From positions 18,052 to 82,051 of the forward strand of contig CAJQGR010000007.1 in the NCBI GenBank assembly GCA_905477785.1: DNA of 64,000 nt, read 5' to 3'. This DNA is from an uncultured Hellea sp. GTDB lineage: Bacteria; Pseudomonadota; Alphaproteobacteria; Caulobacterales; Maricaulaceae. Positions 1 through 64,000 of the stretch are shown here, piece by piece. A model generated the notes under the pieces. The model was not told the DNA's origin and did not search any database. It worked only from the letters and a program-made list of their open reading frames with translations. Position 1 is the first letter of the stretch. Each line of letters starts with the position of its first letter. A program made the translations under genes and the position numbers.

Positions 1-425
1 CTCACTGCTGCCACCATAGGTATGGTGGCTTGCCCGCCACATGTTACCATATTTACATTTTTCGAATCTAAATGCTCATCCATATTGACAACTGGAACAC
101 AAAATGGGCCCAATGCTGCTGGAGTTAGATCAATCATTTGTTTTCCGTCTAACGCACAGATCATCGCATGCTTAGCATGGGCATATGCTGATGTTGCATC
201 GAAAACTAACTTAATATTTTTCCATTCACTTAGTTTTTGAGCACCTTCAATTCCATCATGGGTTGTAGAAAAGCCCCTCTTTTTAGCAATTGCAAGTCCC
301 TCAGAGTTTTTGTCTATACCAACAACACAAGCAACTTCTAAAATACTTGAGCTCTCATCAATCTTAATCATTAAATCAGTACCAATATTACCTGAACCAA
401 TTATAGCAACTTTTATCTTATTCAT
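1..425 (-). CDS. hsaG: Acetaldehyde dehydrogenase (acylating), HsaG/MhpF type, 3' part cut by window edge
   Basis: I translated this partial gene by hand, because the ORF track does not list it. About 141 N-terminal residues are visible and the rest lies beyond base 1. It starts [10 protein letters not shown] with a Rossmann motif GSGNIG at residues 10-15. The motif [10 protein letters not shown] at about 126-135 carries the expected catalytic Cys129. The family oxidises acetaldehyde or propanal to the acyl-CoA with NAD and CoA, after the aldolase step of meta-cleavage pathways (MhpF, DmpF, BphJ, HsaG). Its ATG overlaps the stop of the hydratase gene in a TAATG junction, so the two are translationally coupled. 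The steroid reading (HsaG rather than MhpF) comes from the upstream hsaA homologue. Its usual aldolase partner is expected further left. Confidence 0.9.
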
Positions 426-1213
426 TAAATAAACTCTACTTCACACGAACCTAAATTTGGTATCACCATATTCATTTTATCACCCTTAACCACTGGCTCC
501 AGAGGCACCAAAGAACCTGAAAGAATTATTTCGCCAGCTAAAAATGGTATTCCGTACTCTCCGAGCTTATTAGCAAGCCATGCAACAGCATTTTCAGGTG
601 AACCTTGTACAGATGATCCCATTCCACGGCTAATTTCACCACCATTTTTTTTAACAACAACCTCAAGTGAAGCCATGTCGAGATCATTAGGGTTAGCCTT
701 TTTATCTCCCAAAATAAAAACACCACAAGAAGCATTATCCGCAACAGTATCCTGGATTTTTATCTTCCAATCTAAAATACGGCTATCAACAATCTCAAAG
801 CAGGGCTGAACATATTCAGTAGCAGCCAAAACATCTTCCCCAGTAATACCTGGACCTTTTAAATCTGCATTTAACTTAAAAGCGATCTCAGCTTCAGCCC
901 TCGGGGAAATAAGTCTATTAACATTAACTCGTCCATCGCGCACAGCCATCGCATCAGTTAAAAATCCAAAATCAGGCTGAAACACACCTAACATATCCTG
1001 AACTGCTTTTGAAGTTACACCTATTTTTTTACCAATTACCTTCTCATTATTTTTTGAAATCCTTAGGTTTAAGAAAGCTAAAGATATTTTATATGCATCA
1101 TCTATACTTATATCAGGATAAATTTCAGAGATTGAGGGTAAGGCTTCAACGCTCCTTAAAGCACTAAATAGAGATTTAGCAATACTCATATGTTGGACAG
1201 AGGATAACATCAT
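425..1213 (-). CDS. hsaE: 2-hydroxypenta-2,4-dienoate hydratase family protein (HsaE/MhpD)
   Basis: This is a 262-residue member of the MhpD/DmpE/HsaE hydratase family, which adds water to a 2-hydroxy-2,4-dienoate made by meta-cleavage hydrolases. The metal-site motifs AEAEIAF (about 152-158 of the gene's middle third by position in the chain) and [13 protein letters not shown] are present, giving the Glu ligands expected for the divalent metal. The length is normal. Three start codons lie close together (ATGATG, and a third ATG at residue 9). The first overlaps the end of hsaD by four bases, which fits coupled translation. The order hsaA-hsaD-hsaE-hsaG matches the meta-cleavage branch of steroid A/B-ring degradation. 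A generic aromatic-pathway role cannot be excluded from this protein alone. Confidence 0.88.
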
Positions 1214-2043
1214 CCAAACTTCAAAAAGTCAATTGAAGCCGAATTAAACATTCGTGAATGCTCAATCATAACCCAATGACCACAAGCATTTATTTCTATA
1301 AATCTCGATTTTTGGTTTGCCTTTAGACACTTTTCTTTTCCTTGTGATGGCATAAATTCATCATTTGCCCCCCAAAAAGTAAGTATTGGGCAATTCAATT
1401 CATTCATCCGCGGGCCAAGTTCAGGTGTACGCATTGTACTCAGTACTTCTTTAGGCTGGTCTTTAGCTATTACCCAGCGCATATCTATCAATTCCTGGGT
1501 AACATGCTTAGCGTCATAAGTGAAAAGCCTCATGACATCACCTTGAGTTTTTTTACTTATCCCAGCATTGTTTACTTCCATCATTTTCTTAATCCCAGGC
1601 ATGGACCAATATGCTGATTGTTCCTCCAAGCAACCTGGGCCCATTAATATCAATTTAGACACAAACTCAGGGTTATCCAATGAAATTTGGATGGCCACAC
1701 CACCGCCTAGTGAATTTCCTATAAAACTGCAGCTTTCAACTTTGAGCTCTTTGAGGGCTTGCATCAAGGTACTACAAAAAAAATCGAGAGTATAATCCCC
1801 CATATCCGTTGGTTTATCAGAGTAACCAAAGCCAACTAAATCAGGCATTATTACTCTATAGCCAGCCTCTACAAATGCATCTTTATTTAAGTAAAAATTT
1901 GCCCAGGCACTATTCCCTGGCCCTGAGCCATGTAAGAATACTACTGGGTGCCCATTTTTATCTCCAAACTCCAGATAATGCATGCGAATTTGTCCAGCAT
2001 CAACATACTGACCTTCAGGGGGTCCATTTTCACTTATACTCAT
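1210..2043 (-). CDS. hsaD: Meta-cleavage product alpha/beta hydrolase (HsaD/MhpC type)
   Basis: This 277-residue alpha/beta hydrolase cleaves the C-C bond of a meta-ring-fission product. The catalytic triad is visible: the nucleophile elbow GNSLGGG with Ser111, Asp228 in GANDEF, and His256 in CGHWVMIE. The oxyanion motif HGSGPGNSAW near residue 38 is typical of the MhpC/BphD/HsaD group. It begins in a TAATG overlap with the end of the hsaA homologue and runs into the hydratase gene, so it sits inside one operon. HsaD acts on 4,9-DSHA in cholesterol and testosterone catabolism. That substrate is inferred here from the gene order and was not read from residues. No extradiol dioxygenase (HsaC) lies in this window. 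Confidence 0.9.
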   Translation of the reverse strand: MSISENGPPEGQYVDAGQIRMHYLEFGDKNGHPVVFLHGSGPGNSAWANFYLNKDAFVEAGYRVIMPDLVGFGYSDKPTDMGDYTLDFFCSTLMQALKELKVESCSFIGNSLGGGVAIQISLDNPEFVSKLILMGPGCLEEQSAYWSMPGIKKMMEVNNAGISKKTQGDVMRLFTYDAKHVTQELIDMRWVIAKDQPKEVLSTMRTPELGPRMNELNCPILTFWGANDEFMPSQGKEKCLKANQKSRFIEINACGHWVMIEHSRMFNSASIDFLKFG

Positions 2044-3218
2044 TAAACAAAAACATCAGTACTATTTGCACCAAGGTGAACAGCCCCTAAGTTTCTTGCA
2101 TAGCTAATAGGGTTATTAGCCACATGAGCTCGAGCAATGTGAATATCATGCCATATATCTTGAATTGGGGAATTCTTGTACACACTCCTACCACCTGCAA
2201 CATCAAATAGCATATCCACTGCTTTCATCATTCGCTCTATAACAAGACTAGCTTGGTAGCGATATTTTACTCTATCTTTCATAGGTATCTCTTTACCAGA
2301 TTTAACTAAATTCATCATTTCATCAAAATTTCTATACAAAATAGCTTCAGTTTCATCTATAAGATTTGAAGCCTCTGCTACCCTTCTGGTAACATCGGGG
2401 TCGCTAGCTAAACGAGTAACATCGGTGGAACTATCTTGGGCATTATCGATAAATAGTTGCAATGCATTCTTTGCTGCCCCTATTGCGGGGGTGCAAACTA
2501 CTCTCACGAACATTTGAGCCCACGGAATCGCATACATTTGATTGTCCTGATAATGCTTGCAATTAAATCCGTCCATTTGATGGTGAGTTCTGTACTCTGG
2601 AATAAAAACTGGCTTATCGATGATAATATCATTGGAACCGGTTGCCTGCAATCCCATAGCAAACCATGTATCTTTAATTTCATAATCAGGCTTTTTCACA
2701 AGAAATGTTCTGTAATGGATGTTTTCTTGGCCTTGATCAAAAATCAGGCCTCCTAACAAAACCCAATCGCAATGACCAGAACCAGAACTCCAGCCCCACT
2801 GACCCGACAACAGAAAACCACCATCAGTAGTTTCAACTTTAGCGCCTGCTGGATTGTAGGAAGAACTTATAAGAGTATCTGGACCTGTTGAATAAACATC
2901 TTCAGCTGCTTTTGGGTCCATTAATGATAATTGATATGCATGAACTGCTATAATGCCGCAAGCCCAAGCAGTTCCCATATCTCTTTCAGCTATATCAACT
3001 GAAGCCTTAAAAAACTCCTGCGGAGGGCGCTCTAATCCGCCATATTGCTTCGGTAGAAACGAACGGAAATAACCCGTTTTAGCTAAAGCACTAATTACTT
3101 TAGTCGGTATTTCTCTTTTATCCCTACCTTCAGCCGCGCAATCGGTAATAATGTCTAATGCATCGCTCACATCTAGATACTGATCAACTTCAACTGACTT
3201 CAAAGCTGCTTGTCCCAT
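2043..3218 (-). CDS. hsaA: Flavin-dependent monooxygenase, oxygenase subunit (HsaA-like, acyl-CoA dehydrogenase fold)
   Basis: This 391-residue protein has the acyl-CoA dehydrogenase fold used by group D flavin monooxygenases such as HsaA and HpaH. Family signatures are SGQWGWSSGSGHCDW around residue 140 and the C-terminal IHIARAHVANNP. The length is close to HsaA. The expected reaction is hydroxylation of a phenolic seco-steroid (3-HSA) to the catechol, using reduced flavin from a separate reductase. The probable reductase is the hsaB-like gene at 10885, which carries the same promoter element. The start is supported by a strong AGGAG about six bases upstream. The gene leads a four-gene operon. 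Assignment to steroid rather than another phenol rests on the KSTD, Rieske and Ltp2 homologues in the window. Confidence 0.85.
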   Translation of the reverse strand: MGQAALKSVEVDQYLDVSDALDIITDCAAEGRDKREIPTKVISALAKTGYFRSFLPKQYGGLERPPQEFFKASVDIAERDMGTAWACGIIAVHAYQLSLMDPKAAEDVYSTGPDTLISSSYNPAGAKVETTDGGFLLSGQWGWSSGSGHCDWVLLGGLIFDQGQENIHYRTFLVKKPDYEIKDTWFAMGLQATGSNDIIIDKPVFIPEYRTHHQMDGFNCKHYQDNQMYAIPWAQMFVRVVCTPAIGAAKNALQLFIDNAQDSSTDVTRLASDPDVTRRVAEASNLIDETEAILYRNFDEMMNLVKSGKEIPMKDRVKYRYQASLVIERMMKAVDMLFDVAGGRSVYKNSPIQDIWHDIHIARAHVANNPISYARNLGAVHLGANSTDVFV

Positions 3219-3258
3219 AATATACTCCTGATAGCTTAGTCGTTAGCTTATCACAGAA

Positions 3259-3327
3259 TGCGCATTTTTCAATGATAATAAATACGCAAAATGGAGTTTT
3301 TATACAATATTTATCCTACTTTGCGTA
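3259..3327 (-). promoter_or_regulatory. Three-box element A, facing hsaA operon
   Basis: Read on the minus strand, the order is TACGCA (3327-3322), 33 bases, TGCGTA (3288-3283), 18 bases, TGCGCA (3264-3259). The proximal box ends 41 bases before the hsaA ATG. Box order and both spacers equal those of elements B, C, D and F. The distal box sits in a small dyad ACTTTG-CGTAA-CAAAGT that is not followed by a T-run, so I do not call it a terminator. It is probably an operator or activator site for the ring-cleavage operon. Confidence 0.75.
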
Positions 3328-3343
3328 ACAAAGTGTCACATAA

Positions 3344-4858
3344 TTACGTTTTTAGTAAATACTTCATTACTTTGCCCGATGCATTTCTTGGTAAATCTTC
3401 ATGAAAGCTTATACTTCTAGGTACTTTATAGTTAGCCATGTTTTCACGGCACCATAAAATTAATTCAGCCTCACTAATTGGCTTTCTTGTAACTACGTGC
3501 GCATGAGTAACTTCTCCAAGCCTATCATTGCGCACACCAACAATAGCTACTTCAGCAATATCTTTGTGTTTTTGAAGAGCTTTTTCAACCTCAGCCGGAT
3601 AAACATTGAAACCCCCAACTATAACCATATCTTTTTTTCGATCCGTAATCCGTAAATACCCATTCTTATCTAAAGTTCCAATATCACCCGTTTTCAACCA
3701 GCCATCTTCATCTATAACCTCAGCAGTGGCCTTTGGCATATCAAAGTAACCCTTCATGACATTAAAGCCCCTCACCAAGATTTCACCAGAATTTTCACAC
3801 TCCACCATACCGCCTTCATTATTAACTAATTTAACTTCAGTTCCCGGTAATGGTCGACCACATGTTGTTGCTATAGTTTCAAAATCATCACCTTTTCTGC
3901 ATAAAGATACCACTCCCGTGGACTCTGTTAAGCCATAAGCAGAGAAAACATCATTAATGCCTAATTTATGATGCATATTTCCAATGAGGTCTACTGGTAT
4001 AGTCGTTGCCCCTGTTGTAGCAACTCTCAGACTAGAAATATCATATTTTGATAAATCTGTGTAATCCAGAAGGCTCTGAAATATTGTAGGCGCCCCCGGC
4101 ATTACAGTAATCTTTGATTTTTGAATAATTCTAAGGACCTCTTCAACCTTGAATATAGCTAAAGGAAAAATCGCAGCACCCTTAATTAAGCAAGATAACC
4201 ACCCAGCTTTATAACCAAAACTATGAAAAAAAGGATTTATGATTAAATATTTATCACTATTATTAAGACCAATAGCATCAGTAAAACTTTCAAACACTTT
4301 TATGTTTTGTGCGTGAGTTGTCATCGCTCCCTTAGGCGATCCCGTAGTTCCAGACGTGAAAATAATATCAGATATATCGTTTTCCGTAACATCTACATTT
4401 TCCAGAGGCTTTATGTTACTTTTTAAAAAAGCATTAAACTTTTCATGTCCTCTTCTATCGCGAATTATTACTACATGCTCTAAAAAAGGTAAATTATCTT
4501 TATTAATTAGATTAGGGTAATTATGACCCAAAAAATCCTCAACAGTTAATAAAATTTTACACTTTGATCGTTTCAATATTTCCTCAGCTTCAGCACCTTT
4601 ATACCGAGTATTAAGAGTTACTAGTACTGCGCCCAAAGCTTGGCCAGCAAGAGCGCTAATAATCCATTCTGCACAATTTGGAGCCCATATAGCAAAGTTA
4701 TCTCCTCGAGAAAGTCCCATTTCACGCAAAACAGCTGCAGCCTTTTTAACTTTTTCTGCAAGCTCACCATAAGAAAGTTTCCAGCCCAAATCTTCTATTG
4801 CTAATGCATTTGGTTGTTTGATAGCTTGTGTAAATAAAACACCAGGTATAGTACTCAT
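3344..4858 (-). CDS. Acyl-CoA synthetase (AMP-binding, FadD family)
   Basis: This is a 504-residue ANL-superfamily ligase that activates a carboxylic acid to its CoA thioester with ATP. The P-loop-like FTSGTTGSPKGAMTTH (about 168-183), the AYGLTEST motif, TGDIGTLDKNGYLRITDRKKDM with the hinge, and a C-terminal ASGKVMKYLL bearing the catalytic lysine are all intact. It stands alone on the minus strand, diverging from the SDR operon at 4949 across a 90-base promoter region. A TGCGTA hexamer lies about 14 bases before its ATG, and GAAAGAG may serve as its ribosome site. In a steroid context FadD3-like enzymes activate the HIP propionate, but the substrate here cannot be read from sequence. It is one of four such ligases in the window. 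Confidence 0.85.
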   Translation of the reverse strand: MSTIPGVLFTQAIKQPNALAIEDLGWKLSYGELAEKVKKAAAVLREMGLSRGDNFAIWAPNCAEWIISALAGQALGAVLVTLNTRYKGAEAEEILKRSKCKILLTVEDFLGHNYPNLINKDNLPFLEHVVIIRDRRGHEKFNAFLKSNIKPLENVDVTENDISDIIFTSGTTGSPKGAMTTHAQNIKVFESFTDAIGLNNSDKYLIINPFFHSFGYKAGWLSCLIKGAAIFPLAIFKVEEVLRIIQKSKITVMPGAPTIFQSLLDYTDLSKYDISSLRVATTGATTIPVDLIGNMHHKLGINDVFSAYGLTESTGVVSLCRKGDDFETIATTCGRPLPGTEVKLVNNEGGMVECENSGEILVRGFNVMKGYFDMPKATAEVIDEDGWLKTGDIGTLDKNGYLRITDRKKDMVIVGGFNVYPAEVEKALQKHKDIAEVAIVGVRNDRLGEVTHAHVVTRKPISEAELILWCRENMANYKVPRSISFHEDLPRNASGKVMKYLLKT

Positions 4859-4871
4859 ATAATACTCTTTC

Positions 4872-4940
4872 TACGCAATTACAGAGTTTTACTATACAAA
4901 CCGATGATTTTGCGCAACATAAGACACAAAATATTACGCA
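4872..4940 (+). promoter_or_regulatory. Three-box element B, facing SDR operon at 4949
   Basis: The order is TACGCA (4872-4877), N33, TGCGCA (4911-4916), N18, TACGCA (4935-4940). The last box ends eight bases before the ATG at 4949, so any transcript starting just after it would have almost no leader. The same box distance to the start is seen in element C. The distal box also sits in the leader of the divergent acyl-CoA synthetase gene, so the region may control both. Confidence 0.75.
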
Positions 4941-4948
4941 GGTATAAG

Positions 4949-5704
4949 ATGAACTTCAAAAATAAAACTATAATTATTACAGGTGGCTCTAGAGGTATAG
5001 GTAGAGGAATTTCCCAAAATTTCCACGAGCTAGGGGCAAATGTTATAATTTGCGGAAGAAAGGCTCCGGAACAAATAGCTAAAAATATTTATTTTATAGA
5101 ACTTGATATAAGGAATATTGATGCCGCAAAGAAACTGATAGATTTCGCCATTGAAAAAACTGGTCGAATAGATTGTCTTATTAATAACGCTGGAGGGGGG
5201 CCTCCAATTGAAAGTAGCAAAGCAAGCCCCAAATTAACAGAAAAAGTAGTTTCGTTAAACTTGCTTGCTCCAATAAATATCTCTCAAGCCGCATACGAGC
5301 AATTAAAAAAAAATAATGGTTCAATTGTTAATATCTCATCTGTTTCAGCAACAAGAAGCTCCCCTGGCTCTGTTGCTTATGGTGCATCCAAAGCAGGTCT
5401 CATAAATGTTACAACATCTTTAGCAATGGAATGGGCTCCCTTTATTCGAGTAAATGCAATAATAGCTGGGTTAATAAAAACAAAGGCTAGTTCCGATCAT
5501 TATGGAGGTAAGATAGGAATGAAATATCTTGCAGACAATCTTCCAATGAAAAGGATGGGCACTCCAGATGATATTGCAAAAGCTTGTGTTTTTCTTGCTG
5601 ACCCTGATAATAGCTATATTTCAGGTGCATGCCTCGAAGTTTTTGGTGGGGGTGAACCGCCTAGTTTTTTAAAAATAGCCGAAGAAGCTAATAATTTAGT
5701 ATGA
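4949..5704 (+). CDS. SDR family NAD(P)-dependent oxidoreductase
   Basis: This is a classical short-chain dehydrogenase of 251 residues when begun at the inner ATG (MNFKNKTIIITGG). The track's upstream start adds 15 residues that would overlap the promoter boxes, and an AGG precedes the inner ATG, so I choose 4949. It shows the cofactor motif GGSRGIGRG near the N-terminus, NNAG, and the catalytic Ser with YGASK. The C-terminal ISGACLEVFGGG is typical. It likely oxidises or reduces a hydroxyl/keto group of a steroid or a beta-hydroxyacyl-CoA intermediate; the substrate is unknown. It leads the operon SDR-NTF2-MFS-crotonase, with a four-base ATGA overlap to the next gene. Confidence 0.88.
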   Translation: MNFKNKTIIITGGSRGIGRGISQNFHELGANVIICGRKAPEQIAKNIYFIELDIRNIDAAKKLIDFAIEKTGRIDCLINNAGGGPPIESSKASPKLTEKVVSLNLLAPINISQAAYEQLKKNNGSIVNISSVSATRSSPGSVAYGASKAGLINVTTSLAMEWAPFIRVNAIIAGLIKTKASSDHYGGKIGMKYLADNLPMKRMGTPDDIAKACVFLADPDNSYISGACLEVFGGGEPPSFLKIAEEANNLV

Positions 5705-6183
5705 AGCTAACTGATCGAATTTCACACATCGAAGCAGAACTTTCCATTCGGAACCTGATTGCGAAATACGGTCTAGCTGTTGATTGCGGTGATATAGAAA
5801 CAGCAATAAATTGTCATACAAAAAATGCTACTTACAGAATAGCAAACCCGAATGCTGGTCGGGGAGTAAAAACTCAAGACTTAGAGCTTCGTGGCCATTC
5901 AGAAATTGCTGAAATGTTAAACTCAGAAACACATCAGTCCTTGCTACCAAGCTGTGCCCATACTGTTGGCCCACTAATTGTAAAAATAAAAGGTAGTGCA
6001 GCTGTTACACTTGGTTACTCGCGCGTCTATCATGATAATGAATTAATGAGACTTGCCGTTAACAAATGGATTGTAAAAATAGTTGACGGTCAATGGAAAA
6101 TTGACAGTAGAGAAAGTCGCGTTGTTGGCGATGAAAAAGCTCAGTTACTATTAAAAAAGGGTTTGTATGATTCAAAACTTTAA
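5701..6183 (+). CDS. NTF2-like (SnoaL/ketosteroid-isomerase fold) protein
   Basis: This is a 160-residue protein with the N-terminal helix pattern of the SnoaL-like NTF2 family (IEAELSIRNLIAKYGLAVDCGD) and the closing beta strands (DGQWKIDSRESRVVGD). Members include ketosteroid isomerases, dehydratases and small lyases, but most are uncharacterised. It overlaps the SDR stop by ATGA, and its own end overlaps the MFS start by 17 bases, so it is embedded in an operon. It is one of four NTF2-like genes in the window, each close to an SDR, OYE or regulator gene. A role in isomerising or dehydrating a steroid intermediate is plausible but not shown. Confidence 0.75.
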   Translation: MKLTDRISHIEAELSIRNLIAKYGLAVDCGDIETAINCHTKNATYRIANPNAGRGVKTQDLELRGHSEIAEMLNSETHQSLLPSCAHTVGPLIVKIKGSAAVTLGYSRVYHDNELMRLAVNKWIVKIVDGQWKIDSRESRVVGDEKAQLLLKKGLYDSKL

Positions 6184-7375
6184 AGGCTGGCACGTACTAG
6201 GAGCAAGCTTCACTACTGCAATGTTGATGGCTGGAGCAACCTTTTATTCTTTCCAACACTTTGTTACTCCAATCGAGTTAGAATTCGACCTATCTAGAGA
6301 TCAAGTTAATCTTGGAATGATAGCATTTTTATTAAGTTCAGCCGTGTGGGCAGCAATTGTTGGGAGGTCAATAACAAGGATAAATCCTAAATTATTAGCA
6401 TTGCTTGGAATAGCATCATTTGCAATCGGCTTCTTGAGTTTATCAATTTCACAAAGTCCAAAACAAATGATATTGATTATATTATTTCCAATAGGATTTG
6501 GGTTTACGGCCTGCGGCCCATTTATTTCTAATACATTGACTACAAATTGGTTTTATGAGAAACGTGGACGCGCACTAGGTATAGCAGCTGTTGCAACTTC
6601 GGCCGGTGGGTTTCTTATACAGCCTATATTTAGCTATTTAATCTATAGTTTCGGCTGGAGATTAGCTTTGATCTATATGGGTCTAAGCATAACATTAATT
6701 TCAACTATTTTGATTATACGTTATTTTATATCTACCCCTGAGATAATTGGACAATTTCCTGACGGCGTAAATCAAGTGATTGAGCAAAAAGTTGTGGCAA
6801 AAGAGCCATCAATGATACTCAAAAATAGAGATTTTTGGATAATTTCACTTGCTTGCGGCTTACTTTTAGCTAGTGATCAAGCATTACTTGTCTCTCTCAA
6901 ACCATTTGGTGAAAGCTTAGGTTTTAATAACACTCAAGCCACTCTGATACCGACTGTGGTTGCAGGTTCTGCAATAGCAGGAAAGCTTTTGATAGGATGG
7001 TTAATTGAGCGCTTTGATAAACGTTTAATTTTTGCTCTAGTTTGCCTTTCAAATATTTCTTTTCTAATTGCAGCAATATTTGTTACAAATTTTTCTACTC
7101 TTATTACAGTTTCGGCAATCGTGGGCATGGCTATAGGTGGCATATATCCAGTTTGGACTGGCATTACTGCTGATACTTTTGGAAGAGTTTATTTCGCGCC
7201 TGCTATAGGTATGATGAATATTTTTACTGTTTTGCTTGCAGTGATAGCTGTTGGTTTTGTTGGAAATTCTTTTTCTAAAAATCAAAACTATGATGAAGCT
7301 TTTACAATATTAATCCCTATAGCTATTCTTGCAGCAGTAGTTATGTCTTTCGTAAGAATTAATAAAGGAAAATAA
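6167..7375 (+). CDS. Major facilitator superfamily transporter
   Basis: This 402-residue integral inner-membrane protein has about twelve hydrophobic segments. It has a polar central stretch after segment six (near residues 200-220) and a mid-protein charged loop RGRALGIAAVATSAGG, as in MFS carriers of the oxalate/monocarboxylate or bile-acid transporter type. It probably moves a carboxylated or steroidal substrate or intermediate using the proton gradient. The start has AAAAAGGG five bases upstream. Its first 17 bases overlap the NTF2-like gene, and its TAA overlaps the ATG of the following crotonase gene. It is one of three MFS carriers in the island. Confidence 0.85.
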   Translation: MIQNFKGWHVLGASFTTAMLMAGATFYSFQHFVTPIELEFDLSRDQVNLGMIAFLLSSAVWAAIVGRSITRINPKLLALLGIASFAIGFLSLSISQSPKQMILIILFPIGFGFTACGPFISNTLTTNWFYEKRGRALGIAAVATSAGGFLIQPIFSYLIYSFGWRLALIYMGLSITLISTILIIRYFISTPEIIGQFPDGVNQVIEQKVVAKEPSMILKNRDFWIISLACGLLLASDQALLVSLKPFGESLGFNNTQATLIPTVVAGSAIAGKLLIGWLIERFDKRLIFALVCLSNISFLIAAIFVTNFSTLITVSAIVGMAIGGIYPVWTGITADTFGRVYFAPAIGMMNIFTVLLAVIAVGFVGNSFSKNQNYDEAFTILIPIAILAAVVMSFVRINKGK

Positions 7376-8202
7376 TGCAAAATAATATACTCACGGAATA
7401 TTCAGATAAAATTCTCACAATAACACTTAACCGTCCCCAAAAGTTAAATGCATTATCGCCCAATTTGCTTGCTGAACTAAAAGCTGAATTAGACAACGCT
7501 TCTTTAAATGATGAAGTCTCAGTTGTCATAATAAAATCCTCTGGAAGAGCTTTTTGTGTCGGCTATGACCTCAATGAAGAAAACTGGGTTACTTCACAAT
7601 ATCCAGCAAATTATCCTGATGGAATAGATCTTGAACTTGATAAAAAAGATATAATGGCACTGCTTGATTATTGGATAGAAATTTGGAAATTTCCAAAGCC
7701 AATAATTTGTCAAGTTCAAGGTGCATGTCTGTCAGGAGCTGGAGAATTGTTGGCAGTGTCTGATATTGTAATAGCCAGTAAAACAGCGACTTTTGGACAT
7801 CCAGCAGGTCGTGACCTTGGAATTCCTCCGACTGTTTTCTTATGGCCGTTAACAATAGGTATGCGGAAGACCAAAGAAATGTTATATACCGCAAAAAGTA
7901 TTGATGCGAATGAAGCTAAAAATCTTGGCCTCATAAATCAAGCCGTTAGCCCAGAAAATTTGGAAAGCACAACTAGAAATCTTGCTCTAGATATTGCAAA
8001 AACACCTGTTAATCATTTGGTAATTCTAAAAAAAGCAACTAATAATTTTTATGATAATATGAATTTAGAAAAGTCAGTGCGTCAGGCATCAGACCTAGAT
8101 GCAGAATTTCACCAAAGCCCTACATTTTTATCATTTTTTAAACTAGTTAGAAATAAAGGGATGAAAGCTGCCCTAAAAGAAAGAGCTAGGCTTTTTAGTT
8201 AA
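7375..8202 (+). CDS. Enoyl-CoA hydratase/isomerase family protein (crotonase fold, one acidic residue changed)
   Basis: This is a 275-residue crotonase-superfamily protein. The CoA-binding and oxyanion regions are recognisable (SGRAFCVGYDL near 58-68 and GACLSGAGELLAVSD). The Glu of the first acid motif (GAGELL) is kept. At the second acid position, where enoyl-CoA hydratases have FGxPE, this protein has FGHPAGRDLG, so that glutamate is missing. It may therefore be an isomerase, hydrolase or lyase rather than a hydratase. It is the last gene of the operon begun at 4949, and its 3' end overlaps the convergent methyltransferase gene by four bases. Confidence 0.8.
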   Translation: MQNNILTEYSDKILTITLNRPQKLNALSPNLLAELKAELDNASLNDEVSVVIIKSSGRAFCVGYDLNEENWVTSQYPANYPDGIDLELDKKDIMALLDYWIEIWKFPKPIICQVQGACLSGAGELLAVSDIVIASKTATFGHPAGRDLGIPPTVFLWPLTIGMRKTKEMLYTAKSIDANEAKNLGLINQAVSPENLESTTRNLALDIAKTPVNHLVILKKATNNFYDNMNLEKSVRQASDLDAEFHQSPTFLSFFKLVRNKGMKAALKERARLFS

Positions 8203-9092
8203 ATTTTTGCCGATAAAATGGAAGTTGCATTGTCCGGCATATCAAAAATAGCTTTATTTCCATCTAAGTAATTATCTACAAGCCATTTTGCAGATAGGAA
8301 CTTTACACTTGAAAAGCCTGATTCCTGTAAAATAGCTTCAAGTTCATGTTCATAGTATTTACTTTTTACTGGCTCACCCATATCAGTCACAACCTTCTGA
8401 AGATAATCAACAGATTTTTCTGCTATACCTCCTTCAAGTACATAGCTTGGGCTTATAAAATCCATTATTAGCTCACTACCTGATGGATGTCGGCCTAATA
8501 CTTTTAATGTAGCCCTGACAGCCTGGTCAGTTAAATACATTTGCACCCCGAGCCATGTAAAAAGAGTAACTTGGTCAGTTCTTATATCACCAACATTAAA
8601 AGCCTGTGATAAAGTTTGTTTCTCGAAATCAAATGCTACAAATTTTAAATTCTCTGGAATTTCAATGTTAGCTGCCTTGAGCTTTTGACGCTTCCAAATT
8701 TGCGTTGAAGGATGATCAACTTCGAAAACCTGGAGACCCTTAGTCAAGTCAAATCTTCTATAAGCTGTGGTATCCAATCCTGCACCCAAAATAACTAATT
8801 GCTTTATATTTTTTTGTTGCGCTAGGAGTAGTTTTTCTTCCACCACTCTACTTCTCATGCAAACAGCACAGTCAATTCTGTGCATAAAAGTATTAGCGGT
8901 TTCTAAATCACTTAAACCTTCAAAAGTCTTTATTAAATTATCAATAAAAAACTTTGCTTCAACAAAAGAGACTCCAGCTAAATCAAGTGCTAAACTATCA
9001 TTAAGAATTTTAGGTTCGGACGCGTTAGCGTTATGATAACCTCTCTGCAAAGCAGTCATAAATGCAGTTCTACTTGGTTTGCCGTCAATCAT
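8199..9092 (-). CDS. Class I SAM-dependent methyltransferase, leucine carboxyl methyltransferase-like family
   Basis: This 297-residue protein fits the TIGR00027/LCMT-type methyltransferase family found widely in actinobacteria and proteobacteria. The SAM motif VILGAGLDTTAYR (about 96-108) and the following acidic loop EVDHPSTQIWKRQKL are characteristic, as is the preceding RSRVVEEKLLL segment. The family methylates small-molecule hydroxyl or carboxyl groups, but few members have known substrates. It is the third gene of the operon NTF2-OYE-methyltransferase, and its start overlaps the OYE stop by four bases. A methyltransferase in a catabolic steroid cluster is unexpected and might protect or tag an intermediate. 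Confidence 0.8.
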   Translation of the reverse strand: MIDGKPSRTAFMTALQRGYHNANASEPKILNDSLALDLAGVSFVEAKFFIDNLIKTFEGLSDLETANTFMHRIDCAVCMRSRVVEEKLLLAQQKNIKQLVILGAGLDTTAYRRFDLTKGLQVFEVDHPSTQIWKRQKLKAANIEIPENLKFVAFDFEKQTLSQAFNVGDIRTDQVTLFTWLGVQMYLTDQAVRATLKVLGRHPSGSELIMDFISPSYVLEGGIAEKSVDYLQKVVTDMGEPVKSKYYEHELEAILQESGFSSVKFLSAKWLVDNYLDGNKAIFDMPDNATSILSAKI

Positions 9093-10138
9093 TTGTAATC
9101 AGTGTATCCTTTCGGCCCAGGGGTATAAAGTGTTTTGAAGTCAGGTAAGGATAACTCAATATTATTTTTAAACTTCTCAACAAGGGTGGGGTTAGCAATG
9201 TATGCCCTGCCAAAAGATATAGCATCTGCCTCCTTATTATTTAAAGCACGGTTTCCGCGTTCCAAATTATAACTATCATTAAGAATAACATCACCATGAA
9301 ATTTAGAAGCCAATTTAACATTATCAACTCCAGCTTTCATGCGAATAACATGCAAATAGCCAACTTTTAATTTATTCGCATATACAATAAGCTCTCTAAA
9401 AGTCTCTTCGGGGTTGCAATCTGAAAGATCATTAAAAGGGTTACCAGGACAAATACGCAGCCCAACACGACCTGCACCAATTGTTTTAATTAGGCCCTCT
9501 AAAACTTCAGTAGTAAAACGTAATCTATTTAAAAGACTACCCCCATACATATCTTGACGCAGATTAGTTCCTGTAGAAAGAAACTGTGCAGGTAGATAAC
9601 CACTTGTACAATGCAACTCCACACCATCAAAACCAGCAATGACAGCATTTTCTGCAGATTTAATATAATCTTTTATAGTTCTCTTGATCTCTACTATTGT
9701 CATTTTTTCAGGCATATCTATGGGCACCATACCCGCTACATCAGAATATATTTCACCATTTGCACGTATTGCTGAAGGTGCTAAAGTACGGGCGTTCTTT
9801 GCCTTATTATGGTAACTAGCAACACGTCCACAATGCATAATTTGCATCACAATTTTACCCCCTTTTGAATGCACAGCATCAACAACCGCCTTCCAGCCTA
9901 ATATTTGTTTATCTGTTACAATACCTGGAGTTCTGACATACCCCTTGCCATCAATATTCGGGTAAACACCCTCTGTTATGATTAACCCAGCCCCTGCTCG
10001 TTGACCATAATATAGCGCAGTAATGTCTGAGGGGGAGTCATCTTTATCCGCACGCGAGCGAGTCATAGGTGCCATTACAATTCGATTCTTGCAGAATATA
10101 TCGCCAATTGTGACCTGATCGAATAATGTTGGCATCAT
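9089..10138 (-). CDS. NADH:flavin oxidoreductase, Old Yellow Enzyme family (NemA-like ene-reductase)
   Basis: This is a 349-residue TIM-barrel flavoenzyme. FMN-site motifs are present: NRIVMAPMTRSRA at the N-terminus, YYGQRAGAGLIITEG, and AISFGRAYIANP near the C-terminus, ending in GYTDYK as in NemA/PETN reductase. The substrate-binding pair, normally HxxN or HxxH followed by GYL, reads HCTSGYLPAQFLS. The first His and the Tyr proton donor are kept, but the second His/Asn is replaced by Ser. It probably reduces an activated C=C bond, such as a steroid enone. It sits between the NTF2-like and methyltransferase genes with overlaps on both sides. The tandem ATGATG start is ambiguous by one codon. 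Confidence 0.85.
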   Translation of the reverse strand: MMPTLFDQVTIGDIFCKNRIVMAPMTRSRADKDDSPSDITALYYGQRAGAGLIITEGVYPNIDGKGYVRTPGIVTDKQILGWKAVVDAVHSKGGKIVMQIMHCGRVASYHNKAKNARTLAPSAIRANGEIYSDVAGMVPIDMPEKMTIVEIKRTIKDYIKSAENAVIAGFDGVELHCTSGYLPAQFLSTGTNLRQDMYGGSLLNRLRFTTEVLEGLIKTIGAGRVGLRICPGNPFNDLSDCNPEETFRELIVYANKLKVGYLHVIRMKAGVDNVKLASKFHGDVILNDSYNLERGNRALNNKEADAISFGRAYIANPTLVEKFKNNIELSLPDFKTLYTPGPKGYTDYK

Positions 10139-10773
10139 CTTACTCTTATTTTAGGGTCAGGGGAATTTCTACGCATCGCTTTTAAAAACTCTCCGCGTGG
10201 AGCTGGTATCGCAACTTCAGGTAAGTCATTACCACTGGGTGGATTTTTCCAAAATAAATTCCAGGAAGGAAAGAGCTCATGATAAGCTCCTTCATATTCT
10301 TCACGATCTGGCCATCGCATTTTATTTTCACCTACTGGCGGAGCATTCAAATCAGTGGCGTACCAATAACAAGGCAATCTTCGCCTAAAATACCAGGTAT
10401 CATCTATTCTTTGGTAATTATCCCAGTACATCATTTGCATTATAATCCAGTCTGTTCCGCCGTCATCTCTGGGAGTTTCATGCTCATTTTTGGAATAAAC
10501 AATACCATGGGCTGTATCCGGATCATCAAATTCTATAATATGATTACCTATATGATGAGATGTTCCGATAAACTGAAATCGCAAAGTATCATCAAGCCAG
10601 CTTTTTAATGCTTCCCTTCCGGAAGTATTTTTACTTACCCTTATATCTTCAGCAAACAAATTCACATGTGCATCTAAATCCCGCATATCTAGAGATAAGG
10701 AATACTTAGAAACTAGTTGTCGTATAGCCTCAAGAGACTCTAATCTGTCTATTCTTGCTTCAAACTTGTTCAT
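10135..10773 (-). CDS. NTF2-like (SnoaL-like) protein, long form
   Basis: This is a 212-residue protein when begun at the inner ATG (MNKFEARIDRLESLEAIRQL). A GGGAG five bases upstream supports that start over the track's position nine residues earlier. The N-terminal helix-turn and the beta strands (AHGIVYSKNEHE, DNYQRIDDTWYFRRR) fit the NTF2/SnoaL fold. A C-terminal extension of about 60 residues rich in Trp and Pro is extra compared with its shorter relatives here. It leads the minus-strand operon NTF2-OYE-methyltransferase and diverges from the hsaB-like gene. Its function is unknown; isomerase, dehydratase or hydroxylase-partner roles are possible. Confidence 0.75.
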   Translation of the reverse strand: MNKFEARIDRLESLEAIRQLVSKYSLSLDMRDLDAHVNLFAEDIRVSKNTSGREALKSWLDDTLRFQFIGTSHHIGNHIIEFDDPDTAHGIVYSKNEHETPRDDGGTDWIIMQMMYWDNYQRIDDTWYFRRRLPCYWYATDLNAPPVGENKMRWPDREEYEGAYHELFPSWNLFWKNPPSGNDLPEVAIPAPRGEFLKAMRRNSPDPKIRVR

Positions 10774-10807
10774 TCTTACTCCCATGCTATATATTAACAT
10801 AATGAAC

Positions 10808-10876
10808 TACGCAATTTACTCTATTCTTTTGACTTATAACTTATTTTGCGTATTTTATTAGCATGTTTACTACGCA
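10808..10876 (+). promoter_or_regulatory. Three-box element C, facing hsaB-like operon
   Basis: The order is TACGCA (10808-10813), N33, TGCGTA (10847-10852), N18, TACGCA (10871-10876), an exact match to element F. The last box ends eight bases before the ATG of the flavin reductase gene. No Shine-Dalgarno is visible between box and ATG, suggesting a leaderless or near-leaderless transcript. Sharing this element with hsaA explains how the separated oxygenase and reductase genes could be co-expressed. Confidence 0.78.
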
Positions 10877-10884
10877 AATTTACA

Positions 10885-11835
10885 ATGTCCAAGATTAATC
10901 CAAATAATTTTCGCAATGCACTCGGTCAGTTTGCAACTGGTGTTACTATAGTTACAACAGTCGACGATACAAACCTTCCTGTTGGTGTCACTGCTAGCAG
11001 CTTCAATTCTGTTTCTTTAGACCCTCCTTTAGTTTTATGGTCTTTATCAAAGAATGCAAAGTCTATGCCAGCATATCAAAATTCTGGTGGATTTAATGTC
11101 CATGTACTAGCAAGTCATCAAATGGATTTATCCAATAAATTTGCCCGTAGCGAAGAGGACAAATTTGAAAATGTAGAATGGAGTCGTTGTAAAGAGGGAA
11201 TGCCAGTTTTAGCTGAATACGCCGCTCTATTTAAATGTAAAACTAATTTTCAATACGAAGGGGGAGATCATATTATCTTTGTTGGTGAAGTAATTAGTTA
11301 TGAAACCAATGATTTACCTGTATTAGTTTTTCATGCTGGAAAATACGCATATGCTAAACAAAAGCCTATTAAACATGAGCCACAGCCTGCAGGAATTGAT
11401 CTGGGGTTAGGACAATTTTCAAATGATTTTCTTTTATATTTATTATCAAGAGCGCATTTTCAAACAAGTTTCCCTGTTAGAAAAGAGTGCCTAAAAATGG
11501 GTGTAAGTGAACCGGAATATTTTTGTTTATCATTACTTTCTATGAGCGGACCAATTCCAAAAAAAGAAATTATCGGCCGTTTAGAGCACACAGGTCATCA
11601 CCCTGACTCTGAGATATTCGCACGTCTAGCACGTAAAAAATATATTGATACAAACAACAATAATATATGTATTTCAAAAAAAGGGCGTCAAATTTTTATT
11701 AAAATTCTAGCTCAATCTAAAGCTCTGGAAGAGCAACTTCTTAAGCATTTTTCAAATGATGAGCTGTTAGAGGCTAATAACTTTCTAAAAAAAATAATTA
11801 AAATTACTGGATCAGATATTCCAGAGCTATGGTAG
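10885..11835 (+). CDS. hsaB: Two-domain flavin reductase (HsaB-like) with C-terminal MarR-like winged-helix domain
   Basis: From the inner ATG (MSKINPNNFR) this is 316 residues. Residues about 5-165 form a flavin reductase domain with the signatures ALGQFATGVTIVTT, GVTASSFNSVSLDPPLVLWSL and GDHIIFVGEVISY, as in HsaB, TesA1 and HpaC-type reductases. Residues about 180-316 add a winged-helix domain resembling MarR. HsaB itself is shorter. The same two-domain layout and almost the same length occur in the HPA hydroxylase reductase C1 of Acinetobacter, where the tail senses the phenolic substrate. It should supply reduced flavin to the HsaA-like oxygenase at 2043. I chose 10885 because the track's start lies inside the promoter boxes. 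Confidence 0.82.
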   Translation: MSKINPNNFRNALGQFATGVTIVTTVDDTNLPVGVTASSFNSVSLDPPLVLWSLSKNAKSMPAYQNSGGFNVHVLASHQMDLSNKFARSEEDKFENVEWSRCKEGMPVLAEYAALFKCKTNFQYEGGDHIIFVGEVISYETNDLPVLVFHAGKYAYAKQKPIKHEPQPAGIDLGLGQFSNDFLLYLLSRAHFQTSFPVRKECLKMGVSEPEYFCLSLLSMSGPIPKKEIIGRLEHTGHHPDSEIFARLARKKYIDTNNNNICISKKGRQIFIKILAQSKALEEQLLKHFSNDELLEANNFLKKIIKITGSDIPELW

Positions 11836-11843
11836 GTTTAAAT

Positions 11844-12596
11844 ATGCTCAAAAATAAAGTTGCGTTAATTACGGGTGGAGGCCAAGGTATTGGCCAAGGA
11901 ATAGCCAAATCATTAGCTAAACAAGGTGCAAACATAGTTGTAACTGGAAGAACATTAGAAAAATGTGAAAATACTGTTGATCTTCTCAAGCCTTTAAATG
12001 TTGATACATTACCAATCCGGTGCGATGTAAAGTCTACCAGAGATTTAGAAAATTGTATTGACCTTACAATTAAAAAATTTGGTCGCTTAGATATTCTAGT
12101 GAATAATGCCCAAGAAGTAGCACGCGGGCCTCTACTAAATATTTCAGATACACAGATAAATGATAATTGGAATTCCGGTCCATTAGCAACTTTTCGCCTG
12201 ATGAAAATGGCATATCCACATCTAGTTCAAAGCAAAGGAAATATAATTAATTTGTGCAGCTCCGTAATGAAAAGGTGGGATGTTAGCACTTACGGTGTAT
12301 ATGCTGCCGTGAAAGCTGCAACCCAGCAACTTACTCGGGCTGCCGCAAATGAATGGGGTAAAGATGGCATTAGAGTCAATGCAATAATGCCTCATGCAAA
12401 ATCACCAGCACTTGCAGGATGGATGGATGCAAACCCAGTTGAAGCAAAACACTTTCAAGCTAGCATACCACTTGGTTATGTTGGTGATTGCGAACAAGAT
12501 ATAGGTGAATTTGTTGCAATGATGTGTAGTGATGGAGCACGCTACTTATCAGGTCAAACTATAGCACTTGATGGCGGACAGGTTTTTATAGGTTAG
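11844..12596 (+). CDS. SDR family oxidoreductase
   Basis: This is a short-chain dehydrogenase of about 250 residues. It carries GGGQGIGQG for the cofactor, a catalytic Ser in LCSSVM, and YAAVK for the Tyr-Lys pair. The usual NNAG motif reads NNAQ. The C-terminus YLSGQTIALDGGQVF is standard. I prefer the ATG at 11844, with TAGG before it, to the one at 11829, which lies inside the end of the hsaB-like gene. It is the second gene of the hsaB-led operon, three bases from the next SDR. The substrate is unknown; a ring or side-chain alcohol is likely. Confidence 0.85.
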   Translation: MLKNKVALITGGGQGIGQGIAKSLAKQGANIVVTGRTLEKCENTVDLLKPLNVDTLPIRCDVKSTRDLENCIDLTIKKFGRLDILVNNAQEVARGPLLNISDTQINDNWNSGPLATFRLMKMAYPHLVQSKGNIINLCSSVMKRWDVSTYGVYAAVKAATQQLTRAAANEWGKDGIRVNAIMPHAKSPALAGWMDANPVEAKHFQASIPLGYVGDCEQDIGEFVAMMCSDGARYLSGQTIALDGGQVFIG

Positions 12597-12598
12597 TT

Positions 12599-13315
12599 AT
12601 GTTTGATTTAAATGGACGAAAAGCTTTAATAACTGGGGCTGGACAAGGAATGGGGTTTGGAATTGCAAAAGCCTTAAAAGATGCTGGAGCAGATGTTTAC
12701 ATTAATGATTTGTATAAAGGTCGTGCTGAAAAAGCCGCTAAAGATATTGATGCCATGGCAGTTCCAGGCGATATAACTAATGCAGAGGTTCGTAATGATT
12801 TTTTAAAAATTACAGGAAATATAGATATTTTAATTAATAATGCTGGTGTTCCTGTTAAGATGCCAACCAGTTTAAATCATGCACATAAACTTAAAGAAAC
12901 TGACTATCAAAGACAACTTGACCTAAATTTTAATTCAATACGTGGACTATGTATGATGTATCTACCAGAGATGAAAAAGCGTAAACATGGTCGTATATTA
13001 ATAATAACATCAGAATCGCACAGATTAGGATTTTCTATGGGCTTATCCCATTATGCATCAGCAAAATCAGCAGCTCTTGGATATATGCGCCAATTAGCTT
13101 CTGAGGTTGGGAGCTTTGGAATAACCATTAATGCCCTATCTCTTGGTTCAATGAACAATTTTGATGGCCATGAACGAGCAGCTTATAGTACAATGGTAGG
13201 TAGAGCTGGCACACCACAAGATGTAGGAGCAGCATCCTTATATCTCTGCTCTAATGAAGCAAGCTGGATGACAGGGCAAACTATACCTCTTAATGGTGGA
13301 GCCTGCACCGCCTAA
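12599..13315 (+). CDS. SDR family oxidoreductase
   Basis: This is a 238-residue short-chain dehydrogenase with GAGQGMGFG at the N-terminus, NNAG in the central strand, and the SESHRLG...YASAK catalytic segment, all intact. It ends with MTGQTIPLNGG, as in 3-oxoacyl-ACP-reductase-like SDRs. It follows the previous SDR by two bases and closes the hsaB operon. Its stop lies nine bases from the convergent sulfotransferase-family gene, leaving no room for a separate terminator. The pair of adjacent SDRs may act on successive intermediates; the substrate is not readable. Confidence 0.87.
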   Translation: MFDLNGRKALITGAGQGMGFGIAKALKDAGADVYINDLYKGRAEKAAKDIDAMAVPGDITNAEVRNDFLKITGNIDILINNAGVPVKMPTSLNHAHKLKETDYQRQLDLNFNSIRGLCMMYLPEMKKRKHGRILIITSESHRLGFSMGLSHYASAKSAALGYMRQLASEVGSFGITINALSLGSMNNFDGHERAAYSTMVGRAGTPQDVGAASLYLCSNEASWMTGQTIPLNGGACTA

Positions 13316-13324
13316 TGAATTTCT

Positions 13325-14653
13325 TCAAACCTCTACCTCAACAGGAAAAGCTTTATAGTAAAAATCAAAACGCTCCCTAATTTCCTCAGGTTGGACACCA
13401 AAGTGTTTCTTTAAATTATAACTGACACGGCCATTCTTTCCACGGGGGTGAGCTTTAATAAAAGCATTCATCTCATTCTTTGCTTTCCTAGTTAATTCAA
13501 GGCCATGTAAATCATATATCTTCTCGATAGTATTCATATCGCCCGCCATAAATTCATGAAAAAGTACATCCAAGCTTTGCTCAGGTCTCCAAAGATGTCT
13601 ATCACGCACGCACGCCCGTAACAGAGATTCAATTCGGTTAGTCCAATACTCAATAACGTTTGATGTATCTACAGAGGTTCTTAGAATTCTATGGCCATAA
13701 GCAATCATTGTAGCTGTAGATTGAATAACAGCAACTGGGTCTCGATGGGTTATAATTGCAGTGGCATCAGGCATCACAGACTTAAGAATTGGTAACTGTT
13801 CAGGGTTCTGAACGCATTTTAGTACCCAACATTTATCAGCGTCAGAATCGATTTGTAAAAGCTTTAAAATTTTGATCATGTAAGCATAGTGAGGGGTCTG
13901 ATCTTTAGAAAAATAATAATCGCGATAACTAGGCACCATAGATGTCCATTCAAATTGATTAGAGCCAAAATTAAAAGTCATAAGCTCTAATTCTTCATGT
14001 ATGTGATCTGGGTTCATTGGATGCATTGCCGCCAAATCAGGACCCATTATTTGCATTCCTGACCATCTAGCACTACATCTTAAATAACGCGGGTCATCTT
14101 GCACCAAACTATCACCACTATTTAAAAGCCTCATTAAAAATCTAGATGATAACTTAAGTCCAATACTTGCTTTTTCTTTGCCTGGTGCATGGAAAGGTTC
14201 TTGAGCAAGCCATAGAGGAAGAGACATAAAACGAGAGTCTGATGCTAATAAATTTACTAAATGTGTAGTACCAGAGCGAGGTAGGCCAGAAACAGAAAGT
14301 GGTTTTTTAATTTTGATTTTTTCATAATCTGGATTTTCCTTGATTTTATTTTGAATAATCAAGTGATTACTTGCGCATCTTACCAAATCCTTAAAACATT
14401 GCTGCTCACCTATACCAGATAACTCTTTATCACTCTTATAAGCATCGAGTAATACTTGAAGGGCTTCCCTAAAACTTTCATCTCCAAAATCGGATAACCC
14501 TGTTTGTTTTTTAGCTGCATCCAGTACTGCAGCTTGCGTAAAATTGATTTTACCTTTCTTTGAATTACTCAACGCAATTTTTTGTAAAAATGTTAATTTA
14601 GGACTATCTAAATCATCAAAAATTATTTCTTTTTGCGTACGCTTACTTAACAT
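13325..14653 (-). CDS. Sulfotransferase-family protein
   Basis: This 442-residue protein has the sulfotransferase 5'-phosphosulfate loop VSGLPRSGTTHLVNLLASD (about 117-135) and the later segment AIITHRDPVAVIQSTATM, which matches the 3'-phosphate-binding region. It has no signal peptide, so it is cytoplasmic. The family transfers sulfate from PAPS to hydroxyl groups, although many bacterial members are untested. It is the last gene of the minus-strand operon SDR-MFS-lipoprotein esterase-sulfotransferase, which carries three-box element D. A second, shorter relative lies at 20652. A PAPS-dependent enzyme within a catabolic island is unusual and may modify or store the steroid. Confidence 0.8.
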   Translation of the reverse strand: MLSKRTQKEIIFDDLDSPKLTFLQKIALSNSKKGKINFTQAAVLDAAKKQTGLSDFGDESFREALQVLLDAYKSDKELSGIGEQQCFKDLVRCASNHLIIQNKIKENPDYEKIKIKKPLSVSGLPRSGTTHLVNLLASDSRFMSLPLWLAQEPFHAPGKEKASIGLKLSSRFLMRLLNSGDSLVQDDPRYLRCSARWSGMQIMGPDLAAMHPMNPDHIHEELELMTFNFGSNQFEWTSMVPSYRDYYFSKDQTPHYAYMIKILKLLQIDSDADKCWVLKCVQNPEQLPILKSVMPDATAIITHRDPVAVIQSTATMIAYGHRILRTSVDTSNVIEYWTNRIESLLRACVRDRHLWRPEQSLDVLFHEFMAGDMNTIEKIYDLHGLELTRKAKNEMNAFIKAHPRGKNGRVSYNLKKHFGVQPEEIRERFDFYYKAFPVEVEV

Positions 14654-14656
14654 TAA

Positions 14657-15790
14657 TCAGAGTCCAAATATTTTCTTGATAAAGTTCATTTGTATCTCCT
14701 TACTTTTTTTATCGGCTTCAGGATTGTTTCCAACAATATAACCTTGACCAAGGCAAGACCCTGCTAATTCTCCTAATCCAGCTCTGATCTTTGCACGTTG
14801 ACCTCTACTCATACCGGAAGCGGGGTTAAAACGACTAGACTTTCCATTAACCAAAAAAGTGCCATCTGAATCAAATGAAAATTTGCAATCTTTTACAAAG
14901 CTTCCAGAAAAATTACTTAAAGGTTCAGAATTTTCCCAGGCATGCCCAGCACCATGAATTACATGACTTTCAACGCTGCTACCGCCCATTATAATTTCTT
15001 TATAAACTTCTTGGCATAGCTCTGGGTCAACCGAATTGTCGCTATCTCCATGTATGGCTAAATAAGGTGCACCCGTAGTAACTTTATGACCTAATGTTTG
15101 GTGACATGGGCCATAAATATCCATGTGCAAAGCAAAAGGTGAAGTATTTGGAGCCATTATTTTTTTTAAACGATCATCCAAAACATATCTAGCTCCCATT
15201 CCTCCATAACTATAACCAGTAATTCCAATACGGGAAGGATCTATTGCTGGGTGGGTAGAGAGAATTTTTAAAGCTGAATATGCATCAGACATTATGTCAA
15301 CTTCAGTAGCAATCATTGTTTTCATAACATAAGGCGTATCCTTAGTAACACCCCGTGGTTCATAATAATCAATGATTAATGCCGCTATACCATTCTCGGA
15401 AAAAAGTTTGGCATAACCGTTTTCTCTACCATTTTTTATTCCTCCAGAACCATGCATTATAATAACTGCAGGAACAGGATTCTTTTTACTAGCACCATCG
15501 GGCATAACTAGCTTTGCTTTACCTGTATGCACTTGTAATTCGTCGTAACCATTTAATACTCTGGAAAAATCATAAGGGCTCTTTATGGAGTAATAGATAT
15601 AGCCGGAAACGCCCTCATCAAGTTTTGTCTTGGGTGTGGGGTAATCAGGAAATTTTGGTAATTGTAGTTCATCAAAAGATGAAGAAACGCTAGAAATTTT
15701 CACCTTTGGTTTTTGGGGTTCCGTATCTTGGAAGCTGCAAGAAGCAATTATAAGCGATAATCCAATTAAATAATACTTATACAAAATCAC
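14657..15790 (-). CDS. Lipoprotein alpha/beta hydrolase, dienelactone-hydrolase-like
   Basis: This is a 377-residue exported protein. The N-terminus has a short hydrophobic signal and a lipobox IIASC with Cys18, so it should be membrane-anchored. The alpha/beta hydrolase core shows IIMHGSGG for the oxyanion hole, the nucleophile GYSYGGMG, the acid in GDSDNSVD and the base in GAGHAWE. This is a complete triad of the dienelactone hydrolase type. The C-terminal 90 residues are less typical. It likely cleaves an ester or lactone outside the cytoplasm, such as a conjugated or esterified sterol. It lies between an MFS gene (four-base overlap) and a sulfotransferase-family gene. Confidence 0.8.
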   Translation of the reverse strand: MILYKYYLIGLSLIIASCSFQDTEPQKPKVKISSVSSSFDELQLPKFPDYPTPKTKLDEGVSGYIYYSIKSPYDFSRVLNGYDELQVHTGKAKLVMPDGASKKNPVPAVIIMHGSGGIKNGRENGYAKLFSENGIAALIIDYYEPRGVTKDTPYVMKTMIATEVDIMSDAYSALKILSTHPAIDPSRIGITGYSYGGMGARYVLDDRLKKIMAPNTSPFALHMDIYGPCHQTLGHKVTTGAPYLAIHGDSDNSVDPELCQEVYKEIIMGGSSVESHVIHGAGHAWENSEPLSNFSGSFVKDCKFSFDSDGTFLVNGKSSRFNPASGMSRGQRAKIRAGLGELAGSCLGQGYIVGNNPEADKKSKEIQMNFIKKIFGL

Positions 15791-16947
15791 CCTCCAAGAA
15801 ATTCATTGTTATCAACTGGATTAGGTTTAGTTAGAAAGATCAAAATTGAAGGTAGTAATGAACAAATAAAAACCAACATATAAAGACTGCTGGTGCTACC
15901 CCCTTCTAGGAGGCGTCCCGCTATCTTACCACCAAAAATCATAGAAATACCAAAAGACATTGGAACCAATACAACAAGTTTATTTGATACATCAAATCTA
16001 ACAATAGCCGCTGTTTGATAAAGACAACCTAGTGTAAAACCAAACTCCCATATCCAACTAGAGATCATAAAAATTGTAAAGTTTTTAGCTGTAAATAATC
16101 CTATAACACCTACAATTAGAATTAGGAAAGCATATAAATGAGGCATACGTAAACCCGCTTTAGCACCTATGATGGCACCCAAAACACCTGCTCCACCGCC
16201 AAGCCATTTTAAGACACCAAACATCATACCATTTTGAGCATCTGTAGGTGAAAATTTTTGTGCAATAATATAAAGAAAGAAGAACAATCCTACATTTGCA
16301 AGAAGGTATATCGTAAATATCAAAAGAACAGACCAGCTAGATCCTGATTTTCGCCAACTTGGAAAACCTTTAAGTTTTTCAACTGTCTTAGATGTACTAT
16401 GTTTAGGAAAAGCACATACACCTATTCCCAAAAAAATAGTAAATACAGCCATGCCAAACATAGCACCTGTAAAGCCTGCATTAGAAACAAAAAATGAAGG
16501 AAGAAAAACTAAAAATAACCCAATTGAAAGTAACTCCACAGACAACCGAGTACCATAAGCACGCTCTGGATCAGGCATATCAGCTAAGACTCTCATTGCC
16601 AGGGCAATAGCTAGAGCACAGAAAAAACCAAAAACTAAAAATCCAAAATAAATGTAATCACGAGGCAATCCCATTGATACTAAAAAAGAAAAAGCAACTG
16701 CTAAAATTATAAAAAAAGCTGTTTTCTGCCATTGAAAACTATCAACCCAAAGTGGACCTGTTAAAGTTCCGGCAAGATAACCCACACCTGCCATAAGTGA
16801 TAAATTACCTAATTCAGCATTATTAAAGCCAAAGGCTTCTCCTGCTGTTCCTAATAAAATAGGCATTGTATTAAACACTAATCCGCCGATAGCAGAGACC
16901 ATAGATACTGCAATAATAATTGTTATATTAGCCTTCAATAATCTCAC
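15787..16947 (-). CDS. Major facilitator superfamily transporter
   Basis: This is a 386-residue hydrophobic protein with about twelve membrane segments. A short basic/amphipathic loop (ERAYGTRLSVELL) and a longer central loop around residues 185-205 divide two six-helix halves. No motif allows a substrate call. It follows the SDR gene by one base and overlaps the lipoprotein esterase gene by four, so import of the product released by that esterase is a reasonable guess. It belongs to the operon facing three-box element D. Confidence 0.8.
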   Translation of the reverse strand: MRLLKANITIIIAVSMVSAIGGLVFNTMPILLGTAGEAFGFNNAELGNLSLMAGVGYLAGTLTGPLWVDSFQWQKTAFFIILAVAFSFLVSMGLPRDYIYFGFLVFGFFCALAIALAMRVLADMPDPERAYGTRLSVELLSIGLFLVFLPSFFVSNAGFTGAMFGMAVFTIFLGIGVCAFPKHSTSKTVEKLKGFPSWRKSGSSWSVLLIFTIYLLANVGLFFFLYIIAQKFSPTDAQNGMMFGVLKWLGGGAGVLGAIIGAKAGLRMPHLYAFLILIVGVIGLFTAKNFTIFMISSWIWEFGFTLGCLYQTAAIVRFDVSNKLVVLVPMSFGISMIFGGKIAGRLLEGGSTSSLYMLVFICSLLPSILIFLTKPNPVDNNEFLGG

Positions 16948-16948
16948 T

Positions 16949-17827
16949 CTAATATACTCTTGCCGGATTCGGTAAGTTTGGCGAACCTAACATCTCTCTA
17001 TGGCTAGGCGGTTGCTTGCCGTTACGGTCTTTAATTCCGTAGCGATCTTTTGCAATTTCAGCGCCAACTAATGTGTAACCACTTATTTCTTGGGCTTTTG
17101 TGTCATTAGCAATCGCATATAGAATATGACCTGTGAACTGAGGAGTTTCAGCCATTGCTATAAAATCTTTATATTGCTCAGGGTGAACCTCTGCAGCGAT
17201 AAGCGCACGCTCTGTCAAGAGAGGGCCCATCCATATCGATACAGCTTGAACATTAAATGGTTCTAAATCAACTGCCATATCATGAGCAAGTTTATCTAAG
17301 CCAGCTTTTTGAGCACCATAAGCAGGACCATGCATATAACAACTCGCACCAAAAGATGAGCCCATAGCGATCAATCCACTCTTTTGTTTAGTCATAATCT
17401 TTGCTGCGTGCCAGCTCGCTACATATGCCGATCGTAATCCAACGTTCAGTATATTCTGGGCATTTAATTCCTTATCCCAAAAAGGCTTTTGCTCAATAAG
17501 TTGGTGGTGAATATAGGCTGCATTATTCATCAAAATATCTAGACGCCCTTGTTCATCCATAACTTTTTCAAAAAGATTTTCGATCTGATTATCATCAGCG
17601 CTGTCACAAATAACAGCTATACCCTTACCTCCAACATTACTGCACTCTTCAGCAGTTTGCTCAACGGTACCTGGCAAAGCAGTTCCATCCCAGCCCTTTG
17701 CCTTTCCTACTATTTTTGTTCTTCCAGTAACATAAACAGTCATTCCCTTTTCTGCTAGACCCAGTGCTATACCTTTACCTGCCCCTCTACTAGCGCCTGT
17801 TACAATTGCAACTTTCGGATTTGGCAT
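16949..17827 (-). CDS. SDR family oxidoreductase, long form
   Basis: This short-chain dehydrogenase has about 292 residues when begun at MPNPKVAIVTG. A GGGGGT four bases before that ATG supports it over the track start seven residues upstream. The cofactor motif GASRGAGKG, NNAA in place of NNAG, and the catalytic Ser with YGAQK are visible. An insertion between the first strands and a C-terminal tail (GKQPPSHREMLGSP) make it longer than the classical form. It heads the operon SDR-MFS-esterase-sulfotransferase, and three-box element D points at it. The substrate is unknown. Confidence 0.85.
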   Translation of the reverse strand: MPNPKVAIVTGASRGAGKGIALGLAEKGMTVYVTGRTKIVGKAKGWDGTALPGTVEQTAEECSNVGGKGIAVICDSADDNQIENLFEKVMDEQGRLDILMNNAAYIHHQLIEQKPFWDKELNAQNILNVGLRSAYVASWHAAKIMTKQKSGLIAMGSSFGASCYMHGPAYGAQKAGLDKLAHDMAVDLEPFNVQAVSIWMGPLLTERALIAAEVHPEQYKDFIAMAETPQFTGHILYAIANDTKAQEISGYTLVGAEIAKDRYGIKDRNGKQPPSHREMLGSPNLPNPARVY

Positions 17828-17882
17828 AATTACCCCCATAAATAACAAAATCTTTAGATAACCAATAACAGAGATGTTAGAA

Positions 17883-17951
17883 TGCGCAATAATTTTGTCA
17901 TAATTTTACGTATTCTAAGAAATAATAGGTCATTTATCTTGATTTTGCGTA
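17883..17951 (-). promoter_or_regulatory. Three-box element D, facing SDR-MFS-esterase-sulfotransferase operon
   Basis: On the minus strand the order is TACGCA (17951-17946), N33, TACGTA (17912-17907), N18, TGCGCA (17888-17883), with the spacers identical to elements A, B, C and F. The middle box is palindromic TACGTA rather than TGCGTA. The divergent dehydrogenase gene at 17996 shares the region, and a partial hexamer TGCGAT lies just upstream of that gene's ribosome site. Confidence 0.72.
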
Positions 17952-17995
17952 GTTTTTAGACAAAAATAACATATAATTTGCGATAGGGGCCAAAT

Positions 17996-19702
17996 ATGAC
18001 ACCGGATAATAAAAACTGGCACTCGGATGTAGAATCAAAAATGGTGTTAGAAACAGAAAATGATATAACTTGGTCAGTAGTAGCAGATGTAGTTATTGTT
18101 GGCCTAGGCGGAGCTGGGGTGGCAGCAGCTTTAGAATCAATTGAATCTGGAAATAGTGTCTTAGCGATCGATAAATATGAGAGCGGTGGAGCCACCAAAG
18201 CAAGTGGTGGAGTAATATATGCAGGGGGTGGAACAAGTTTGCAAAAAGAGGCAGGAGTCAAAGATACTGCCAAAAATATGTTTAACTATTTAAAGTTAGA
18301 AACCCAGAATATAGTATCAGATCAAACTTTGAAAGATTTTTGCAAGAAAAGTGCCTCCACTGTTGATTGGCTTATCAATCATGGTGTCGAATTAAGAAGT
18401 ACTCTTTGGCAGTATAAAACATCATATCCTTCACCAGAATATTTTTTGTATCACAGTGACAATAGTCTTGTTGAAAACTATAAAAAAAGTGCTTTTCCTG
18501 CTGCACGCGGTCACCGTGGCTATGTTCCTGAAAAACAAGGGGCAAAGGCAACTAATTTAGGCGGATCAATCTTTGACCCGCTAAAGGCCAGTGCAATAAA
18601 AAAAGGGTTAGTAATTCATAACTTTACAGAAGTCAGGCAACTCATAACTAATAAAAAAAATGAGGTAATAGGATTAAAAGCTTATCAATTTAATAATAAA
18701 AACGAACTTCAAGAGTATAAAAATCTTAGGAAAAAAGCATCAAAATTATTAGCTCTATTTCCACCCATAGTGCCAGGATCTAAATATTTCTTCAAAAAAG
18801 CTATGTCATTGATGGAAAAAGCAAATACTTTATTAATCAAAAGAAAAGAAGTTTATATAAGATGCAACAAAGGAATTATATTATCTGCTGGAGGATTTGT
18901 TTTTAACAGAAGAATGGTAGAATATTATGCCCCTAAATACAAAGATGGATATCCCCTAGGTACTGAGGGTGACAATGGCTCGGGCATTAGACTTGGTCAA
19001 TCAGTTGGAGGAATTGCTAAAAATATGGACCGCATGACAGCATGGCGGTTTATAAATCCACCAATTTCTTTTGCTAAAGGCATGATAATAAACACTGATG
19101 GCAAACGTTTTATAAATGAAATGGTCTACGGGGCAACTCTTGGTGTTGAAATGACAGAGCATCATAATGGTTCAGCATGGATGATTCTGGATAAAGTATT
19201 AGTCAAAAAATCTTTAGAAGATGTCAAAAAGAAAAAAGCATTAGCATTTCAACGAGCACTAGCAAAATTAAACATCTACTTTGGCTCTAAAAAAGCGAAT
19301 TCTGTAACTAAGCTTGCCAGATTAATAGGTGTTAATGCGAAAAACCTTGAAAAGGAAATATTAAAATACAACAAAATAGCAAGAGGTGAAATTTTAGATC
19401 CATTTGGTAAAACCAAATATGAAACAAAAGAGTTAAATCTAAATAATATCGTTGCTATTGATATTAGTTTAAACGCTAAACTATTTCCATGCCCCACCCT
19501 TTCTTTGGGTGGACTCTCTGTAAATGAAAAAACTGGTTCAGTACTGAATAATCAAAATACATCTATTTCCGGACTATATGCTGCAGGAAGAAACGCTATA
19601 GGTGTTGCATCTTGGAGTTATGTCAGCGGCTTATCTATAGCAGATTGTATCTATTCTGGTCGCCGTGCAGCAACATCAATTAATAATAAAAAGAAAATTT
19701 AA
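17996..19702 (+). CDS. FAD-dependent 3-ketosteroid dehydrogenase homologue, delta4-(5alpha) type (TesI/KSTD family)
   Basis: This 568-residue flavoprotein has the GLGGAGVAAALE dinucleotide motif at residues 36-47, then GGATKASGGVIYAGGGT as in delta4-(5alpha)-3-ketosteroid dehydrogenase of Rhodococcus. By recalled alignment with that enzyme, the catalytic Tyr in EMVYGATLG and the Tyr and Ser of SYVSGLS appear conserved, as does LYAAGR near the end. The family desaturates 5alpha-3-ketosteroids to delta4-3-ketosteroids with an external electron acceptor. An inserted, lysine-rich segment around residues 225-290 lengthens it by about 70 residues. AGGGG six bases before the ATG fits translation. 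It is transcribed alone and converges on the FGE gene with a four-base overlap. Delta1 activity is an alternative. Confidence 0.82.
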   Translation: MTPDNKNWHSDVESKMVLETENDITWSVVADVVIVGLGGAGVAAALESIESGNSVLAIDKYESGGATKASGGVIYAGGGTSLQKEAGVKDTAKNMFNYLKLETQNIVSDQTLKDFCKKSASTVDWLINHGVELRSTLWQYKTSYPSPEYFLYHSDNSLVENYKKSAFPAARGHRGYVPEKQGAKATNLGGSIFDPLKASAIKKGLVIHNFTEVRQLITNKKNEVIGLKAYQFNNKNELQEYKNLRKKASKLLALFPPIVPGSKYFFKKAMSLMEKANTLLIKRKEVYIRCNKGIILSAGGFVFNRRMVEYYAPKYKDGYPLGTEGDNGSGIRLGQSVGGIAKNMDRMTAWRFINPPISFAKGMIINTDGKRFINEMVYGATLGVEMTEHHNGSAWMILDKVLVKKSLEDVKKKKALAFQRALAKLNIYFGSKKANSVTKLARLIGVNAKNLEKEILKYNKIARGEILDPFGKTKYETKELNLNNIVAIDISLNAKLFPCPTLSLGGLSVNEKTGSVLNNQNTSISGLYAAGRNAIGVASWSYVSGLSIADCIYSGRRAATSINNKKKI

Positions 19703-20649
19703 TAACTACGTACTATCCTAAAACCAGTATGGGAAGTACTAAGCATAAGATCTTGAGCTTGTCTTGCAGCTGGTCGGTATCGATAACAGTAAGATTTTGC
19801 ACAAAGATATGAGCCTCCTTTGATAACTCCTACAGGAATATCATTTTGAGCTGGGTCATAGCCAGTAGGGTAAAATTCTTTAAGGTTCCCAGGCTTATGC
19901 CCTGGATAATAAACAGAAGATGTCCACTCCCAAACATTTCCAATCATATCATACAAACCAAAACCATTAGGCGGATAGCTACCAACAGGCGCAACTCCAA
20001 CAAACCCATCGTCTTTTGTATTAATTACTGGAAAAATTCCATCCCAAGTATTAGCCTTGTTTTTTAAAGCACTCTGCTCTGCATCAGACCAGCTCATAAG
20101 AGTGCCATCTAAACCACCTCGGGCTGCATATTCCCATTCTTCTTCAGTCGGTATTCTGCCTCCTGCCCAAGAGGCATAAGCTTTTGCATCATCAAGGGTA
20201 ATATGTACAACAGGTTCTTGAGGTTTAAAACTAGCCTTATTTAAACCTTGAGGATTTCTCCAATTTGCACCAATTTTATAATTCCACCAACTATTGGATC
20301 TAGTATTTTCGGGTATGATAAATACAGCAGAGCCTGGATCTATATTAACATCCGTATCAATATCCCACCCAGACTCAGCTTTTGATACATAACCCGTCTC
20401 ATTAACAAATATATTAAATTCATAATTTGATATTTCGTGCGACCAAATTTCAAATGGCTCCACACAAACCTCTACCACTGGCCCTTCCTCAATGTATATC
20501 GAAGCTTCTCCCATACTAAAGCATGCGCCCTCAAGTTTAACCCAAGAAGCTTTAGGCGCTATATGATTCTGAGAGGAATTATTAACTTCATTGCAACCAA
20601 CAATATAAAAACAAATGATAGATAGAAAAAAAAATTTTATCACTTTCAC
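19699..20649 (-). CDS. Formylglycine-generating enzyme, predicted lipoprotein
   Basis: This 316-residue protein has the complete FGE-sulfatase domain. The diagnostic active-site segment GGSYLCAKSYCYRYRPAAR near the C-terminus carries Cys283 and Cys288, spaced as the two copper-binding cysteines of human and actinobacterial FGE. IPTEEEWEYAARGG and YDMIGNVWEWTS are also family hallmarks. FGE oxidises the Cys of CxPxR in sulfatases to formylglycine. The N-terminus is a signal with lipobox IVGC (Cys19), so it should act outside the cytoplasm, unlike typical bacterial FGE. The track start is a GTG; AGAGG fits better with a GTG two codons later. Its target is probably the lipoprotein sulfatase at 58777. 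Confidence 0.88.
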   Translation of the reverse strand: MKVIKFFFLSIICFYIVGCNEVNNSSQNHIAPKASWVKLEGACFSMGEASIYIEEGPVVEVCVEPFEIWSHEISNYEFNIFVNETGYVSKAESGWDIDTDVNIDPGSAVFIIPENTRSNSWWNYKIGANWRNPQGLNKASFKPQEPVVHITLDDAKAYASWAGGRIPTEEEWEYAARGGLDGTLMSWSDAEQSALKNKANTWDGIFPVINTKDDGFVGVAPVGSYPPNGFGLYDMIGNVWEWTSSVYYPGHKPGNLKEFYPTGYDPAQNDIPVGVIKGGSYLCAKSYCYRYRPAARQAQDLMLSTSHTGFRIVRSY

Positions 20650-20651
20650 CT

Positions 20652-21809
20652 CTATAAGTATGTTTTTATGTAATGTTTAAATTTGTTACTTATGGTTTCA
20701 TCAGTCAAACCATAATCGCTTAGCTTATAGTTATGTTTTTGACGATTTTCACGCTTATTTGAATTTATCCAATTTTTCATCATTTCTTTCGTAAAATAAT
20801 CATCTTTAATACCAATAGACTTCAATACCTCAGTTCCTATTTTCTGAGGTGTTTGAACTAAATCTAAATAATTGATATCAACAAACCTGTCCTCTGGGAA
20901 AGAATTTCGAATTTTAATAAAATTATCTAACCAATACGAAAGACGGTTAAGCCAATAATTACCAATGTCTAAATCAGAAATATTATTTGTATTTATTTTA
21001 TAAAGAGCTGACTCCATGCTGCAATAAGATGGAACCGTTGAACAAGGATCACGATGGGTCATTATTAATTTAGCTTTAGGAAAATATTTAACCACAGTAG
21101 CTAAAGACATTAAATGGCCTGGAGTTTTAAGAATCCAGCTTTTATTTTTTCTACTTGGGTCTTGCCATTGTAAAGATTGCAATATTTCTATTAGATCAGA
21201 ATAAGATTTATCTGGGTTTTGATTAGTTAACCAATTTGCATAATCAGGCACAAAGTAAGTACTCTCAAGCATTGAGCTAGAAAAAAGCTGGCCAAGAATA
21301 ATTACCTCCTCATCTGCTTGCTCAATATCCATTGGATGAATTGACATTAGATGAGGAATTTTTTCCAACATGAAGCTTAACATAACTTTAGCTAGATCTT
21401 TTCTTTGAGAAGGATTGTTATACTCTTCTTTTTCAAGTGGCGTATAGTTTTGGGCCTCAAACCATTTTACAGCAGTTAGTTCAGGAGCCGACGCGAGCAT
21501 ACGATGCAACATAGTGCTACCTGTCCTAGGTAGACCAGTTAGAACCCCCTTAACATCCACTTTCTCATTAAGTATTTGCGGGTGCATTTTTATCAAATTC
21601 TTATGCCTCAACCTATTTATTAGTGCACCAATAATCATTTGCTCAGCACCAAAATAACCCTCACTTGAAAGTCTAGCTTGAGTATTAAGTGACTTAATAA
21701 ATACATCAATATTTGGAAAAAACCATTCATCCCCAAAATCACTTAAACCTGTGGCTTGCATTGCTTTGTTAATTAAAATTTCCTTATTAGGAACCATAAA
21801 TATAACCAT
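20652..21809 (-). CDS. Sulfotransferase-family protein
   Basis: This is a 385-residue cytoplasmic protein with the phosphosulfate-binding loop LTGLPRTGSTMLHRMLASA and the segment KLIMTHRDPCSTVPSYCS, the second PAPS-contact region. Its N-terminus ATGLSDFGDEWF resembles residues of the other sulfotransferase here (TGLSDFGDESF), so the two are paralogues. It lies two bases upstream of the FGE gene on the same strand, so a PAPS-using enzyme and a sulfatase activator are probably co-transcribed. Divergent from it is the SDR at 21901. The acceptor is unknown. The intergenic region has TACGAA and TTCGTA hexamers but not the canonical boxes. Confidence 0.8.
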   Translation of the reverse strand: MVIFMVPNKEILINKAMQATGLSDFGDEWFFPNIDVFIKSLNTQARLSSEGYFGAEQMIIGALINRLRHKNLIKMHPQILNEKVDVKGVLTGLPRTGSTMLHRMLASAPELTAVKWFEAQNYTPLEKEEYNNPSQRKDLAKVMLSFMLEKIPHLMSIHPMDIEQADEEVIILGQLFSSSMLESTYFVPDYANWLTNQNPDKSYSDLIEILQSLQWQDPSRKNKSWILKTPGHLMSLATVVKYFPKAKLIMTHRDPCSTVPSYCSMESALYKINTNNISDLDIGNYWLNRLSYWLDNFIKIRNSFPEDRFVDINYLDLVQTPQKIGTEVLKSIGIKDDYFTKEMMKNWINSNKRENRQKHNYKLSDYGLTDETISNKFKHYIKTYL

Positions 21810-21900
21810 TTCGTTTCATTTTTATCTTATTACTACGAAATCTAAACATATTTAAAAGATTTTATTTTATATTCGTAGATATTTAAGCTAAACAGCACTC

Positions 21901-22680
21901 ATGTTACTTCAAGATAAAGTTATTATAATCAGTGGTGTTGGAGCTGGCATGGGAAGTAGAATGGCAAAGTTAGCTGCTCTAGAAGGGGCTAAGGTAGGTC
22001 TTGCTTCAAGAAATATAGATTACATAAATACAGTAGCAAATGAAATAATAAATCAAGGTGGAGAAGCATTAGCTTGCTCAACTGATGTTACATGTAAAGA
22101 AGATTGTCATAAATTGGTAAAAAAAGTTGGAAAAAAATATGGCCGCATAGATGGACTGATTAATAGTGCATATCAACATGGAGAGTGGGCAACAACTGAT
22201 AGTACTAATGCAGATAGCTGGGCTGATATTTATAATGTTAACTGTGTAGGTGCACTTAGGATGGCCCAAGCTGTATTGCCATACATGAAATCTTGTGGCG
22301 GTGGAGCAATTGTTAATGTTTCCACCATGACTACTGTTAATCCATTTCCCGGTGAAGCGTCATATGCAGCTAGTAAAGGAGGGCTTAATGTATTAACCAA
22401 ACACATGGCAAATGACTTTGGTCGCTTTGGTATACGAGTCAACGCATGCAGAATGGGCTGGATAGGTGGTGATCCGGTTTATGGGTACATCGATGCTCAA
22501 GTAAATAACGGACGAAAGCGTGAAGATGTCATAAACGAAATCACCGATAGAATTCCAATCGGAATTATACCACCGGAAGAGGATTGTGCTAAAGCTGTGC
22601 TGTATTTTGTATCTGATTATGCCAAGGTCATTACAGGAGCAACACTGGACGTTAATGGTGGCCAATACATGGCGCCATAA
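21901..22680 (+). CDS. SDR family oxidoreductase
   Basis: This is a 259-residue short-chain dehydrogenase. GVGAGMGSR replaces the usual GxxxGIG glycine pattern but keeps spacing, NSAY stands where NNAG is expected, and the catalytic Ser-Thr strand is followed by YAASK. It ends ITGATLDVNGGQYM. No clear ribosome site precedes the ATG. It leads the four-gene operon SDR-DUF1214-NTF2-SRPBCC, with its TAA overlapping the next ATG (TAATG). The substrate is unknown. Changes in the NNAG region occur in SDRs of steroid clusters and do not argue against activity. Confidence 0.85.
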   Translation: MLLQDKVIIISGVGAGMGSRMAKLAALEGAKVGLASRNIDYINTVANEIINQGGEALACSTDVTCKEDCHKLVKKVGKKYGRIDGLINSAYQHGEWATTDSTNADSWADIYNVNCVGALRMAQAVLPYMKSCGGGAIVNVSTMTTVNPFPGEASYAASKGGLNVLTKHMANDFGRFGIRVNACRMGWIGGDPVYGYIDAQVNNGRKREDVINEITDRIPIGIIPPEEDCAKAVLYFVSDYAKVITGATLDVNGGQYMAP

Positions 22681-23741
22681 TGAATGATTCAAAAAAAATA
22701 TGGAGCGATTTTTGTGATCAACTCAAAATTTCTGGTGAAAATGTTCTAAAATCAAGCCTTGCACTAAGTGAGTTAGATAAAGCAGAAGGTATTAGATATC
22801 TCACTCGTCTCTTACGCATAGGTTTAGAGATGCATTTGGAAAATAATAACCCAAAATTTCCAAGTTTTTATCAAGCCTCACATTCAACTGCTAAAATAGG
22901 GGCAGACAATCCAGATAATTTTTACCAAAATGCAACCATTTCAAGTTCTTATAAATATAGAATATCAGGACATAGAGGGACGGTTCCCATATTAAGCTTT
23001 GGTACAAAAGCTAATAGGTACGCTGTAGATGGTACTATGGCATCAACAGGAGAACTCGACATAAGAGATATTTCCTGTGAAGATGATGGGTCTTTTGAAA
23101 TTATTGTAAGTAAAGACAAAGTTGATGGAAATTGGCTACCTTTAGAGAATGACTCAAGCATACTCATTGTGAGGCAAACTTTTTTTGATCGCTCAAAAGA
23201 AGAAAAAGCTCGGGTAGAAATCAAAACAATTAACCAATTCGATAAACCTGAACCAATTAGGTTAAAAGAGTTATCAGTTTCACTTTCTAATATTCCACTC
23301 TTCATAAACGGCACATCAAAAGTATTTCTAAATTGGGCAACACTTTTTAAAGAGCAACACAGAAATAGGCTTAGCACAACTGAGCAATCTATGTTTTCAA
23401 AAGCTGGTGGAGATCCAATGATTTATTATCTTCACGGATGGTGGGAATTAAAAGATAATCAGGCATTAAAAATATCATGCTTTTTGCCCAATTGTATCGG
23501 CTGGAATTTTCAAATAAATAATATATGGATGGAAAGTCTTGATTATAAAAATCATAATATTCATACAAATAATATTTTAGCAGAAAAAAACCCAGATGGC
23601 ACTGTAACTATAATAATCTCAAAAAAACCCCAAAAGGGTAATTGGCTTGATACAGCCGAACACAAACGAGGCACGATGCTATGGAGATGGACAGGGGCAG
23701 AAAGTCATCCCTTACCAAAAGTGGAGGTTATAAATGTCTGA
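22680..23741 (+). CDS. DUF1214-like protein
   Basis: This is a 353-residue soluble protein with no signal peptide. The C-terminal motif GNWLDTAEHKRGTMLWRW resembles the DUF1214 signature seen in proteins adjacent to steroid and terpene degradation genes. The middle region (residues about 90-150) is beta-rich. The biochemical role is not established for the family. It starts in a TAATG overlap with the SDR and overlaps the NTF2-like gene by eight bases, so it belongs to this operon. The call rests on my memory of the signature and could be wrong at family level. Confidence 0.6.
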   Translation: MNDSKKIWSDFCDQLKISGENVLKSSLALSELDKAEGIRYLTRLLRIGLEMHLENNNPKFPSFYQASHSTAKIGADNPDNFYQNATISSSYKYRISGHRGTVPILSFGTKANRYAVDGTMASTGELDIRDISCEDDGSFEIIVSKDKVDGNWLPLENDSSILIVRQTFFDRSKEEKARVEIKTINQFDKPEPIRLKELSVSLSNIPLFINGTSKVFLNWATLFKEQHRNRLSTTEQSMFSKAGGDPMIYYLHGWWELKDNQALKISCFLPNCIGWNFQINNIWMESLDYKNHNIHTNNILAEKNPDGTVTIIISKKPQKGNWLDTAEHKRGTMLWRWTGAESHPLPKVEVINV

Positions 23742-24204
23742 ATTGGAAATACGTCTTCAAAAACTTGAGTCAGAAAGTGAAATAAGAAAGCTAAAAGCTC
23801 GCTACCTGAATGCTTGTGATACAAAAAATGTTGAGCTTATGAGAGATTGCTTCACTTCTGATGCCGAAATTCAATTTCCTCCACTTGGTAATTTTGATTT
23901 AGAGGGCCTAATTAAAATCTTCCAAGAAGTAGCGGCTACTACACCAATATCCGACATTCACCATGGACATAATGGCGAAATTGAGATTCAAGGTTCCACT
24001 GCAAATGGTAGATGGAATCTTGGCTTTGCCACCTATGACCCGCGAACTAAAAATTTTCGTATGATGAGTAGCATATATGAAGATCGTTACAGAAAAACTG
24101 ATAATGGGTGGCGAATTTGCTTCACTAAATCAACACCAAGAACAATAATTGATGGCATTCTTAAAGATGAGGGCTTAACAATTAATTGGAATGAAAATAT
24201 ATAA
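23734..24204 (+). CDS. NTF2-like (SnoaL-like) protein
   Basis: This is a 156-residue protein with the family's N-terminal pattern LESESEIRKLKARYLNACDTKN, a cone-shaped fold signature (DCFTSDAEIQFP) and closing strands YEDRYRKTDNGWRICFTKS. Related proteins include ketosteroid isomerases and limonene-epoxide-like hydrolases, but catalytic residues cannot be assigned. It overlaps the DUF1214 gene by eight bases and precedes the SRPBCC gene by nine. The DUF1214-NTF2-SRPBCC trio may handle a hydrophobic intermediate, because both small folds bind lipophilic ligands. Confidence 0.75.
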   Translation: MSELEIRLQKLESESEIRKLKARYLNACDTKNVELMRDCFTSDAEIQFPPLGNFDLEGLIKIFQEVAATTPISDIHHGHNGEIEIQGSTANGRWNLGFATYDPRTKNFRMMSSIYEDRYRKTDNGWRICFTKSTPRTIIDGILKDEGLTINWNENI

Positions 24205-24213
24205 GGAAGAGAA

Positions 24214-24702
24214 ATGGATAAGAATTTAACCTACATAGACCCAGAAGCTGTAGTTGTTTCCAAAACTGTAGAAATTAATGCCCCCTCTAGTTTAGTTTGG
24301 GAAATTTTACTTGATATGAAAAACTATAATAAATGGAATCCATTTTGCGTTGAGTGTGAATCAACATTAGAAATTGGTGCGGCTGTAAATATGAAGTTAA
24401 AGTCATACGTAAATTGCGAACCATCATATTTCAATAATACTGAATTTGTATGCGAACTAATTTCTGAAAAAAAAATATCATGGGAACTGCCACATTATGA
24501 TGCATGGCCCTATCCAGCACGAAGAGATCAATTCATTAAAAAACTAAGCGAAAATAGTAGTGCTTACTATTCAACAGATCAATTTCTAGGCCCCAATGGA
24601 ATACATGTGATGAGATTTGCAGGACCATGGGTTAAACAAGCATTCGATGATACAGCGGATGCATTAAAAATTTATGCTGAAGAAAAATTTATATCTAACT
24701 AG
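24214..24702 (+). CDS. SRPBCC (START-like) domain protein
   Basis: This is a 162-residue protein of the SRPBCC superfamily, with EINAPSSLVWEILLDMKNYNKWNPF at residues about 20-44, a classic START-like opening. The fold forms a deep hydrophobic pocket that binds sterols, lipids or polyketides; some members are cyclases or hydratases. A GGAAGAG precedes the ATG at a good distance. It is the last gene of the operon begun at 21901, and its 3' end overlaps the convergent NTF2-like gene by eight bases. A carrier or isomerase role on a steroid is inferred only from fold and context. Confidence 0.75.
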   Translation: MDKNLTYIDPEAVVVSKTVEINAPSSLVWEILLDMKNYNKWNPFCVECESTLEIGAAVNMKLKSYVNCEPSYFNNTEFVCELISEKKISWELPHYDAWPYPARRDQFIKKLSENSSAYYSTDQFLGPNGIHVMRFAGPWVKQAFDDTADALKIYAEEKFISN

Positions 24703-25144
24703 AAATAGGTACAAAGTCCTCAGGAACATTATGAAAATAACTTAGGGACTCATATCGTGCGGCAATTTTCCAACTACCAGAAATTTTAACTAATTTATCA
24801 AAATACCAAAGCCCCACAAAAAAAGTATGCGGAGACTTATTTCGTTCAATCACCATAGGGTTGAAAAGCATAGTTTTTGATTGTGCAGTTAATCCATCCA
24901 CTTCAATCTTTGGCAATCCCATCATATGTTGCATTGACAAAAAGGGCTTGAGAGCTTTTTCGAGATACAGTTTAATCTCTTTTAAATTGCCTTTTATTCC
25001 TCCTGCCTCTGTAAAGTCAATAATAGCATTATCAGTGAAAATCTCATTTAACAACTTCCATTCACGAGTATCAATAGCTTCACAATAAGACATCAGTAAA
25101 TCTTGAATCTCTAAACGATCAGAAATTTCTTGAAGCTTATACAT
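24695..25144 (-). CDS. NTF2-like (SnoaL-like) protein
   Basis: This is a 149-residue member of the SnoaL-like family, recognised by EISDRLEIQDLLMSYCEAIDTREW, LNEIFTDNAIIDFTEAGG and the closing strand GSWKIAARYESL. The Asp pair near the first helix is typical of the family, but function is unknown. It is co-directional with the two Lrp/AsnC genes and follows the second by eleven bases. It is therefore probably co-transcribed with the regulators, which links them directly to a catabolic-type protein. Confidence 0.75.
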   Translation of the reverse strand: MYKLQEISDRLEIQDLLMSYCEAIDTREWKLLNEIFTDNAIIDFTEAGGIKGNLKEIKLYLEKALKPFLSMQHMMGLPKIEVDGLTAQSKTMLFNPMVIERNKSPHTFFVGLWYFDKLVKISGSWKIAARYESLSYFHNVPEDFVPISS

Positions 25145-25155
25145 AATTCATAAAT

Positions 25156-25638
25156 CTAAAAGTTATCCAGAAGGGGTGTGACAATTTTTGCTACTCTGTT
25201 ATCATATTTTACAACATCCACAACAACAGACGTCTCAACCAATCGAACTCCCTCAAGGTCTAATATTTTATTGCTTGCAACCTGATGGACTTCAGAAAGA
25301 CCCTCAAACAAACCTATTGCCAATATATCAAAACGGCCTAAAAGAATTATAACACCATTGATTTCTGGCAAGTTAGCTATTCTTTTTGCTACTTCTTTTA
25401 TTGAATTCTGCTCAGCATGAATTCCAATATATGCTAGCTGAGGGGTGTCAAGATTAGACATATTGGTAACTGCTGTAAAACGGATATAATTTTCGTCTTC
25501 CAACCTTTTTACCCGGGAGCGAATAGTACCTTCCGTAAAACCAAGTTGTGTCGCTATTTTGCGATTTGATAGACGTGCGTCTGTAGATAATAACTGTATT
25601 ATTTTCTGGTCAAGGTCATCAATCTTATAACTAGTCAC
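25156..25638 (-). CDS. Lrp/AsnC family transcriptional regulator (second of tandem pair)
   Basis: This is a 160-residue Lrp/AsnC regulator. The N-terminal winged HTH spans residues about 5-60 (DLDQKIIQLLSTDARLSNRKIATQLGFTEGTIRSRV), followed by a linker strand and the RAM ligand domain (about 70-150). Proteins of this type form dimers and octamers that bind several phased sites and often wrap DNA. It lies nine bases downstream of a paralogous regulator gene and upstream of an NTF2-like gene. Because three-box element E sits before this operon, one or both regulators are the best local candidates for the protein reading the three-box sites. That is inference. Confidence 0.88.
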   Translation of the reverse strand: MTSYKIDDLDQKIIQLLSTDARLSNRKIATQLGFTEGTIRSRVKRLEDENYIRFTAVTNMSNLDTPQLAYIGIHAEQNSIKEVAKRIANLPEINGVIILLGRFDILAIGLFEGLSEVHQVASNKILDLEGVRLVETSVVVDVVKYDNRVAKIVTPLLDNF

Positions 25639-25647
25639 TTATAACTC

Positions 25648-26112
25648 CTAGATGGGTGCCACATCAAAATCATACTTAATTATATCAACAGCAAAGCTAG
25701 GGTCTAGACTTCTCACACCCTTTATTTGAGACAATTTATTTAGTAAAAAATCTGACATTTTATTCATACTTGATAGTGTAACTAAAATTTCAATGTCATG
25801 TTTTCCAGCTACTAATTGAACCGAAGCAACCTCTGATAATAATGCAATGTCTGCAGCCACATCATTTGCACGCCTTCCCTTAACATCAACACCAATTGGT
25901 AACAAAACATTATAATCAAAAGCTGAAAAATCCGAAACAGCAACAACCTTCATTGCTTTTGATTGCTCCATTCGTCGTATTCGTGTTGTAACCATTGAAG
26001 TTGTTACACCCAATTGATCAGCAATATTTTGGTTACTGGTACGTCCATCTTTCTTCAAGATTTTTATAATAGCATTATCTAAGTCACTAAATTGAAAATT
26101 GTTATCCGACAT
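25648..26112 (-). CDS. Lrp/AsnC family transcriptional regulator (first of tandem pair)
   Basis: This is a 154-residue Lrp/AsnC regulator with the HTH DLDNAIIKILKKDGRTSNQNIADQLGVTTSMVTTRIRR and a C-terminal RAM domain containing VQLVAGKHDIEILVTL, where the ligand site normally lies. It differs clearly from its neighbour in the recognition helix (TTSMVTTRI against TEGTIRSRV), so the two may read different DNA or form heteromers. It heads the operon Lrp-Lrp-NTF2. Its leader of about 85 bases separates the ATG from the proximal TACGCA box of element E, consistent with autoregulation. The divergent gene is a GMC oxidoreductase. Confidence 0.88.
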   Translation of the reverse strand: MSDNNFQFSDLDNAIIKILKKDGRTSNQNIADQLGVTTSMVTTRIRRMEQSKAMKVVAVSDFSAFDYNVLLPIGVDVKGRRANDVAADIALLSEVASVQLVAGKHDIEILVTLSSMNKMSDFLLNKLSQIKGVRSLDPSFAVDIIKYDFDVAPI

Positions 26113-26197
26113 TATAATCCTTATCTTATATGTTTAGACGTTTTAATAAATGATTGCTATAATTAGCTTATAGATAATAAGTTTCAAAATGCAATAT

Positions 26198-26266
26198 TGC
26201 GTATATTTTACTATCTTTTCCTCTGCAAACGTATAAATTTAAGCTATGTTTTTCTTTAAATGCGTA
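26198..26266 (-). promoter_or_regulatory. Three-box element E (degenerate middle box), facing tandem Lrp/AsnC operon
   Basis: On the minus strand the outer boxes are TACGCA (26266-26261) and TACGCA (26203-26198), with starts 63 bases apart, exactly the outer distance in elements A-D and F. At the middle position (26227-26222) the sequence is TGCAGA, four of six matches to TGCGTA. Read toward the plus strand no middle box fits, so it points at the regulator operon. The distal box lies just before the GMC ATG and could also affect that gene. Confidence 0.62.
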
Positions 26267-26271
26267 ATTTA

Positions 26272-27885
26272 ATGACTAAAGAATTTGATTATATTATTAT
26301 AGGTGCGGGTTCAGCTGGATGCGTTTTAGCTAATAGACTAAGTAAAAAACCTAATGTAAAAGTTGCTTTGATAGAAGCAGGCGGGAATGATACTGATCCA
26401 GCAATTCACATGCCCATTGGATATGGAAAAAGCCTTTATAACCCAAAAATATCATGGAGCCTTAGAACTCAACCTGAACCTTTAATGAATAAGCGAATTT
26501 TACCGTTACCCCGCGGGAAGGTATTAGGTGGCTCAAGTTCAATAAATGGAATGATATATATTCGTGGGCATAAGGAAGATTATAATACGTGGGCCAACCT
26601 TGGCTGCAAAGGCTGGGGGTTTCAAGATATTTTACCTTATTTTAAAAAATCAGAAAATTATAAATCGGGTAAAAATAGATTACATGGTGGAAACGGTCCC
26701 TTAACTGTTTCAGAAATTATTGATAAAAATCCGACTAACGACTCAATTATTAGAGCATTTACTGAATACGGTATTCCTAAGAATTATGACTTCAACGGTG
26801 ATTACCAAGAAGGCGTAGGCTACTATGATGTAAATATAAAAGATGGTAAAAGATGCTCAACTTCCACTGCTTTTTTGGAACCGGTTAAAAAAAGAAAAAA
26901 TCTTTTTATTCTTACGCATACGTATGTTAAAAAAATAAATTTCGAAAATAAATGTGCAAAAAGTGTAGTTGTTGATAATAGAAAAAAAACAGAAACACTC
27001 AGGGTGAACAAAGAAATTATTCTTTCTGCTGGTACTTATAAAAGCCCTCAACTTTTGCAGTTATCAGGTATCGGCTCAGCTCAATTTCTTAAGTCTATAG
27101 GCATTAAAGTTTTATTTAATAGCCCTGAAGTAGGAGAAAACCTTCAAGATCACTACATGGCGCCAATGGCCTGGTCACTTAAACCAAGAGCATTTAGTTA
27201 TAACAATGAATTACGAAACTTAAATTTAATTAAAAATATAATAAAATATTATCTTTTTCGAAAAGGTCCAATGACCATCCCTGCAGCATCAGTTGGAGCC
27301 TTTATAAAAAGTAATGAAAGCTTAGACCGTCCTGATTTGCAGTTCCACTGCTTGGCGGTAACCGGTGATCTTTCAGCCGCAAGCAGGGGAGAAAATGCAA
27401 AATTAACTAAGTACCCAGGACTTACAATTGGGGGAGCCCAGTTGCGACCGCAATCGCGTGGATTTGTAAAATGTGCATCAAATGATCCATTTGATGATCC
27501 AGTAATATCTCATAATTATCTGTCGGCCGAAATGGATAGACATTTAATAATAAAAGCAATGGATATATCTAGAGAACTAGCAAAAATGCCATCATTATCA
27601 AATATCATTGATCAAGAAAAACTTCCTGGGCATAATATTATAACCAATGATGAAAAAATAGAATGGCAGCTAAAACTTGGCACTACAATGTACCACCCTG
27701 TTGGTACTTGTAGGATGGGAAATGAAAGACATTCAGTAGTAGACTCTAATTTACAAGTAAATGGTGTTCAAGGGTTGCGCGTTATTGATGCCTCAATAAT
27801 GCCACGAATTGTTTCAGGTAATACAAATGCTGCTACTATAGCAATCGCAGAAAAAGGCGCAGAATTGATAATTAATAAAATGTAA
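26272..27885 (+). CDS. GMC-family FAD-dependent oxidoreductase (choline dehydrogenase-like)
   Basis: This is a 537-residue flavoenzyme when begun at MTKEFDYIIIGAGSAG; the track's start four residues earlier overlaps the TGCGTA box. Signatures are the dinucleotide motif GAGSAGCVLANRLS, PRGKVLGGSSSINGMIYIRG, GTYKSPQLLQLSGIG (second GMC signature) and the catalytic YHPVGTCRMG near the end. GMC members oxidise alcohols to aldehydes or ketones; sterol oxidases and polyethylene-glycol dehydrogenases are relatives. No ribosome site is visible. It is transcribed alone and ends immediately next to the convergent DUF3604 gene. The substrate is probably a steroid or side-chain hydroxyl. Confidence 0.88.
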   Translation: MTKEFDYIIIGAGSAGCVLANRLSKKPNVKVALIEAGGNDTDPAIHMPIGYGKSLYNPKISWSLRTQPEPLMNKRILPLPRGKVLGGSSSINGMIYIRGHKEDYNTWANLGCKGWGFQDILPYFKKSENYKSGKNRLHGGNGPLTVSEIIDKNPTNDSIIRAFTEYGIPKNYDFNGDYQEGVGYYDVNIKDGKRCSTSTAFLEPVKKRKNLFILTHTYVKKINFENKCAKSVVVDNRKKTETLRVNKEIILSAGTYKSPQLLQLSGIGSAQFLKSIGIKVLFNSPEVGENLQDHYMAPMAWSLKPRAFSYNNELRNLNLIKNIIKYYLFRKGPMTIPAASVGAFIKSNESLDRPDLQFHCLAVTGDLSAASRGENAKLTKYPGLTIGGAQLRPQSRGFVKCASNDPFDDPVISHNYLSAEMDRHLIIKAMDISRELAKMPSLSNIIDQEKLPGHNIITNDEKIEWQLKLGTTMYHPVGTCRMGNERHSVVDSNLQVNGVQGLRVIDASIMPRIVSGNTNAATIAIAEKGAELIINKM

Positions 27886-29796
27886 TTATTTTATCCAAAT
27901 AGCTGAACTCCATGCACGATCCTGAATAGTAGCCTGCATATTTGGATTCGGAGGTGTTCCATTGCGAACCGCATCCCAAGTACTCCAACGACACTTTGGG
28001 TTTTCCAATACACGAATATAGTAAGCAGATTTTTGCCCAGGAATATAGTTAGGGTCAGACCAAAGCGCTTTGAGTTCGCTACTACCCGTCTCATCATTCG
28101 TTTGACAGTTAGATAAATCAACTGATGCGCCATTTTCAGGACATCTATTTGTGTCAGGGGATGGCTGAAGATCTCCTGCACAAGAAATATCATAAATCTG
28201 CTCAAGGTTATCAGTTTCATCCGACCAAACCTTTATAATTTGTATTCGCTGTAAAGGGTATCCATCAGGATCCTTTATGGCCCATGCAATAAAATCTGGT
28301 GAATTAGTTCCACTACTTTTAGTACCACCCATTGGTACTCCATTTTTATATGCCTCTTCTAGCATATTTGTTGATGATAAAATCGTATCATTGTAGTTTC
28401 CTGCAAAAAAACGTGTTTTGATACGTGGCCCCGATGTTGCAAAGGTTTCTTTACGTTTCATAGCATCAAATATATCTTCGCGTGTGTTGGACTCAGCCCA
28501 AACACCAGCTAAACCAGACGCTCCGTATGAGGCAGAAGATATAAAAGCTAACTCCGTCTCTTCACTTACAACATTTTCCCAAGACATTTTACCATCTGGG
28601 GGCACTGATCCTCGATTGGCAAGATCAGTATCATGCGAGAACTTACCAAAATGCTGCTCCTCAGATAACGATGGAGCACTAACATGAGTATCAGATGATC
28701 CAATAAATCCGAATTCATATGGATTTTTACCAATATTCTGCTCGATACCAATTCCTCTGGAAAGGGCCTGGCGAACAAAACTACCCGGGACTTTTTTACT
28801 CTCTGTCGCCATGCCAACCAAAATTTCATAAAGTTCATGATTTGCGAATTCATCTTCAGGGGATAGTAAAGGGTGTGTTTCAGAGGTGCCCTTAACTTGA
28901 GTCATTTCTACTATAGGTTCATTTTTAATCCGGTTTGCTGCATAGGTTTTAGTAATGGGGGAACCATCAGACATTGTCATAGAAAACATCTGGCCGTTAG
29001 ATGCGTTAGAGTTGTGAGGTATTGATAATACATCAAAGCCTTCATCCCGTTTATCATTCATCCAGTTCCAAAGGTCTTCAGGGTTTGTTGAATCAAGTGT
29101 TGAAAACAAACGTTCAGGGGCTCTATCACGAAAAATCACATTACGGTGCAAGTTAATTGCTCCCAAATTATCTGCTATTTCACCAATAATATTCATATTA
29201 GTATATTCATAAGCAGCAAAAGTTGTAAATCTACCAGGATCATAATGCTTTTCTGCTGCAAGAACATTCTCTGCCCACGCACTATCTATGAAGTCCCTAT
29301 CATAAATATCTTCTATTGGGTCTCCTGTTACTATTGTTGTTCCAACCTTTGTAAAGGCTTCAATTCGAGCCTCTCTTGACCCACCAAATATTCCAAATAT
29401 TGATTTTGCTGTATCTGTTTTGGAAATAGGGTTATTTCTATCACGCATTGCAGCTAGAACACCCATATATTCCCCATGATCGGTTACTCCGTAAAAATCT
29501 AAAGGGGGACCAGAAATCGTAATATCCTTACCTGCCCCATTATCAATGGTATCACCCTTTGCAAAACGGTAAGCATCATCTGCGGTTGTTCTCGTTCCTG
29601 TTATAAAAGCATCAAAAGAGTTTTTTGTATGCACATGCAAGTCACCAAAATATGCATTTCTTGTATCAACTTTTTCAATTAAAATTGGAGTTGTTTTTGG
29701 TTCAACCACAGAAATTTCTTTTTCTGGTTTTTCCATGCAGCCTGTAGTTAACAATAGACAACATGCAGCGCTTCCTAGGTAAATATTTTTAAACAT
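27886..29796 (-). CDS. DUF3604 lipoprotein
   Basis: This is a 636-residue exported protein with signal and lipobox LTTGC (Cys20). The mature part matches DUF3604, a PHP-like metal-dependent family: YFGDLHVHTKNSFDAF near residue 50, GVTDHGEYMGV, SIPHNSNAS and IGSSDTHV supply the His/Asp metal ligands. The function of the family is not established, though members recur in marine bacteria and steroid-degrading clusters. It is the last gene of the minus operon ligase-amidohydrolase-Rieske-crotonase-DUF3604, nine bases after the crotonase. A phosphoesterase or amidase-like hydrolysis at the envelope is a reasonable guess. Confidence 0.85.
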   Translation of the reverse strand: MFKNIYLGSAACCLLLTTGCMEKPEKEISVVEPKTTPILIEKVDTRNAYFGDLHVHTKNSFDAFITGTRTTADDAYRFAKGDTIDNGAGKDITISGPPLDFYGVTDHGEYMGVLAAMRDRNNPISKTDTAKSIFGIFGGSREARIEAFTKVGTTIVTGDPIEDIYDRDFIDSAWAENVLAAEKHYDPGRFTTFAAYEYTNMNIIGEIADNLGAINLHRNVIFRDRAPERLFSTLDSTNPEDLWNWMNDKRDEGFDVLSIPHNSNASNGQMFSMTMSDGSPITKTYAANRIKNEPIVEMTQVKGTSETHPLLSPEDEFANHELYEILVGMATESKKVPGSFVRQALSRGIGIEQNIGKNPYEFGFIGSSDTHVSAPSLSEEQHFGKFSHDTDLANRGSVPPDGKMSWENVVSEETELAFISSASYGASGLAGVWAESNTREDIFDAMKRKETFATSGPRIKTRFFAGNYNDTILSSTNMLEEAYKNGVPMGGTKSSGTNSPDFIAWAIKDPDGYPLQRIQIIKVWSDETDNLEQIYDISCAGDLQPSPDTNRCPENGASVDLSNCQTNDETGSSELKALWSDPNYIPGQKSAYYIRVLENPKCRWSTWDAVRNGTPPNPNMQATIQDRAWSSAIWIK

Positions 29797-29804
29797 AATT
29801 TCTC

Positions 29805-30572
29805 TTAACTTCCTGTCCAGTTTGGCTTTCTTTTTTCTGAAAAAGCTTTAATGCCTTCAATGGCATCGTTACTATTTCTCCAATTTATAAATTCATGATA
29901 ACTTTCCTGTTTGGCAATTGCATTTTCTAAACTTTCCTCGGATAGCCCATTACTAACAGTCATTTTGGAGGCTTGGATAGCCATGGGTGCTCCCTTGAGA
30001 ATATCATAGCAATATTTTTTTACTACACCCGACAATTCATCATGAGGAACAACTTCATTCACAAACCCCATGCGCAAACCTTCTTCTGCTGAGTATTTTC
30101 TTGATGTAAGTATCATGGCCATGGCATTTTTTAAGCCTATTTGACGAGGCAGCCTATGTAAACCACCACCTAATGCTACAGCACCGACTAAAGGCTCTGG
30201 CAAGCCGAATGTACTTCTTTTACTGGCTACGATTAAATCACAAGCTAATGCAAGTTCAAATCCACCCCCTAAAGCATATCCATCAACTGCAGCAATGACC
30301 GGTTTTGCTAAGTCGAAACGATTTATTAATCCAGCATATCCGCCTCTTGGATATTCACCATCTATACCATCATTTAAGTCACTACCAGCGCAAAAAGCTT
30401 TATCACCCTCCCCAGAAATTACTGCAACCAATTGATTTTTATTTGATGAAAAATCATCAAAAGCGGCATTCAAATTATGATGCATTTCATCAGTAATTGA
30501 ATTCATTGCCTCCGGGCGATTTAGTTTTATGAAAGTGACCGGACCATCATGGGATATGTTAACGTTCTGCAA
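29805..30572 (-). CDS. Enoyl-CoA hydratase/isomerase family protein (crotonase)
   Basis: This is a 255-residue crotonase with both acidic catalytic positions kept: YALGGGFELALACD (first Glu) and FGLPEPLVGAVALGG (second Glu). GEGDKAFCAGSDLNDG forms the oxyanion region. The length is standard. It likely hydrates an enoyl-CoA in side-chain or ring beta-oxidation. It adjoins the KshA-like Rieske gene with no gap, in the same operon. Unlike the crotonase at 7375, nothing argues against hydratase chemistry here. Confidence 0.88.
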   Translation of the reverse strand: MQNVNISHDGPVTFIKLNRPEAMNSITDEMHHNLNAAFDDFSSNKNQLVAVISGEGDKAFCAGSDLNDGIDGEYPRGGYAGLINRFDLAKPVIAAVDGYALGGGFELALACDLIVASKRSTFGLPEPLVGAVALGGGLHRLPRQIGLKNAMAMILTSRKYSAEEGLRMGFVNEVVPHDELSGVVKKYCYDILKGAPMAIQASKMTVSNGLSEESLENAIAKQESYHEFINWRNSNDAIEGIKAFSEKRKPNWTGS

Positions 30573-31685
30573 TTATTCTACCCTATTATCCATTTTGAGC
30601 TTAGTTACTTTTTTTTTATCATTACCCCACTCTGCATAAAATTGTGAAAAATATTTTCTAAATGGAAGTATTGGGCCATCGCCATCACATATACTGGGTT
30701 TCGGCATATATTTTTGACGATCCCACACTACCTTATCTTGATCCAATTGCTTACAAATTTCACGCCTCATAGCTTTTGCCAAGTTAGCCATGGGCCCTTC
30801 AGCTTCTTTTATTGGCTGAGTGAATGCAAACCTAATATGAGTTCTTTCTTGGTCTATAGGTGTTATTCCAGCTACCATCAAAGTTTCAGAAATTCCCGAA
30901 AATTTAGTCCAACTTTGTCCAGCTCCAATAGTTCCATAAGCTATAGTACCATCAACAACACCTTTTGGGGTTGGCATTTTAGCATCAACACTTGCCGTTC
31001 GTTTATGCCCATCAAATTCAAAATTGTAATTAGGAAAATCATTTGTACCATGAATATATTTAAAATGAGCAGCATCAACTCCATTTTCCGCCATATTTTG
31101 CACAGGCCCATGTACAATCCATTCATATTTTTTATAATCAGTCCAGTCCTTATCATGAACTTGTTCGAAAGTCTCTGGCTGCCACTTTGGGGGCTCATTA
31201 AATGGATGGTACCAAACTAATATTTGTTTGTTGCTCTCTTCAACAATCCACTCTTTTTCGCAAGGTCTGGCAGCGGAAGGTGGTATTTTTTTTGCATAAG
31301 GTACAGCTATAACACTTCCTTTGCTATTATATTCCCATGCATGAAATGGACACTCCAATGAGTTTCCTTTGACTCTACCGCCATAACCCATGTGTGCACC
31401 TAAGTGCTTACAGTATGCATCAATAATTCTAGCCCGTCCGTCTTCACCTCGCCAAAGAACTAAATCTTTACCAAAGTAAAAAAGAGGTTTGACTTCACCT
31501 ACTAAGAGTTCATCCGAATATGCAACCATAAACCATCCAAATGGCAGAGGTAATGTATCAAGATTGCGGTCTTTAATTGAAGCTCTGTTATCAACTGAAT
31601 TCATTCTCCAAGCAGTTAAGCCCTCCCCCTTCAGGCCTTCTAGTTGAGCCCATACAGCGACGTGAGATGTAGTATTCGAACTCAT
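30573..31685 (-). CDS. Rieske non-heme iron oxygenase, KshA-like
   Basis: This 370-residue oxygenase has a Rieske [2Fe-2S] site C-x-H-x17-C-x2-H (YCKHLGAH ... ECPFH) near residues 85-110. The mononuclear iron motif ENGVDAAHFKYIHG supplies the two His, and the C-terminus GDGPILPFRKYFSQFY is shared with the oxygenase at 43740. Overall layout and size match KshA, the oxygenase of 3-ketosteroid 9alpha-hydroxylase. It needs a ferredoxin/reductase, and only one ferredoxin gene (56225) is in the window. It overlaps the amidohydrolase gene by one base and lies in the operon facing 34211. The true hydroxylation position is unknown. Confidence 0.85.
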   Translation of the reverse strand: MSSNTTSHVAVWAQLEGLKGEGLTAWRMNSVDNRASIKDRNLDTLPLPFGWFMVAYSDELLVGEVKPLFYFGKDLVLWRGEDGRARIIDAYCKHLGAHMGYGGRVKGNSLECPFHAWEYNSKGSVIAVPYAKKIPPSAARPCEKEWIVEESNKQILVWYHPFNEPPKWQPETFEQVHDKDWTDYKKYEWIVHGPVQNMAENGVDAAHFKYIHGTNDFPNYNFEFDGHKRTASVDAKMPTPKGVVDGTIAYGTIGAGQSWTKFSGISETLMVAGITPIDQERTHIRFAFTQPIKEAEGPMANLAKAMRREICKQLDQDKVVWDRQKYMPKPSICDGDGPILPFRKYFSQFYAEWGNDKKKVTKLKMDNRVE

Positions 31686-32563
31686 TACTTATCCTCTAAC
31701 TTAAAAACTTTTATTGCATTTTCTCGCAAAAATTTTGGCCATACATGTTTTTTCAAGGGTACATTTTCCATATCAGTAAAAATACGGTCTAAACTTAAAC
31801 CCATTGGAAAATATCCTGCATAAATGATTTTATCTGCACCTCTAGTATTCGCATATTCAATTATTGCTTTTGGATAATGCTTGGGGGCAAAGGCTGAAGT
31901 GGAATAATATAAATTGGGGTACTTTATCATTAGTTTTACAGCCAAATCTTCCCAAGGCTGAGCTCCATGTCTCATCACAATTTTTAGTTCAGGAAAAAAC
32001 CAGCAAACTTCGTCCAGATGTTCAACTTTTTGAGTGTGCATGGGTATTCTGGGGCCAGGAACGCCAACATTGAGCACCATAGGTATATCTAGCTCTACAC
32101 AGGCAGCATAAAGCGGATACATCCGTGCATCATTTATAGCAACTTGTGGGCAAGTTCCTGCAGGAAAAACAGAGGCTGATTTTATACCATATTTTTGATA
32201 AAGAAATTTTAACCTTTTTACTTCTTTCATACCGCCATTCGGATTACACGGCACATCAAAAAAGAAACGTTTAGGGTAATTTTTTGCAGCTTGTTCGGAG
32301 GTTTTATCATTATTAAAACCAACCATGGCCATTTCAATGTTATAGGCATTCATTTGCGTAACTGTCCAACTTACGAAGTTAACCTCATCTGCAGATGGCT
32401 CTGGTATATCTTTAAACATATATTGCGCAGGCATTTTAAACATATCACGACTCTGTTGGTCATTTAGCAAAGGACGAAAGCTACTGTACCAATCGGATCT
32501 ATCCGCATGCGTGGGTATGCCTAACATTGTATCAATTATTTTTATGTCTTTAGGATACGTCAT
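31685..32563 (-). CDS. Amidohydrolase-2-like TIM-barrel protein, metal ligands largely missing
   Basis: This 292-residue protein resembles the amidohydrolase-2/ACMSD family in strand order and in the segments YGIKSASVFPAG and LKIVMRHGAQPWEDL. The N-terminal HxH metal pair expected after the first strand is absent (IIDTMLGIPT), and the final Asp motif GTDYP reads YAGYFP. Either it uses another chemistry or it is non-catalytic. It is co-transcribed with a CoA ligase (14-base overlap) and a KshA-like oxygenase. Proteins of this kind recur beside steroid genes, but their role is unknown. Confidence 0.72.
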   Translation of the reverse strand: MTYPKDIKIIDTMLGIPTHADRSDWYSSFRPLLNDQQSRDMFKMPAQYMFKDIPEPSADEVNFVSWTVTQMNAYNIEMAMVGFNNDKTSEQAAKNYPKRFFFDVPCNPNGGMKEVKRLKFLYQKYGIKSASVFPAGTCPQVAINDARMYPLYAACVELDIPMVLNVGVPGPRIPMHTQKVEHLDEVCWFFPELKIVMRHGAQPWEDLAVKLMIKYPNLYYSTSAFAPKHYPKAIIEYANTRGADKIIYAGYFPMGLSLDRIFTDMENVPLKKHVWPKFLRENAIKVFKLEDK

Positions 32564-34211
32564 TTTGCTTCTGCTTTTTTTTTAATTGCATTATATGAAT
32601 TTCTCTTACTTTATTTTTTTCAATTTTACCCATAGCATTTAATTCAAAAGGTTTATTTTGTATAATGATTTGCTCTGGTATTTTATACTTAGCTAAATTT
32701 TTTTTAGCAAAATTTAAGATGTCTTTCTCTAACAAACCATTTTTAACATAAAGTCTTACAACTAGTGCCTCGCCCAATCTTTCATGAGGGATACCATATG
32801 CACAAATTGCGAGGACATTTTTTTGACGTCCCAATACTTGCTCAATCTCTGCACAATAAATATTTTCACCGCCTGATATGACCATATCAGTTCTCCTATC
32901 AACAATGTAGAGATATCCTTGATTATCTATTTTTCCTACATCTCCTGTCTTAAACCAATCACCTGACATACTGGCCAAAGTTTCTTTTGGTCTATTAAAG
33001 TAACCTTGCATAAGTGTGGCTCCTTTGACCCAAATTTCTCCAACTTCACCAATGGGTAGTTTATTGCCGTTCTCACTCGTGATTTGCACATCAAACATTG
33101 GAAGTATTTGACCAGCTGCAGAGGGATTAGCAAGGTAAACATCACCAACTGCTTGAGATATTGCTCCACATGTTTCAGTCATACCATAACCTGCACCTAT
33201 GAAAGCTTTAGGAAAGGATTTATGTATTTCATTAAGCAAGTTAATCGGTAAAGCTTGCCCTCCACAAGAAACTGAAACTAATGAAGAAAGATCAAATTTT
33301 TTAAAAACAGGGGAACGTAGCAAGTCCCAATACATTGTTGGTACGCCTCCAAAATTTGATATTTTTTCCTTTTCTATCAATGACAGGGCTTTATCAGGAT
33401 TCCACTTATCCATTATTACCAATTTACCACCATTGATTAAAGCAGTCATAAACACAGCACTACAACCACTTGTATGAAATAACGGAAATATTAAAAGTGA
33501 TCCGCTTTGTGGCATCTGAGACTTTAAGCTTTCAACATCAATACCATAACTCAATGCCATTTTTTTAAGAACAACAGCCATAGCCATCTGGGTATTCATG
33601 ACCCCTGATATAAATGCACCGTGAGTAATTACAGCAGCTTTAGCAACTCCAGTTGTACCTGAAGTAAAAAACATACATGCAATATCATCGCTTTCAGTCT
33701 GAGCTGCTTTGAATTGATTTGATTTCTCTGGGAAATTATCTGCAGACAAATATTTACCTTTATAACCCTCTTTAAAAAGAGCATCTAGTCGAGCTTTATC
33801 TCCAATTACATAAACACAATTAGTATCGTTAACAGCTCGAAGCATAGTTTCACCCTTTCCCCGACTATTTATCAAAACTGCAATTCCTCCAGCATTAATT
33901 ATAGCGATAAAAGCAATCATCCACTCGGGTTGGTTCTTCATGCAAATAGCTATCGTTTTACCTTTAATGTTAGTAATCTCTTTTGTTAGCCATAAGCTGA
34001 GCCCGTCTGCATAGCCAAATATATCATCAAAGCTAAGACGAATATCACCCGAAACTAAAAATTCAGTTTCACCAAATTTTCTTGCTTGGTCAAATATTGA
34101 GCCCATGCTTTTAGGAGAGTTTTTAAAAACACGAATTGACCCTTTAGATACAACCTCGAATACTCCACCAGGAGCCATTAACTCTTCAACTATTGGATCA
34201 GCGCTTATCAT
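32550..34211 (-). CDS. Acyl-CoA synthetase (AMP-binding)
   Basis: This is a 553-residue ANL ligase. Core motifs are FFTSGTTGVAKAAVITHG, GAGYGMTETCG, TGDVGKIDNQGYLYIVDRRTDM and NAMGKIEKNKV with the catalytic lysine. An N-terminal extension of about 35 residues precedes the typical start, and the C-terminus is a lysine-rich tail. It heads the five-gene minus operon that includes amidohydrolase-like, Rieske, crotonase and DUF3604 genes. Its promoter shares the 147-base divergent region with three-box element F, which points the other way. The substrate is likely a steroid carboxylate, but this is inference. Confidence 0.86.
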   Translation of the reverse strand: MISADPIVEELMAPGGVFEVVSKGSIRVFKNSPKSMGSIFDQARKFGETEFLVSGDIRLSFDDIFGYADGLSLWLTKEITNIKGKTIAICMKNQPEWMIAFIAIINAGGIAVLINSRGKGETMLRAVNDTNCVYVIGDKARLDALFKEGYKGKYLSADNFPEKSNQFKAAQTESDDIACMFFTSGTTGVAKAAVITHGAFISGVMNTQMAMAVVLKKMALSYGIDVESLKSQMPQSGSLLIFPLFHTSGCSAVFMTALINGGKLVIMDKWNPDKALSLIEKEKISNFGGVPTMYWDLLRSPVFKKFDLSSLVSVSCGGQALPINLLNEIHKSFPKAFIGAGYGMTETCGAISQAVGDVYLANPSAAGQILPMFDVQITSENGNKLPIGEVGEIWVKGATLMQGYFNRPKETLASMSGDWFKTGDVGKIDNQGYLYIVDRRTDMVISGGENIYCAEIEQVLGRQKNVLAICAYGIPHERLGEALVVRLYVKNGLLEKDILNFAKKNLAKYKIPEQIIIQNKPFELNAMGKIEKNKVREIHIMQLKKKQKQNDVS

Positions 34212-34252
34212 TTGAGATAAAAAGTACCTTCGTTTTTTTATCTAGCATATAT

Positions 34253-34321
34253 TACGCATTATGGATAATCAACATAGCTTTTTAATTACAATGCGTATTT
34301 TTTATGTTTATTTTCTACGCA
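34253..34321 (+). promoter_or_regulatory. Three-box element F, facing tandem SDR operon
   Basis: The order is TACGCA (34253-34258), N33, TGCGTA (34292-34297), N18, TACGCA (34316-34321), identical in every box and spacer to element C. The SDR ATG is 37 bases after the last box and has its own AAAAGGGG ribosome site. The element therefore tolerates different distances to the start codon, so it is more likely an operator or promoter than part of the ribosome-binding region. Confidence 0.78.
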
Positions 34322-34358
34322 TTTTAAATTATAAGTTACCACATAAAAGGGGAATCTC

Positions 34359-35123
34359 ATGAGTGATTTAAAAGATAAAATTGCTATTGTTAGTGGCGGC
34401 AGTGATGGAATTGGACTTGCCATAGCAAAAAAATTAGCATCGAAAGGCGCTCATGTAATAATATGCGCCCGAAATCAAAAAAAACTATTAGAGGTAACAG
34501 AAGAAATACGAAAATCAGGTGGGAAATGCGATGGGAATGTTCTGGATATAAGCATGGCTGAAGAATATTCACGAATGATAACAGACGTTGCTGAAAAATA
34601 TGGCTTAGATATCCTAGTAAATAATGCAGCACATGTTGGCATGGGTCTAATTGAAGATGTCAACCTCGATGAATTTCAGAAAAATTTTCGAACTAATGTG
34701 GACGCACCATACATAGCCACTAAAGCTGCAATGAAGGCTATGTCAGGAAAAGGTGGAAGTATCATAAACATAAGTTCAATAAACGGTGAGAGAGCAATGA
34801 TAGGCATGTCAGGATATGGCGCATCAAAAGCTGCACTTTTACATTTCACACGAAACGCCGCAATGGAAGGGGCTCGTTTTGGAATTAGAATAAATTCAAT
34901 AACTCCTGGACCAATAATGACTCCCGCCACAAAGGCTTGGTTTGATAGTGATCCAAATGCGGGAACTGCCATAGCTAATGCAAATCCGATGGGCAGAATA
35001 GGAACTCCTGAAGAAGTTGCGAATGTAGTATACTTTTTAGCATCTGATGAATCATCTTACATCACAGGTGCAAGCATACCTGTCGATGGCGGGAAATCTA
35101 ATGAACTATACGTACCAACTTAG
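34359..35123 (+). CDS. SDR family oxidoreductase
   Basis: This is a 254-residue classical short-chain dehydrogenase with GGSDGIGLA, NNAA, a catalytic Ser in NISSING, and YGASK. The C-terminus YITGASIPVDGG is standard. AAAAGGGG seven bases upstream supports the ATG. It is the first gene of a two-SDR operon controlled by element F, nine bases before the next SDR. 7alpha/7beta/12-type hydroxysteroid dehydrogenases have this size and motif set, but so do many reductases, so no specific substrate is assigned. Confidence 0.88.
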   Translation: MSDLKDKIAIVSGGSDGIGLAIAKKLASKGAHVIICARNQKKLLEVTEEIRKSGGKCDGNVLDISMAEEYSRMITDVAEKYGLDILVNNAAHVGMGLIEDVNLDEFQKNFRTNVDAPYIATKAAMKAMSGKGGSIINISSINGERAMIGMSGYGASKAALLHFTRNAAMEGARFGIRINSITPGPIMTPATKAWFDSDPNAGTAIANANPMGRIGTPEEVANVVYFLASDESSYITGASIPVDGGKSNELYVPT

Positions 35124-35132
35124 GACAAAACT

Positions 35133-35954
35133 ATGAATTTAATCAACAAAACAGCTGTAGTTACTGGCGCAGGTCAAGGAATCGGAGCTGCAATAGTGAA
35201 AAAATTATCAGAAAACGGTATACGTGTAGCTGCAATTGACCTCAACGTAGATAATGTAAAGTCAGTAATTCAATCATTAGAAGGAAATCATTTGGCTTTG
35301 GAGTGCAATGTAGGACAAAGCAAGGATGTCATCAAAACAGTTCGTAAAGCTAGAAAAATATTTGGTAGGCTAGATTATTTAGTGAATTGCGCTGGTATAG
35401 GACAAGCAAAAGGTGATGGCTCAGAAAAATTTTATGCGTCAATGAATAAAAGAAATGATGAAATTGCAAAAAATGGTAAATCAGAAACTTTTATCGACCA
35501 TCTGATACATATGGAAGACGAAGGATGGGAAAGTGTTTTAGCAGTTAATTTAAATGGAGCATTTTACGCTTGCAGAGAAGCTGTAAGAATTATGGCTGAA
35601 GATAATATTCAAGGATCAATTGTAAATATTAGCTCAACATCAGCTCAATCTGGTGAAGGGTCACCACACTATGTTACCAGTAAATCAGCACTAATAGGGC
35701 TAACAAGACAACTTGCTAGGGAGCTTGCTCCCAGGGGGATAAGAGTCAATGCAGTTGCACCGGGGCCAACTAACACTCCGATAATGAACGGCTTACCAAA
35801 AGAGTGGATAACCTCAATGGAACAATCTGTTCCACTAGGGCGAATGGCAAATCCCAGTGAAGTTGCTGGAGCAGTATATTACTTATTATCTGATGATGCG
35901 TCTTTTGTAACAGGATCAGTTTTAGTTGCTAATGGCGGAAGTTATTACTTCTAA
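35133..35954 (+). CDS. SDR family oxidoreductase with mid-protein insertion
   Basis: This 273-residue short-chain dehydrogenase shows GAGQGIGAA, NCAG in the position of NNAG, and SSTSAQ...YVTSK. A charged insertion of about 20-25 residues (around 95-125, KFYASMNKRNDEIAKNGK) follows the NCAG strand. Similar insertions occur in some SDRs that use unusual cofactors or substrates, though I cannot tell which applies here. It closes the operon begun at 34359, ending 40 bases from the convergent MFS gene. No hairpin terminator is visible in that gap. Confidence 0.86.
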   Translation: MNLINKTAVVTGAGQGIGAAIVKKLSENGIRVAAIDLNVDNVKSVIQSLEGNHLALECNVGQSKDVIKTVRKARKIFGRLDYLVNCAGIGQAKGDGSEKFYASMNKRNDEIAKNGKSETFIDHLIHMEDEGWESVLAVNLNGAFYACREAVRIMAEDNIQGSIVNISSTSAQSGEGSPHYVTSKSALIGLTRQLARELAPRGIRVNAVAPGPTNTPIMNGLPKEWITSMEQSVPLGRMANPSEVAGAVYYLLSDDASFVTGSVLVANGGSYYF

Positions 35955-35994
35955 AAAATAAGGTTTTATAAGCTTTGAGTCATACTAATTAATC

Positions 35995-37284
35995 TCAATA
36001 CTCAATTGCCAAAAGTGCTTTATCAAAATCAGCTGTTTTACCAGCCCGGTAAATACAAAGGGATGCAGGAATTCCAGCTAACAAAGTCAAAGCCATCGAA
36101 TAACGAATGGCTTCACCTCCATACTGCAAAGCTAAAGCATCATTGATCCAACCTACAACCAGAACGCCCAAAACCAGGCCAGCGAATGTAAGAGCAAAAG
36201 CCCAAATAGAAGTCCCAGTTGCCCTCAGTTTAGCAGGTAATAAATCTTGCAGGGCAGCCTGCAAAGCAACAACCCATCCCGCACCAACAATACTGGCTGG
36301 ATATACAAGCGCTGTAGCTATATTGACATTTGGTGAAAAGCACATTCCTATTGCGAGTAATGTAAATAAAAATAATCCCCCAGCAGACAATGAATATGGA
36401 GCCCTAGGGTATTTCGTTGTAAACTTGTCGCACAAGACACCCATTAAAAGTACTCCTACCATACCCGCTAACAAGGCTCCAGATCCATATCTAGCTCCAG
36501 CCGATTGGTTTGAAATTTCAAAAATTCGTTCAAACATAGCAATAGCCCAGCTACCAAAAGCAATAGTTGCAAACCCTCCAAAAAGGGCAGCTATTGTTAT
36601 TAACCTAAAAGATGGAGTCGTTATAAGCGACGAGTAGACTTTAGAAAAACTATCTTGGACGGTCTTAGTTCTTATCACACCGTCCAATCGCCCTCGTTCT
36701 GGTTCTTTAACAAGTAATACAGTCAAACCAGCCAATAGTACTCCTGGTCCACCTAGCCAAAGAAAAGTAGTTTGCCAATCATAATTTGCTGCTAAAGCTG
36801 TGCCGCCAATATTTCCAAATGCACCTCCGAAATAAACACCCAAATTCATTATTGCAAAAGCGAAAGCTCGCTTCTTAGGAGGAAAATAATCTGACAATAA
36901 AGAATATGCAGGAGCCAAAAATGCAGCCTCACCAATTCCTACACCAAATCTTGACAAAGCAAACATCTCTGGAGTTTTAGAAAGACCAGAAAGCATTGTA
37001 AAAATGCTCCATATTACAGCACCCATAGCTATAATGCGTACTCGATTATGTCGATCCGCAAGCCTTGCAATAGGTATGGCCGCTACACAATAAACTAAGG
37101 CAAAAGCAGGCCCAATAACAAAGCCCATATAGGTGTCACTAACCTGGTAAGTTTGCTTAATTTTTTCCAGTAAAGCATTGGCTAGGGTGCGATCTGCGTA
37201 GTTTATAAAATACAGTAAAACCATCATAAACAATACAAACCATGCGTATTTTCTACTTTGTACAGAGGTATCTAAAAGTTTCAT
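35995..37284 (-). CDS. MFS transporter, Spinster/hexuronate-like
   Basis: This is a 429-residue transporter with about twelve hydrophobic segments. The N-terminal NYADRTLANALLEKIKQTY and the loop ARLADRHNRVRIIAMG (MFS motif A-like) resemble Spinster-like and anion:cation symporter members. It overlaps the upstream acyl-CoA ligase gene by four bases, so carrier and ligase are co-expressed: uptake followed by CoA activation of an organic acid is the natural reading. The inner dyad of the three-box element precedes this operon. Confidence 0.84.
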   Translation of the reverse strand: MKLLDTSVQSRKYAWFVLFMMVLLYFINYADRTLANALLEKIKQTYQVSDTYMGFVIGPAFALVYCVAAIPIARLADRHNRVRIIAMGAVIWSIFTMLSGLSKTPEMFALSRFGVGIGEAAFLAPAYSLLSDYFPPKKRAFAFAIMNLGVYFGGAFGNIGGTALAANYDWQTTFLWLGGPGVLLAGLTVLLVKEPERGRLDGVIRTKTVQDSFSKVYSSLITTPSFRLITIAALFGGFATIAFGSWAIAMFERIFEISNQSAGARYGSGALLAGMVGVLLMGVLCDKFTTKYPRAPYSLSAGGLFLFTLLAIGMCFSPNVNIATALVYPASIVGAGWVVALQAALQDLLPAKLRATGTSIWAFALTFAGLVLGVLVVGWINDALALQYGGEAIRYSMALTLLAGIPASLCIYRAGKTADFDKALLAIEY

Positions 37285-38879
37285 TTTTTATTTCCCTCGC
37301 CTAATACAGACCTGACCCATTTGTAGTCTTGTTTGCCTGCTGGTGACCTTTTAAGAACACTCACAACTCTTAACTTTCTAGGGCACTTATAACCAGCCAA
37401 TTTTATTGCACAAAAAGTTTTTATTTCCGATAGACTCGGACTTTCAAAACCTTCGGTTAAAGAAATTACTGCGCAAACTAATTCACCCCATTTTGCATCA
37501 GACACACCAACCACCGCCGCATCAGAGATGGATGGGTGAGAGCGTAAAATTTCTTCAACTTCCTCTGGGTAAACCTTTTCACCTCCAGTGTTTATGCAAG
37601 TTGAACCTCTTCCGTATAGCACCAATGTATTTTTAGAATTGCGTTTAGCGCTATCACCGGTAAGTACCCAAGTTTTCCCATCAATATACTTAAAGAGCTC
37701 TTTTGATTTTAGTTCGTCTCCGTAATAACCTATTGGGGTATAACCAGATTTTGCGAGATAACCTATTTCGTTAATGCCGGCTATTCTGTCATCAATTATA
37801 ACTTGCTGATTCTCGGTCAAAGGCAACTGCATAATGCCTTCCTGCAAGGACATTGAGCCCATACCCGATATTCCCGTTTCTGAAGTTCCCATTCCATCTG
37901 CAATTGTACATTTGGGCAATATTTTTTTAAACTCTGCTTTTATATGCCGAGAAAATACAGCTCCTCCTGATCCAAGATGAACTAAATTTGATAAATCCCA
38001 TTTTTTAGTTTTAGATTTTAATGAATTTAGCAACGGAATAGCCATAGCGTCCCCCACAATCTGCATTATGTTAACACCTTCATGCTCAACCTTGTCCCAA
38101 GTTTTATTAGCGTTAAAGCCATTCTTCATTGGATCAAGCACTATAGTCATACCACCTAATATACCTGACAAAGCAGTCCACATAGCGGCACCATGCATTA
38201 AAGGCGCACACGGCAGAATTTTCATTGGACTGGCATCGGAAGCGATTTTCCCCTGCTCATCAGGCATTGATATTGGTGGCAACCCTGCATAGATACCTCC
38301 TCCGCCTAAACATGCAAAAAAAAAGTTTTTATGAGGCCACATTACCCCCTTGGGTAATCCGGTAGTACCGCCAGTATATTGCAATATATAATCATTTTCA
38401 GATCTAGAGTAATCTTCAAAGTCATTATCGTACTTTAAAAGGTCATGGTATCTGAATTCTTTATATGACAATCCCATTTTATTACCTACACTAATGCAAA
38501 CTTCAAGTGTCGGTATTTTATCAATAAGATTATTTATATATTCAGAAAATTGGACATCATAAATAACTCCTTTGGCCGATGCATTATCAAACAAATATAA
38601 CAGTTCTTCATAGCCATATCGATAATTGATATTAAAAGGCACTGCCCCTATTTTAATTATGGCAAAGTAACTTTCCAAAAATTCAGGTCCATTCATCAAG
38701 TAAATGCCTATATGGTCACCTTGCCTTATACCCTGCGCATATAGGCCCGCAGCAAGTTTTGAAGAACGTAGGTCTAGCTCCTTAAAACTTACAGGCCCAT
38801 CGGCGCTTAACAATGCAATGCGTTCAGGCACTCGATTTACCACGCACTTGAATAAGTCAGCTAAATGAAATTGGGACAG
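37281..38879 (-). CDS. Acyl-CoA synthetase (AMP-binding), probable CTG start
   Basis: This ANL ligase has QYTGGTTGLPKGVMWPHK, GMGTSETGISG, STCINTGGEKVYPEEVEEIL and SPAGKQDYKWV with the catalytic lysine. The track begins at a GTG (38843), but the same frame is open upstream and encodes SQFHLADLFKCVVNRVPERIAL, which matches the usual N-terminus of this ligase group (ADLFE..AVPDR). No ATG, GTG or TTG lies there. A perfect AGGAG sits seven bases before a CTG at 38879, so I take CTG as initiator, giving 532 residues. It belongs to the FadD3/FadD17-like branch of steroid clusters and leads an operon with the MFS carrier. Confidence 0.83.
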   Translation of the reverse strand: MSQFHLADLFKCVVNRVPERIALLSADGPVSFKELDLRSSKLAAGLYAQGIRQGDHIGIYLMNGPEFLESYFAIIKIGAVPFNINYRYGYEELLYLFDNASAKGVIYDVQFSEYINNLIDKIPTLEVCISVGNKMGLSYKEFRYHDLLKYDNDFEDYSRSENDYILQYTGGTTGLPKGVMWPHKNFFFACLGGGGIYAGLPPISMPDEQGKIASDASPMKILPCAPLMHGAAMWTALSGILGGMTIVLDPMKNGFNANKTWDKVEHEGVNIMQIVGDAMAIPLLNSLKSKTKKWDLSNLVHLGSGGAVFSRHIKAEFKKILPKCTIADGMGTSETGISGMGSMSLQEGIMQLPLTENQQVIIDDRIAGINEIGYLAKSGYTPIGYYGDELKSKELFKYIDGKTWVLTGDSAKRNSKNTLVLYGRGSTCINTGGEKVYPEEVEEILRSHPSISDAAVVGVSDAKWGELVCAVISLTEGFESPSLSEIKTFCAIKLAGYKCPRKLRVVSVLKRSPAGKQDYKWVRSVLGEGNKK

Positions 38880-38893
38880 TGTTGTACTCCTAA

Positions 38894-38923
38894 TGCGTAG
38901 TTAATGCGCAACAATACTACGCA
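38894..38923 (-). promoter_or_regulatory. Element G: inner dyad of the three-box element, facing the CTG-start ligase
   Basis: On the minus strand this is TGCGTA (38923-38918), N18, TACGCA (38899-38894), the same pair and spacing as the inner boxes elsewhere. The third box expected 39 bases further out is not conserved (TCGACA on the plus strand). An extra TGCGCA lies between the two at 38905-38910. The proximal box abuts the AGGAG of the ligase, so a bound protein would also block initiation. Confidence 0.6.
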
Positions 38924-39006
38924 TTTGAAGAAAAAAGAAAGAAAAAATAGTAGTTTTCGACATTTTTAGCGTGATTTATTTCGCATTTAGATTATATACT
39001 ATATTT

Positions 39007-40245
39007 ATGAATACCAACTCATTAAGCTTTACACCAATAAAAATTGGACCTCTGACATTAAAGAACCGATTTATCAAAGCAGCTACGAATGAGGGAATGT
39101 GTAAAGACGGTATAATTTCTAAAGGTCTTTCTAAGTTTCATGAAGAAGTAGCTAAGGGTGGAGCAGCAATGACTACTGTAGCCTATTGTGCAACTTCTAA
39201 AGATGGCCAAACTTTTGTTGATCAAGCGCATCTTTCCAAAAACACTATTGAAGACTTTAAGTTCCTTACAAACGCAGTACACAAACATGGAGCAGCAGCT
39301 CAAGCACAGATTACACATGCAGGTGCGTTTACATTTCTTCCAAAACAATTCTCTTCCCTCAAACCCATATCAGCTAATGGCGGGTTTAATAAATTTGGCG
39401 TTATGACGGGACGTTATCTAAAACATAAAATGACTCGGGATGATATGGATAAAATTTCTAGTGAATTTGTACAAGCAGCTATTCATGCAAAGGAGTCCGG
39501 TTTTGACTCTATAGAAATTCACATGGGTCATGGATATCTCTTAGCTCAATTTATCACACCTTTTTATAACACAAGGAAAGACATATACGGGGGTGATATA
39601 AGTAATCGAATGCGTTTCCCATCAGAAGTGCTTTCAAAAGTTCTGGATGCAGTAGGAAAAGATTTAGCAGTCACTGTTAAATTTAGCCAAACTGACGGCA
39701 AAGAAGGTGGAAATACCATAAAGGAAGGCATTGAAATTGCTAAAATACTTGAGAAATCTGGAGCTCATATGGCGCAGTTATCAAATGGTCTTAATGTTGA
39801 GTCCATTGATGCAATGTTTGGTAACCCCTTACCAAAGTCTTCGGTAAAACCCAAAAATTTAATCATAAGACTTGGAATGTTAATGCAGCCAAAAAGTAAT
39901 GAACCTGACAAAGAATTCAAACAACTATACTCACTCGAAACTGCAAAAAAAATCCGAAATGAAGTTAATATGCCACTTTGTTATCTAGGCGGCGCTCAAA
40001 GTATTTCCAACATCAACAAGGTAATGTCGGAAGGGTTTAACACAATTGGTTTGGGTAGGGCACTTATTTATGACCCTAATTTAGTAAACTCCCTACAAAA
40101 TGGGAGTATCCGTAATTCTGGCTGTACCGCTTGTAACCAATGCGTAACCTTGATGTATACACCAGGAGGTACCTCTTGTGTTGAAGATGGAGGTTATAAA
40201 GGTCATGAACCAAAATTAAATACTATACCTGCTTCAAATTTTTGA
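39007..40245 (+). CDS. NADH:flavin oxidoreductase, Old Yellow Enzyme family
   Basis: This is a 412-residue TIM-barrel flavoenzyme when begun at MNTNSLSFTPIKIGP. The track's earlier start adds 12 unlikely residues. FMN-site and substrate motifs include LKNRFIKAATNEGM, HMGHGYLLAQFITPFYN (both His and the Tyr kept), DIYGGDISNRMRFP and TIGLGRALIYDP. A C-terminal extension with CTACNQCVTLMY has clustered cysteines that recall the metal site of multi-domain OYEs (BaiCD/2,4-dienoyl-CoA reductase), but the second flavin domain is absent. TATACT lies six bases before the ATG with no ribosome site. It may reduce a steroid enone. It is followed by a Rieske oxygenase gene. Confidence 0.85.
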   Translation: MNTNSLSFTPIKIGPLTLKNRFIKAATNEGMCKDGIISKGLSKFHEEVAKGGAAMTTVAYCATSKDGQTFVDQAHLSKNTIEDFKFLTNAVHKHGAAAQAQITHAGAFTFLPKQFSSLKPISANGGFNKFGVMTGRYLKHKMTRDDMDKISSEFVQAAIHAKESGFDSIEIHMGHGYLLAQFITPFYNTRKDIYGGDISNRMRFPSEVLSKVLDAVGKDLAVTVKFSQTDGKEGGNTIKEGIEIAKILEKSGAHMAQLSNGLNVESIDAMFGNPLPKSSVKPKNLIIRLGMLMQPKSNEPDKEFKQLYSLETAKKIRNEVNMPLCYLGGAQSISNINKVMSEGFNTIGLGRALIYDPNLVNSLQNGSIRNSGCTACNQCVTLMYTPGGTSCVEDGGYKGHEPKLNTIPASNF

Positions 40246-40268
40246 TATGAAGCTAATTGGAGATAATA

Positions 40269-41342
40269 ATGGCAAAAACAAATGAATATGGAATAGGTCA
40301 ATTCACATTCCCCCGTGGATGGTTTATGGTCGGAGAAGCGGCAGAAGCAACCAACAAGCCATCGTCACTTCGTTATTTTGGTCGCGATCTAATAATGTAT
40401 CGAGGAGCTTCAGGGCGTGTAGTCATTATGGATGCTTATTGTCCGCATATGAAAACCCACCTAGCTAAAAATGAAACTTCATATGTTGTATTAGATGGTA
40501 AACAGGTTGAAGGTGATGATATTCGCTGCCCATATCATGCATGGAAATTTGGACCCGACGGAATGTGTAATGAAATTCCTTATTCACCCGCTCCTATACC
40601 CAAAGCTGCAAAAATTAGAAGTTACCCTGTTAAAGAGTGGGGAGGACTAATACTTATGTGGCATGATGAAGAGGAAAAAGATCCAAATTTTGATCCCCAT
40701 CCTTTACCTGAATGGGATGATCCTAAATGGGTTAATTGGAAAGTTGACCACTTAGGAGTGCTTAATTGCCACCCACAAGAAATAATAGACAATATGACCG
40801 ATAAGGCTCATCTAGGCCCAATTCATGGCTCGACCGATATGCAATACTTCGAAAGCGAATGCAAAGACCATGTAATTCGTCAAGTTCTGGCCGCTGGGCA
40901 CCGCACATTAGCAGATGATATAATGACAAATGATACATGGTACACAGGGCCAGGAATACTTCTATCAAGAATGAATGGTTATTATAACTCTCTGATGATG
41001 ATATGCCATACTCCAATTGAGGATGGAAGTTTAAGGGCGTGGCATGGATTAACGGTACAACCACCTAATTTCCCTATGACTAAAGAAGATGAGGCAGCAG
41101 TACCAGCTTTTCAAGAAGGTTCAAAACTTGCTTTACTTCAGGATTTTGAAGTATGGGCTAATAAAGCACCATGCATATCTATAATGCAAGTAGTAGGTGA
41201 CGGCCCCTTTGGAAAGGCTCGTGCTTGGTATAAACAATTTTACAACCCAAGATCAGAAACTAAATCACTACAAAGCAAAGCAAATGGCCATTGGGTAACA
41301 AAGGGCACAGAACGTGATCCATGGCCAACTGCAGCTGAATGA
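40269..41342 (+). CDS. Rieske non-heme iron oxygenase with enlarged Rieske loop
   Basis: This is a 357-residue oxygenase when begun at the ATG with GGAG seven bases upstream; the track start is a TTG four codons earlier. The Rieske site is C-x-H-x26-C-x2-H (YCPHMKTH ... IRCPYHAW), nine residues longer between the Cys pairs than in the two KshA-like proteins here. The mononuclear iron motif DNMTDKAHLGPIHG is present, and the end GPFGKARAWYKQFYNP resembles the family. It follows the OYE gene in the same operon, so the two may act on one substrate. The hydroxylation position is unknown. Confidence 0.83.
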   Translation: MAKTNEYGIGQFTFPRGWFMVGEAAEATNKPSSLRYFGRDLIMYRGASGRVVIMDAYCPHMKTHLAKNETSYVVLDGKQVEGDDIRCPYHAWKFGPDGMCNEIPYSPAPIPKAAKIRSYPVKEWGGLILMWHDEEEKDPNFDPHPLPEWDDPKWVNWKVDHLGVLNCHPQEIIDNMTDKAHLGPIHGSTDMQYFESECKDHVIRQVLAAGHRTLADDIMTNDTWYTGPGILLSRMNGYYNSLMMICHTPIEDGSLRAWHGLTVQPPNFPMTKEDEAAVPAFQEGSKLALLQDFEVWANKAPCISIMQVVGDGPFGKARAWYKQFYNPRSETKSLQSKANGHWVTKGTERDPWPTAAE

Positions 41343-41351
41343 TTTAAGTCT

Positions 41352-42935
41352 TTAGTACTCTTTAATATTTAGCACACCTTTGCGAGTGCCAATCCACGTA
41401 TTGCCGTTGGGGGCTATTGCTATACTAGCCCAGTTGTTATTAAAGGCCTCTCCTGTACCTGTAGGAATACGAATAATTTCTTTACCTGTTTCAAAATCAA
41501 GACCAACCAAGGACCAAAGACGGTCACCATTTTTAAGCAGCTCAAAAGTATAGAAGTATGCAATACCGTTTCCCAAAGATAGCTTCGGAACAACAGAGGG
41601 AACTTTTAAATCATTAGTCCAAATCTTATCACAACCACTTTCGTCTTTCCTTACATCAACTCTTACAACACCTCCTACTACATCTTCATAATTTGTTTGT
41701 ATCATCGAATTAGTATACCCTGAGTTATTTTCTAAAATTATTGAACGATTATACGCAATCATAGAATTATCAGTGACACTAAAGCCTGTTTTAAAAACAG
41801 GTATTTTGCAGATTATACGTTCTTCATCTCCATTTAATGAATTTCGACGAGCTACATAAATATTCATATTGCTATCTGCATTATCGGTGAAAGTAAGATA
41901 ATTATCGCCAAAAAGACTGGGTGAAGTTCCACTACCTTGATTTATTGATCCAACTTTTCTTCCGGATCCGCGATCGTACTCAAACCGCCATTGCTGAATG
42001 GGCTGGCCATCCAGAAGCTTCATATGATACATAGCGTAATCAGATACGATATAAGCACCCTCCTTATCTACTGCAAAAGAATTTTGAATTTCTTCGCCGT
42101 TCAGCATTGTGAACAATACTTTACCTGTTTCGGTATTTAGGGACCCTACTCTTCCATTACGCGTAACCCACCACAGTAAGCCATTATAATCAGGCATTAC
42201 TGTTGTTATTCCGTCGCATTCTCCTTTGGGGAAAAGGTTATTCCAATGATAGCAGTCGTTTGGAACATATTTATTCATATCCCAACTATCTATTTCAACA
42301 AATTTCCATGTACCTTTATTGTTTTGCGTTGGCTTTATTCTACGAATTTTCTGCTTGGCATCAGCTAGTACAGCGCGTCCTTCATTATCTAGATACATAT
42401 ATGCTCCACCTGAAGTATCAGTAAAGATAATATCGGTATCCCTTTTAACTATTGACTCAAATGTCGAGGGGCGCATTGGAAGGTCATATTTTGCTAAAAG
42501 CTCCAACGTATCTTTATCAAGAAGCTGCAATCGAAAACTAGTTAATCCTCCACAAAGAATCAAAGGGTGACCTTGTTCTATAAATGTGAAAGTTGCACAT
42601 TGACGGGCGGCACTACCTCCTGCTCGTCTAGAGATTATTTTTATATTTTTAGATGAAACTGCACTCGCTGGGTGAACATCGCTTTCCCAACTTCCGGCAT
42701 GCATAGCACTTCTATCAGTTTTAGCCATAAACGGGTGCTGAGGCTCATTATTTTCCGGTAGATTTTTAAAAATATGATTTTTATCAACTACTGGATTAAG
42801 ATTAACTTCTATAGTACTCATAGATAGTGGAGTAACAGAAGCAATTTCATGGTCCATTATCCATTTTACAGAAATAAATGCCAAGAATAATAATAAAAAT
42901 AATGTTAAAAATATTCTAGAAATTATTTTCAGCAT
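41352..42935 (-). CDS. Membrane-anchored probable beta-propeller protein of unknown function
   Basis: This is a 527-residue protein with an N-terminal hydrophobic anchor (IFLTLFLLLFLAFISVKW) and a long beta-rich exported domain. Repeating strand pairs with Gly/Asp/Trp turns (GLLWWVTRNGRVGSLNTETG, WSLVGLDFETGKEIIRIPTG, APNGNTWIGTRKGVL) suggest a PQQ- or SMP-30-like propeller. I do not recognise a family. It is the last gene of the minus operon tetR-P450-Rieske-SDR-propeller, 13 bases after the SDR, so it is likely part of the same pathway, perhaps as a periplasmic lactonase, dehydrogenase or binding protein. Confidence 0.6.
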   Translation of the reverse strand: MLKIISRIFLTLFLLLFLAFISVKWIMDHEIASVTPLSMSTIEVNLNPVVDKNHIFKNLPENNEPQHPFMAKTDRSAMHAGSWESDVHPASAVSSKNIKIISRRAGGSAARQCATFTFIEQGHPLILCGGLTSFRLQLLDKDTLELLAKYDLPMRPSTFESIVKRDTDIIFTDTSGGAYMYLDNEGRAVLADAKQKIRRIKPTQNNKGTWKFVEIDSWDMNKYVPNDCYHWNNLFPKGECDGITTVMPDYNGLLWWVTRNGRVGSLNTETGKVLFTMLNGEEIQNSFAVDKEGAYIVSDYAMYHMKLLDGQPIQQWRFEYDRGSGRKVGSINQGSGTSPSLFGDNYLTFTDNADSNMNIYVARRNSLNGDEERIICKIPVFKTGFSVTDNSMIAYNRSIILENNSGYTNSMIQTNYEDVVGGVVRVDVRKDESGCDKIWTNDLKVPSVVPKLSLGNGIAYFYTFELLKNGDRLWSLVGLDFETGKEIIRIPTGTGEAFNNNWASIAIAPNGNTWIGTRKGVLNIKEY

Positions 42936-42948
42936 TTTTCACTATTTA

Positions 42949-43740
42949 TTATGGAGTTAATCCATCTGGTGCTCCAGGAAGAACAGGCTGGTAATACCCT
43001 GCACCCCAACCACCATCAACAGCTAGTTCAGCTCCTGTAATGTAACTCGCCTCATCACTTGCCAAGAAAAGTGATGCATTAGCAATTTCAACCGGCTCTC
43101 CAATTCGCTGAAGAGGAACACGACAAAAGGCATGAGCCAACTGATCAGCTGGTAAGCCACGTGCATTTCCCATTGGTGTATTAACTCCACCAGGGTGTAA
43201 AGAATTCACACGAATTCCTGATGTACCCAATTCATAAGCTAAAGACTTAGTGAGACCGCGCAAAGCCCACTTGCTAGCTGTGTATAGAGTTAAACCATTA
43301 CACCCTCGCAAACCATCAACCGAGCTAATATTCACAATTGAGCCTTTTTGAGCAGCTTTCATAAATGGAGTAACATGTTTTGCACCAAGCATGGGACCAA
43401 CAGTGTTTACACCTAATATTTTTTCAGCATCATCGGAATTGAAGTGTTCAATTGGAGTAAAGTGTACCAGTCCGGCGTTATTGATTAATACATCAATAGT
43501 ACCAAATTTAGATATTACTCCTAACACAAAGTCTTTCCAATTTTTATCATCAGAAACATCAAGTTTTTGAAAAAAGGCATTATTTCCAATATCTTTAGCG
43601 ACCGCAGTGCCTTCAGACACCATTACATCACCTAAAGCAACTATTGCGCCCTCTGAAGCAAACAACCTAGCGGTAGCCTCACCCATTCCGCGAGAAGCTC
43701 CAGTTATAATACAAACTTTTCCCTCTAATCTACCGACCAT
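42949..43740 (-). CDS. SDR family oxidoreductase (hydroxysteroid dehydrogenase-like)
   Basis: This is a 263-residue classical short-chain dehydrogenase: GASRGMGEA, NNAG, the catalytic Ser in ISSVDG and YTASK are all present, and it ends YITGAELAVDGGWGAGY. The strand PGGVNTPM after the active site is like that of 3alpha/20beta-hydroxysteroid dehydrogenases. That is a common feature and only suggestive. It shares one base with the upstream Rieske gene stop and belongs to the tetR-P450 operon. Confidence 0.87.
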   Translation of the reverse strand: MVGRLEGKVCIITGASRGMGEATARLFASEGAIVALGDVMVSEGTAVAKDIGNNAFFQKLDVSDDKNWKDFVLGVISKFGTIDVLINNAGLVHFTPIEHFNSDDAEKILGVNTVGPMLGAKHVTPFMKAAQKGSIVNISSVDGLRGCNGLTLYTASKWALRGLTKSLAYELGTSGIRVNSLHPGGVNTPMGNARGLPADQLAHAFCRVPLQRIGEPVEIANASLFLASDEASYITGAELAVDGGWGAGYYQPVLPGAPDGLTP

Positions 43741-44762
43741 TACATTGCCACCGCAGGATCATTTTCATCCAAACCTACATAAAACTGTCGGAAATATTTA
43801 CGCCATGCCAATATAGGACCATCACCGTCACATAATAATGGTTTAGGTCTATATTTCTTATTATCCCATACTATTAAGTCAACCGATTCAAATCCAGCAG
43901 AATCTTCGCCCTCAGCTTCACCAATTGAATGCTTATACAAGTGATGAGCAATTTCTGCTTCTTTTGAACCTTCAGGATATTTTTTCCAGGTAAACATCAT
44001 TCTAACTCTAGACATTTCTGCATCAGTTGGTGTTGGAGTCGCAAACATCAACATTGATATACCATCCTTATTATGCCTATTAATAGGTATTCCCGGTCCA
44101 TGGCTCTCACCCACAATATATCCATCCATTATATCATAGTGCCAAATATGCCCCTCAGCTTTTGCTTCTACAGATGGTATAATTGGAGCTCCATGAAGAA
44201 ATTTTAGATGAGGCGTATCAACGGAATTTTCACCCATCTCTTGGATACAAGTACCAATGTCCCAATAATGATATTTGACCTCGACATGTCCATCTGGATC
44301 TTCCATTTCTGGAACAACAGGTATTTCCCACATTGGGTCTAAACCTTCAGGATGATACCAAGCCCATATTGCACCATATTTTTCAATAACAGGAAGAGCT
44401 TTTAAAATAGGTTTTTTTCGAGCTATACCTGGCATAACCTTGCCATATGGTATTTTTTTACACCAACCATCATTATTAAATTCCCAATGATGAAATGGAC
44501 AACGAATATTATTTCCTTGTACAGTTCCACCTTTTCCAAGGTGCGCACCCAAATGAGGGCAGAAAGGATCAGTCATACCTACAGAACCATCCTCACCGCG
44601 AAAAAGCACCCACTCTTTTCCAAAAACTTTTTCAGTTTTTATTTCTCCCACTTTTAACTCATGTGAAAAGTGCACATTATACCAACCGTAAGGAATGGGA
44701 AACGGGCAACGTTCCAATTCTTCACCTGTCTGGATATGATCTGAGCTTATAATAGTGTTCAT
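43740..44762 (-). CDS. Rieske non-heme iron oxygenase, KshA-like
   Basis: This is a 340-residue oxygenase with Rieske motif C-x-H-x17-C-x2-H (FCPHLGAH ... IRCPFHHW) near residues 68-92, iron motif ENSVDTPHLKFLHG, and C-terminal GDGPILAWRKYFRQFY, nearly the same as in the oxygenase at 30573. Both look KshA-like, so the island carries two related oxygenases under different apparent regulators. A GGAGA ribosome site precedes the ATG. It lies between the P450 and SDR genes in the TetR-associated operon. The paralogues may prefer CoA-thioester and free steroid substrates, as seen for other KshA isoforms. Confidence 0.85.
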   Translation of the reverse strand: MNTIISSDHIQTGEELERCPFPIPYGWYNVHFSHELKVGEIKTEKVFGKEWVLFRGEDGSVGMTDPFCPHLGAHLGKGGTVQGNNIRCPFHHWEFNNDGWCKKIPYGKVMPGIARKKPILKALPVIEKYGAIWAWYHPEGLDPMWEIPVVPEMEDPDGHVEVKYHYWDIGTCIQEMGENSVDTPHLKFLHGAPIIPSVEAKAEGHIWHYDIMDGYIVGESHGPGIPINRHNKDGISMLMFATPTPTDAEMSRVRMMFTWKKYPEGSKEAEIAHHLYKHSIGEAEGEDSAGFESVDLIVWDNKKYRPKPLLCDGDGPILAWRKYFRQFYVGLDENDPAVAM

Positions 44763-44771
44763 GGTTGTCTC

Positions 44772-46172
44772 CTATTCTTCTAATATTTCAGGAATTAATT
44801 TTTTAGCTGGGTTTCGTTCGGAATTTACAGAAATTGCAAAACTCATCGCTGGGCCTGGCGTTGGCGCAGATTTAGTTTTCAAAACATAATTTGGCGGATC
44901 TAGAGACAAATCAAGCCTATGGAATACTCTTGCGATGATAACACCCATCAGAACTTCAGCCAAATTTTGACCTAAACAACTATGAGGGCCCCGCCCGAAT
45001 GGTGCATAAACCCCAGGTTTCATATGCTCTTTGCGCTCTTCATTAAATCTTTCAGGGTCAAAATCTAAAGGGTTAGGAAAATATTCATCCATAAAGTGAG
45101 GTACTGAAGTTCCAATAAAAATCAATTCATCTTTTGGAATAAGATATCCTTCAAACTCCATATCGTGATTAGTAGTTCTCATTTGAGCTACAGCGATTGG
45201 CCATAAACGCATTGCTTCTTTCAAGCAGCCTTGAATATAACTAAGATTTCTTATATCCATCTCTGTTATAGTATCTTTTGAATATAGGTCATCTGCTTCT
45301 TTCTGCACTTTTTTCAAAACACCAGGTGTTTTTAGTATCCCGTATGTTGCAGCAGCAACAGTATTAGCAACAGTGTCTAACCCAGCAACATAGGGACCAG
45401 TTAATAAAACACTCAGATCTCGAGATTGAACAAATTCAGGGTCATCAATATGTGCCTGATAAACATCACCAAGAAGATTATCAGGGAGCTCACCACTATC
45501 AGCATAAGCCTTAAATTGAGCAATCAACTTCTCACCCAATTCATCAACCCTTTTACTAGCTTTTTTAAATTTTGGGGATTTCAGAAAAAATTTTGGTCGA
45601 ACCCGTGCTACCAAAGTGTTCAAAAGAAAAAGTATATTCGTTCTTATATCTTTGACATATTCTAATGGAGCATCACCACTCATCATCTCGCCAATCATTT
45701 GAACAATCATGTATTGAAAAGCCTCTACCACAGGAATACTTTCTCCCTGTTTCCAATCTCGGGTGATAGACTTATCACCAATATCAGTAAGCATATGATA
45801 TTTTCCAGCAGCAGCCTCTCTCGAAAATCCCTTTCTCATTATTGTTCTCATTTTACGATGCTCTTCTCCGTCAATTTGAGTGAGTGTTTTAGAGGCTCCA
45901 AAATGATCAACAAAGTCTTGCCAAAATTCCTTTGACCGCAGTCCATCTCTACCTTTTTTAGTTGACATTAATTTCGCTGATTCAACTCCAGCAATGACAT
46001 ATTGTTTTCTACCAAAAACATTAACCTGATAAACTGGACCATAATCGCGATAGGCTCTGACAAAAAATGCGGCAGGGTCTTTGGCCATTTCGAATGTACT
46101 TCCGATAAAAGGGATACCTTTGACTAAAGGAATTTTTTTATTTGTAGTTTTTGTATTAGATTTTTCTAACAT
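44772..46172 (-). CDS. Cytochrome P450
   Basis: This 466-residue P450 has the heme-Cys signature FGRGPHSCLGQ near residue 394, the I-helix AGLDTVANT with the acid/alcohol pair, and the K-helix EAMRLWP (ExxR). There is no membrane anchor, so it is soluble and needs a ferredoxin. The adrenodoxin-type ferredoxin at 56225 carries the same TetR operator and is the obvious partner. It overlaps the tetR end by seven bases and precedes the KshA-like gene, so monooxygenation of a sterol side chain or ring is likely. I cannot give a CYP family number. Confidence 0.9.
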   Translation of the reverse strand: MLEKSNTKTTNKKIPLVKGIPFIGSTFEMAKDPAAFFVRAYRDYGPVYQVNVFGRKQYVIAGVESAKLMSTKKGRDGLRSKEFWQDFVDHFGASKTLTQIDGEEHRKMRTIMRKGFSREAAAGKYHMLTDIGDKSITRDWKQGESIPVVEAFQYMIVQMIGEMMSGDAPLEYVKDIRTNILFLLNTLVARVRPKFFLKSPKFKKASKRVDELGEKLIAQFKAYADSGELPDNLLGDVYQAHIDDPEFVQSRDLSVLLTGPYVAGLDTVANTVAAATYGILKTPGVLKKVQKEADDLYSKDTITEMDIRNLSYIQGCLKEAMRLWPIAVAQMRTTNHDMEFEGYLIPKDELIFIGTSVPHFMDEYFPNPLDFDPERFNEERKEHMKPGVYAPFGRGPHSCLGQNLAEVLMGVIIARVFHRLDLSLDPPNYVLKTKSAPTPGPAMSFAISVNSERNPAKKLIPEILEE

Positions 46173-46864
46173 GCACTTATATCGCTTTCATTTTCCCCGC
46201 GTTCCCGAGCAATTGATTTAAATGTTGAAGTTAATAATACTTCCAACTTACTTGTTGGGCTTTGTGTAAATACATTTAAAGCTTCAGCCATATATGGAAA
46301 TTCTTTTTTATTTAATCTTATGAATTGACGTTTTGCTACATCTTCCATAGTTTCATCATTGTATTCGAATTCTCTTTGCCTGGTGACTTCTATTGCCCCA
46401 GCAAATGCTACCATTCCTATTATATTAAATAATTCCATTCCTTTTTTGGGTGTAAATTGTCTTTTAGACATTGAAGCTAAAAATTTTTCAATTAATTGAA
46501 ATTGAACTTCAAATCCGTAATCCGTGTACTGATAGCTATGAATAAAACTTGGGTTTTCAGCTAATAAATTCTGTATTACATACACATAATCTCTTGATAA
46601 CCTTGACCAATGCTGACCATCATCAATTGGTAAAGGAACATCTGATAGAGAATAGACTGCAGCAGCTCGCATTAAACTTTTGCGACTATCGAAATATTGG
46701 TATAATGTTGCAGTTCCAACATTTAAATGACTGGCAAGACGCTTCATGGTTAGACCCTCAAGACCAAGATCTACAGCACTTTCTAAAATTTCTTCATGGG
46801 AAAGTAAGCGAGGGCGACCATAAGTTGTTTCTTTTGTTTCTTTTCTAGTTATAAATGACTTCAT
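46166..46864 (-). CDS. TetR/AcrR family transcriptional regulator
   Basis: This is a 232-residue TetR regulator when begun at MKSFITRKETKE. The track start, eleven codons upstream, would place the first codons inside a perfect operator-like dyad. GGAAAG, at the dyad edge, is well placed for the inner ATG. The N-terminal HTH covers about residues 20-65 (EEILESAVDLGLEGLTMKRLASHLNVGTATLYQYF); the remainder is the ligand domain. It is probably an autorepressor and heads the operon with the P450, Rieske, SDR and propeller genes. The second operator at 56164 extends its predicted regulon. The inducer is unknown, likely a pathway intermediate or CoA ester. Confidence 0.9.
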   Translation of the reverse strand: MKSFITRKETKETTYGRPRLLSHEEILESAVDLGLEGLTMKRLASHLNVGTATLYQYFDSRKSLMRAAAVYSLSDVPLPIDDGQHWSRLSRDYVYVIQNLLAENPSFIHSYQYTDYGFEVQFQLIEKFLASMSKRQFTPKKGMELFNIIGMVAFAGAIEVTRQREFEYNDETMEDVAKRQFIRLNKKEFPYMAEALNVFTQSPTSKLEVLLTSTFKSIARERGENESDISAC

Positions 46865-46873
46865 ATATGACTT

Positions 46874-46890
46874 TCCGAACGCTGTTCGGA
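46874..46890. promoter_or_regulatory. TetR operator O1 (perfect dyad)
   Basis: The sequence TCCGAAC-GCT-GTTCGGA is a perfect 7-bp inverted repeat lying between tetR and the divergent crotonase gene at 46918. It ends ten bases before the preferred tetR ATG. The core and left flank, TTTCCGAACGCTGTTCG, recur exactly at 56162-56178. Position next to its regulator gene and the dyad length fit a TetR dimer site. Binding is inferred. Confidence 0.82.
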
Positions 46891-46917
46891 TATTCACTTA
46901 TGTAAACGGATGAGTCA

Positions 46918-47886
46918 ATGAAAAAGCCACTAAGTTTTATAGAGTTCTCAAATTTAATTGCTAATAAACCCCATTTAGATAATTTTGGACCAAATTCAAA
47001 CAATCCTTATTTGGCATTTAACCTAAGTGGTTCCGATGATAGCCTAACTGATTGGATACGAAATTCACCATGTCCTATAATTGGTATAGGTGAAGGAAAA
47101 TTAAAATCTGAATGTGATTTAGCAATCAACAACATGAAAGATTTACCTCAGATATCAAAGAATATTATTGAGCACCCCGTGACATCAATGGTATTGATTC
47201 AGCTTTTACGAGCAACAGAAAAATTATCTATGCAAAACTCTCTTATCGTTGAAAGTTTTGCATTTAGTACCGTTCAAAAAGGAATGGAATTTAAAAACTG
47301 GCTCTTAAAAAAAAATGAGGTAGATTTACCAGTATCCAAATCACCAGACTTATTAATAAATTTAGAAAATAATATTCTCTCAATAATACTTAATCGTGCA
47401 GACACTAAGAATGCGATAACCTGTAAAATGAGAGACGAACTTAATGAAATTCTTGAAATGGCGATTATCGATACTAATATCTCAAGAATTTCATTAAGCG
47501 CAAATGGAAGAATATTCTCAACAGGAGGGGCCGTGCAAGAATTTGGTTTAGTCACAGATCCAGCTTCTGCACATTGGATAAGAAGTATTAGTCTACCAGC
47601 AAAAAAGTTAATACAGCTTCAAGATAAATTATGCGTAAATATAAATGGTGGGGCTGTAGGGGCAGCAATTGAGATGGCAGCTTTTAGTAAAAAAATAGTT
47701 GCTTCACAAAATTCTTGGTTTCAACTACCTGAATTAAAATATGGGTTAATTCCTGGTGCAGGCGGAACTGTTAGCATCCCCAGAAGAATTGGGCGTCAAA
47801 AAACAGCTTACATGGCTATTACAGCAAAAAAGGTAAGTGCTAAAAAAGCTTTGGAATGGGGCTTAATTGATGCGATTGAACACTAA
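46918..47886 (+). CDS. Enoyl-CoA hydratase/isomerase family protein with N-terminal extension
   Basis: This is a 322-residue crotonase-fold protein. The catalytic domain occupies about residues 130-322, with GRIFSTGGAVQEFG, GAVGAAIEMAAFSK (first Glu), FQLPELKYGLIPGAGG (second Glu) and the C-terminal helices. The preceding 130 residues are not a normal crotonase start; they contain a possible decayed crotonase half, but I cannot prove it. It is transcribed divergently from tetR and begins 28 bases after operator O1, so it should be co-regulated. Its 3' end overlaps the convergent amidohydrolase gene by 24 bases. It is a probable hydratase acting on a CoA thioester of the module. Confidence 0.8.
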   Translation: MKKPLSFIEFSNLIANKPHLDNFGPNSNNPYLAFNLSGSDDSLTDWIRNSPCPIIGIGEGKLKSECDLAINNMKDLPQISKNIIEHPVTSMVLIQLLRATEKLSMQNSLIVESFAFSTVQKGMEFKNWLLKKNEVDLPVSKSPDLLINLENNILSIILNRADTKNAITCKMRDELNEILEMAIIDTNISRISLSANGRIFSTGGAVQEFGLVTDPASAHWIRSISLPAKKLIQLQDKLCVNINGGAVGAAIEMAAFSKKIVASQNSWFQLPELKYGLIPGAGGTVSIPRRIGRQKTAYMAITAKKVSAKKALEWGLIDAIEH

Positions 47887-49155
47887 TCTACCATCTATCC
47901 AAGTGCCTCGTGGTCTTATATCATTGAGTTTCAATCGTGCATCAGACCAAGGCATATTAAGAAGACATAGATCAGCAATCTCTCCCTCTTTAACCTCTCT
48001 TGCAACACCTCCAGCATTGTAAGACGGTTTTAGATAAAGAGACAAAGCCTCCTCAGGGGATAAAGATTCATCCTCAAAACCTGCTGGACGATTTACAGCA
48101 CTTTCCATAGCAAACCAAGGATTCGAGTTACCAAAGGGGGCGTCACTACCTGCTGCAAGCCTCACGCCAGAATTAATGAATGATTTTAAACGCCATAAGT
48201 TTTTTTGTTCAAACTCTTCAACATCTTTTATGTAAGAGCCTACCCTTTCAGCCATAAAATTTGGTTGAGTAACAACAATAAGATTCAATCGTTTTATCCA
48301 ATTTATTAAAAAACTATCAGTTATAGCTGCATGCTCAATTCTATCTCCATTTACTGCACCGGCTTCATCTAATGCTGCTAAAATCAGCATTAATTCTGAT
48401 CTGGTAACACAATGGGCAGCAATATTTCTTCCGTTTTTATGTGCTAACTTAATCTCATTAGTTATTATTTCCAAACTAGGAAGATCAGGTTCATGGTAGT
48501 GAATCTTTAAATATTGGGACTTAGTAGAATTTAAATCAGACTTTCCCATTATATCTATTTTTAATGGTTTGATCTTATCAATGTAATTTTGATATTCTTC
48601 AACTCCATTACTTGGAGTTACCTCAGTGACACCCGTAACTCCATAAGAAAAAAGTAGTTTCATGAGAGGTTTTAAATTTGGAAATTCTGATCCAAATCGA
48701 ATTGAATTATCATCATCAAACAAGCGACCATTAGAATCTATATTATTACCAACTATATTTAAGGCGAGACTATTCAAAATCCATAGCCTACCGCTTCTAT
48801 GTTGAATTCTAACTGGACGTCTTGGGCCATTTTTATCCAGCCACCGTCTGTCTATTTCGCCCGCTACACTATGATGGTAACCTATCCCACGAATCCACCC
48901 TTTACCGGGCTGATTTATTCTTTTTATTAATTCATTTTCATTTGAAACATCAGGTGGACCGCAGATAACGGAATTAATGGCCGCCGCAGTTGAATTTAAA
49001 TGGATATGATGATCATGTAATCCAGGTATTAAAGCGTTACCCTTTGCATCATAATAATTATCTCCAAAGATGTTTTTATCAATTTTAGCAATACGGCCTT
49101 TATCTAAAAATATATCTTTGATTTTTCCATTTATTTCAGCATTCTTAATTATCAT
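47863..49155 (-). CDS. Amidohydrolase family protein
   Basis: This is a 430-residue metal-dependent amidohydrolase. The N-terminal small beta domain is followed by PGLHDHHIHL with the HxH metal pair, later AAHCVTRSE and GDRIEHAAI with further His ligands, and AAGSDAPFG with the Asp. It resembles the AepA/YtcJ (amidohydrolase 3) group. The track starts at a TTG two codons earlier; the ATG at 49155 overlaps the CoA-transferase stop as ATGA, so I prefer it. It is the last gene of the seven-gene operon reading from 56124. A lactone or cyclic-amide hydrolysis role is possible. Confidence 0.82.
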   Translation of the reverse strand: MIIKNAEINGKIKDIFLDKGRIAKIDKNIFGDNYYDAKGNALIPGLHDHHIHLNSTAAAINSVICGPPDVSNENELIKRINQPGKGWIRGIGYHHSVAGEIDRRWLDKNGPRRPVRIQHRSGRLWILNSLALNIVGNNIDSNGRLFDDDNSIRFGSEFPNLKPLMKLLFSYGVTGVTEVTPSNGVEEYQNYIDKIKPLKIDIMGKSDLNSTKSQYLKIHYHEPDLPSLEIITNEIKLAHKNGRNIAAHCVTRSELMLILAALDEAGAVNGDRIEHAAITDSFLINWIKRLNLIVVTQPNFMAERVGSYIKDVEEFEQKNLWRLKSFINSGVRLAAGSDAPFGNSNPWFAMESAVNRPAGFEDESLSPEEALSLYLKPSYNAGGVAREVKEGEIADLCLLNMPWSDARLKLNDIRPRGTWIDGRLVFNRIN

Positions 49156-50411
49156 AACCAAACCGAATTATCGGCCCCCAAACCTCGCGCATGACCTGAT
49201 ATATCCCTCATTTCATAAAGAGGAATACTATCATCACCTGAAATACTACTCCATTCTTGTAATATCTCATCTTTAATTAAATCAAGTTCGCCCATAGCGT
49301 GACGCAGAACATCACACATATTTATGTCAATTATTCCTCCTTTACCTTTATATAAACTTGCCTGTATTAACAAAGCTAAATGTATTCCGTTCACCGGGTC
49401 AGCTATAGCATCGCCTACAAAGCTAGGGTAGCCATAAAGATTTTCCATAATTCCTGACAAGCCCGCAGAAACACCAATATCATCACCATAACCGATACGG
49501 TTCTGGTCTCTCGAATAGGCAGTCAATCGAAGCCAAATCTTACCTGGCTTTTTTGTTACAAATTCTACTGCCGATATTTCAAGCTGCTTAAAAGCCCTAG
49601 GGCGAGAGGCTTCAATTATTACATCTGCTTGATGCATTAAGAACTTTAATTTTTCTAATCCTTCCTTGGTATGAAAATCCAGAGCAACACAATCTTTATT
49701 TTCATTTAATAAACTATAAAATTTTCTATTTCCAAACCGCAAACCATCTGGTCTATCAGGACTTTCTACTTTAATTACTCGCGCACCTGTCAATCCTAAT
49801 AAACTGGAGCCCAAAGGACCTGCCCATAAAGATGAAAGATCAAGTATAAGAGGTTTTTTTATATTTGCCTTACTGTACTCTTTAAAGGAAAACCATCTCT
49901 TTGGCTTATTTGGTATACTAACTTTACCTACAGCTAAACCCATATCTATTGCTCGGGATAATAAATGATTAGTACTCAGTTTTTTAGCAATACTCTTTAA
50001 ATCAGCCCAGTTCGAAACATCAGCCTCAAGCCATGCTGGTATTAGATCCCAATCACTATCACGAACAAGGTTTAACGCTATACAGCCATCATCGGTATCT
50101 ATTAATCGCCCTTTGCCTCCAGCAGTTTTTCTTTTTTTAGACTTTAATCCCATTATTCTGGCTCGCTCCCCTAGAAGCTGGCTTCCACATATCGGTAACT
50201 TACTAATATTTTGCGAAATTGCTTTCAAAGCTAATAAGGCGCCATCCGCATGACTAGCGAGCGGGACTGGTATCATTTGACTACTTATATCTAAAAGTCC
50301 TGAGCGTCGATAAGCTAAAGCCGGGTGATCACTTTGCTTCAATATAACTTTCTTAATGCCTAAATCGGATAGTAATTGATTTGCGTAATTTTGTGCGTGA
50401 TTAGTCAGCAA
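49152..50411 (-). CDS. CaiB/BaiF family III CoA-transferase (TTG start)
   Basis: This is a 419-residue family III CoA-transferase. LILDLSSLWAGPLGSSLLGLTGARVIKVESPDRPDG is the typical nucleotide/CoA loop, here starting near residue 190 rather than the N-terminus. About 180 preceding residues form an extra, less conserved domain. The Asp segment GDAIADPVNGIH matches the catalytic region. The only suitable start is TTG, with AAGAGA upstream, overlapping the ligase end. Relatives such as BaiF move CoA between bile acids. It lies between the AMP-ligase and the amidohydrolase genes and is probably controlled by operator O2. Confidence 0.82.
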   Translation of the reverse strand: MLTNHAQNYANQLLSDLGIKKVILKQSDHPALAYRRSGLLDISSQMIPVPLASHADGALLALKAISQNISKLPICGSQLLGERARIMGLKSKKRKTAGGKGRLIDTDDGCIALNLVRDSDWDLIPAWLEADVSNWADLKSIAKKLSTNHLLSRAIDMGLAVGKVSIPNKPKRWFSFKEYSKANIKKPLILDLSSLWAGPLGSSLLGLTGARVIKVESPDRPDGLRFGNRKFYSLLNENKDCVALDFHTKEGLEKLKFLMHQADVIIEASRPRAFKQLEISAVEFVTKKPGKIWLRLTAYSRDQNRIGYGDDIGVSAGLSGIMENLYGYPSFVGDAIADPVNGIHLALLIQASLYKGKGGIIDINMCDVLRHAMGELDLIKDEILQEWSSISGDDSIPLYEMRDISGHARGLGADNSVWL

Positions 50412-51852
50412 AATTATCTCTTATTACCCGCCTCAATAATTTACCCGTCTCATTATAGGGCAACTCATCCATATACTTGATAATTGATGGAACACGTGAT
50501 GACCTTAATTTCCGTTTTATCAATTCAATTATCTCACGATCATTTATATGACATTTAGCTACGATTACTAAACCTACCGCCTCTCCCCATTCTGTATCCT
50601 TTACTGCAACTGCTGCAACATCTTCGACCATCGGATGAGCTCTTACAACATCTTCAATTTCTCCCGGTGATATATTTTCTCCACCTCTAACAATAATGTC
50701 ATCAGCACGCCCATCGATAAAGAGATACCCGTCGTTATCAAGGAAACCGCGATCTTTGGTAGGAAACCACCCCTCACTGTCCAACTTTGAACCGATACCC
50801 TTATATTCACCACTTACTTGCTCTCCTCTAACCCAAACATTTCCTAATTCTTCAGATAAACAAATTTTCCCTTCATCGTCTTTAATAATGAGTTCAATCG
50901 AAGGAATAGGCCTTCCAACTGAAGACAGCCTACGTTTTATTAAAATATCACTACTGTTGAATGCAGACCTATGATCCTCAGGGCCTAGCATGCAAATTGT
51001 AGCACTCGTTTCAGTTAAACCGTAAGCATTGGTAAAGTTTACATTAGGCAATAACTTCATAGCACGCTCTATAACTGATCTAGGCATCTTACCCCCACCA
51101 TAAGCTACATTTTTTAAAGATGGTAAACTTAGATCCTCACTGTATTGTTCAACGATTCTTTTGAGCATTGTTGGCACCAAAAAAGCATTAGTTATTTTTT
51201 CTTGTATTACTAATTCTGTCCAAGCTTGGGCCGAAAAATTTGGAAGTTGAACTATTTTTCTACCCGAATAACTTGATGATAGAACAGCGGCTATACCGGC
51301 TATATGATATGGCGGGACAGATAATAATACAGATTCTTCTTCTTCTGCACTCATAAATTCAACTGTACCCAAAATATAAGCCATAAGATTTTTATGCTTC
51401 AAAACTGCAGATTTGGGTTCGCCAGTGGTGCCACTAGTGAATAGTTCTACAGCTACTGCTTCATCATCACTATGATAACCAATTTCTATTATATCATCGA
51501 ATGTTAACGTATTAGTACCGATAGTTCTAATGCCTTCAACCATGATGTCTTCGTCAGTAAAAAGAATTGCTGGTGATATCCTCTTCAGCTGCATATTTAA
51601 CTGCTCTTTAGACAAGCGGTAATTTAATGGTACAAACTCAACACCAGCTATGGCAGCACCAAATAAGGCGGCTGGCATTAAAAGATTGTTTTCTGATAGA
51701 AAACCTATTTTTTCTTTATTTTTAACAAGTGAAGCTACAGATTTACTCATATTATTCAACTCTGAGAATGTAATTGAATAATCATTTAATTTTACAGCTT
51801 CTCGTTCCCCCATAGCTTCTACAGCCATCTGTAATATCAAGTATATATTCAT
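50401..51852 (-). CDS. Acyl-CoA synthetase (AMP-binding)
   Basis: This 483-residue ligase is the shortest of the four in the window. It carries FTSGTTGEPKSAVLKHKN, NAYGLTETSATIC, RGFLDNDGYLFIDGRADDI, GGENISPGEIE and YNETGKLLRRVI with the catalytic lysine. The domain order is complete despite the length. It directly follows the 105-residue small protein and overlaps the CoA-transferase gene. Its place next to an Ltp2/DUF35 pair suggests activation of a steroid side-chain carboxylate, or CoA recapture. The precise acid is unknown. Confidence 0.86.
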   Translation of the reverse strand: MNIYLILQMAVEAMGEREAVKLNDYSITFSELNNMSKSVASLVKNKEKIGFLSENNLLMPAALFGAAIAGVEFVPLNYRLSKEQLNMQLKRISPAILFTDEDIMVEGIRTIGTNTLTFDDIIEIGYHSDDEAVAVELFTSGTTGEPKSAVLKHKNLMAYILGTVEFMSAEEEESVLLSVPPYHIAGIAAVLSSSYSGRKIVQLPNFSAQAWTELVIQEKITNAFLVPTMLKRIVEQYSEDLSLPSLKNVAYGGGKMPRSVIERAMKLLPNVNFTNAYGLTETSATICMLGPEDHRSAFNSSDILIKRRLSSVGRPIPSIELIIKDDEGKICLSEELGNVWVRGEQVSGEYKGIGSKLDSEGWFPTKDRGFLDNDGYLFIDGRADDIIVRGGENISPGEIEDVVRAHPMVEDVAAVAVKDTEWGEAVGLVIVAKCHINDREIIELIKRKLRSSRVPSIIKYMDELPYNETGKLLRRVIRDNFAD

Positions 51853-52158
51853 TTAATCAGAACTTGGTAATTTTTTAGCTGCTTTAATACCTATTTTATA
51901 ACCACTAATAGATATGGAGCCTTCACCTCCGCGAGTACAAAGAAATTCCATTGTTTCGGACTCATCAGTATACCTTTTACCCACCAAAGTTCCATTATTT
52001 TCTCCTTGAAGTTCTTTCAAAGCAACAGGGTCACCAACCTCCATAGGAGACCCACCGCAAAATATTTCGAGTTCTACAGCCGGAATCCTTAAGACCATTA
52101 TTTGTGTCTTACACACTCTACTTGATAGTTTAACACCTGGTTTATAAATTTGCGCCAT
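51853..52158 (-). CDS. Small conserved-looking protein of unknown function
   Basis: This is about 101 residues from MAQIYKPGVKL; the track adds four residues from an earlier start. It contains VLRIPAVELEIFCGGSPM, GTLVGKRYTDESETMEFLCTRGGEGS and ends in KLPSSD. I recall similar small proteins beside acyl-CoA ligases in other steroid or terpene degraders but cannot name a family. No signal or membrane segment is visible; alternating hydrophobics suggest a compact beta fold. It is sandwiched with no gap between the ligase gene and the Ltp2-like gene, so it is real and co-expressed. A ligand-binding or enzyme-partner role is a guess. Confidence 0.7.
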   Translation of the reverse strand: MAQIYKPGVKLSSRVCKTQIMVLRIPAVELEIFCGGSPMEVGDPVALKELQGENNGTLVGKRYTDESETMEFLCTRGGEGSISISGYKIGIKAAKKLPSSD

Positions 52159-52159
52159 G

Positions 52160-53317
52160 TTAAACTCCAATTATAGCACCTGCAACGCCAGAAGCGAGCA
52201 TAGCTGTTTTTGCATTTTTTATCTGATTAGCAGCGGATCCACGCATTTGCCGAACACCTTCAGTAATATTATTCATTCCATGAATATAACCTTCTCCCAT
52301 AAGACCTCCATTTGGTGATAAAGGAGTTTTACCATCAAGCTCTAAATTTCCGTCTTTTATATAATCATTGGCCTCTCCAATTCCACAATATTTGAAACCC
52401 TCAAGTTGACGCAAAACTTGTGGGGTGAAATTATCATAAATCATTGCAACGTCTGTATCCTTCGGAGCGATTCCAGCAGAAGCAGTTAAACGATCAGCTA
52501 CAATTTCACTATTTTCTGTACGAATGAGATCTCCTTGGTAGAAGTCAGAGATTATTTCATGATTAAATAACATGGAATACTCTGCACCCAAAATTTGAAC
52601 TGGTGTCTGCTTACAATCTTTGGCTTTATCTGCACGTGTGATAATAATAGCAACTCCGCCATCGCTCTCTTGACAACAATCTAAAAGTCTTAATGTTGGC
52701 TCAACTATCCAGCGAGAACTTTGATGATCTTCTAATGTTATTGGTTTTTTATAAAACCATGCATTTGGATTTGTTGAGGCAGCTTTTCTAAAAGTTACAG
52801 CTATCCTTCCTAAATCTTCCGAAGTAATGCCATATTTATGTAGATAAGGACCACAAGATAAAGCCTCCCATGATGCAGGTGTTTGTGCTCCAAATGGAAA
52901 ACACCATTCCATAAAAGTAGAACTATGCGCATCAGGACTCATACTATGATGCGGCTGGCCAAATCTATATTGACTACGTTCGTTCATTGCGCGAAAAATT
53001 AAAAATGTATCGCATATACCACTTTCTACAGCATTTTTAGCATGAACGATTGTTGAAACTGAAGCAGCCCCACCCTGAGGTAAACGTGTCGTATATTTAA
53101 TTTCTTCACAGCCCAGAGATCTCATCACGTCCACTTCATCAGAATGGTCTAAACTAAAGGTTGTCATTCCATCAATGGACGCCGGATCAATACCTGCATC
53201 AAAACAAGCTGCTAATATAGCTTCAGCAGCAAGCTGTTGCTCACTACGCCCCGAAGCCTTAGAAAACTCAGTTTGCCCAATACCGACGATACAGGCTTTT
53301 TGAAAACTAGAAACCAT
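52160..53317 (-). CDS. Thiolase-fold lipid-transfer protein, Ltp2-like aldolase
   Basis: This is a 385-residue thiolase-superfamily protein (ACIVGIGQTEFSK start). The region that holds the nucleophilic Cys in true thiolases reads LPQGGAASVSTIVHAK, so the Cys is absent. Tyr residues in AMIYDNFTP and GEGYIHGMNN occupy the places I associate with the Ltp2 catalytic tyrosines. Ltp2 performs retro-aldol cleavage of C17-hydroxylated steroid side-chain CoA esters and needs a DUF35 partner, which is the adjacent gene. The ATG overlaps the DUF35 stop. This is good evidence that the module shortens a C17 side chain, though other acyl aldolases use the same pair. Confidence 0.83.
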   Translation of the reverse strand: MVSSFQKACIVGIGQTEFSKASGRSEQQLAAEAILAACFDAGIDPASIDGMTTFSLDHSDEVDVMRSLGCEEIKYTTRLPQGGAASVSTIVHAKNAVESGICDTFLIFRAMNERSQYRFGQPHHSMSPDAHSSTFMEWCFPFGAQTPASWEALSCGPYLHKYGITSEDLGRIAVTFRKAASTNPNAWFYKKPITLEDHQSSRWIVEPTLRLLDCCQESDGGVAIIITRADKAKDCKQTPVQILGAEYSMLFNHEIISDFYQGDLIRTENSEIVADRLTASAGIAPKDTDVAMIYDNFTPQVLRQLEGFKYCGIGEANDYIKDGNLELDGKTPLSPNGGLMGEGYIHGMNNITEGVRQMRGSAANQIKNAKTAMLASGVAGAIIGV

Positions 53318-53706
53318 TACACTACAACTCTCTTGAAAATAGGTACAGATTTTCCACCTATTGTTCTTTCAAAATCAACCTCGACGATATCACCTATCAC
53401 AGGAACAGAAACTGAAATTAAATTTGAAACAATTCTTAAACCCTCATCAAGCTCAACCAGTATAACAAAAGGACTACTCTCAAATCCATAACTCGCTGGT
53501 CTTACTTGCTTAACCCAAGATATTACGACACCCCTTCCTGTTAGTCTTTGATGGGTTTTTTCAATGGAATGACATTTTGGACACATAGGGCGCGGTGGGT
53601 GCCAAAGAGTATTACAGGGTTCACATTTTTGAACTACAAATTTTCTTTGTTCGCAAGCCTCCCAAAAAAATGCAGTATCAATTCGTTTTATTGGATCAGG
53701 CCGCAT
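53317..53706 (-). CDS. DUF35 OB-fold protein with zinc ribbon (aldolase partner)
   Basis: This is a 129-residue protein with an N-terminal rubredoxin-like zinc ribbon, CEPCNTLWHPPRPMCPKC (two CxxC pairs), followed by an OB-fold domain (residues about 55-129, GVVISWVKQVRP...SPFVILVELDEG). DUF35 proteins bind and activate thiolase-fold partners; the C-terminal DUF35 of ChsH2 activates Ltp2 in steroid side-chain cleavage. Gene order and one-base overlaps on both sides support a complex with the protein at 52160. A hydratase domain like that of ChsH2 is not fused here. Confidence 0.86.
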   Translation of the reverse strand: MRPDPIKRIDTAFFWEACEQRKFVVQKCEPCNTLWHPPRPMCPKCHSIEKTHQRLTGRGVVISWVKQVRPASYGFESSPFVILVELDEGLRIVSNLISVSVPVIGDIVEVDFERTIGGKSVPIFKRVVV

Positions 53707-56124
53707 TTATAATCCCCATGGGTTTTTCATTTCTTTTTGTCCTGGAACAGGTGGGTCACATAGTATTGCAGTCTCATTAGCCATGCTTAATATATCAGCT
53801 TCTGTATAACCAAGTTCTTCAAGTATTTCCTTTGTGCAGTCACCAACTATGAGGGGAGGACGGCTGATTACACCTGGAGTATCAGAAAGGTTATATGTTA
53901 GTCCTATTTGCTCCAGCTTACCTACATGGCGATCATGGTACTCAACAGTCCATTTTTTAGTTTTATATTCCTTATTATCAAATAATCTTTTCGAAGCATT
54001 TTCATCTGATATTGCTGCTGGTATTCCAGCAGACTTCAAATCTATCATTAATTCTTTAGAACCTCGAGCAAGAAATGAACTAGATTTATTATCACCCGCA
54101 AGAATATCGAAGGCTGACTTATGCTCTGGCCTTATAGCCGCAACTTGAATCCATTTATTATCTTCAGTTTGATAGAGCCTGTAATAATCACCATAACCTG
54201 TTTGATCAAAATTAAGACGTGGCCTCTCCACTGGCGTACCATCAGGTTTAGAAACTGCATAACTCGTGTTTAATAAACAGGCATTAACAATCGAAGTGTC
54301 AACAAACTGACCTTTCCCAGTTCTTTCTCTCTCCATTAAAGCATTGCAAATACCTACAGCAGTTAGAAAACCATTCCCAGTGTCCCCAAGTGAAGTTAAA
54401 GACCAAATAGGAAATGTATCCTCACGACCAGTATACAAGGCGCCATCCTCGTGCTGAATTCCTGATAAACAAGCTCCAGTTTGATCATTTCCAGGAAGGT
54501 TTTTTCTGGGACCTTCCTCAAAACCTCTTGAATGACAATAAATTAAACTTGGAAATTCATTTTTTAAAGTTTCATAATCAAGGCCTAGTCGTTGTGTGGC
54601 AGGGTAACGCATATTATGTTGAACAACATCACAAGTAGCAATTAATTTCTTAAGAGCTTCCATGCCTTTCGGATGCTTAAGCATGACAGCAAAACTGCGT
54701 TTATTACGATTGGCCATCGCAGCTATATGACACTTATGCCAATAGCTATCCCACAAAGTATTCATTTTTATAACCTCGGCTCCCATGTCGCCTAATAGCT
54801 GGCAGCCAAATGGACCGGCAATAGCAAGTCCTAAGTCTAAGACGCGAATACCTTCTAAAGGCCCCTTGCCTGTTGGTTCAGCAGGGAGTTTATGCATACT
54901 TGGTTTTGGCAATGATTCTGCATATTTTTTTACAACATTTGTATCAGTACCTGATTTACGTGTTGGCCCCTTAACTTCACCCTGACTGTTAGATAAACGA
55001 TAAGTTATACCTACCTGGTTGATTACACCTAGTTCGGGGTCATCTATGGTCGTAACGCATTTGTCGGATATTAAGTATGGATCAGTCAAACTTTCCTCTA
55101 TTGAACGACAGGGCTGCATTGTCATATTTCCATTAGCGGCAGCCTCTACCCATTCATCACAATTAAACTTTTTTACAGCATCAGCCAGGATAGGTTGATA
55201 ATGCGCCATAACTAAAATTTCTTCTGGGCCTATACCAAATCTATCTGGATCATTTTGTACTGATAAATCTGGTGAAGCTTCCAAACTTTCTCCTTTTGAT
55301 GCTTCCAAAATAAATCTTGGGTTAGGCACCCAGTTATGAAGCCATTTACCGTCAGCACATTTAAAGTGGCCTTTTGGAGATGAAGATCCCATAATCCAAG
55401 TGTTGAACCCTTGTGCATCTATATCTTCAGCTCTTTGCCAAACCCCAGACCCACACGCCATTGCACCTTGAAGTAAACTTGTACTTACTCTTTGCCCTTT
55501 ACCAGTTCTTTCACGAACAAATAAAGCTGCTGAAATACCTGTAAGTGCTGAGAAAAAGGCACCCATACTAGGCCATTTAGACGCCGTATGTAATGGCCCC
55601 TCTCTGTTAGCACCCTGCAATAGGTTAGGGTCAATATCAATTGCACCTGAAAATGGATCTTCACGTCCTGACATGTGATTTAAAGCACCTTCTGGCCACC
55701 CACGTTGCTCCCATTGAAGACCTGATTCAGCAGCTACTTCAGCATCGTAAGCAGACCTTGGGTCATCATCACCAAAAGCAGAAATAGAGCAATATATTAA
55801 TCGTGGGTTTAGTACAGATAACTCATCATAGCTTAAACCTAAGTTTTTCATTTTTCCAGGAGTCATGCTTTCAATAAGCACATCTGCATCCGCGACTAGC
55901 TTCTTAAATAACGCAAGATCTTCTTTGTTTTTAAAATCAAATATAGCATTTTTCTTACCTCTGTGCCAAACTTTATACCCTAGCATTTCTTGAAAGGGAT
56001 CACCCTGAGGACGCTCTATACGAGTGACATCAGCTCCATGATCACCTAAAAGCATGCCAACCATGGGACCCGATATACCCCAAGATAGATCGAGAACTTT
56101 AATACCGTTCAATACACCCGCCAT
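53707..56124 (-). CDS. Tandem-domain family III CoA-transferase (CaiB/BaiF fusion)
   Basis: This 805-residue protein consists of two consecutive CaiB/BaiF domains. Domain one (about 1-395) opens VLDLSWGISGPMVGMLLGDHGADV; domain two (about 410-805) opens VLDLGLAIAGPFGCQLLGDMGAEV. The catalytic Asp expected before the GKGQ motif is present in domain two (SLGDTGNGFLTAVG) but replaced in domain one (TASKWPSMGAFFS), so only the second half seems catalytic. It is the first gene of the long minus operon (CoA-transferase, DUF35, Ltp2-like, small protein, ligase, CoA-transferase, amidohydrolase), facing operator O2. It probably moves CoA between steroid acids. Confidence 0.86.
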   Translation of the reverse strand: MAGVLNGIKVLDLSWGISGPMVGMLLGDHGADVTRIERPQGDPFQEMLGYKVWHRGKKNAIFDFKNKEDLALFKKLVADADVLIESMTPGKMKNLGLSYDELSVLNPRLIYCSISAFGDDDPRSAYDAEVAAESGLQWEQRGWPEGALNHMSGREDPFSGAIDIDPNLLQGANREGPLHTASKWPSMGAFFSALTGISAALFVRERTGKGQRVSTSLLQGAMACGSGVWQRAEDIDAQGFNTWIMGSSSPKGHFKCADGKWLHNWVPNPRFILEASKGESLEASPDLSVQNDPDRFGIGPEEILVMAHYQPILADAVKKFNCDEWVEAAANGNMTMQPCRSIEESLTDPYLISDKCVTTIDDPELGVINQVGITYRLSNSQGEVKGPTRKSGTDTNVVKKYAESLPKPSMHKLPAEPTGKGPLEGIRVLDLGLAIAGPFGCQLLGDMGAEVIKMNTLWDSYWHKCHIAAMANRNKRSFAVMLKHPKGMEALKKLIATCDVVQHNMRYPATQRLGLDYETLKNEFPSLIYCHSRGFEEGPRKNLPGNDQTGACLSGIQHEDGALYTGREDTFPIWSLTSLGDTGNGFLTAVGICNALMERERTGKGQFVDTSIVNACLLNTSYAVSKPDGTPVERPRLNFDQTGYGDYYRLYQTEDNKWIQVAAIRPEHKSAFDILAGDNKSSSFLARGSKELMIDLKSAGIPAAISDENASKRLFDNKEYKTKKWTVEYHDRHVGKLEQIGLTYNLSDTPGVISRPPLIVGDCTKEILEELGYTEADILSMANETAILCDPPVPGQKEMKNPWGL

Positions 56125-56163
56125 AGTACCCTTGCCTTATTGTAATTGTCACGCTAGGGAGTT

Positions 56164-56180
56164 TCCGAACGCTGTTCGAA
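56164..56180. promoter_or_regulatory. TetR operator O2 (near-perfect dyad)
   Basis: TCCGAAC-GCT-GTTCGAA shares 16 of 17 bases with O1, and TTTCCGAACGCTGTTCG is identical in both. One mismatch breaks the outer arm symmetry. It lies in the 100-base divergent region between the tandem CoA-transferase operon (minus) and the ferredoxin gene (plus), so it can serve both directions. Confidence 0.8.
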
Positions 56181-56224
56181 AATAGCTTTTGTAATGCGAC
56201 AGTCAAGATATAAAGAGAAGAAAG

Positions 56225-56539
56225 ATGCCAAAATTATATATTACCACCCCTACTGGGGAAAAACACATAATAGAAGCTGAAATAGGATGCTCAATGATGG
56301 AAGCTTTAAATTCGGAAAGCTTAGTAGAAGGAACGTGTGGAGGTGCAGCAAGTTGTGGCACATGCCATGTTTACTTTAAAGACCCTGCAGTCGCAGGTGA
56401 CCAGACTGAGGATGAAGGCTACATGCTTGAGGGATTGAGTGATTTTGTAGAAGTTAAAGAAAGTTCAAGGTTATCATGTCAAATAACACTATTAGATATA
56501 CATGATGGAGCAGAAATTGTGATTGCGCCAGAAGCTTAA
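56225..56539 (+). CDS. 2Fe-2S ferredoxin, adrenodoxin/putidaredoxin type
   Basis: This is a 104-residue ferredoxin with cluster ligands Cys38, Cys44, Cys47 and Cys85 in the pattern C-x5-C-x2-C-x37-C (GTCGGAASCGTC ... LSCQI), as in putidaredoxin and adrenodoxin. AGAGAAGAAAG precedes the ATG. It is the only electron-transfer protein in the window and shares operator O2 with the CoA-transferase operon, while O1 governs the P450. It is therefore the probable electron donor to that P450 and perhaps to the Rieske enzymes. The matching ferredoxin reductase is not in this window. It abuts the hydrolase gene, with the TAA and ATG overlapping. Confidence 0.9.
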   Translation: MPKLYITTPTGEKHIIEAEIGCSMMEALNSESLVEGTCGGAASCGTCHVYFKDPAVAGDQTEDEGYMLEGLSDFVEVKESSRLSCQITLLDIHDGAEIVIAPEA

Positions 56540-57405
56540 TGTTTGAGCAGCTTTCAACAACCATAAAAGGTGTTAATTTATCTGCTAAGTTTTACGCTGC
56601 CTTAGGCGATAAAAAACCTTTCACTTTATTCTGTTTGCCTGGGGGCGGATCATCAGCTGAGTTCTTTGATTTGCATCCAGATTACAGCTTTGTAAAAAGA
56701 ATGAATTCAGTAGGATATAACGTAATTACGATGGATCACCCCGGAACAGCGTCAAATCAACTTCCACTTAATCAGCCATTTTTAAAACCACGAATTTCGG
56801 CGGAGTATATATCGTTAGCTTTAAATGAGTGGAATATAGGAAAACTTATAGGCGTTGGCCACTCCATGGGAGGGATGACAGTAACATTAATTCAAGCAAG
56901 ATATAAGACTTTTGAAGCAATCGCACTATTGGGTTCTAATGCAGGAGGCCTAGACTGGGGGTTAAATGATCATGAAAAAACATATATTAATAAACCTGAA
57001 AGATTTTCCAAAGATATAAAAAAGTTAGTTTATGCAAAATTTGGCTGCGAGTTTACAAAAATACCTTCGGGGCCCAGTGGTAACTCAATAACATTCGGCG
57101 GACAAACAGAAACATTAACTGCTCGGTTAAGAGAAATTTCATGCGAGCTTTATGCAGCAGGAGGGCTAATGAGCATGATAAAAGGTAGTTTTTCCAATGA
57201 AGTCAAAGCAATTGATACATCTATATTTTTTGCATGCGGCGACCATGACATCGGAATTCCTTCAGAAGAGATCGAAAAATATTATACAAATGCATCGAAT
57301 ACGAAATTAATTATACTTAAAGATACAGGTCACAATCACTTTGCTTTTGATTCAATTGGTTTTCTCTGTGAAAGTTTTGATTATTGGGCTTCTAGTCTAG
57401 CCTGA
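56539..57405 (+). CDS. Alpha/beta hydrolase
   Basis: This is a 288-residue alpha/beta hydrolase with the oxyanion stretch CLPGGGSS, nucleophile GHSMGGMT (Ser near residue 112), an acid in CGDHDIGIP and the His in DTGHNHFAF, so the triad is complete. There is no signal peptide. It follows the ferredoxin gene without a gap and is probably transcribed with it from the O2 region. Its 3' end overlaps the convergent MBL gene by 22-25 bases. Possible roles are ester or CoA-thioester hydrolysis, or C-C hydrolysis; none is decided by sequence. Confidence 0.82.
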   Translation: MFEQLSTTIKGVNLSAKFYAALGDKKPFTLFCLPGGGSSAEFFDLHPDYSFVKRMNSVGYNVITMDHPGTASNQLPLNQPFLKPRISAEYISLALNEWNIGKLIGVGHSMGGMTVTLIQARYKTFEAIALLGSNAGGLDWGLNDHEKTYINKPERFSKDIKKLVYAKFGCEFTKIPSGPSGNSITFGGQTETLTARLREISCELYAAGGLMSMIKGSFSNEVKAIDTSIFFACGDHDIGIPSEEIEKYYTNASNTKLIILKDTGHNHFAFDSIGFLCESFDYWASSLA

Positions 57406-58784
57406 TTATTAGTCAGCTTGTGATTTAACCAATATATTTCATAACTATTTTTAGTTGTATTATTAGCCTGCTTTAATAATTCTTTTAAAACAACATTCTC
57501 AAAATCTAATACAGGGCCCTGATAATCATTATCAGCGAGCACAATTTCTATTAAGTGTAATGCTTTTAAAAATTCACTCCTATCAATGTATATTTGAATC
57601 AATTTTTGCATTTCTACAGTATCTATAATACCCAAAAGATCAGTATAAACATCACTTTGCGGAACAGCATATAACTCAGTAGTTTTATCAAAATGAAACC
57701 AAGTAGAATAATATTCCCAAATGGACTTTACAGCCCATGAAACTTTTCCATGCTCTTGAGAAATACTAAGTTCAGTGGGTAATTTTACTGTCCTCATTAA
57801 CTCTTCTACTGTTTGTCCATTATTCATTCCTTTTATGGTTTCGTTATGAACGTGTTGAGTGGCCCCAAGAATTTTTCTAAGCCCCTCGTCTATAAAAAAT
57901 TTATTATCTATAGGCTCTTTGTGACTAGGGATGATCATTATCGGATCCAGATCAATTATTTTTTGAAGTGATTTTATGTACTCAAATGGTTTTCTTATTT
58001 TTTCACCTCGCATTGTGAAAATATTCGGGAACTGGGGAAAAAGAGGGCCGAAGAAATCACCAGAGAATAAAATTCTTCTCTGTGGAAGCCAAAGAACAAG
58101 ATTATCTGAACCCTCTGCACCAGATAAGGCATATATTTCAAAATCCATACCTCCTTTTGTAAACTTATAAGGTGCGTTATTATCTACTAAAAGTGTTGGC
58201 TTTACCCCGCCAGTTAATAGGAGATCTAATTTAGGAGGAGTTTCAGGCATCCAAGGAAATAATGTTCTATTTCTATTCCACAAATAAGTTTCTAACTCTT
58301 TTAAATATCTTTGTTCTTCCTCAAATTCAACATGAGTGATAATTTGCATTCCATCTTTAAACCAAAACTTAAAACCACCCGTGTGGTCAGCATGTGAATG
58401 CGATAAAATTACATGAGATACATTTACCTCGGGATACACCTTACTTAATGCCGATATTTGCTTAGCCGCCTGTATAGAAAGACCTGTATCAAACATGACA
58501 TCTCCCTCAGAAGTTTTTATCACATGCGTGTTTCCAACACCTGTTATTTGCATAATATCTGGAGCAATTTTTCTGACTTCAATAGGAATATTTATGAATT
58601 CAGCCGCAACTGAACCTTTAGCATTCGGATTACTAGAAATTCTATTCGATGCAATATCATCAATCTGGTTTACTAGTTTTAATTGAACAGTTTTTTTAAA
58701 GTTAGGCGAAAAATTAAATATTAGAAAAAAACCCATTAAAAAAATTAATATTAAAAAAAAAGTATATTTGAACGCTTTAATCAT
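57381..58784 (-). CDS. Alkylsulfatase-like MBL-fold metallohydrolase, membrane-anchored
   Basis: This is a 467-residue protein; I use the ATG at 58784 rather than the TTG two codons upstream. An N-terminal hydrophobic anchor precedes an MBL domain with HSHADHTGG, GDFFGP and IIPSHKEP metal-site motifs. The region after about residue 300 (VEELMRTVKLP ... GKVSWAVKSIWEYYSTWF) resembles the dimerisation domain of SdsA1-type alkylsulfatases. The SCP2-like third domain of those enzymes is absent. It overlaps the sulfatase gene by eight bases, so two potential sulfate-ester hydrolases form one operon. Another MBL hydrolase activity remains possible. Confidence 0.78.
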   Translation of the reverse strand: MIKAFKYTFFLILIFLMGFFLIFNFSPNFKKTVQLKLVNQIDDIASNRISSNPNAKGSVAAEFINIPIEVRKIAPDIMQITGVGNTHVIKTSEGDVMFDTGLSIQAAKQISALSKVYPEVNVSHVILSHSHADHTGGFKFWFKDGMQIITHVEFEEEQRYLKELETYLWNRNRTLFPWMPETPPKLDLLLTGGVKPTLLVDNNAPYKFTKGGMDFEIYALSGAEGSDNLVLWLPQRRILFSGDFFGPLFPQFPNIFTMRGEKIRKPFEYIKSLQKIIDLDPIMIIPSHKEPIDNKFFIDEGLRKILGATQHVHNETIKGMNNGQTVEELMRTVKLPTELSISQEHGKVSWAVKSIWEYYSTWFHFDKTTELYAVPQSDVYTDLLGIIDTVEMQKLIQIYIDRSEFLKALHLIEIVLADNDYQGPVLDFENVVLKELLKQANNTTKNSYEIYWLNHKLTNNQARLEAQ

Positions 58785-60348
58785 ATTCAATTAGCCCTTT
58801 ATCAGTATGACGGTTTTGTAAAATTTTCGCACGCATCCCAGAAACATATGTATTATAACCCTCGCTCTGAAGATTTGCCGTTGGCGTCACATTTTCAGCA
58901 TAGTCCTTAGGTGCCCTCCATCCTGGGTGCGGTGACAAAGCCACACGTACTCCATTTATTGGATGATTACTTCTCCATTTACGAATTTTTTCACTCATAT
59001 TTTTTACTCGCGATGGATAATCTTTCGCTAAGTTTTTTTCTTCCTCAGGATCAGAAATAATATCAAAAAGAAAGTTTTCAATCTCAGTTGATTGAGACTT
59101 ATGGTCGATAATTTGAACGAGTTTCCATTTTTCTTCTAAAACCGCCAAATGATACTTATTAAAAATTGGAGAATTTGATGCAAAGTAAAGATCCCCATTC
59201 CTTAAGTCCTGACCTGAATTGATAATGGCGCCTAATCGGCTCTGTCCGTCCAAAGGTTTTTTATTCAGCATAGGAATATTAACTAAATCAGATAAAGTTG
59301 GATAAACATCTAAAACAGAAACAACGTTGTTTGTACGCGTTCCACCTGTAATACGGCCCGGCCATTTCATCAATGCATTAACACGAATACCGCCTTCAAA
59401 GGTTTCTAATTTCCCCCCCTTGAAAGGACTATTATCGGCACCAAATGCCTTTAAACCGCCATTATCACTGAAGAAAAAAACTAGAGTATTATTTTCTAAA
59501 CCTTCCTCTTCTAAAGATCGTAATATATCCCCAATAGCTTGGTCAAGGCTATCGACCATTGCAGCATAGGTGCGTTTAGGGAACGGTCGATTAGACCTAG
59601 ATTTATACTTATTTTCTAACTCTATTGGGGCTTGCATTGGAGCGTGTGGTGAAAGGAAGGGAACATACATAAAGAAAGGTCTTTCAGTATCACGGATTTC
59701 TTTAATAAATTTAACTGCTTCTTCTGCATGGAGGTCAGTCGCGTATTGATTGGAGCCCTTAAATGATAAACCATTTACTTGTAAGTCATACCCCCCCGCT
59801 ACTGTATAGTCATAATAGTCTATTTGGGTATTTAAGTGACCAAAAAAATAATCAAAGCCTCGTGAATTAGGAAGTAAAGGTTCAGTTGTATGACCTAAAT
59901 GCCATTTCCCAATCATAGCGGTTTGATACCCTGCTGCTTGAAAAGTTTCTGGCATAAAATGTTCTTCTGGAGATACACCGCCATTTTGCCAAGGCTGAAA
60001 ACCCGCATAAACCGTACCTAATCTCATGGGATCTCTCCCAGTCATTAAAGCGCTTCTTGTTGGAGTACAAATTGGCATCGAATAAAACCGGTTGAGTGTA
60101 AGACCTTCCTTTGCAAGACTATCAATATTGGGTGTCTGAATATCGCTCCCCCGATAACTTAAGTCGGCCCACCCAAGATCGTCGGCCAGTAAAATAACAA
60201 TATTTGGCAATTGTGAGTTTGCAGATAATGTATTTGTAGTTAAAGGTTTATCGGTTTTAACTTCAGAAACTTGGTCATTACTTTCTTCAACACTTAAATT
60301 ACAAGCTGATATATAGATCATACAAAAAAAGAAGAAAATTAGTCGCAT
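58777..60348 (-). CDS. Formylglycine-dependent sulfatase, lipoprotein
   Basis: This is a 523-residue type I sulfatase with signal and lipobox YISAC (Cys16). The activation site is MPICTPTRSALMTGR with Cys94, i.e. the C-x-P-x-R motif converted to formylglycine by FGE. Metal-site Asp pair LLADDLGWADL (residues 54-64), KWHLGH and FSDNGG are also present. It belongs to the arylsulfatase class and acts outside the cytoplasm. The FGE at 19699, also a lipoprotein, is the likely activator. It precedes the MBL gene and follows the TonB receptor gene on the same strand, separated by a terminator. A sulfated sterol is a plausible substrate, but many sulfate esters fit. Confidence 0.9.
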   Translation of the reverse strand: MRLIFFFFCMIYISACNLSVEESNDQVSEVKTDKPLTTNTLSANSQLPNIVILLADDLGWADLSYRGSDIQTPNIDSLAKEGLTLNRFYSMPICTPTRSALMTGRDPMRLGTVYAGFQPWQNGGVSPEEHFMPETFQAAGYQTAMIGKWHLGHTTEPLLPNSRGFDYFFGHLNTQIDYYDYTVAGGYDLQVNGLSFKGSNQYATDLHAEEAVKFIKEIRDTERPFFMYVPFLSPHAPMQAPIELENKYKSRSNRPFPKRTYAAMVDSLDQAIGDILRSLEEEGLENNTLVFFFSDNGGLKAFGADNSPFKGGKLETFEGGIRVNALMKWPGRITGGTRTNNVVSVLDVYPTLSDLVNIPMLNKKPLDGQSRLGAIINSGQDLRNGDLYFASNSPIFNKYHLAVLEEKWKLVQIIDHKSQSTEIENFLFDIISDPEEEKNLAKDYPSRVKNMSEKIRKWRSNHPINGVRVALSPHPGWRAPKDYAENVTPTANLQSEGYNTYVSGMRAKILQNRHTDKGLIEYD

Positions 60349-60402
60349 TATATTAATTCTTTCAAGTTTTTAAATAAAATAAAACCTAAGCAGTATTAAG
60401 TT

Positions 60403-60434
60403 ATAAAAAAAAGGCTGCCAAATAGACAGCCTTT
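60403..60434 (-). terminator. Rho-independent terminator after TonB receptor gene
   Basis: AAAGGCTG (60410-60417) and CAGCCTTT (60427-60434) form an 8-bp stem with a nine-base loop. Read on the minus strand, the hairpin is followed by a run of eight T (complement of 60405-60412). It lies 25 bases after the receptor stop and before the sulfatase gene, so the sulfatase operon must have its own promoter or rely on read-through. Confidence 0.9.
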
Positions 60435-60458
60435 AGTAGTTTAGATATTGCAGCTATC

Positions 60459-63053
60459 TTAGAATGTTAATCCAGCTGTGATACCATATGATCTAGGCTG
60501 ACCGTATACATTAGTTCGATAAGCAAACGTCTCAAATGGTAGTGAGTCTACTAGATACTCTTCATCAAGGAGGTTTGTACCCCAAAGAGCTATTGTAGCT
60601 TTAGCACCATTACTAGTGTCAAAACTCATACCAATTCTACCGCTCACAAGGTCGATGGCAGGGAGACGAAGTGCACTTTCCGGAATAGCAAGAATATCAT
60701 CTTTATGGCTAAATGTTAGGTTACCAAAGAGATCTTTGTTACCTAACTTTCCATTGTAATCAATTGCCATCATGTAGGAATTTTTAGGCGTTCCCTGTAA
60801 CTCGGGATAGCTTCTTACATCAGCTGGATTGAGTGGGTTAACTGTATCACCGGCAGTACCATCTATGTAGGCATAGCTACCGCGGGCTGTGAAGTTATCA
60901 TTTAAAACAAATGTTCCATCTACTTCGAAACCATAAACCTCATCATCTGTGTTCACTATAGCGCGCTCAGTAGCGATCAGTGGATTAGTAGCGAATGTTA
61001 CCTGCTTATTAGCAAAATCATAATAATAAGCAGCTGCATTAATACGAACATTATCCCCAAAGTCTCCTTTAAATCCACCCTCGTAAGCAGTTATGTCTTC
61101 ACGTTGGAATGTAAAGTCAGCACTGTAGGTTTGGCCTGGCATACGAAAACCAGCTGAAGATGCATTAAAACCACCCGAACGGAAGCTCTCTTTATAACTG
61201 GCATATATCATTACATCATCATTTGCGTCCCATTCCAATGTTACAGATGGATCTAGAACATCATCATCAAAGCTCGCTTCATTAGGAGCAATAACATTTC
61301 CTGTAAGGGTTACATTATCATTAAAGAATGCAGACTGCATTTGACCTACACCATCCTTACTTTCATCTGAGTAACGCAAACCTGCAGTTATACGAAAGTC
61401 ATCCGAAACATGATATGTTCCCTGAGCATAAAGCGCTAAGGCAGTGGTATCAATTTGAAGAGAATTTGTCGTAGTCTGCATAGTGCTATTGAGAGCTACT
61501 GATAATGTCGGCAAACAAAAGTTGTTTGCAGCTGATGGAGCACTTGTACAAGTGGTGCCATTACCAACTAACTGTGTTAAGAGCGGAAAAGCTTGAGCCG
61601 CTAGTGGACCTTGAAGGAATGATAGAAGCACTCCAGCTGCTGGGATCGGACCCATAGCAGCTGCAGGAACACCTAGACCACCTAGAAATCCAGTAATGTT
61701 AGGAGCTGTAACGCGCGGATCAAACTGTCCAAGAACAAATAGATAGTCGTTTGCATTAGCTAAGTTTTGAGTTACTGGAGAACCAGTTTCTTCATCAAAG
61801 AAAAATGCCCCTGCTGTGTATTCTAATCTGCCATCATTAGTTTCGCCAGTGTAAGTCGCCTCTAAGCTAAACTGATTGTGGTCTGGTAAATTTGCACTTC
61901 CGCCAGGAGGTGACAAGAATAGTCCACGATCTGGAACAGATCCGTCAAACTGCGAACCAAAGTCCGGGCGAAGTGGCTGTTGAGTAGCGCCGAAAGCAAA
62001 TGGTAAGGCTCCTAAAGCCTGATTAAATCCGCCTGTTATAGCATTAACAACAGCAGGGTTTGCGCTTGGAATTAAAGCAACAAATCTTGAGCTTTCTACT
62101 TCTCTGTAAGCCGCTGTTAGCTTCACAACATGATTTTCCGCTGGACTCCATGTCCCAATTGCTGAAACGCCTTGCGTTACCAGATTACCTGCTTCGTTTG
62201 TAAATGATGTTGTTACTTCTTCTTGTCTGCCATCAGAAGTAGAAATAGCAGGAGCAAACAAACCAGCCCCAAAATCTGTTACTGATTGATAGAAAATTGG
62301 TTCTGCTTCAGTTTTATTGTAATCAGCAGCTAGGTCCAAACGGAAAGCATCAGAAAACTCAACACCAAACGCGCCGCGCATTCCGTATTTTTTCTCCCCG
62401 CCAAAATCTGCGCCTGGGCCACTATTTTTTACCCAACCGCTTCTATCCATATAAGAACCTGAAAGCCTTACAGCAGCCGTATCGCCCATTGGTAGATTTA
62501 CTGCCCCTGAAACTTTTTTATGATCATAATTACCATATTCAGCATTAATTTTTCCAGAGAGCTCACCTGGATTTGGAGTTGCTGATACAAGATTAATGGC
62601 GCCAGCAACTGTGTTACGGCCATATAGTGTTCCTTGTGGGCCCTTTAATATTTCAATTCTTGCAAGGTCTGGCATATCAATACCTAAACCTTGAGTTTTA
62701 CCTAAATATATACCATCTTGATAAATGGCGACACGACTATCCTGACCTACTTGCGGATCATAAGTACCTATACCCCGAATACTTACTCGGACTCCGTTTG
62801 GGTCGGCGGGGTTATTTGTTACATAGAGACCCGGCGTGAAAGTACCAATATCTTGCAACCCTTCTATACGGTTAGTTTCTAAAGCTTCTAGGTCAAATGC
62901 CGTGATAGCTACAGGAACATCTTGTAAATTTTCTTGCTTCTTTTGAGCTGTAACAATGATTTCATCTAACTGGGCAAAAGCAGGAGCGCTTAGTGCTAAC
63001 AGTGAGGTGGATACGGCCAGAGCGGTTAAACCCTTGAAAGTTCGTGATGACAT
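60459..63053 (-). CDS. TonB-dependent outer-membrane receptor
   Basis: This is an 864-residue receptor with signal peptide ending ...SAPAFAQ, TonB box DEIIVTAQKK, plug domain (LQDVPVAITAFD ... KGPQGTLYGRNTVAGAINLVSATP) and a long beta-barrel ending in Phe (YGITAGLTF), as required for outer-membrane insertion. Receptors of this group in sphingomonads and marine gammaproteobacteria take up large hydrophobic or sulfated substrates. GGGGAG six bases before the ATG supports the start. Base composition looks slightly less AT-rich than its neighbours. The inner dyad of the three-box element lies about 155 bases upstream. Steroid specificity is inferred from context only. Confidence 0.93.
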   Translation of the reverse strand: MSSRTFKGLTALAVSTSLLALSAPAFAQLDEIIVTAQKKQENLQDVPVAITAFDLEALETNRIEGLQDIGTFTPGLYVTNNPADPNGVRVSIRGIGTYDPQVGQDSRVAIYQDGIYLGKTQGLGIDMPDLARIEILKGPQGTLYGRNTVAGAINLVSATPNPGELSGKINAEYGNYDHKKVSGAVNLPMGDTAAVRLSGSYMDRSGWVKNSGPGADFGGEKKYGMRGAFGVEFSDAFRLDLAADYNKTEAEPIFYQSVTDFGAGLFAPAISTSDGRQEEVTTSFTNEAGNLVTQGVSAIGTWSPAENHVVKLTAAYREVESSRFVALIPSANPAVVNAITGGFNQALGALPFAFGATQQPLRPDFGSQFDGSVPDRGLFLSPPGGSANLPDHNQFSLEATYTGETNDGRLEYTAGAFFFDEETGSPVTQNLANANDYLFVLGQFDPRVTAPNITGFLGGLGVPAAAMGPIPAAGVLLSFLQGPLAAQAFPLLTQLVGNGTTCTSAPSAANNFCLPTLSVALNSTMQTTTNSLQIDTTALALYAQGTYHVSDDFRITAGLRYSDESKDGVGQMQSAFFNDNVTLTGNVIAPNEASFDDDVLDPSVTLEWDANDDVMIYASYKESFRSGGFNASSAGFRMPGQTYSADFTFQREDITAYEGGFKGDFGDNVRINAAAYYYDFANKQVTFATNPLIATERAIVNTDDEVYGFEVDGTFVLNDNFTARGSYAYIDGTAGDTVNPLNPADVRSYPELQGTPKNSYMMAIDYNGKLGNKDLFGNLTFSHKDDILAIPESALRLPAIDLVSGRIGMSFDTSNGAKATIALWGTNLLDEEYLVDSLPFETFAYRTNVYGQPRSYGITAGLTF

Positions 63054-63163
63054 GTGTGTCTCCCCTTGTGTAATATATCAGGCATTTTTGCCGCGATTGT
63101 CCAAACCCTACTTTATTTTAAAAAAGTGCGCAATGGAATACTCTCAAGAAAAATGCAAAAAAA

Positions 63164-63232
63164 TGCGCGTTTTAATCAAATAATGGTCTAAAAATGTTAT
63201 TTTGCGTAGTATTGTTGCATTTTTGTTACGCA
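63164..63232 (+). promoter_or_regulatory. Element H: three-box-like site upstream of the TonB receptor gene
   Basis: TGCGTA (63203-63208), N18, TACGCA (63227-63232) form the exact inner dyad. At the distal position (63164-63169) is TGCGCG, four of six matches to TACGCA. By this order it would point to the plus strand, where no gene starts. Because the dyad is symmetric it may instead serve the receptor gene on the minus strand. An extra TGCGCA lies at 63127. Apart from these boxes and the receptor's ribosome site I see nothing else in the 212-base gap. Confidence 0.55.
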
Positions 63233-63265
63233 AACAGTTAGGTCTCGGTGTTTGTTTATGTCATT

Positions 63266-64000
63266 TCATAAACCATAGCCTCCGGCTACAGATATTTGTT
63301 GCCCTGTAATATACCCCGCGCATTTAGAAGCAAGAAAGACAACTGCATAACCGACCTCTTCAGGCTGACCCCATCTTTTAAGAGCGAGATTTTTCTGAAC
63401 TTCCTCAGTCCATTCCTGGTCAAAAACCCCTTGTCTTTTTAATTCGAGGAACATTCCGGCTTCAATAACGCCTATCAGAACTGAATTAGCTCTAATCCCA
63501 TTTTTCCCCTCTTCTCGGGCAATTGCTTTTATTAAACTCTCATTAGCAGCCTTTGGGGCAACAGAAAGAACATCTTTTTCAGGCCAACTTAATTCCCCTG
63601 CAGAACCTAAATGTATTATAGATCCACCCTTGTTCTTCATATGCACAATAGCGGCCTTTGAAGCATTGAAGAAACCATTAACCTCGATATTCAAAGCCAT
63701 TTGCCATTGCTCATAACTGACATCTCTATAGTGAACTTGCTCTACTACCGGCCCAGCACCCCAAACAAGCGTATGAATTTGACTATGTTGTCGTATAGCA
63801 GATTGAAACACCTTATCTACAGAACCCGAGATTAAAACATCACACTGGTGCGAGGTTGCTTTGCAACCCATTTTTTGAATCGCACTCACTAGTTCAAGAG
63901 CTAATATTTCATTCGAGCGCCAAACAATTGCTACATCCGATCCGTTTTTAGCCAATTCAAGGCACACATGTCGGCCAATGCCGCCTGTCGCCCCAAAAAC
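63266..64000 (-). CDS. SDR family protein, 5' end beyond window, catalytic Tyr replaced
   Basis: The ORF track begins at an internal GTG, but the frame is open to the window edge and reads VFGATGGIGRHVCLELAKNG, the normal SDR cofactor loop, so the gene starts beyond base 64000. The C-terminus YITGQQISVAGGYGL is complete. At the active site the usual YxxxK reads SVAPK (GELSWPEKDVLSVAPK), with Ser in place of the catalytic Tyr; I re-read this from the bases. It may use different chemistry or be inactive. It is on the same strand as the TonB receptor gene, 212 bases upstream of it. Confidence 0.85.
   Translation of the reverse strand, partial: VFGATGGIGRHVCLELAKNGSDVAIVWRSNEILALELVSAIQKMGCKATSHQCDVLISGSVDKVFQSAIRQHSQIHTLVWGAGPVVEQVHYRDVSYEQWQMALNIEVNGFFNASKAAIVHMKNKGGSIIHLGSAGELSWPEKDVLSVAPKAANESLIKAIAREEGKNGIRANSVLIGVIEAGMFLELKRQGVFDQEWTEEVQKNLALKRWGQPEEVGYAVVFLASKCAGYITGQQISVAGGYGL

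Follow-up and report, generated by a model that had tools for sequence, protein, structure and literature searches.

The window, a 64,000-nt stretch of DNA from an uncultured Hellea sp., encodes a formylglycine-generating enzyme (FGE) with an apparent lipoprotein signal at its N-terminus. Bacterial FGEs have been described as cytosolic (PMC4505483). The locus raises the question of whether a catalytically complete FGE may be exported in these bacteria, and whether it may activate sulfatases after, rather than before, their export, as a sequence-only reading of this DNA had proposed.

Identity of the FGE

The gene and its upstream neighbor are as follows.

19699..20649, (-) strand: predicted lipoprotein FGE (PF03781), 316 aa, with C283/C288, Glu72, predicted anchor C19 and putative disulfide C43-C62
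20652..21809, (-) strand: sulfotransferase (PF13469), directly upstream of the FGE gene, 2-bp gap

The FGE reading frame starts with a GTG codon, 2 bases past the stop codon of the sulfotransferase gene. This adjacency was kept in some relatives and absent in others. The product matched PF03781 (E 3e-66) over residues 34-314, which covered positions 3-255 of the 255-position profile.

C283 and C288, in GGSYLCAKSYCYRYR, aligned with the cysteine pair of human FGE in GGSYMCHRSYCYRYR. The pair was invariant across 68 aligned relatives, as was Ser280, and Glu72 was nearly invariant. Glu72 occupied the position of human E130, as placed from aligned PDB variants. Ser280 we take to be the counterpart of human S333.

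The best match by sequence among solved structures was human FGE (E 4.5e-63), and the actinobacterial copper FGEs were also matched. A structure model predicted from the single sequence (pLDDT 31) was replaced by an AlphaFold2 model built from 68 sequences (pLDDT 87). In a Foldseek search with the latter, human FGE came first (E 6.8e-29, TM 0.75/0.85), including its Cu(I)-bound form, with the FGEs of Thermomonospora curvata and Streptomyces coelicolor just behind; PvdO, PorK and EgtB were far lower. The window FGE shares its catalytic domain and copper site with these two actinobacterial enzymes (2q17, 6muj, 5nxl, 6s07). By every available sequence test the protein appeared to be a true FGE with predicted catalytic activity, in agreement with the earlier claim that both copper-site cysteines are kept.

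An FGE fold devoid of FGE activity would be one alternative. PorK/GldK and PvdO, which are not known to be formylglycine-generating enzymes, are also exported proteins with this fold (PorK/GldK being lipoproteins), but their sequence match was far weaker (E 1.5e-14 and weaker). Exported non-catalytic proteins of this kind also include bacterial OCTIN, which has an FGE domain and a signal sequence, is periplasmic and disulfide-bonded, forms high-order oligomers and lacks the catalytic cysteines (PMC5915273), whereas the window FGE has both. With the catalytic cysteines, Ser280 and Glu72 all kept, with sequence and fold far nearer to true FGEs than to PorK/GldK, PvdO or OCTIN, and with sulfatase linkage in its relatives (see below), an inactive fold seemed highly improbable.

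Predicted export and lipidation

20593..20649, (-) strand: predicted lipoprotein signal peptide and lipobox, MKVIKFFFLSIICFYIVG followed by C; lipobox in 8/8 Hellea-type sequences

The N-terminus, MKVIKFFFLSIICFYIVG followed by CNEV, is a typical lipoprotein signal with the lipobox IVG-C19. A charged n-region, a hydrophobic core and a lipobox with its Cys, the marks of a bacterial lipoprotein, are all found in MKVIKFFFLSIICFYIVGC. Between the upstream stop codon and the GTG start there was no earlier start codon, and the only other early starts were at codon 3 (GTG) and within the domain (ATG). With no earlier start and few later ones, the N-terminus MKVIKFFFLSIICFYIVGC followed by NEV cannot have come from a reading frame that was called too long.

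The lipobox was present in all eight Hellea-type sequences, the window's included (IVGC, VVGC, VLGC, LMGC, LMGC, LVAC, LSAC and ASAC), and the residues flanking it diverged. As a background, a similar rule found a lipobox in 42 of 883 long ORFs, or about 5%, true lipoproteins counted in. Lgt and LspA are both encoded in the window genome. Signals in this study were called by a hand-written rule, with a few corrected by eye. Export of the FGE is strongly predicted from these features, and the proposed signal and lipobox of an exported lipoprotein were borne out as a prediction. This predicted placement differs from the cytosol, to which prokaryotic FGE has been assigned (PMC4505483).

The only FGE and the sulfatases of the window genome

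The window genome is a 1.83-Mb draft in 92 contigs, 97% complete, and was searched family by family. It yielded a single PF03781 protein, although a second FGE could be missing from a draft of this completeness. No anSME was found in it above the cut-off (best 19 bits vs 349). Four PF00884 sulfatases were found. All four contain CxPxR, and at the N-terminus each has a signal, a lipobox or a membrane anchor. If the draft is missing nothing, the only possible activator of these exported sulfatases is itself exported.

One of the four lies in the window and is listed here with two other genes of the same island.

58777..60348, (-) strand: sulfatase of the S1 type (PF00884), predicted lipoprotein with Cys94 in CTPTR; likely FGE substrate
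57381..58790, (-) strand: metallo-beta-lactamase-fold protein with a hydrophobic segment at its N-terminus and a weak match to alkyl-sulfatase dimerisation; overlaps the sulfatase gene; context only
27886..29796, (-) strand: DUF3604 protein, encoded within the conserved island; listed for context

The sulfatase carries the lipoprotein signal MRLIFFFFCMIYISAC and has Cys94 in its CTPTR motif, so that its description as a lipoprotein sulfatase with this cysteine stood as predicted. Its placement beside the FGE did not: the two genes are 38 kb apart, and the association holds at the level of the island. In four relatives (G153, G785, G757 and G760) they were some 33-54 kb apart on the same contig.

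The window FGE has its closest named relative, at 81% identity, in a MAG of Hellea. The island around the FGE is catabolic and is conserved in Hellea-type genomes, with SDRs, an FAD oxidase, Lrp regulators, a GMC oxidoreductase and DUF3604.

Two further features of the island may be mentioned. The metallo-beta-lactamase-fold protein at 57381-58790 is a second, unrelated candidate for a sulfate-ester enzyme. Two PF13469 sulfotransferases (13325-14653 and 20652-21809) share the island with the sulfatase and FGE, bringing sulfation and desulfation genes together.

A lineage of predicted exported FGEs

FGEs were collected by searches over the order, class, phylum, family and named genomes. The collection was seeded from the window protein, and its counts describe the neighborhood of that protein rather than how common such enzymes are among bacterial FGEs at large. 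On this basis, 174 distinct FGEs had both catalytic cysteines, and 132 of them had a predicted export signal. These came from Alpha-, Beta- and Gammaproteobacteria, Cyanobacteria and a Myxococcota MAG. The signal was called lipoprotein in 62 and cleaved or membrane-anchored in 70; this split is approximate, as some of the lipobox cysteines, mostly cyanobacterial, are more likely N-terminal disulfide partners.

The residue after GGS followed the same division. With His at this position, 24 of 30 FGEs had no signal; with Tyr, Phe or Trp, 126 of 144 were exported.

On an unrooted quick tree of 118 rows, the exported label changed only twice, compared with a mean of 24.5 changes when the labels were shuffled. 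One group (SH-aLRT 88) held 89 of the 90 exported rows; three rows (L013, L090 and L220), with signals just under the rule, had been labeled exported by eye. The subgroup of 12 that contained the window FGE had full support.

The window FGE belongs to a large lineage of predicted exported proteins, and is not the exception among cytoplasmic bacterial FGEs that it had been taken for. Likewise, a lipid anchor is predicted for the window protein as proposed, but within the lineage lipidation is just one of several modes of anchoring.

Non-catalytic cysteines

The non-catalytic cysteines of the 132 exported FGEs fell at a few sites: the N-terminus directly before the domain (109 proteins), position 224 (83), position 67 (27), and positions 43 and 62 (17 each), in window numbering. 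There were practically no further sites. They occurred as one pair per protein, in the combinations 43 with 62, N-terminus with 224, or N-terminus with 67. Such a pair was present in 127 of the 132: a script scored 118, and the other nine were those whose N-terminal partner it had misread as a lipobox cysteine.

The no-signal FGEs, on the other hand, had one to six scattered non-catalytic cysteines. Cys312 was present in 27 of 42 of them and in 1 of 132 exported FGEs.

In the model of the window FGE, C43 and C62 are on strands 42-46 and 59-63. In an antiparallel hairpin with the presumed register of pairing, these positions would lie opposite one another. Pairing of this kind is as expected of disulfides under selection in an oxidising compartment. 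The cysteine pattern is independent of the signal-peptide rule and serves as a separate line of evidence.

Linkage of exported FGEs to sulfatases

For 70 named loci with an exported FGE, the genes up to 5 kb away were sorted into clusters. A sulfatase was present in 51 of the 70, separated from the FGE by a median of 59 bp. It alone recurred widely; no shared reductase or copper chaperone did so within the 5 kb. When the sulfatase was within 2.5 kb of the exported FGE, it was itself exported by the rule in 42 of 43 cases. In the remaining one (L215), the lipobox LAAGC was visible by eye.

In genomes where only an exported FGE was found, 41 of 43 cysteine-type sulfatase-fold proteins were exported, a count that takes in proteins with a divergent motif (CRPTL or CRASL) as well as some signals called by eye. 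This set consisted of the window genome, 18 others and G712, whose FGE (L063) has a predicted signal. The corresponding number in 11 genomes with no-signal FGEs was 29 of 50 (Fisher p 2.3e-5, with kinship among genomes ignored). LtaS- or EptA-like members of PF00884 (such as L114, L140 and L175) are without the formylglycine motif and were left out.

The two exceptions were cytosolic-looking proteins, L173 (CSASR) in G760 and L198 (CAPGR) in G712, where the only FGE found is exported. Most of the other exported-only genomes contained one FGE, and several of these are one-contig assemblies.

The 29 of 50 indicated that no-signal FGEs evidently serve exported sulfatases too. An exported sulfatase alone is therefore no proof of the action of an exported FGE. 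This bears on a reading in which formylglycine is made in the cytosol, by an FGE precursor that is active before export or by a second FGE absent from the draft, with the lipoprotein form as a by-product. The characterised bacterial FGEs, described as cytosolic (PMC4505483), would also fit it. On the other hand, there is a single FGE here and in most exported-only genomes, several of them one-contig assemblies, and the lineage-wide pairing of cysteines implies an oxidised working form. These argue against formylglycine formation in the cytosol, which we regard as very unlikely.

A separate observation concerns L109 in G758, a genome with only an exported FGE. This sulfatase has the motif CAPTR and a signal resembling those of the Tat pathway, RRNLMRSVAGAAF. 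If it is truly exported by Tat, modification after folding or before export would be required.

Sulfatase-fold proteins with CRPTLQ

In the closest non-Hellea relatives (G065, G108, G084, G128, G150 and Marinicaulis), the exported FGE gene adjoins that of a signal-bearing sulfatase-fold protein with CRPTLQ (L171, L123, L124, L122, L287 and L208, respectively). The two genes overlap by 4 bp in G065, G150 and Marinicaulis. Leu replaces the Arg of CxPxR in these proteins, and the GKWH histidine is lost (GKWW) in the members read fully. In G108, G084 and G128, the CRPTLQ protein was the only sulfatase-fold protein at the cut-off used. The CRPTLQ proteins are possible non-canonical FGE substrates.

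This suggested an alternative in which the main substrate of the exported FGE is not a canonical sulfatase, but either a different exported protein or one that is sulfatase-like and has a divergent motif. The 38 kb between the window FGE and the nearest sulfatase would be in keeping with it, as would the CRPTLQ neighbors in these six relatives. However, the search of the window genome yielded no CRPTL protein, its four sulfatases all have CxPxR, and exported FGEs elsewhere adjoin canonical sulfatases. We consider a non-canonical main substrate unlikely.

A proposed model for activation after export

Taken with canonical sulfatases as substrates, it appears quite likely that the window protein is a copper-dependent FGE that is exported via Sec, lipidated at Cys19 and faces the periplasm, where it would modify exported sulfatases after translocation. 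FGE recognises a short linear motif in sulfatase chains that are still unfolded. The enzyme tethered to the membrane would oxidise the CxPxR cysteine as the unfolded chains leave the translocon, before they fold. The lipid or membrane anchor would keep it near the membrane, the C43-C62 disulfide would stabilise it, and the periplasmic side would supply oxygen and copper. The arrangement would be shared by the exported lineage, whether through a lipid anchor, a transmembrane anchor or a cleaved signal.

Activation after export, as claimed earlier, is favored by the sole FGE, the exported sulfatases, the gene linkage, the paired cysteines and the lineage. The timing of formylglycine formation after translocation is what we infer, together with the actual localisation, metal loading, reductant and substrate identity.

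For the lineage as a whole, we judge it likely that these are exported, catalytically complete FGEs of several phyla, which use three alternative disulfides and form formylglycine in the periplasm after translocation, as a counterpart of separate origin to maturation in the ER.

Relation to known systems

Exported FGE-fold proteins without catalytic function are already known. In the part of the open literature that was covered, no description turned up of a bacterial FGE that is both exported and catalytically complete, which does not establish its absence.

If the model is correct, a branch of FGE outside the cytoplasm would change the understanding of exported sulfatases in marine and other bacteria, and would place a copper enzyme where copper is handled. 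Extracytoplasmic formylglycine formation would have arisen more than once. For expression of exported sulfatases in a foreign host, matching the compartment of the FGE may matter.

The ER-resident human FGE (SUMF1) resembles the window FGE in its copper-site cysteines, GGSYxC motif, fold and E130 equivalent. A non-cytosolic, oxidising compartment and structural disulfides are also shared, as a prediction in the case of the window FGE. On the other hand, the window FGE has a lipobox and no ER signal or retention extension, and its disulfide is at a different position.

On the tree, SUMF1 grouped with three alphaproteobacterial no-signal FGEs (99, starred), unlike the window FGE, and not with the exported lineage. 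Of the analogy to the ER drawn in the sequence-only reading, the functional likeness was retained and a common lineage was not. Within the limits of a quick tree without a root, residence in the ER and export in bacteria seem to have arisen separately, by convergence.

The three no-signal FGEs in the SUMF1 group (L048, L050 and L051) contain GGS[YF]LCHxSYCxRYR, and are possible relatives of the eukaryotic enzyme.
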